Part shown: positions 1 through 24,380 of the stretch, in pieces
How the letters are laid out: each line of letters begins with the position of its first letter
How positions within the stretch are numbered: the stretch's first letter is position 1
DNA from: a virus
Reading direction: 5' to 3' (one strand)
Length of the DNA stretch: 24,380 nt
Virus record (IMG/VR): IMGVR_UViG_3300021165_004348
Span: 1-24,380 of that record
Translations under genes and position numbers: made by a program
Notes under the pieces: generated by a model
Databases searched by the model: none
Seen by the model: the letters and a program-made list of their open reading frames with translations, nothing else
Told to the model about the DNA's origin: nothing

Positions 1-653
1 CGATGACAGGTGCTCGCGTTATTCAACGTGAAGATAATCAAAGCGGTCTTTTGTCTTTTAGAGTTGGTAAAGAAATTGACAACTCCTACATTCAATACAC
101 ACCTTGGTTGCCTTGGGATAAATATATAGTAAATAATTCAAATGAGTATTTTATATATTTACATGGACATTTGAACTATTATAATTCTGGTCCATACTTC
201 GATGCATTTGCAAAACAAAATATTGGTTTTTCAGGTTCTAGAAAAATCTGGGTTCAAGTTATGGATTATATGGGAAATATTTCAGAATCAAATCCATTAA
301 CTTTTGTAGCCAGTTCTCAAGCTTTAGTAGATACACAACCTCCTCTAGGTGGAATTGATTTCTACGATCCAAGAACAAATCAAATAGTTGATTTTACTAA
401 CTTAAAAAATGCATGGATGAAGACTAGTGCATATGATTTAGTCACTGGAATAAAAGATTTCAAAATTCGCAAATTACTTGATAGTGGAGCTGGCTCATGG
501 TCAGAATGGACACCTTTTGGTCCTTACGTCAAAGTTGATTTTAGCGGAGAAGATGATGGAGTAAAAAAAGTCGAGATTAAATATAGAGACTTTGGAAATA
601 ATATTACTCAACCAGAAGTTAAATGGAATCCAATCAAGAGGCCAAAAGTGTAA
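1..653 (+). CDS. C-terminal part of a phage structural protein with Ig-like domains (5' partial)
   Basis: The reading frame is open to the left edge. The first ATG is at base 3 with only two bases before it, so the true start most likely lies outside the window. The visible 216 residues are beta-rich, with no signal peptide and no catalytic motif. Two stretches look like the last strands of Ig-like or fibronectin-like domains: 'WVQVMDYMGN' near residue 85 and 'VEIKYRDFGNN' near residue 190. These are variants of the 'Y-x-R-D-x-x-G-N' signature common in phage baseplate and bacterial surface proteins, and 'VRFKDAAGN' in the 1798-residue protein downstream is a close relative. It leads a co-directional run of four such genes, and its stop overlaps the next start as TAATG. 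Tail-fibre or baseplate role is inferred; family not recognised. Confidence 0.7.
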   Translation, partial: MTGARVIQREDNQSGLLSFRVGKEIDNSYIQYTPWLPWDKYIVNNSNEYFIYLHGHLNYYNSGPYFDAFAKQNIGFSGSRKIWVQVMDYMGNISESNPLTFVASSQALVDTQPPLGGIDFYDPRTNQIVDFTNLKNAWMKTSAYDLVTGIKDFKIRKLLDSGAGSWSEWTPFGPYVKVDFSGEDDGVKKVEIKYRDFGNNITQPEVKWNPIKRPKV

Positions 654-3628
654 TGATACCTACAATATTTACAGCTAGTTGTTTGTGGAAAGGTCCTAAT
701 GACAGTGAAAAAATCATTTACTTTTCTGGAACTTCAAAGCAAGAAATAACAAACGTATCTCTTGTTGACAGTCTTGATAATGAATATCCAGAAGGCACAG
801 CATATAAATTAGTTGGCACAAATGCTGATGATTTAGGAAGAGTATATGATGTTACTTCTGCTGACAAAATTACGTTAAATGTTTCCACAAACATAACATA
901 TGGTGTTGATGATTATAAAAACTTAATTATTTTTGACACTGCTATAAATGTATCTAATGTATTAGCTAATATTGAAAGATACTATGCTAGTTTGCATTCA
1001 TCAAATCTTGTTTCATTCAATAAAGTTATTGACCTTAAATTTCACAAAGAAAGAGCAATCACAAGCTTAGTTGCCACCACTGATGGAATTTATATGTCAG
1101 GAATATCAGGAAAAATATGGTTTTACAATGGTGACTATGTAAAAGGACCAATATTTATTCTTCAAGATAATTCATCAGATATATCTGCATCAGCAATGAT
1201 TTCTCATAAATTTGAGCATGAGGCAGAAGCTTATTTATATGTTGGAAGTGATCAACTACCAAGATTATTCAGAGCAAAACTTTCTTCTGCTTACAATGGG
1301 TCAGAATGGGAGCAAGTATATCCTCAAGGAGAACTTGCAGCTGCTTTTGGAGGTATTCTTTCATTAGGTTCAGCTTACAATAAACTTTTCATCGGATGCA
1401 GAAATAAAAAAGTTCATAAATACTCTAGAAACAAATCTATAGTTTTATCTCAACCAACTAATTTGGTAACAGAAGAAGTTATTGAAAATGAAGTAGAGAC
1501 AGAAACTTTATCTACATCAACCTTATACTCTAACAATATTGGTGATTTTGAATCATCTGACTTTGGCGTAAAATCTTTGTCAGTTGGCAAAAATCAAATA
1601 TTTGCTGGTATAGATAAAAAACCTGAGATATGGGTGTATTCAGAAATCCCAGTTTCTAATCCTGAGACTGAAGAAAGTTGGTCAAGCTTAATATTTGATG
1701 AACAATTTTTAGCAGACCCAGCTCCAGCTCAATATTACTCATATGACAGCAATACATTATCTAGAAACGATACTAATATAGGAGTTGCTCATTTTGTTGA
1801 CAATAATGCTCCTGGAAGATCTATAGATTTCTTAGCCATCAAAGGGAATACTGTTGATGGAACTGGCACAACAGCTTATGGATCTAGATTTTTTGAGTTT
1901 GCAGAAGGTTCAGATTGGGAACAATTAATTTCTGCCAATTTACCTGATCAAGCATTTATTGATATTCAATGTGCATCCTATACATCCATAAGTTCATGGA
2001 ATAATTTCATAGCATTAGATGGATATACATTGAAAACCAATGATCTTTTTATCTTGAAAGATCAAGGAGTTTCAGGAGTAAATGGTATCTATAATGGATT
2101 ATATAAATACAACGATGGTACTTCTGATCCATCTATTGTTTCAATCTCAAACTACATAATTAGCGGTAATAGTATTCTTGGTTTTTATATTCAAAACGGA
2201 TATATAAATATAGCATCAAGATACTTGCTAAATTATGACAACGTATTGTCAACAGGACAATATAGCTTCTATAAACCATCTTACACAATAGAAGCAGACA
2301 TCATCAACTTGAGTAAAAGTTCAGCTATGTCGAGTACTGATTTAAGAGATGTTCCTGCACTTTACACTCCTGAACAAATACTTCAATATTCCTATAATGG
2401 CTACCAAGGAATTGAGGTTTCAGATTTGTATGGAAATTTTCAGCTAGAATTTAACACAGAAAATGTTAGATTATCAAGTGGAACAAATGTTGTAAATAAA
2501 TCTCTTATTACTACAGGTTTAGTTAAAGATTGGCAATTTTACTCTGTTTCATCTGAAGTAGTTTCATCAAGTACCGAAGATTGGACATCTAGAAATTTTG
2601 TTTCTAGTCTAACAGCAGAAACAGAAAGTAATTTTGATATATTTAACAACACAGTAAGTAAGTATGTCTTAAAAGTCACTCCTACTCTTACTGGCAATCC
2701 ATCTATACAAATCACTGGTTTGTCTTTAGATGTAGACATAGACACTGTTATTAAAATCAAAGCAAAAATAGCTCCAAAAGCTCAAAATTTATCTAATGCA
2801 AGCATAAGAGCATATTGGGCATTTTCAGATGGTAATTTTAGTAAATATTCAGAAACAGAAGTACACTCAACTCCAAACTATCAAGAATATGTAATCAAAC
2901 CAGTTTGGAATGGAACTATCGACAGAATATGTTTAGAGTTCGCAAATTTACCTGAGAATTTTCAAAGACCAGATTTTATTTGTATCGAGTATATTCAAGT
3001 TCTTTCTTCTGAAAATATTTTTGATTTAAATAATAAATTATCCAAAGTAAGAGTTACTGTTGAAGGCAAAGATGTTAAAGTTTATTTAGGGTCTCAATAT
3101 AGTCCATTTATTGAGATGAAAAATTTTATAACTCTTGACACTTACAATCCAAAATACATCCAACCAACTTTAGATACAGAAGATTACGATAAACCATACA
3201 TTAGATTTGGAAAACTGTCTAATAATGCTAGTGATTCAATGTTTGGCTATCAAAAATTATCTTTTATTTTTGGACAAGCATTATCACCAGTAAATGTCAA
3301 AACTATTGACTTTCATCAATCTGTAAAATTACCATCAACAGGTGGAGTTAGGTTATTCACTTACCATGATGGAACATTATATTGTGCAACTGATGGTTTT
3401 ATAAGTAGTAAATTATCTGAAAACCCAGATGATCGTCAAGGAAAAATCTTCTATTACGATTCAAATTCTGAGACATGGTTTTTAGAAGATGTCCCATTTG
3501 ATAGAAAGAAAATTTTTGACAATGCTGGAAACTATGACATCTTGGGAATAGTAAGACCACTCACCTCATTAAGTTACAAAGGCAGACTGTTCCTTAGTGG
3601 ACATTATGGAAGTATCAAAACAGTTTAA
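653..3628 (+). CDS. Large beta-propeller tail/adhesion protein, 991 aa
   Basis: I place the start at ATG 653. It overlaps the preceding stop as TAATG and has AAGAGG (636-641) about 11 bases upstream; an in-frame ATG at 623 would overlap the previous gene by 31 bases. The protein is beta-rich with no signal peptide or membrane segment. Propeller-like blades lie at about residues 136-266 and 303-333 and again at 893-991 ('LFTYHDGTLYCATDG', 'GKIFYYDSNSETW'). At about 445-490 is a worn copy of a phage tail-fibre module ('LKTNDLFILKDQGVSGVNGIY') that occurs twice in the 2892-residue protein. Residues about 660-785 resemble a carbohydrate-binding beta-sandwich. Strands on either side (about 542-620 and 798-860, 'KVRVTVEGKDVKVYLG') resemble a concanavalin/LamG domain, perhaps split by that sandwich. 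A virion fibre or baseplate role is inferred from composition and neighbours. Confidence 0.85.
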   Translation: MIPTIFTASCLWKGPNDSEKIIYFSGTSKQEITNVSLVDSLDNEYPEGTAYKLVGTNADDLGRVYDVTSADKITLNVSTNITYGVDDYKNLIIFDTAINVSNVLANIERYYASLHSSNLVSFNKVIDLKFHKERAITSLVATTDGIYMSGISGKIWFYNGDYVKGPIFILQDNSSDISASAMISHKFEHEAEAYLYVGSDQLPRLFRAKLSSAYNGSEWEQVYPQGELAAAFGGILSLGSAYNKLFIGCRNKKVHKYSRNKSIVLSQPTNLVTEEVIENEVETETLSTSTLYSNNIGDFESSDFGVKSLSVGKNQIFAGIDKKPEIWVYSEIPVSNPETEESWSSLIFDEQFLADPAPAQYYSYDSNTLSRNDTNIGVAHFVDNNAPGRSIDFLAIKGNTVDGTGTTAYGSRFFEFAEGSDWEQLISANLPDQAFIDIQCASYTSISSWNNFIALDGYTLKTNDLFILKDQGVSGVNGIYNGLYKYNDGTSDPSIVSISNYIISGNSILGFYIQNGYINIASRYLLNYDNVLSTGQYSFYKPSYTIEADIINLSKSSAMSSTDLRDVPALYTPEQILQYSYNGYQGIEVSDLYGNFQLEFNTENVRLSSGTNVVNKSLITTGLVKDWQFYSVSSEVVSSSTEDWTSRNFVSSLTAETESNFDIFNNTVSKYVLKVTPTLTGNPSIQITGLSLDVDIDTVIKIKAKIAPKAQNLSNASIRAYWAFSDGNFSKYSETEVHSTPNYQEYVIKPVWNGTIDRICLEFANLPENFQRPDFICIEYIQVLSSENIFDLNNKLSKVRVTVEGKDVKVYLGSQYSPFIEMKNFITLDTYNPKYIQPTLDTEDYDKPYIRFGKLSNNASDSMFGYQKLSFIFGQALSPVNVKTIDFHQSVKLPSTGGVRLFTYHDGTLYCATDGFISSKLSENPDDRQGKIFYYDSNSETWFLEDVPFDRKKIFDNAGNYDILGIVRPLTSLSYKGRLFLSGHYGSIKTV

Positions 3629-3630
3629 TC

Positions 3631-6600
3631 ATGGAAAATAATCAAGATCCTAGAAATACATTTATTGCTTTTGGTGGTGCAAGCCCAGGGATATCAACAA
3701 GCTTAAGTAATCTTTCATATACTTCATATGACGGCAGAAGAATATACTTAAATTTTGATGACATTGATAGCTCAGGATTAGAACCATCTTCAGGATTAGA
3801 ATTAAGATTTTCTGTTCATAAATTTTTTGGTGCAATAGCAACAACTATCACTCCATCGTCAACATTTATTGACCCAACACAACCAAAAACATTACAATTA
3901 ATTCTTTCAGACGCTAATAGAATTGTTGATAGTTCTTACAATGGATCAGGAACTGCTCTTACAGCACAAACAGTTAAGGTTTCTTACAATGCTTCAGGTT
4001 TTGGAACCACAGTACCAAAGCTTTCTGATAACGACACAACTAAATCTTTTGTTTCTAGCTTTACTGGTGTTGGAATTTCTAACCTTACAAAAGAAGCTAA
4101 TCATCCAGTCTTTAACTATGCTGCAACAAGTGCTGATGGAAGTAAAGTGTATGTCTACTACACAGAAGCTACTCCTCCAATACTTCCAGTTACAGGCATT
4201 TCTGGATTTGCAATTTCTCAAAACAATCAAAGTGTAAACATATTATCTGGTTATGTTTTAGATCCTTCAAGTGCAACTAATGGAAAGGTTGTTGTTTTAG
4301 ATTTACAAAGTTCGCTTGCTAAAAGTGATGGCACTAATCCAGTAACAATTTCTTACACACAACCAGCTTCAAATCAATTTAAGATAAGAGACAGTACTGG
4401 AACAGGATTAACATATGCTGTTTCTTTTGCAGGTTCAGCAGTTACAAATATTGCTTCTGAAACAATTAAGCCTTACGTTGTTAGTGCTAGAACTAATGCA
4501 ACAGCTGCAACTTTATATCTGAACATAAATGTTGTTATGTCTGAACCCACACTTCCTGGGATTTCAGCTACTGGTTTTAGTGTATATGTTGCCAACTTAG
4601 ATATTTATAAAACTGTTGATTCAGTTATCGATTCAAATACTACTTTTGGAAGTATTGGTGTAACCCAATATACTATTTCAATACTCAAGAGTAGTCTTGA
4701 TCCTACTAGCGAACTTTATTTAACATATTCTAAACCAACTGTAGATTATATAACTGATCAAAGTTCAAACTTAAATGAGCTTGATAGTTTTTCAAATTTC
4801 AAAATAACAAACTTATATAGAGGCTTTTTACCTCTAGCTAGCAACAATCAATATAACGCAACTCCATCACCAACCTTGAGTTATGTTGATACAACAGGCT
4901 CAAATATTTACTTAAATTTTGGTACAAACAATTCATACCCAGCAATACCTGGTGTAGGAATAACAGGTTTCAGAGTTTTCATTGATGGTCAATCTACCCC
5001 AATAAAACAAGCTTCTACTGGAACGACAGGTTCTGATCACAACGTAAAGATTAAATTACATAATAGAATTTATTCAGCAAGCACAGTTAAAGTATCTTTA
5101 TTCAATACTGACTTACAACTTTATGGTGCATCTGGATATGGAACTGTCAATAATTTTGAACCAGTAACTATAACAAATACAGCAAGCTACGATGCATATG
5201 GTTTTTTTGATACATATGATTGGAATGCTGCTTTAGGAACATCTGAAGGTTATGGATTTGAAATAACTGACAATAATACAGATGTTCTTGTTAAATCTGA
5301 GTTCTATCCTAATGCAAGTGTTATATATGACACAACACCTCCTAAAGGTATAGCTATCTATAATAAAAAATCAGATGATGTTGATCCTGGTATCAAAGTA
5401 CATTATTTCTCTGGTTTGGGGTATTCCAGTCTCTCTGTAACTGAAGAAAATACAGTTATTGATTACTCACTTGCAACACTTAAGACAGCATTCAAGATCT
5501 ATTCTACTTATAATCAGAACATCACAACAATAAATCTCAAGTTGAAAAGAATAGGATCATTCTTAAACCTTGGAGATAAGATTAGTGTCAACTTGTATTC
5601 AACTGACGGTACAGGGGATAATCCTCTTACACTTTTAGGTTCATTTGGTTCTGTGCAAGTTAATGACCTTACTAGCTCATATAGTGTATTCAGCTTCACA
5701 AATACAGGTTTGTCACTTACTGCTGAAACATATTATTGGGTAGAAGTTTTACTTGATAATTTACCAATAGCTGTTACAGGTAATGTTTATATTTATTTAG
5801 CCACTCATACACTTTCTGGAAATGAGTTAGCATATTATGATGATACAGATCTAACATGGGTGAGGCTTGCAAATACTACAGCATATAGTAAATTAACTAG
5901 CTTTTTGACAACATCTGCTGAATTACAGTCTACTGATTTACTTTTAGATATTTATGAAACTCCAATCAAACAAGTTACTGTTTATGGAGGAAGTACAGAC
6001 CTCTCAAAATTTGAAGTTTTAGGCAACAAACAATTCAACTACTTGATGAAAAAGTTTGATAAGGTATACGAAGATCCTACTAATCCAGATAATGATATAT
6101 ATCCAACAATTACAAATCTTATCATTGGAGCAACAGCAAGAAATACTAAAACTTACATTGTTCAAATAAAAGAAACTAGAACTTCAGATTGGGTCGATGT
6201 ATTCGAAAATATTGCTGATACCGAAACTTTAGATTTCTTGAATTTTGCATTTGATACTCCTACTTCTTTATATGCTGCAAGAGTAGCTTACAAGGGTGAC
6301 TATTTTACTATAGACCAAAGAGCTGATTTAACAATAGCTGCTTATGATGCAATGACCGATGTAGTTTCAGCTCAAGTTTCAAGATACGAAGATTTTAGAG
6401 ATGCAAAAGATTTCTCTAATTCTGACAGTAGAGGTTTCATAGATTTTTCTACTGGAGAAACTACATACGCAGATTTCGATCTTACAAATGCAAAATATTT
6501 GTGGGCTAAACAAACTGGAAATTCAATTTCAGAAATAAATGCTATCGAAACATTTGGAGATAAAATCTTAATAGCTGCTGATAACAAAATGTATGTTTAC

Positions 6601-9027
6601 AAAAATGGCAGCGTATATCCAATACTTAATGAAGCACTTGTAGATGAAAAATATCAAATTACTGATATTCATGTATTCAATGGAAAAGCTTATGCATCTA
6701 GTAACTCTGGATTATTATTCGCTTCTTTCAATGGAGAATTTTGGTCAGTAGTAAATGCCAAACAACCCCTTAGTGCATCTAATTATAAAACAATCAAACC
6801 GATAACTTGTTTGTATTCTATTGGTAACGATTTATATATTGGAACTGAAAAAGGAAGTAGTTCTTCTTGTAGTGTCTACAAATATGATGGACAGTCTTTA
6901 TTAAATATTAAAGATTTCTCATCATTTGAAAAAGTTACAAGTATAACTGCAAAAGACTTTACTTTATATGTTGGTCTTGGCGGTGGATATGGATATGGTG
7001 CTTCAGCAATCTATAAATATTATAATTCTGAATGGACACAAACTGTCTCCACTAATTTTGATAGTGTTGATGCATTGTCAAAAAGTTTTACCAGAAGTTC
7101 AGTTTTAGCAGGTTTCAGAGGTGGGCAAGTTTGGGAATTATCATTTGATGGTAATGTTGCAAAATCTTGGTCTAAAATTTATGATACTTATGCTGATAGA
7201 ATATCTGGCATATACGATGATCCAAATTCTAATTATGTTTTCATAGTTGCTGATAATGGAGTTTTTGGATACTTCAAATCCATAAATGCTTTCAAAAAAG
7301 TTATTTCTCATCCTTATGAAACAAATCAACTTATAACTACTTGGAGATCGTACACAGCATCCACAGGTATAACATGGACTGATTTAGCAGATATTGAAAG
7401 TTATAATTACATTTCTGGATCTGCTCAAACAACAGCTATAAACTATGGAGCTGGGTCTGCGCTAACATTCCCTTCTGGATTTACATACCCATCTATTATG
7501 TTGGAAGGAGCTATCAAAGCAGAGCAAGATGGCACTTGTACATTCAGAGTTGATTCAAGTGTGGGATATAATCTATTCCTCAACGACACTTTGCAAATAA
7601 GCAATTTTAAATCAACATCTGCTTTAGAAACAAACTATTCTACTAACACATTTAGTTTGGCAGAAGGTGAGTTTGTAAAATTCAAACTTCATACATATAA
7701 CAATGTTGGAACAGGAAGCACCTTAGCTGTTTATTGGAAGAAAGACAATAATCAACCATACGAATTGATACCAAGCACTCAATTCTATGGACCAAGCAAA
7801 ATAAAAGCTGTTTCTTCTATTGGTAATACTTTTTACGGAGCAAGCCAAGATGGTTCTATTTTCCAGTTTAGCTCAACTCCATATGAAGACAATACTAGAA
7901 ATGTATATGTAAGATTTAAGGATGCAGCTGGCAATATTCAAGGTGTTGTCTTACCTGCTAATGAAACATCTTATCCAATCATTAAGGATAAGTTGTTGCA
8001 GACATCTAACGTGTCAAATAATCCGACTTCTTATATCCAAAATGAAGTTACTAATATTATTTCTAACACAAACACTACGATAAATACTGTGACTGGTGAT
8101 AAGCAAAATAGTAATACTAACAGCCAAACTCAATCACAAGTAAATGCAAATACATCAGCAACTGGAACTACAAGTACAGCACCAACCAATTTGACACTTG
8201 CTACTACCAACAACAATGGTGTTATTTATCAAATTCAGAAAAACTCTGACAACTCACTTTCAAGAAGAGGCATATATGTCCCACCTTCAAGATTGTATCC
8301 AGTTTATGCACCTGACAGAAAAATAAGAGAGATTGGTATTTATGAACCACAACCAATATATGTTCCAACTCTTATTTCATGGACACAATTAGCTGCTCTT
8401 ATATTGAATAAATACCCAGTAGTTCCTGATACAAATCTTGACAATGGAACTCAAGTAAAAATTTATATCAAAGCTGGCAATTCAAGATCTGAATGTTTAG
8501 CAGCAACATACGGTGAAGCTGAAACATTGTCTACTATCAATGACATATATGCTTCTACAAGTGCTCAAACATTAAATATTGATCTTTCATCATATTCCGG
8601 TAAATGGCTGCAATATAGAATTGAACTTATAACAGCATCTAAAAATATTACTCCTGAGTTGTTATCAGTTGCAATATCTTATTTTTCTTCAACAGGAAGC
8701 TATTTCTTCACCAGAATGTTTGATACTGAGAACTATGATACTGATGCACCACTGATCAAAAGAGGATTGTTAACTTCAAATGAGTTAATAAACAATGGAA
8801 GTATTGTTTATGGTTACACTACTTCAAATGATAGTAATGAAACATACAATTTTGACAATTTTACTATCATTACTCCTAATAAAACTTTTGAACTAAGCCA
8901 AGCATCAAGTAAAATCAGGTTTGGAATTCTACTTACTTCAGTTGGAAGCAATCCATCAATGGTATATGATTTTGCCGTACAACTTGATATAGGAGATGCT
9001 AATATCAAATTTATGCCATCATTGTAG
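3631..9027 (+). CDS. Giant multidomain adhesin/tail protein with SwmB-like repeats, propeller and PA14-like domain, 1798 aa
   Basis: The start is two bases after the previous stop. I see no good Shine-Dalgarno, so translation is probably coupled. Domain order: about residues 27-155, 160-285, 283-400 and 405-520 form four tandem Ig/SwmB-like units of roughly 120 residues ('...GISGFAIS', 'GISATGFSVYV', 'GVGITGFRVFIDG'). About 617-767 is a jelly-roll module ('TYYWVEVLLDN'). About 970-1220 is a beta-propeller ('YIGTEKG', 'LYVGLGGG', 'VADNGVFGY'). About 1237-1390 is a PA14-like domain ('GTCTFRVDSSVGYNLFLND' then 'LAVYWKKD'). An Ig-type 'VRFKDAAGN' follows, then an Asn/Thr/Gln-rich linker at about 1464-1530, and a C-terminal beta region with 'WLQYRIEL'. 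No signal peptide or enzyme motif is seen. PA14 and jelly-roll domains often bind glycans, so host-surface recognition is a fair inference. The exact virion position is unknown. Confidence 0.87.
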   Translation: MENNQDPRNTFIAFGGASPGISTSLSNLSYTSYDGRRIYLNFDDIDSSGLEPSSGLELRFSVHKFFGAIATTITPSSTFIDPTQPKTLQLILSDANRIVDSSYNGSGTALTAQTVKVSYNASGFGTTVPKLSDNDTTKSFVSSFTGVGISNLTKEANHPVFNYAATSADGSKVYVYYTEATPPILPVTGISGFAISQNNQSVNILSGYVLDPSSATNGKVVVLDLQSSLAKSDGTNPVTISYTQPASNQFKIRDSTGTGLTYAVSFAGSAVTNIASETIKPYVVSARTNATAATLYLNINVVMSEPTLPGISATGFSVYVANLDIYKTVDSVIDSNTTFGSIGVTQYTISILKSSLDPTSELYLTYSKPTVDYITDQSSNLNELDSFSNFKITNLYRGFLPLASNNQYNATPSPTLSYVDTTGSNIYLNFGTNNSYPAIPGVGITGFRVFIDGQSTPIKQASTGTTGSDHNVKIKLHNRIYSASTVKVSLFNTDLQLYGASGYGTVNNFEPVTITNTASYDAYGFFDTYDWNAALGTSEGYGFEITDNNTDVLVKSEFYPNASVIYDTTPPKGIAIYNKKSDDVDPGIKVHYFSGLGYSSLSVTEENTVIDYSLATLKTAFKIYSTYNQNITTINLKLKRIGSFLNLGDKISVNLYSTDGTGDNPLTLLGSFGSVQVNDLTSSYSVFSFTNTGLSLTAETYYWVEVLLDNLPIAVTGNVYIYLATHTLSGNELAYYDDTDLTWVRLANTTAYSKLTSFLTTSAELQSTDLLLDIYETPIKQVTVYGGSTDLSKFEVLGNKQFNYLMKKFDKVYEDPTNPDNDIYPTITNLIIGATARNTKTYIVQIKETRTSDWVDVFENIADTETLDFLNFAFDTPTSLYAARVAYKGDYFTIDQRADLTIAAYDAMTDVVSAQVSRYEDFRDAKDFSNSDSRGFIDFSTGETTYADFDLTNAKYLWAKQTGNSISEINAIETFGDKILIAADNKMYVYKNGSVYPILNEALVDEKYQITDIHVFNGKAYASSNSGLLFASFNGEFWSVVNAKQPLSASNYKTIKPITCLYSIGNDLYIGTEKGSSSSCSVYKYDGQSLLNIKDFSSFEKVTSITAKDFTLYVGLGGGYGYGASAIYKYYNSEWTQTVSTNFDSVDALSKSFTRSSVLAGFRGGQVWELSFDGNVAKSWSKIYDTYADRISGIYDDPNSNYVFIVADNGVFGYFKSINAFKKVISHPYETNQLITTWRSYTASTGITWTDLADIESYNYISGSAQTTAINYGAGSALTFPSGFTYPSIMLEGAIKAEQDGTCTFRVDSSVGYNLFLNDTLQISNFKSTSALETNYSTNTFSLAEGEFVKFKLHTYNNVGTGSTLAVYWKKDNNQPYELIPSTQFYGPSKIKAVSSIGNTFYGASQDGSIFQFSSTPYEDNTRNVYVRFKDAAGNIQGVVLPANETSYPIIKDKLLQTSNVSNNPTSYIQNEVTNIISNTNTTINTVTGDKQNSNTNSQTQSQVNANTSATGTTSTAPTNLTLATTNNNGVIYQIQKNSDNSLSRRGIYVPPSRLYPVYAPDRKIREIGIYEPQPIYVPTLISWTQLAALILNKYPVVPDTNLDNGTQVKIYIKAGNSRSECLAATYGEAETLSTINDIYASTSAQTLNIDLSSYSGKWLQYRIELITASKNITPELLSVAISYFSSTGSYFFTRMFDTENYDTDAPLIKRGLLTSNELINNGSIVYGYTTSNDSNETYNFDNFTIITPNKTFELSQASSKIRFGILLTSVGSNPSMVYDFAVQLDIGDANIKFMPSL

Positions 9028-9034
9028 GATCTAG

Positions 9035-12000
9035 ATGTCTAACAGAACAAGTATTTATAAGTTTTTGTACTCACAATTTGGAGATATATGGTATCCAGGT
9101 TATGACTACGAAAATATGGTCTCCGTAGAAAGACAATTATCAGGTGTTAATTCTATTGTAGGTCCTGGAGTTATCAACGGTTGGACTATAGAAAAATTGT
9201 CTGACAGTAGAGCTAATCAATTACTCCTAATAAATGGATACTCTTCAAGTTCTACTAGTGAATATGGCTTAAAATTATCAGCATTAAATCTTGATTTTAC
9301 AGTAGTAGTAACTGCAACCACCACTTCAAACATTACACTTTCAGGCACACAACTTATAGATAATGTGCCCGTAGCTGTTGGAGACTTAGTACTAGTCAAA
9401 AATCAATCTACATCTGCAAACAATGGCATATATACTGTTGCTTCTAGTGGATGGACTAGACATTCTTCATTAGACAATTCTTCTGATTACAATGATAATT
9501 TTGTAGTTCACGTTGAAGAAGGATACGTAAACGGAAATACTCTTTGGATAGGTGTAACTTCATCCAGTTCTTTTTCTTTAGGATCTACTAACCTTAATTT
9601 TGATGATCCTTTTAAACAATGCGTAGTTGTAAATTCCGGCAATGGAATTGTATCAAAGTACAGAGCAAAAACAGAAAAATCATTCTTCTTTAGATACACA
9701 GCTGAAAATACTTATTATGTTTGGGCAGAACCTGGATTATCAACTTTGACATCAGGTTTTTGTAATATAACTTCACCATCAAATCCAGATAAAAATTACA
9801 ACGCTTACTCTAATGCTGTATATCTAGGCACAGTAAAAGTAGCTGCAGATACAACATTCACAAACATTCAAGTTGTAAATTCTATAGTATTAGAAGAAAG
9901 AAGAAATCAAATTAATGAGACTACTGGTGAATTTCAAAGACAACTCCAACTCTCATACCTAAAACATAAACATCTTGGAGACAAAAATCCATCTCAAATC
10001 AACTTGCAGAATGATGTTTATCTTTTAGCACAGAGTTCAGACAATTTTGGTTCATACAATAACTCATCTATATTTTTACTTAAAAATCAAGATGGTACAA
10101 GCTTCATTGAAACCCTATCCAACTACGGAGACCCAATCGTAAAAGTTGATGGTAATACTCTTGATGTAACTGAATATTCGATTACAAGTGTCAGTCCATA
10201 TACTTTATATTTAAAAAATACAATAAAGTCTACTTCTAAGCTTGATGTCATTCTTCCAATTGCAGATAGAAAAAATCTTATTGGTATAGACAGTTCTTAT
10301 CAAAAACTAACATCTACTCTTAGTTTAGAAACTTATTACACACTCTCAGATGGCACTATTGCACAAAAGACTAATCCAGATGGCAGTATTTATGATTATT
10401 ATGTTCCTTTTTCATGGGGAGCATATGAGTATACTGTCAATGGTGTTTACATAAATGATGAACTTATTGACAGTGTTCATTATTCCTTGAGCAACACTTC
10501 TGGAACAATTTACTTAAATAAATCTTTGCCAAATTATTCTAACTTTACATTTGAGGATTTAGTTGTAAAGATTGACAGAAATCAAACAGAGATTACTGGA
10601 AATTTAAAAAATACTAACATCGGTAGTTTGTCTGCGTCAAGAGTTAAGTCAGGCAAAGTTTCATCAAATATTTTAGATATTACTCATAGCAATTCTTATC
10701 GCTTCAAAGAACCATGTAGCTTTGTCCCAACAAAAAATTTAGTAGCTGGCATAGGAAGAACTATTCTATATCCATATAATACTTCTTCTACTATTCAATA
10801 CAATGACAGCATTACTAGTTTCTACAAATCCAAAAATATTGACGCTGAACTTATTTATGTGGGAAGCAAAAGAGGCATAAGTCTCTTGAACTTGAATTCG
10901 AATTTGTCTACCAAAGAGTATGTAGATTTTGCAGATTACGGAACTGTCACCAATATTCAAGATAATATTTTAACTGCAGAAGATGAAAATTATTTTAGAG
11001 AAACTTATATTACAAATAGCTTTGGTAAAGTAAATATTTTCAAAGATGAATTAATCTCAGAATTAAAATCACCTAAAAATTCAAGTTATCAAAATATTTC
11101 TGTTAATAAATTTTTTGTTTCTTCTAACAAAATACAATCTGGTAGCGGAAATACAATTACATTCGCTTGGCAAAAAGATTATTATGCTGCAACTGACAAT
11201 GGTGTTTATTTCTCTCAAGTTTTAGAAAATACTGCTGTTCAAGATTGGGATTGGAGAAAACTAAATAACATATTCACTGCATCAGGAACAGCAGCAACTT
11301 ATTTTGATAATGTAAAATCTGTTCAAGAAGTTACTACCAAAACAATCAATGTCATAAGTAGTGATTACAATGAAATCGTATATAAGAAAAATATTTACGC
11401 TGCATCTACTGGAACAACTTCAAAAGGTTTATATGTCGGAAATATAAGTCAACTTACTCAAGTTACTACAGATGAAGTAAAGGGTGTATATGTCATCAAT
11501 TCTGGAGGATATAAAAATAATATACTCTGGTGGAATGATTATGATTTATATCTAACTCACGCAGCAAGATTAGTTGCAAGCGCTTCAGGGGAATATTGGA
11601 CAGTTGCATTCGAAGATACTGATGCTTCTTACACTGCTTGTAATGCTACAACAACAACTAATATTGCTCTTTCTGGAATAGTTGTAGTTGATGGTTATAC
11701 TCCTTCTGTAGGCAATAGAATTCTTGTTAAAGATCAAACAGATAAAACTCAAAATGGTATTTATGTAGTTGCTGCTGGAAGCTGGACAAGAACAACTGAT
11801 TTTGATGCTTCTTCAGAATACACAAACTACAAAAAAGTAAGCGTTAGCTCAGGAACTTTGTACGGTTCTAGCATATGGTTTTTAAAAAAGCTAGACGCAT
11901 TTACTTTAGGCACAGATGATATAGAGTGGGATGTATATAAGCTTAAAGTTTATTCTACTGACACACCATCAGGAGCTTCATCACGTTCTGTTATATCCTG

Positions 12001-15000
12001 TGTAATTCAAAGAGATAATTCTAAGTTCTATAATGAATATCTTGTTGGTCATTCCAATGGTGTTGCAAGAGTTTTAGATATCAATAGTTATAATGCATCA
12101 ATATCTTACGAAGAACTTTATTGGGAACAATCATTATTAGGTGGCATCAATTCACTTTATTTTTACGATGACAATTCCAATTACGGTAAACTTTATGCTG
12201 GTACAAACAATGGTCTTTTTGTAAGCACTGAATTACTTTGGCAACCTAATGCACAATTAGCATCTGGAAATTACAGATGGATTAGAACTAATAATATCTT
12301 TACTGAAGACGATATAGATTTTACTATTTTCAATAAAGACTACCAAAGTGTTTCAAATTACTCTTTGATTTATCCATATCAAATGGTATCTATAGGAACT
12401 TCTTACATTCCAGGTCAGCAGTTCTATTACGAGAAAAACTTCGATAAATTCCTTACAGACCCATGGTATCCAGTACAAAATGACATATCTGGAAGCAATA
12501 CTAGAGTTATGATGTATATAGGAGAAAATCCTAGTGACATACCATTTGTAACTGATGCTAAAAATGGTGAAATATATTTTACTAAGTCTGTCTCCAAAGA
12601 TCAAATAAATAATGTTTCTATAACTGTTTCTAGAGATTTCAAAACAATCTACGATGGTGGTACAAAACCACACACTTCAGAATTTGTTCCTCTTGCAAAA
12701 AGCCAAGATCCAATTGCTCTCTTGTCATTCGTATCATCTCCAATCGACACTATTATTTACCTAAATCAAACTGTAGATAGTTCTCTCAAACTCTTAATGC
12801 TTAAAACAAATAATAATAGTGAAATTGTATATGTGAAAAGCATTGATAATACAACTTATCCAATTCAGGTACATCTAGTAAATTCCCGAACTTTAAGTAA
12901 TATTTCTTACAATGCTGGGACTACTGTATATTCAATCAAAGACGATATTGTTTCTGGATTAGAAGATGATTTGCAAACTATATTGTCTCAAGAAAAATAC
13001 AACTTGTCTTCTGCTAACAATTCAAATGTAAATACGTTGGCTAGAGATCTCAAGAAACAAATACCTACAATATATGATTTTTCTGCTCCAGTAGTAACTC
13101 AAACAGACACTAGAGGATTGAAAAATTATAATCTATTCACAGACTTCTTGACAAGCAATTCTGTTGATTTACTTAATTCAACATATAAAAATAGAACACA
13201 ATTAATTCCAAGTGCTGATGACGTAGATTCAAATCCTACTGTAATAAGAAATATTTTTAATCCAAACAAAGAAGGCACAGATACAAGATTAGCAACTAAT
13301 CAAGGCATTTGGAAGTATGTTGATAATTATTGGGTGTTAGAGACAACACTTAATGATGCTTATGATATTAGTTACATAGCATACGATTTTAACTACAATT
13401 TGATTGCTGGTGCTTCTAATGGTGTTTGGAAATACACTACTTCATGGGTGAAAGATAATTCTTCTGATCAAAAACAAAATACTTATCTTACAGGATATTG
13501 GGATGGAGAATTATTTGAAGCATTTGGAAAAGCTAATGGATTAACTGTTAATGTTTACAGCAATGACAAAACTTCTTTTGTTTCTGATTTCTTAAAATTA
13601 ACATCTAATAACATCAATGGAATTTTTGTTGGAAATCATGTCAAAAACCAAGTAAGTGTTAGTTCATTTGATTGTTTACATGCAGCTGGTGATGATGGTT
13701 ATTACATCATTTCAAAGGGTGACAAAACTTCAACATTTAGTCCACTTTTAGTTGCAAGAAAGATGTTCTCTGCAAGTAACCCTGATGGAGTTACTAAGTT
13801 TTATAAATCATTTCAAGCTTATAACATTCCAGCAATACCATCAGTCTCAGAATATTCTAATATGCTTTTTATTCTCACAGATGATGGTGTGTTAAGAATT
13901 AAGAATTGGAAGTATTGTTATCCAGATTTTTCAACAACTAATGATTTTGTTGTTGATGCAAGATTTTTAAGATCAAGACATTGTTTCTGTTATGCTCTCG
14001 ATAAAGAAGAGACTGTTACTTCTGTCCCTGGTAAATCAAAAATATTTATTGGTACTGATAATGGAGTGTATAGATCTTTTGATGGTGGATATACATTCGA
14101 ACCAACACAATCCTTATCGAATATTCCAGTGTCAGTTTATGATTTAAAAGTATTTTCATCAACGTACAACTCCACATCAAGTAATGTTCTTGTTGCTGCT
14201 ACTGATAATGGAATTTGGTATACAATTGATGATGGAGACAACTGGTACAGAACTGCTGAGCAAACTGTATCATCACTATCTCCTGTGTTGTTCAAATCAC
14301 AACCAACTAATGATTTAAGAATTGTCCCATCTGATAGTAGTAGCTTAGGTTATTTATCACAAACTTTTGTCACTTCATCCACAGCAAGCACAATAACAAA
14401 AGTTTCAGCGTATATTATTGCAAGAGATCAGGACAGATTATCTTCAGCTTCTTATAACGACAGCTTGACAAACAGTACTGTTACTGCATATGTATATTCT
14501 TTAGATAACAATAATTATCCAGACACATTATTAGCTAGCTCATCTGCAAAAACATATGCTGATATTAACTTAGGTGGATTTACTACTTTTGATTTAACAA
14601 GTGATTTAGACATCCCAGGATCAGGAACAACTTCACTAGCATTAGTTCTCAAAGAAGTTTCAAGTACTGTTCCTTTATTCTCATGGAAAAAATCTAACTC
14701 AGAAAATCCTTACACATCTGGAAGAGCACAATACAGCTCGAATGATATTACTTGGAGTGGATTTAGTACTAGTTATGATTTCTTCTTCAAAGTACATTAC
14801 GATAACAATTCATCCCCAACGCTTACTTATGTTCCTGTTGGTAACTATGACAATTCAAGTGTCGATTGGGAAGATGCAATATATAAAGGTGTACTTGTAG
14901 ATGACAATGGTTATCTTAAATTAGATGCTAAGTTTATTGTTTCTAATTTAGTTGATGTTTCTGTTTCTAATCAAAACTCTACTGGATACTCATATATTTC

Positions 15001-17713
15001 AGCTGGGATAAGTACTGTTATAGGTTCTTTAGTTTCTAGATCAACTAACACTGTGACATCTTACATTGATGCAAGCACTTACTCTTATTCTAAATCCTTA
15101 AATGATTTATGGACATATGGTTCAACTGTAATTCATAGAAGTTCATTAGGGTTTACAAATTCTGGTATAGCAATTACTTCTTCACTTGTTTATTTTGGAG
15201 AAAATACTAATACTGAGCAAGCTATAGATATTGCTAGTATTGGTTTACAACCTCAAGGTGTTGTAGATATTTTTGAAACAGGCAGTTCAATAGCAAATAC
15301 TCAACAAATTTCTAAAGTGAGAGATTATCTTCAAGAAAGAAGTTTGTTACGTTTATCTGATATAAAAACTAGATATGCAAATGAAAGTGGATTGCAACTA
15401 ACTTTATCTCCCAAAACATCAGCAAGTACAGGAGCAACTCTTTATTTCAGTACAGATGACACCAACACATTTACATGGAATACTGTCAAATATCCATATG
15501 CTGAAGTAGTTAAGAATTCTACAGTTTTGAGTTCTGGATTTACAGTTTTACCATCACAAGGTGCAGTATCATTTACTTCAGCTATTACATCGAGTGACAC
15601 TGTGGTTTTGAATTTGAGAGAAGACTGGGATGGCGGAATTTCAACTATCCCTTATAGCTCATCTGCGTCTTCTTACATGATTGAAAGATGGTCAAAATCT
15701 TACATCCCTATCATTTCTATATTAACAGACGGAGATGATAATACTAGTAATGATTATAAGAGTTTATCTGAAACTTTACAAACAGCTTGGGGTAATCAGG
15801 GTGTAAAACCATTAGTCTTTGTTACAGATAAATCTTCTAAGACACAAAAACTTAGAACACTTACAACAGATAATGATGGTTTATTATTTGAAACACTTAG
15901 CACATCTGATTGGACTTCAGCTAATACTTCATTAATTCATGGTGGAGCTAACAATTTATTCACTGGAACATGGAATAAAGAAATCAAATTTGAAACACTC
16001 AAGTACATAAAAAGTGTTCATACTAATTACACAGTATCGTCTGGTGAAAGTGTAGACAGCACTTGTGTAGTCAGATTTAAATATTCTGTTGACAAGAAGA
16101 CTTATAGCGATTGGATTATTCTTACAAGCAGTTACACATTAGATAAATTTGTTTCAGGATTTATTTTTGATATTGTTATGAAAGAAGGTTGGAACAATGG
16201 AACAAGTTCTGCAGTAAAACCATATGTTCAGCAACTTTACTACATTGAAGTTGACCCAATTACTGATTATATATTTTCTAACAACATAACTCTAAATGGA
16301 AATATTATTAACTATATTCTCTCTACAGATTATGATGATTATCTTAAATCAAATCTTTCTTGGGGTGTATGTCAAGGTAATTCCACAAACTGGGATGACT
16401 ACACTCCATTGCTTACTAATAAAAATGGAACATTGAGTAATAGACAAAAATCTTACAAGTTTGTCCCTCAACAAACTTTTGAAAAGCTTACATGTGCTAA
16501 ATCTAACAATAATGATGTTTTGTATTTTGCATTCAACAATGGAACCAAATTCACATGGTCTTCTGATGACACTGTAAAGGTATATATAAACTCTGCTGAA
16601 ATTGCAACATTCAATTATATTTTGGATAATGTTAACGGAAGTGTCAAGTTCCGTCTTCCAGTAACAAATCAAAATCTTGTTCAAATAACAGTCATCAAAC
16701 CAAAAGTAAGATATATTTCTCAAGGTGAAGGCACCATTACAAGCGATAACGTAACCTATTATCTTGTAAATGGCAGATGGGCTGAAGATAGTTTGGTTGT
16801 GGTTTATTCTGACAACTCTATAATCAGAGGTGGATATAAATTAGATCGCAAAAATGGAAGAATTGTATTTAGTAAAGCAAGAAAATCTCTTGAAATTATC
16901 ACTGTTTCAATCACTCCATCCTCTAACTATAGAATTGGTTTGAAGGTTGACAAATATAATTCTTCAGCTTCAAATGTTTATGATTTTAGTTTTGTATATT
17001 CAGCTGCTAGAAACACTGATGCATATGCTAAATACTTAAATACTCACATTCCTTACATCAGTAAAGATAGTTTGATTTTAAGTAGTCAGTTCTATAATTC
17101 TGCTGTGGGATCTAGTGCACAAATACCGTTCTCTAAAAGATTGTTTGTAGATTATGATTACAGTTCTTTGGAAAATAATCAAGAGTATTCACCCAAAGTC
17201 AAGTGGTACAGGACTAGAACTACTGGAATAGCTTCAACTACAGTGGAGTTAGACACTACTCCGAATTATAGAAATAGAGTGGTGCAGCAAAACTCAGACA
17301 CTAATCAGGCTAATGCTTATTTCCTGGAAAATGATCAAGTATATGTTACTGTTGAACCATATGATGGATTTGATTACGGAATTGCGTACACAAGTGATCC
17401 AGTGATTTTAAAAAATATCACTATTCCTTATGTCTACGATCTTAAATATTCATCAAATAACACGATTGTTGACAACACTTTATTGTCAGGATCAACCTTG
17501 ATTGCATCATATACTCCTAGTGATTTGACTGCTGACCAATCAAAAGTAGAGTGGTATGACATGTCATCTTCTGAAGCTAGAAAAGTTTATGATGGAGTAT
17601 CTTTGCCTTTGACTTATATATTAAAAGGCAAGATATATTCTTTCACTGTTACTCCTTATGATGGGACTACTTATGGTACTCCAATTGTTAGTCCAGACAT
17701 ATATATAATATAG
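9035..17713 (+). CDS. Giant phage fibre/adhesin with propellers, NGIY modules and probable vWA domain, 2892 aa
   Basis: The start is supported by TAGGAT (9025-9030), which overlaps the previous stop codon. Modules in order: an N-terminal tail-associated region ('GVNSIVGPGVINGW', later 'YLKHKHLGDKNPSQI'). A first 'VAVGDLVLVKNQ...NGIYTV' module lies at about residues 88-190. Propeller blades start at about 600 and are interrupted by a second 'VGNRILVKDQTDKTQNGIY' module at about 865-970. Further blades carry Asp-box motifs ('SFDGGYTFEP' near 1679, 'TIDDGDNWYRT' near 1730). A jelly-roll carbohydrate-binding-like module is at about 1755-1925. A probable von Willebrand A domain runs from about 1968 to 2300, with D1974-x-S-x-S, T2041 and 'LTDGDDN' at 2230-2236, and about 150 extra residues inside it. 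Beta-sandwiches follow, and two Ig-like units at the C-terminus each contain 'PYDG'. There is no signal peptide. It is probably the longest fibre or central tail-tip protein; that role is inferred. Confidence 0.87.
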   Translation: MSNRTSIYKFLYSQFGDIWYPGYDYENMVSVERQLSGVNSIVGPGVINGWTIEKLSDSRANQLLLINGYSSSSTSEYGLKLSALNLDFTVVVTATTTSNITLSGTQLIDNVPVAVGDLVLVKNQSTSANNGIYTVASSGWTRHSSLDNSSDYNDNFVVHVEEGYVNGNTLWIGVTSSSSFSLGSTNLNFDDPFKQCVVVNSGNGIVSKYRAKTEKSFFFRYTAENTYYVWAEPGLSTLTSGFCNITSPSNPDKNYNAYSNAVYLGTVKVAADTTFTNIQVVNSIVLEERRNQINETTGEFQRQLQLSYLKHKHLGDKNPSQINLQNDVYLLAQSSDNFGSYNNSSIFLLKNQDGTSFIETLSNYGDPIVKVDGNTLDVTEYSITSVSPYTLYLKNTIKSTSKLDVILPIADRKNLIGIDSSYQKLTSTLSLETYYTLSDGTIAQKTNPDGSIYDYYVPFSWGAYEYTVNGVYINDELIDSVHYSLSNTSGTIYLNKSLPNYSNFTFEDLVVKIDRNQTEITGNLKNTNIGSLSASRVKSGKVSSNILDITHSNSYRFKEPCSFVPTKNLVAGIGRTILYPYNTSSTIQYNDSITSFYKSKNIDAELIYVGSKRGISLLNLNSNLSTKEYVDFADYGTVTNIQDNILTAEDENYFRETYITNSFGKVNIFKDELISELKSPKNSSYQNISVNKFFVSSNKIQSGSGNTITFAWQKDYYAATDNGVYFSQVLENTAVQDWDWRKLNNIFTASGTAATYFDNVKSVQEVTTKTINVISSDYNEIVYKKNIYAASTGTTSKGLYVGNISQLTQVTTDEVKGVYVINSGGYKNNILWWNDYDLYLTHAARLVASASGEYWTVAFEDTDASYTACNATTTTNIALSGIVVVDGYTPSVGNRILVKDQTDKTQNGIYVVAAGSWTRTTDFDASSEYTNYKKVSVSSGTLYGSSIWFLKKLDAFTLGTDDIEWDVYKLKVYSTDTPSGASSRSVISCVIQRDNSKFYNEYLVGHSNGVARVLDINSYNASISYEELYWEQSLLGGINSLYFYDDNSNYGKLYAGTNNGLFVSTELLWQPNAQLASGNYRWIRTNNIFTEDDIDFTIFNKDYQSVSNYSLIYPYQMVSIGTSYIPGQQFYYEKNFDKFLTDPWYPVQNDISGSNTRVMMYIGENPSDIPFVTDAKNGEIYFTKSVSKDQINNVSITVSRDFKTIYDGGTKPHTSEFVPLAKSQDPIALLSFVSSPIDTIIYLNQTVDSSLKLLMLKTNNNSEIVYVKSIDNTTYPIQVHLVNSRTLSNISYNAGTTVYSIKDDIVSGLEDDLQTILSQEKYNLSSANNSNVNTLARDLKKQIPTIYDFSAPVVTQTDTRGLKNYNLFTDFLTSNSVDLLNSTYKNRTQLIPSADDVDSNPTVIRNIFNPNKEGTDTRLATNQGIWKYVDNYWVLETTLNDAYDISYIAYDFNYNLIAGASNGVWKYTTSWVKDNSSDQKQNTYLTGYWDGELFEAFGKANGLTVNVYSNDKTSFVSDFLKLTSNNINGIFVGNHVKNQVSVSSFDCLHAAGDDGYYIISKGDKTSTFSPLLVARKMFSASNPDGVTKFYKSFQAYNIPAIPSVSEYSNMLFILTDDGVLRIKNWKYCYPDFSTTNDFVVDARFLRSRHCFCYALDKEETVTSVPGKSKIFIGTDNGVYRSFDGGYTFEPTQSLSNIPVSVYDLKVFSSTYNSTSSNVLVAATDNGIWYTIDDGDNWYRTAEQTVSSLSPVLFKSQPTNDLRIVPSDSSSLGYLSQTFVTSSTASTITKVSAYIIARDQDRLSSASYNDSLTNSTVTAYVYSLDNNNYPDTLLASSSAKTYADINLGGFTTFDLTSDLDIPGSGTTSLALVLKEVSSTVPLFSWKKSNSENPYTSGRAQYSSNDITWSGFSTSYDFFFKVHYDNNSSPTLTYVPVGNYDNSSVDWEDAIYKGVLVDDNGYLKLDAKFIVSNLVDVSVSNQNSTGYSYISAGISTVIGSLVSRSTNTVTSYIDASTYSYSKSLNDLWTYGSTVIHRSSLGFTNSGIAITSSLVYFGENTNTEQAIDIASIGLQPQGVVDIFETGSSIANTQQISKVRDYLQERSLLRLSDIKTRYANESGLQLTLSPKTSASTGATLYFSTDDTNTFTWNTVKYPYAEVVKNSTVLSSGFTVLPSQGAVSFTSAITSSDTVVLNLREDWDGGISTIPYSSSASSYMIERWSKSYIPIISILTDGDDNTSNDYKSLSETLQTAWGNQGVKPLVFVTDKSSKTQKLRTLTTDNDGLLFETLSTSDWTSANTSLIHGGANNLFTGTWNKEIKFETLKYIKSVHTNYTVSSGESVDSTCVVRFKYSVDKKTYSDWIILTSSYTLDKFVSGFIFDIVMKEGWNNGTSSAVKPYVQQLYYIEVDPITDYIFSNNITLNGNIINYILSTDYDDYLKSNLSWGVCQGNSTNWDDYTPLLTNKNGTLSNRQKSYKFVPQQTFEKLTCAKSNNNDVLYFAFNNGTKFTWSSDDTVKVYINSAEIATFNYILDNVNGSVKFRLPVTNQNLVQITVIKPKVRYISQGEGTITSDNVTYYLVNGRWAEDSLVVVYSDNSIIRGGYKLDRKNGRIVFSKARKSLEIITVSITPSSNYRIGLKVDKYNSSASNVYDFSFVYSAARNTDAYAKYLNTHIPYISKDSLILSSQFYNSAVGSSAQIPFSKRLFVDYDYSSLENNQEYSPKVKWYRTRTTGIASTTVELDTTPNYRNRVVQQNSDTNQANAYFLENDQVYVTVEPYDGFDYGIAYTSDPVILKNITIPYVYDLKYSSNNTIVDNTLLSGSTLIASYTPSDLTADQSKVEWYDMSSSEARKVYDGVSLPLTYILKGKIYSFTVTPYDGTTYGTPIVSPDIYII

Positions 17714-17726
17714 GGTTCATTATATA
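17702..17726 (+). promoter_or_regulatory. AT-only inverted repeat with TATAAT at the end of the giant gene; possible promoter
   Basis: TATATAAT (17702-17709) and ATTATATA (17719-17726) are perfect 8-bp complements around a 9-base loop that contains the stop codon of the giant gene. TATAAT at 17704-17709 is positioned to start a transcript near 17716, giving the subtilase a leader of about 47 bases. No clear -35 is seen. An RNA stem of only A-U pairs would be weak, so a promoter or operator is more likely than a terminator. Confidence 0.3.
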
Positions 17727-17739
17727 CAAAAAAGAATAA

Positions 17740-17783
17740 TATGAATTGTATAGGAGAAAAAAATGGAAAAAATACAATTCATA
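17740..17783 (+). promoter_or_regulatory. 12-bp perfect hairpin presenting the subtilase ribosome binding site and start codon in its loop
   Basis: TATGAATTGTAT (17740-17751) is perfectly complementary to ATACAATTCATA (17772-17783). The 20-base loop holds the AGGAGA Shine-Dalgarno (17752-17757) and the ATG (17763-17765). The 3' arm lies inside the coding region (codons 4-7), so those codons satisfy both protein and pairing. Such a structure could tune ribosome access or stabilise the mRNA start. The same arms, centred 32 bases apart, could instead be a protein operator on DNA. Confidence 0.6.
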
Positions 17784-18716
17784 CCTGAAGAAGATTTGCA
17801 TGTAGTTCCTGTTCCTTTTGCCGCTTTGTCTCAAACTCAACACTGGGGTATGGCACTTGCTGCTATACAAAATGTTTGGACAATCACAAAGGGAGAGGGA
17901 ATAAGAGTAGCTATTTTAGATACTGGTATTTCTGATCATACTGACTTGATAACAGCATGGAAAAAAGACAATGCTATCAACTGTTCATCCGATGCTACAT
18001 GGGAAGATAAAGGAAGCGGACACGGTACACACGTTGCTGGAATTATAGCTGGAAGTGACAATGATTTTGGAGTTGTTGGTGTTGCCCCTAATTGTGAAAT
18101 AATTCCAATCAAAGTTCTAGATGATAATGGTTCTGGTAGTTATGAATCAATCGAAAAGGGATTGAAAAATGCTATCAATATGAATGTTGATATTATCAAT
18201 ATGTCTTTAGGTTCATCAACTACACCACCGCAGTATATTCATGATCTCATAAAACTAGCTGTATCTCAAGGTATTGTTGTTGTAGCTGCTGCAGGTAATG
18301 ACGCTAATTCTGTCAATTATCCAGCAAGATATGATGAGGTTATAGCAGTTGCAGCGTTAGATCAAAATGGATCTTTAGCAACATTTACATCAAAAGACGA
18401 AACAATTGATATAGTTGCTCCAGGAGTTGATATTTATTCAACACACTTGAACAATGAGTATTGCAAAATGTCTGGTACAAGTCAAGCTTCTCCATTTGTT
18501 GCTGGTATTTGTGCATTGATTAAATCAGCATTAAAGAAACAAAATTTACTTCCAGAATTTGGAAATCAATTTTGTCAAGAAGATATGATGGTTGCTTTAA
18601 GAAATGTCTGTTCACTAGAAACAGCGAATGTAATTCATGGTGAAGAAAAGAATTGGGGACCTGGTGTTCCTAAGTTAGCTAATGTAGATTGGCAAAATAT
18701 TTTGGTTAAGAAATAA
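17763..18716 (+). CDS. Subtilisin-like serine protease (peptidase S8), intracellular type
   Basis: This is a 317-residue subtilase with a complete catalytic set: Asp53 in 'VAILDTG', His87 in 'GHGTHVAG', oxyanion Asn179 in 'AAAGN' and Ser240 in 'SGTSQASP'. There is no signal peptide or long propeptide. The short N-terminus ('MEKIQFIPEED...') resembles the inhibitory extension of Bacillus intracellular subtilisins, which carries a related 'LIPY'-type motif. It therefore probably acts in the host cytoplasm or in the virion. Start at ATG 17763, 5 bases after AGGAGA and inside a hairpin loop. It directly follows the giant adhesin gene and opens a three-protease cassette. Likely targets are structural proteins or host proteins; neither can be read from the sequence. 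Confidence in family is very high, in role low. Confidence 0.96.
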   Translation: MEKIQFIPEEDLHVVPVPFAALSQTQHWGMALAAIQNVWTITKGEGIRVAILDTGISDHTDLITAWKKDNAINCSSDATWEDKGSGHGTHVAGIIAGSDNDFGVVGVAPNCEIIPIKVLDDNGSGSYESIEKGLKNAINMNVDIINMSLGSSTTPPQYIHDLIKLAVSQGIVVVAAAGNDANSVNYPARYDEVIAVAALDQNGSLATFTSKDETIDIVAPGVDIYSTHLNNEYCKMSGTSQASPFVAGICALIKSALKKQNLLPEFGNQFCQEDMMVALRNVCSLETANVIHGEEKNWGPGVPKLANVDWQNILVKK

Positions 18717-18718
18717 AC

Positions 18719-18775
18719 AAGAGCAAATAAAAAAATAACTTCAGCTCTTCTTTTTGAAAATAAAAGAGGTGAAGT
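18719..18775 (+). promoter_or_regulatory. RNA structure sequestering the signal peptidase ribosome binding site, with a competing upstream hairpin
   Basis: ACTTCA-G-CTCTT (18738-18749) pairs with AAGAG-G-TGAAGT (18764-18775) in 11 of 12 positions, with a single G-G mismatch. The stem ends at the base before the ATG and buries the whole AGAGGTGA Shine-Dalgarno. A second hairpin cannot coexist with it: AAGAGC (18719-18724), just after the subtilase stop, pairs with GCTCTT (18744-18749) and is followed by CTTTTTG, like a weak terminator. The arrangement looks like a two-state leader. Whether a ligand, protein or ribosome passage switches it is unknown. Confidence 0.5.
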
Positions 18776-19234
18776 ATGAAACACAGATCTTTAGTGACTG
18801 GTATTATAGGGTTGTTATTAGTAAGTCTTCTTCTTTTTCAACCCTATAAATTAGTTGTTGTTATTGGGAGATCAATGCTTCCTACACTTAAAGGTGGTCA
18901 AATACTTTTAGCTAAAAAAACAAACAAGTTCGAAAGAGGAGACATTGTAGTGATAAAAGAGGAAGATAATATTATTATTAAAAGAATAAAATATCTCCCT
19001 GAAGAATATTACTACTCAGTTTTGGATTTCGAAACAGCTGAAATGATTGTAATTGAAAACGATTTCAGAGACATGATGCTTGGTATTGAAAAATATGGCC
19101 TTGAAAATATAAAAGAATACAAGATGGCCAAAAATTCATATTTTGTGTTAGGGGACAATAGTGCAGAATCAGATGACAGCAGAAGATTTGGTCCTATCCA
19201 TAAAGAACAGATTTTGTACAAAGTAATAAGATAA
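18776..19234 (+). CDS. Type I signal peptidase (peptidase S26)
   Basis: This 152-residue membrane protease cleaves N-terminal signal peptides at the outer face of the cytoplasmic membrane. One hydrophobic N-terminal segment (about residues 7-30) is followed directly by the catalytic serine region 'GRSMLPTL' (Ser33). The general base is Lys69 in 'IIIKRIKYLP', and the conserved box 'VLGDNSAESDDSRRFGPI' covers residues 124-141. Its size and single anchor match the small Gram-positive SipS type more than the two-segment LepB of enteric bacteria. The AGAGGTGA ribosome site is strong but buried in a predicted hairpin. The stop overlaps the next start (TAATG). None of the neighbouring proteins has an obvious signal peptide, so its substrate must be elsewhere in the phage or in the host. 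A signal peptidase in a phage is uncommon. Confidence 0.93.
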   Translation: MKHRSLVTGIIGLLLVSLLLFQPYKLVVVIGRSMLPTLKGGQILLAKKTNKFERGDIVVIKEEDNIIIKRIKYLPEEYYYSVLDFETAEMIVIENDFRDMMLGIEKYGLENIKEYKMAKNSYFVLGDNSAESDDSRRFGPIHKEQILYKVIR

Positions 19235-19941
19235 TGATTAAAAAAGTACCAGGGGAGTTTCGCGGATTTTCATTAGATCTTAACTTAGTTGATCTATTGA
19301 TTAAAACTTCCCAAATTTCTGAGAAGATTCAAGATCCAGTAAAAGAAGTAATTCAGCTGGGTCTTCAATCTTCTTGTTCTATTTATGTAAGATCTAATTC
19401 ATCCAAATCTCAATGGTCTGGAAGTGGATTTCACGTAGGTAATGGATTAATTGTAACTGCTGGACATGTAGTTCCATTAGACACAGAGATTTCAGACGTT
19501 AATATTTCTTTTGACAATAAACAATTTTTCCCAGCAAGTGTTTTAAAATCTGATCCAAACATAGACGCTGGAGCAATTTATTGTGAAGCAGCTAAAAGTT
19601 TTCCATCTTTGAAACTTGGAGACAGCGACACCTTAGACAAAGGCGACATTATTGCAGTTATTGGTGCTCCTGAAGGTTTTCACGACACAGCAACTGTAGG
19701 TAGAATTTCCAATTTACATCAAGGATTAGGACAAGGTGCTCCATCTCAAGCTTGGAATGACATCATCTTTGTTGATGCTGACATTATGGAAGGATCATCG
19801 GGTGGTATGGTCATTGGAACAGACGGACTTGTTTATGGTTTAGTAATGGGTGTCACTGGTCAACATGCTGACGTTGGCATTGGCGAAAGTTCAGTTTCTC
19901 CTTCTAACAAAATAAAGAAGATGTTGGCTGAATTAGTATAA
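19234..19941 (+). CDS. Trypsin-like/HtrA-type serine protease without PDZ domain
   Basis: The 235-residue protein has the chymotrypsin-fold triad in HtrA style: His78 in 'VTAGHVV', Asp111 in 'DPNIDAGAI' and Ser189 in 'MEGSSGGMV', with '[18 protein letters not shown]' as the typical entry strand. The chain ends soon after the protease domain, so there is no PDZ domain. There is also no signal peptide or membrane anchor, which suggests a cytoplasmic or virion protease. About 45 N-terminal residues precede the domain and contain a likely helix. The ATG shares its A with the stop of the signal peptidase, so the two are translationally coupled; no strong ribosome site is visible. It is the third protease of a different clan in a row. 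Its substrate is unknown; quality control together with the adjacent DnaJ is one possibility. Confidence 0.92.
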
Positions 19942-19942
19942 T
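19937..19942 (+). promoter_or_regulatory. TATAAT box six bases before the dnaJ start
   Basis: TATAAT overlaps the stop codon of the S1 protease and lies six bases before the dnaJ ATG, which has no Shine-Dalgarno. A transcript from it would begin at or next to the ATG and be essentially leaderless. The same layout recurs before the helicase and dnaK. No clear -35 is present, and the hexamer is common in AT-rich DNA. Confidence 0.35.
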
Positions 19943-19948
19943 ATTTTC

Positions 19949-20932
19949 ATGTCTAAAAATCCATATGAAATTCTTGGTGTTGATCCAAACTCCACAGAAG
20001 ATCATGTAAAATCAGCATACAGGAAGTTAGCTAAAAAATATCATCCAGACGTAAATAAAGAACCTGGATCAGAAGAGAAGTTTAAGGAAATATCTCAAGC
20101 ATATGAAGATATTACAAATCCTAAACCTCAACAACATTTTGTACCTTCACACAATCCTTTTCAAAATACACCATTAAATAATTTCAGAAGAGGACTAAAC
20201 CTTCCTATAACAATCAGATTAGAATTAGAAGTTTCAGAAGCTTTTGAAGATCATCTTAAAACTATCGAATACGACAGACTATTCTATTGTGAAGAGTGCA
20301 GAGGAAATGGTGGTAATGGTACACAAAATATGTGTACTGATTGTATGGGATCTGGAGAACATTATGTAACCCAAAATCTTGGATTTATGTTCATCAGAAG
20401 CTTCGCTGGTCCTTGTCATAAATGTAGAGGAAGAGGTAGTTATTTTTCAAACACTTGTCAAAAATGTCAAGGAGTTGGGCATCACACCAAACGTGAAACA
20501 TTTAGAGTAACCCTGCCAAAAGGATCCAATTTTAAGGGTGTTGTGTTTGAAGGCAGAGGAAACTACGGGGATTTAGAACAAAATCCAGGAACTTTGTTTA
20601 TTGAAGTTATAATCAAACAAACAGAAACATTGTTTTTTGATCAACAATTAAATTTACATCATGAGATTTATGTTGATCCAGTTCAGGCACTAGTTGAGCC
20701 ATCATTTTCATATAAACATCCTGGCGGAAATATTTTGAAATTTAAATTCAACAGTAGTGTAAAGAGCGGTTATGTTCATATTGTGAAGAACAAAGGTATA
20801 CCAACATCTTCAGAAACAAGATCAGACTTGCATTTGAAATTTTTGTATAATATACCTAAGGATCTAAACGAAGAAGAAGAACAGTTCTTGAGTTCTTATA
20901 TAGATTCAAGAAAAAGGAGAGAGTTACTATGA
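19949..20932 (+). CDS. dnaJ: DnaJ-like co-chaperone, class I, with degenerate Gly/Phe region
   Basis: J-domain proteins deliver clients to DnaK/Hsp70 and stimulate its ATPase. Residues about 4-58 form a J domain with the essential His32-Pro33-Asp34. A complete zinc-finger domain has four C-x-x-C pairs at Cys114/117, 129/132, 156/159 and 170/173, each followed by G-x-G. The C-terminal substrate-binding domains follow to residue 327, against about 375 in bacterial DnaJ. The shortening is mainly in the Gly/Phe linker (about 59-82), which here is rich in Pro, Asn and Gln with almost no glycine. The start is right at the J domain and has no Shine-Dalgarno. The 3' end overlaps the next gene (ATGA). 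A dnaK begins about 3 kb downstream on the same strand, so the two probably form a phage pair. No grpE is visible. Confidence 0.95.
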
Positions 20933-21144
20933 GTATGGTCAAAAGAGCTACTGGTAAGATTGAAAAATTTACAGACAGCGAAGGGCATGAAGTACAAGCA
21001 GACAATTTGGTATGGGCTGATGAGAAGAAAGATGACACTTCAGCACCAATCAAAGATGAGCTAGTTATCCCATTGACAACAGGTATGGATCTTGATATTG
21101 ATGCATCCGATGACGATGATTCAGTAATCGCTAAGGATTGCTAA
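20929..21144 (+). CDS. Small acidic protein, 71 aa, unknown function
   Basis: The ATG overlaps the dnaJ stop (ATGA) and has AGGAGA (20915-20920) at good spacing, so it is very probably translated. A second in-frame ATG follows two codons later. The N-terminal 15 residues are basic ('[12 protein letters not shown]'), the middle contains '[10 protein letters not shown]', and the C-terminal third is strongly acidic ('[12 protein letters not shown]'). I do not recognise the family. No membrane segment or cysteine pair is present apart from one terminal Cys. Coupling to dnaJ suggests a chaperone-linked or structural accessory role, but this is a guess. It may also be a small scaffold-like or head/tail protein. 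Confidence 0.75.
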
Positions 21145-21146
21145 AA

Positions 21147-21581
21147 ATGGAAAAGCTGATGTCCATATTCACCAGTACACAAAATGATTTAATTTTATTC
21201 TTAATTTGTTGTGTTATTGGTATTGCAGTGCTTACTTATCTAGCTAAATTTTCAGCTGATACTAAAGTTACCTTAAATACATTGCAAGTGATCAAAATTG
21301 TTTTAGAAGCAAAATTGGGTTCTAAAGCTGGTAAAATTTTAGACATATGGATTGAAGGTCTTAATAAAATTCAAGATGGTGAATTTTCTGTATCTGATGG
21401 AGTTGATCAATTTGTAAGATTTATTCGTTTAGGAGCATCATCTAAGGGTGTTGAACTTACTGACGAAGATATTGAAAAAATTGAAATGCTTGTACTTAGC
21501 ACTTTGGAAACATTTACAAGCAAACATCCAAAGCAGATTTCTACTGCTGTTAATAAATTCAACGCAATGAATTCCAATTAA
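21147..21581 (+). CDS. Single-pass membrane protein with helical cytoplasmic domain, 144 aa
   Basis: I choose ATG 21147, which has AAGGA (21133-21137) at 9 bases, over a TTG three codons earlier that lies inside the preceding gene. A hydrophobic helix spans about residues 14-34 ('LILFLICCVIGIAVLTYLA'). It is followed by a helical, mixed-charge domain ('GKILDIWIEGLNKIQDGE', 'LTDEDIEKIEMLVLSTLETF'). No cleavable signal site is convincing. The size and single N-terminal membrane segment are compatible with some one-segment phage holins or with a membrane anchor for virion proteins, but I see no diagnostic motif. It ends the dnaJ operon, just before a strong terminator. Confidence 0.75.
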   Translation: MEKLMSIFTSTQNDLILFLICCVIGIAVLTYLAKFSADTKVTLNTLQVIKIVLEAKLGSKAGKILDIWIEGLNKIQDGEFSVSDGVDQFVRFIRLGASSKGVELTDEDIEKIEMLVLSTLETFTSKHPKQISTAVNKFNAMNSN

Positions 21582-21600
21582 TTAATTTTATTCTTTACTC

Positions 21601-21640
21601 ACAACCATTTTGTTGCCACCAACAAAATGGTTGTTTCTTT
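21601..21640 (+). terminator. Rho-independent terminator after the dnaJ operon
   Basis: ACAACCATTTTGTTG (21601-21615) pairs perfectly with CAACAAAATGGTTGT (21620-21634), giving 15 base pairs around a CCAC loop, followed by TTCTTT. It separates the dnaJ operon from the helicase. The other strand has no T-run after the stem, so it should act only in the plus direction. Confidence 0.9.
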
Positions 21641-21641
21641 A

Positions 21642-21650
21642 TGATATAAT
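21642..21650 (+). promoter_or_regulatory. Extended -10 promoter for the helicase
   Basis: TGATATAAT matches the extended -10 consensus TG-n-TATAAT and sits directly after the terminator. No -35 is recognisable, and its expected position falls inside the terminator stem. Initiation 6-8 bases downstream would fall at about 21657-21659, at the helicase ATG, so the mRNA would be leaderless. The absence of a Shine-Dalgarno fits. Confidence 0.6.
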
Positions 21651-21664
21651 GATTTATAATGATT
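21645..21664 (+). repeat. Tandem duplication of a 10-base promoter/start element
   Basis: TATAATGATT occurs twice with no gap (21645-21654 and 21655-21664). The first copy is the -10 box. The second contains the helicase start codon, whose ATG is the same three bases as the 'ATG' inside the repeat. Reading from the first copy's ATG gives only five codons before a stop. Confidence 0.85.
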
Positions 21665-23425
21665 GAGATTAAGGTATATAACGATAAGTGTATTATTGTA
21701 AACAATGATCACGATCATGGTTTGCTGCCTCAGATGTATTCTGAAGCAGTTAGGAATGAATTATCTTACACTGTTCCATCACATGAATGGTCTGCAAAAT
21801 ATAAGCTAGGACAATGGGATGGAAAAATTACTCTTTACAATAAAAGATTTCAATCATTCCCCTCAGGTTTAAGTAATAGAATTTCAAATCTATTTCAAGA
21901 ATTAAAAGTTAAACATACTTTTGTAGATTGCAGAACCAAACCACCTAAAGATTATCCTATAACTTGTGATTTTCAAGGTAAAGAACTTCGAGATTATCAG
22001 CAAATTTCAGGTGTTCTAGCTCATAAAAGACAAAGAGGAATGCTTGCTCTTGCTACTGGTGCGGGTAAAACTATGACTTCTTGTTATATTTTTTCTAAGC
22101 TTAAAGTAAAACCAGTAGTCTTTATTGTTCCAGCTATTGAGCTCCTGAAACAAACACAAAAAGAATTTGAAAAGTATCTGCGTTTAGATGGTGAACCTGT
22201 CACAGTAGGTATTGCTGGTGGTGGACTTTGCAATATCAATATGGAGGGTATCAACGTTATTACTTATCAGACTGCGCTTATTGCTTTTGATAAAAAATAT
22301 GTTGAGTCAAATAATAAAATTGTTGAAGATAATGGAGAAGGAAGTAAATCAACTGCTCTTCTGCAAAAAGAATTAGAAGATGCTTTGTCAGCTTACAAAA
22401 AAGCTCAAAACACAGCTCATAACAATGTTAAAGATTTATATACTCAAGTTATCAAAGCTGAAGAAAATGAGACAAAAGATGCAGAAAGATTACGCAAAAA
22501 ATACGAAAGAGAAGTTAATACTCTTACTAAAGTTGAATTAGCTGCGTTAAAAAAAGCTTCGACAGCATGGGATAACAGACAAGATATTTTATTTCAGAAA
22601 AGTCAAGTAAGAAAAGTCATCGCAGAATGTAATGCTCTTATTATTGATGAAGCACATGTTGCTGCTGTTGTTACAGAAGAGATTGGTAAGCAAGCTGTTA
22701 ATTCATATTACAGGTTAGGATTATCTGCAACCCCATTTAGAACTGACAATCAAGAAATCAGAATTGAAGGAACTCTTGGTGGAAAGATTGTTGAAGTTTC
22801 AGCAAGTGATTTGATTGAACAAGGTTTCCTAGTACCACCTAAGATTTTTGTAGTTCATATCAAAGATGTACAACCTGCTCAAACATGGCACGAAGTATAC
22901 AATCTAAACATTGTAAACCATTGGGAAAGAAACTATAGAATTAAGCAGTTTTCTGAGGGTTTCAAGCAAAAAGGTGTACCAACTCTTATTCTGGTTGAAA
23001 GAAGAGAACATGGTGAAATACTTGAAGGAATGATTGAAGATTCAGTCTTTGTCCCTGGTGGAGATAAAGGTTTTGATGATCCTACTGATGAGGAAAAAAA
23101 CTACAGAAGAAGAATGCTTAATGCTGTTGAAAACAATGAAATAATCTTGATTGCTACTCAATGGGCAAATGTAGGTGTAGATGCCCCTAAAATCTCTTGT
23201 TTGGTATTAGCTGGAAGTAATCAGTCTCCAGTTACTACTTATCAACAAGTAGGAAGAGTCTTAAGGTGTGTTGGGAAAGATGTTGAAGCTTCCATTCAAA
23301 ACGGAAAACCAGAAGCGATTATTATTGATTTTGCTTCTCAACATAAGAATTTGAAATCTCATTCGAATATGAGAAAAAATGTTTACAGAAATGAAAGAGC
23401 TTGGAAAATGTATGAAATAAAATAA
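21659..23425 (+). CDS. uvsW: UvsW-like SF2 DNA helicase with coiled-coil insertion
   Basis: The 588-residue protein has the layout of T4 UvsW, an ATP-dependent branch-migration helicase that remodels recombination and stalled-fork DNA. A small N-terminal domain (about 1-105, 'WDGKITLYNKRFQSFPSG') precedes the 'RDYQ' Q-motif region at 111-114. Walker A 'ATGAGKT' is at 132-138 (Lys137), DEAH at 330-333, 'SATP' at 356-359, and the arginine-finger motif 'QQVGRVLR' at 529-536. Residues about 216-320, between 'YQTALIAF' and 'ALIIDEAH', are a highly charged Lys/Glu/Ala-rich segment likely to form an antiparallel coiled coil; relatives normally have only a few tens of residues there. No Shine-Dalgarno precedes the ATG, and the mRNA may be leaderless. 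The gene stands alone between two terminators. Family assignment is firm, the T4 orthology likely. Confidence 0.93.
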   Translation: MIEIKVYNDKCIIVNNDHDHGLLPQMYSEAVRNELSYTVPSHEWSAKYKLGQWDGKITLYNKRFQSFPSGLSNRISNLFQELKVKHTFVDCRTKPPKDYPITCDFQGKELRDYQQISGVLAHKRQRGMLALATGAGKTMTSCYIFSKLKVKPVVFIVPAIELLKQTQKEFEKYLRLDGEPVTVGIAGGGLCNINMEGINVITYQTALIAFDKKYVESNNKIVEDNGEGSKSTALLQKELEDALSAYKKAQNTAHNNVKDLYTQVIKAEENETKDAERLRKKYEREVNTLTKVELAALKKASTAWDNRQDILFQKSQVRKVIAECNALIIDEAHVAAVVTEEIGKQAVNSYYRLGLSATPFRTDNQEIRIEGTLGGKIVEVSASDLIEQGFLVPPKIFVVHIKDVQPAQTWHEVYNLNIVNHWERNYRIKQFSEGFKQKGVPTLILVERREHGEILEGMIEDSVFVPGGDKGFDDPTDEEKNYRRRMLNAVENNEIILIATQWANVGVDAPKISCLVLAGSNQSPVTTYQQVGRVLRCVGKDVEASIQNGKPEAIIIDFASQHKNLKSHSNMRKNVYRNERAWKMYEIK

Positions 23426-23448
23426 TCTACTCCATTGTAGATTTTTTT
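23424..23448. terminator. Bidirectional terminator between helicase and minus-strand micro-gene
   Basis: AATCTAC (23424-23430) pairs with GTAGATT (23437-23443) around a 6-base loop and is followed by a run of seven T (23442-23448), overlapping the helicase stop codon. Read on the minus strand the same stem is followed by ATTTTATTT. It therefore probably ends both the helicase transcript and the convergent minus-strand transcript. Confidence 0.8.
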
Positions 23449-23450
23449 AT

Positions 23451-23525
23451 TTAGAGTTCTAACTTAAAAATGACATTGATAACTTCAGTCATCATATTTT
23501 CTAACTGAGTAAAAAAGCTCTTCAT
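23451..23525 (-). CDS. Minus-strand micro-gene for a 24-residue amphipathic peptide
   Basis: On the minus strand an ATG at 23525 is preceded five bases away by AAGGGGGTGA (23540-23531), a Gram-positive-like Shine-Dalgarno and one of the strongest in the window. The frame runs 24 codons to TAA. The peptide begins 'MKSFFTQLEN' and ends 'IFKLEL', and is predicted to form an amphipathic helix with Phe4, Phe5, Leu8, Met11/12, Val15, Ile16, Ile19 and Phe20 clustered. It is flanked by its own promoter candidates, an upstream hairpin terminator and a downstream terminator, so it looks like a complete transcription unit. I do not recognise it. A small membrane-active peptide, a leader peptide or a chance ORF inside a small RNA are all possible. 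Confidence 0.45.
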   Translation of the reverse strand: MKSFFTQLENMMTEVINVIFKLEL

Positions 23526-23548
23526 AATATTCACCCCCTTTATGACAC

Positions 23549-23586
23549 AAAAAAATCCACTGGCCCGGTTTATCCGCCAGTGGATT
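23549..23586 (-). terminator. Minus-strand intrinsic terminator/attenuator in the leader of the micro-gene
   Basis: On the minus strand AATCCACTGGC (23586-23576) pairs perfectly with GCCAGTGGATT (23564-23554) for 11 base pairs. The stem is followed by a T-run reaching 23549. The stem starts within about five bases of the start expected from the upstream minus-strand -10, and it precedes the micro-gene's ribosome site, so it may act as an attenuator. On the plus strand it has no T-run and is not a terminator. Confidence 0.7.
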
Positions 23587-23605
23587 ATACTATAATATTA
23601 TACCA
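23584..23605. promoter_or_regulatory. Palindromic divergent promoter
   Basis: TATAATATTATA (23591-23602) is a perfect palindrome offering a -10 box in each direction. The plus-strand box serves the zinc-ribbon gene, with a leader of about 78 bases. The minus-strand box is extended (TGGTATAAT, 23605-23597). A second minus-strand TATAAT lies at 23589-23584, inside the hairpin arm. A small dyad, GATAA-AAG-TTATC (23606-23618), lies just downstream on the plus side and could be an operator. No good -35 is seen on either strand. Confidence 0.5.
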
Positions 23606-23680
23606 GATAAAAGTTATCACCTTTTGCAAGTACCTTTATGCCAAATGGGGAATAAGAAATTACCTTTGGAGGAGGAAGCC

Positions 23681-24034
23681 ATGTTTCATCAAACAATAGT
23701 CGGAAAGCCTAAGCATTGTCTTAATAGGAACTGCAAAACTCCATTTACTAAACATTCTCATCTTGGTTGGTTACCAAAATCAGAAGTTGAAGTTTATGCA
23801 ATTATGAGATGTCCTAACTGCAAAGATACCTTTGCAGTTGTCCAATTAATTTCTATGGCTCACGAATATAGAAATGATCTACCAGCTGATCAAACTAAAA
23901 TATCGAAAACTGGTCCAATAACCAAAAGTGAAACTCTGTCATTTAGAAAAAAACTTGAAAACAAAGATGCTTTGAAAGAACTTTATGAGGGATACAAACC
24001 TGGAGGGACTGTTTTACCAGAAGATCCAGAATAA
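23681..24034 (+). CDS. Small zinc-ribbon protein, 117 aa
   Basis: ATG 23681 follows an excellent GGAGGAGG (23668-23675). Upstream in-frame ATG and TTG codons lack such sites and would put the ribosome site inside the gene. Four cysteines, Cys13 and Cys18 ('CLNRNC') and Cys44 and Cys47 ('CPNC'), form a likely zinc ribbon with an unusual C-x4-C first half. The rest is hydrophilic ('KTGPITKSETLSFRKKLENKDALKELYEGY') and ends in a Pro/Glu-rich tail. No enzyme motif is seen. Small zinc-ribbon proteins often bind nucleic acid or partner proteins; a regulatory role is possible but not shown. It is transcribed from the divergent promoter and lies 17 bases before dnaK, so the two may be linked. Confidence 0.8.
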   Translation: MFHQTIVGKPKHCLNRNCKTPFTKHSHLGWLPKSEVEVYAIMRCPNCKDTFAVVQLISMAHEYRNDLPADQTKISKTGPITKSETLSFRKKLENKDALKELYEGYKPGGTVLPEDPE

Positions 24035-24037
24035 ATG

Positions 24038-24043
24038 TATAAT
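24038..24043 (+). promoter_or_regulatory. TATAAT box eight bases before the dnaK start
   Basis: TATAAT lies between the zinc-ribbon stop and the dnaK ATG, with the same eight-base spacing to ATG as at the helicase. The dnaK start has no Shine-Dalgarno, so a leaderless start is possible. No -35 is evident. Confidence 0.4.
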
Positions 24044-24051
24044 CCTATATT

Positions 24052-24380
24052 ATGGGATATGCAATTGGAATTGATTTAGGAAGTACTTTTAGTGTTGTAT
24101 CGTATGTAAATTCAAATGATCAACCTGAAGTTATTCCAAACGATTTAGGAGAGCGTATTACTCCTAGTGTTGTTAGTTTTGGTGATGAGATATATGTAGG
24201 GCAATATGCTGTCGATATGGAGCAGCATTTGCCCTATTTTCATACCATTCGTGTCGTCAAGAGACACATGGGAACTAATAAAAGATTTGACATTAATGGT
24301 AAATTTTATAGTCCCGAAGAAGTTTCATCTTACATACTTAGATACTTGAAACAATGTGCTGAAACACATTTAGGAATGGA
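24052..24380 (+). CDS. dnaK: DnaK/Hsp70 chaperone, N-terminal part (3' partial)
   Basis: Hsp70 proteins bind and release unfolded segments using ATP, with DnaJ as partner. The frame runs from ATG 24052 off the right edge, giving 109 residues of the nucleotide-binding domain. The phosphate-1 loop 'IGIDLGSTFS' covers residues 5-14. Then come 'RITPSVVSF' (35-43), Lys70 in 'VVKRHMG' and 'YSPEEVSSYILRYLK'. By my count Asp8, Gly10 and Lys70 fall at the same positions as in E. coli DnaK, so the start is secure. Two changes stand out in the first loop, where DnaK has DLGTTNS: Ser11 replaces Thr and Phe13 replaces Asn. Together with dnaJ it gives the phage a chaperone pair. The substrate-binding domain cannot be judged here. 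Confidence 0.95.
   Translation, partial: MGYAIGIDLGSTFSVVSYVNSNDQPEVIPNDLGERITPSVVSFGDEIYVGQYAVDMEQHLPYFHTIRVVKRHMGTNKRFDINGKFYSPEEVSSYILRYLKQCAETHLGM

Follow-up and report, generated by a model that had tools for sequence, protein, structure and literature searches.

The locus and its relatives

The window, by which is meant the entire stretch of DNA analysed, is a virus record from IMG/VR of 24,380 bases. Its genes, which include proteases, DnaJ, a UvsW-like helicase (21659-23425, + strand), a small CxxC protein (23681-24034, + strand) and the start of an Hsp70 gene, all lie on the + strand. In the gap between the helicase and CxxC genes sits a minus-strand micro-gene that is convergent with the helicase gene and is read against the surrounding genes. 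It carries, in order, an extended -10 element (TGG-TATAAT), a hairpin with a T tract, the Shine-Dalgarno (SD) sequence AAAGGGGG, a short open reading frame (ORF), and a 3' hairpin. A preliminary description had proposed a self-contained unit of this kind, and all of its parts are present; relatives carry the -10 box, ribosome site and ORF, and most of them a 3' hairpin. Elsewhere in the window (17763-20932), three protease-like genes stand in a row (subtilase, S26 signal-peptidase-like and trypsin-like) and are followed by DnaJ, which, near the Hsp70 gene, makes a protein-quality cluster that is unusual for a phage.

Statistics from the single sequence are modest to moderate. Compared with dinucleotide shuffles, the fold of the whole unit has a z of -2.5 (3/200) for the window sequence, and a simple promoter scan finds -10/-35 pairs no more commonly in the window than in shuffles. 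It is conservation in relatives that places the minus-strand unit beyond chance. These relatives were fetched by means of the flanking genes, with a scan for the CxxC protein yielding 11 IMG/VR loci and a helicase alignment scan yielding more, for a total of about 15 virus records with the unit; L003 to L006 are identical at this locus and were counted once. The ORF and its ribosome site are found in L002-L012, L068, L077 and L078, and in L064 as far as the contig reaches. The L075 and L076 records also carry the ORF, behind a single inserted gene; beside the helicase it is missing in L083. In L079, a different minus-strand ORF of 34 codons with a ribosome site (MKKFLKEFITNWEIMLTHAMCVQYGIPKIEDKIR) lies just after the helicase.

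Searches further afield returned no similarity to the gap DNA, the neighbour protein or the peptide among 50,697 phage records, no match to Rfam at the gathering cut-off, and no other occurrence of the exact leader pattern in IMG/VR. Bacterial genomes scanned for the neighbour genes contained none, and thus there is no sign of a prophage. The moraphage lineage likewise carries DnaK, DnaJ and UvsW, and its predicted hosts are Bacteroidota (PMC12619734). The TATAAT -10 and Shine-Dalgarno signals speak against placing the window in that lineage.

A conserved micropeptide

The ORF (23451..23525, minus strand) has 24 codons and encodes MKSFFTQLENMMTEVINVIFKLEL. It is preceded by the AGGAGG-like SD sequence (23534..23541, minus strand), which every relative that has the gene carries at the corresponding position. 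Start codon, stop codon, ribosome site and peptide frame are retained in every relative that holds the gene, and each record has one copy. The 13 distinct peptides align over 23-24 residues, with M1, E8 and F19 invariant (L010 numbering) and hydrophobic positions retained.

Substitution patterns indicate purifying selection on this frame. Values of pN/pS (Nei-Gojobori) are 0.05 for L011 versus L012 and for L003 versus L010, 0.07 for L007 versus L008, 0.29 for the window versus L068, and 0.40 for L077 versus L078. When sister pairs are pooled, 26 of 56 synonymous sites have changed compared to 23 of 292 nonsynonymous sites (Fisher p 4e-11). The preliminary description had named, as a check, conservation of the peptide codons versus the RNA fold; the codon counts favour the peptide frame, and the leader hairpin covaries within one clade. 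On this comparative evidence, the peptide is under purifying selection and the ORF is a protein-coding micropeptide gene, belonging to a real and so far undescribed family in one clade of large phages. Gene finders usually pass over genes of 23-24 codons; here the support comes entirely from comparison.

The ribosome site and amphipathic character noted for the window peptide extend to the whole family. The helical hydrophobic moment exceeds that of shuffled peptides in every member (p 0.001-0.022), and net charge ranges from -1 to -3. No credible match to the peptide was obtained in PHROGs, Pfam, PDB or the 50,697 phage records, and weak PDB and PHROGs matches were dismissed as chance level. 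A degenerate DNA pattern for the peptide returned, besides the clade, only chance frames inside other genes. The peptide most likely acts as an amphipathic helix that binds a partner protein or a membrane; that it is a toxin is possible and stands as a candidate reading. The family also raises the question of what an amphipathic phage peptide with negative charge might target.

Promoter and predicted start site

The extended -10 element proposed earlier was found as TGG-TATAAT (23597..23605, minus strand; hexamer 23602-23597), and its hexamer is retained in relatives. Where the gene adjoins the helicase (12 sequences), this first hexamer reads TATAMT, TAAAAT or TACAAT and lies six nucleotides before the predicted transcription start (+1), a G at 23590 on the minus strand in the window. 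The spacing was calibrated on G009 (358 kb, the record of L010), where TATAMT occurs at exactly -12 from the first ATG in 16 genes and in 0-5 genes at other positions. This peak marks leaderless genes and sets the hexamer-to-+1 spacing at six, which equals the spacing at the micro-gene. The position so assigned is a G in all nine sequences of the first set.

Many G009 genes (L044-L062; for example at 115134, 116228, 198255 and 202779) seem to be leaderless, often starting right after the terminator of the upstream gene, and these leaderless genes may hint at the host group. On the + strand, a further TATAAT overlaps this palindromic promoter sequence in the window, L002 and L007-L010; L003, L011 and L068 do not have it.

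The leader hairpin

The 11-bp stem of the leader hairpin, AATCCACTGGC/GCCAGTGGATT, occupies 23586-23576 and 23564-23554, and T residues run to 23549, so that the element as a whole spans 23549..23586 on the minus strand. The first base of the stem is +1 for L003 and L007-L012, +3 for L068, and +5 for the window and L002. Across the aligned sequences the stem is 98.9% paired, with four pairs changed on both sides, and its covariation is 0.397 compared to at most 0.175 for slid versions. A covariance model of the leader gives one strong match per record. Weak extra matches were discarded as ordinary terminators or terminator/promoter overlaps. Hairpins beside promoters are rare elsewhere in G009 (4/230 hexamer-gene pairs). 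At four other sites in that record (6723, 84544, 91722 and 150432), tandem genes have an intrinsic terminator 16-18 nt before the next start codon, with no room for a promoter.

Operators usually lie just downstream of a promoter, as this inverted repeat does, and the repeat could in principle be a DNA site for a repressor. The probability of this appears very slight, since the stem holds several one-sided G-U pairs, as expected of an RNA element rather than a DNA operator. Such one-sided changes, in L008 and others, retain G-U pairing yet break DNA symmetry, and the T tract is strand-specific.

The preliminary description had likened the hairpin and its T-run to an attenuator, and the comparison agrees with that assessment. 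Under the d'Aubenton-Carafa formula, the leader hairpins qualify as terminators (>0) in 10/10 window-clade sequences, with values of 0.7 to 31 and the window at 31; the median for 75 gene-end terminators of G009 is 2.2. The first 8 nt after the stem include 6-7 T in all ten clade sequences. Counting against an attenuator, an A interrupts the T tract in L003 and L007-L010, where scores are 0.7-7.7. Judged by sequence, the leader has the form of an intrinsic terminator, with a G+C-rich hairpin and a U tract between promoter and gene. Among window-clade leaders there is no transcribed sequence upstream of the hairpin, no leader ORF and no alternative antiterminator fold, and the predicted structure is not that of a classic regulated attenuator, with its antiterminator fold or controlling leader ORF. 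Also in this clade, the SD sequence and AUG are no more paired than with shuffled leaders, which argues that the hairpin does not work by hiding them.

A 3' hairpin (23424..23443) is shared with the convergent helicase gene, whose stop codon it overlaps, and is present in most relatives. Its stem is retained with paired changes in L011 and L012, and in L077 and L078 a strong hairpin stands in its place. The terminator that had been described at the end of the unit is thus only partly borne out: the hairpin exists and is terminator-like on the + strand, but is weak on the minus strand (score -25 in the window). From the scores of the leader and 3' hairpins, the strongest predicted minus-strand terminator precedes the peptide rather than following it.

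Possible roles of the leader

The reading that we favour, with slightly better than an even chance of being correct, is that of a micropeptide gene whose promoter-proximal attenuator holds the peptide at a low or conditional level. The RNA would begin at, or no more than 4 nt from, a strong intrinsic-terminator hairpin, and the majority of transcripts would be expected to end approximately 40 nt from the start. Translation would occur only from read-through RNA of approximately 170 nt, at a good ribosome site, and would give a 23-24-residue amphipathic helix whose probable docking site is a host or phage partner or a membrane. With the hairpin starting at +1, neither a leader peptide nor a competing antiterminator fold could be accommodated, and therefore read-through would be either a constitutive leak or the work of a putative factor on RNA polymerase. 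If the leader does terminate near +1 without an antiterminator, it would offer a compact system for learning how a phage lifts promoter-proximal termination.

The main rival to the attenuator holds that a 5'-terminal stem-loop stabilises a short mRNA by blocking entry of RppH and RNase J or E, such that the peptide is abundant and the T tract is a single-stranded spacer before the ribosome site. For Bacillus RppH, two or more 5' nucleotides must be unpaired, and mRNAs are stabilised by 5' hairpins (PMC3997798). In line with this, seven of the nine first-set stems lie exactly at the predicted +1 and the other two no more than 4 nt from it, and there are hairpins at both transcript ends. However, a stabiliser needs no T residues, and these sit right at the stem and are retained in ten of ten sequences despite diverging stems; furthermore, the window and L002 have four unpaired 5' nucleotides. 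We regard stabilisation as possible, at roughly one chance in four.

Choice of start site has also been put forward as the switch, whereby RNA begun from a second -10 box (23584..23589, minus strand) would start inside the 5' arm of the hairpin and escape termination. There is precedent in T4 gene e, where start choice omits half of an inhibitory hairpin (PMC3014915), and the second box of the window matches TATAAT perfectly, reading TATAGT in L007-L010. These phages likewise have a gyrB/parE-like gene with a -10 inside a terminator arm. Even so, the proposal did not survive comparison with relatives and is very unlikely: the second box is essentially specific to the window, reading TGTAAA in L002, TATTGT in L003 and TTGAAA in L011, and is not conserved in L012 or L068 either, whereas the first box is. 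At the gyrB/parE-like gene itself, TATAAT lies within the 5' arm of the intrinsic terminator upstream (L035, G008:C1:8372-8441; L033, G010:C1:78739-78805; G009:C1:299312-299343). Upstream transcripts should stop there, and those that start at the inner TATAAT lack the arm and should escape.

Evolution of the leader

A helicase tree rooted with L079 and L083, some of whose deep branches have low support, groups the terminator-type leaders in one clade and leaves L075/L076 and L077/L078 outside it. This confinement counts against the attenuator reading. The outer relatives retain the peptide without a terminator-like leader (leader scores -31 to -56), which indicates that the peptide is older or more constrained than the leader. 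In the records of L076 and L075 (L097 and L101, respectively), an inserted gene of 241-247 codons (L097:1575-2318; L101:1575-2300), with no Pfam match, is co-oriented with the peptide gene and directly follows it as a bicistron.

A functional product consisting of the approximately 40-nt hairpin as a small RNA, with the peptide secondary, is highly improbable, although the predicted terminator would produce such an RNA. Stem and loop sequences differ between clades, selection acts on codons, and L075-L078 have the peptide yet no hairpin. Thus, of the roles suggested at the outset (toxin, regulator or small RNA), a pure small RNA is disfavoured, since conservation reaches further for the peptide than for the leader fold.

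Leaders of the outer relatives can pair with the start codon. As a general property of L075-L078, start-codon hiding is no more than a suggestion, as only L097 beats shuffled leaders (9/300), the counts for L101, L077 and L078 being 61, 102 and 81 of 300. It is unlikely, though conceivable, that the brake on expression was swapped in evolution, from a start-codon-hiding leader in L075-L078 to a terminator at +1 in the window clade, with a potent peptide that would be off until a phage factor acts.

Comparison with known systems

The E. coli ampC leader is a promoter-proximal attenuator without an antiterminator. The leader described here resembles it in being short, in placing an intrinsic terminator between promoter and gene, and in having no alternative upstream fold. 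It differs in that the gene encodes a phage micropeptide and the hairpin begins right at or beside +1, and neither a leader ORF nor ribosome-based control was found here.

Other systems share some of these features. In the leaders of T4 genes e, soc and 49, phage leader RNA structure is likewise thought to restrain expression (PMC3014915). Those structures hide the ribosome site, whereas the SD sequence and AUG of the window clade are not predicted to be hidden, and among outer relatives only L097 has support for this. Stabilisers of the ompA/aprE type also have a stem at the 5' end of the mRNA (here 0-4 nt from the predicted +1) followed by the ribosome site (PMC3997798), but the present leader has a conserved T tract immediately past the stem. 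With type I toxins (PMC8309996), the unit shares a very short peptide, a structured leader and probably restrained expression. It departs from them in that its peptide is amphipathic and net negative with no evident membrane-spanning segment, and no antisense RNA gene was identified.

Overall, the micropeptide is a testable family with a clear predicted expression control, and provides a compact test case that is ordinary in kind: the family is new, and the mechanism is of a known kind.
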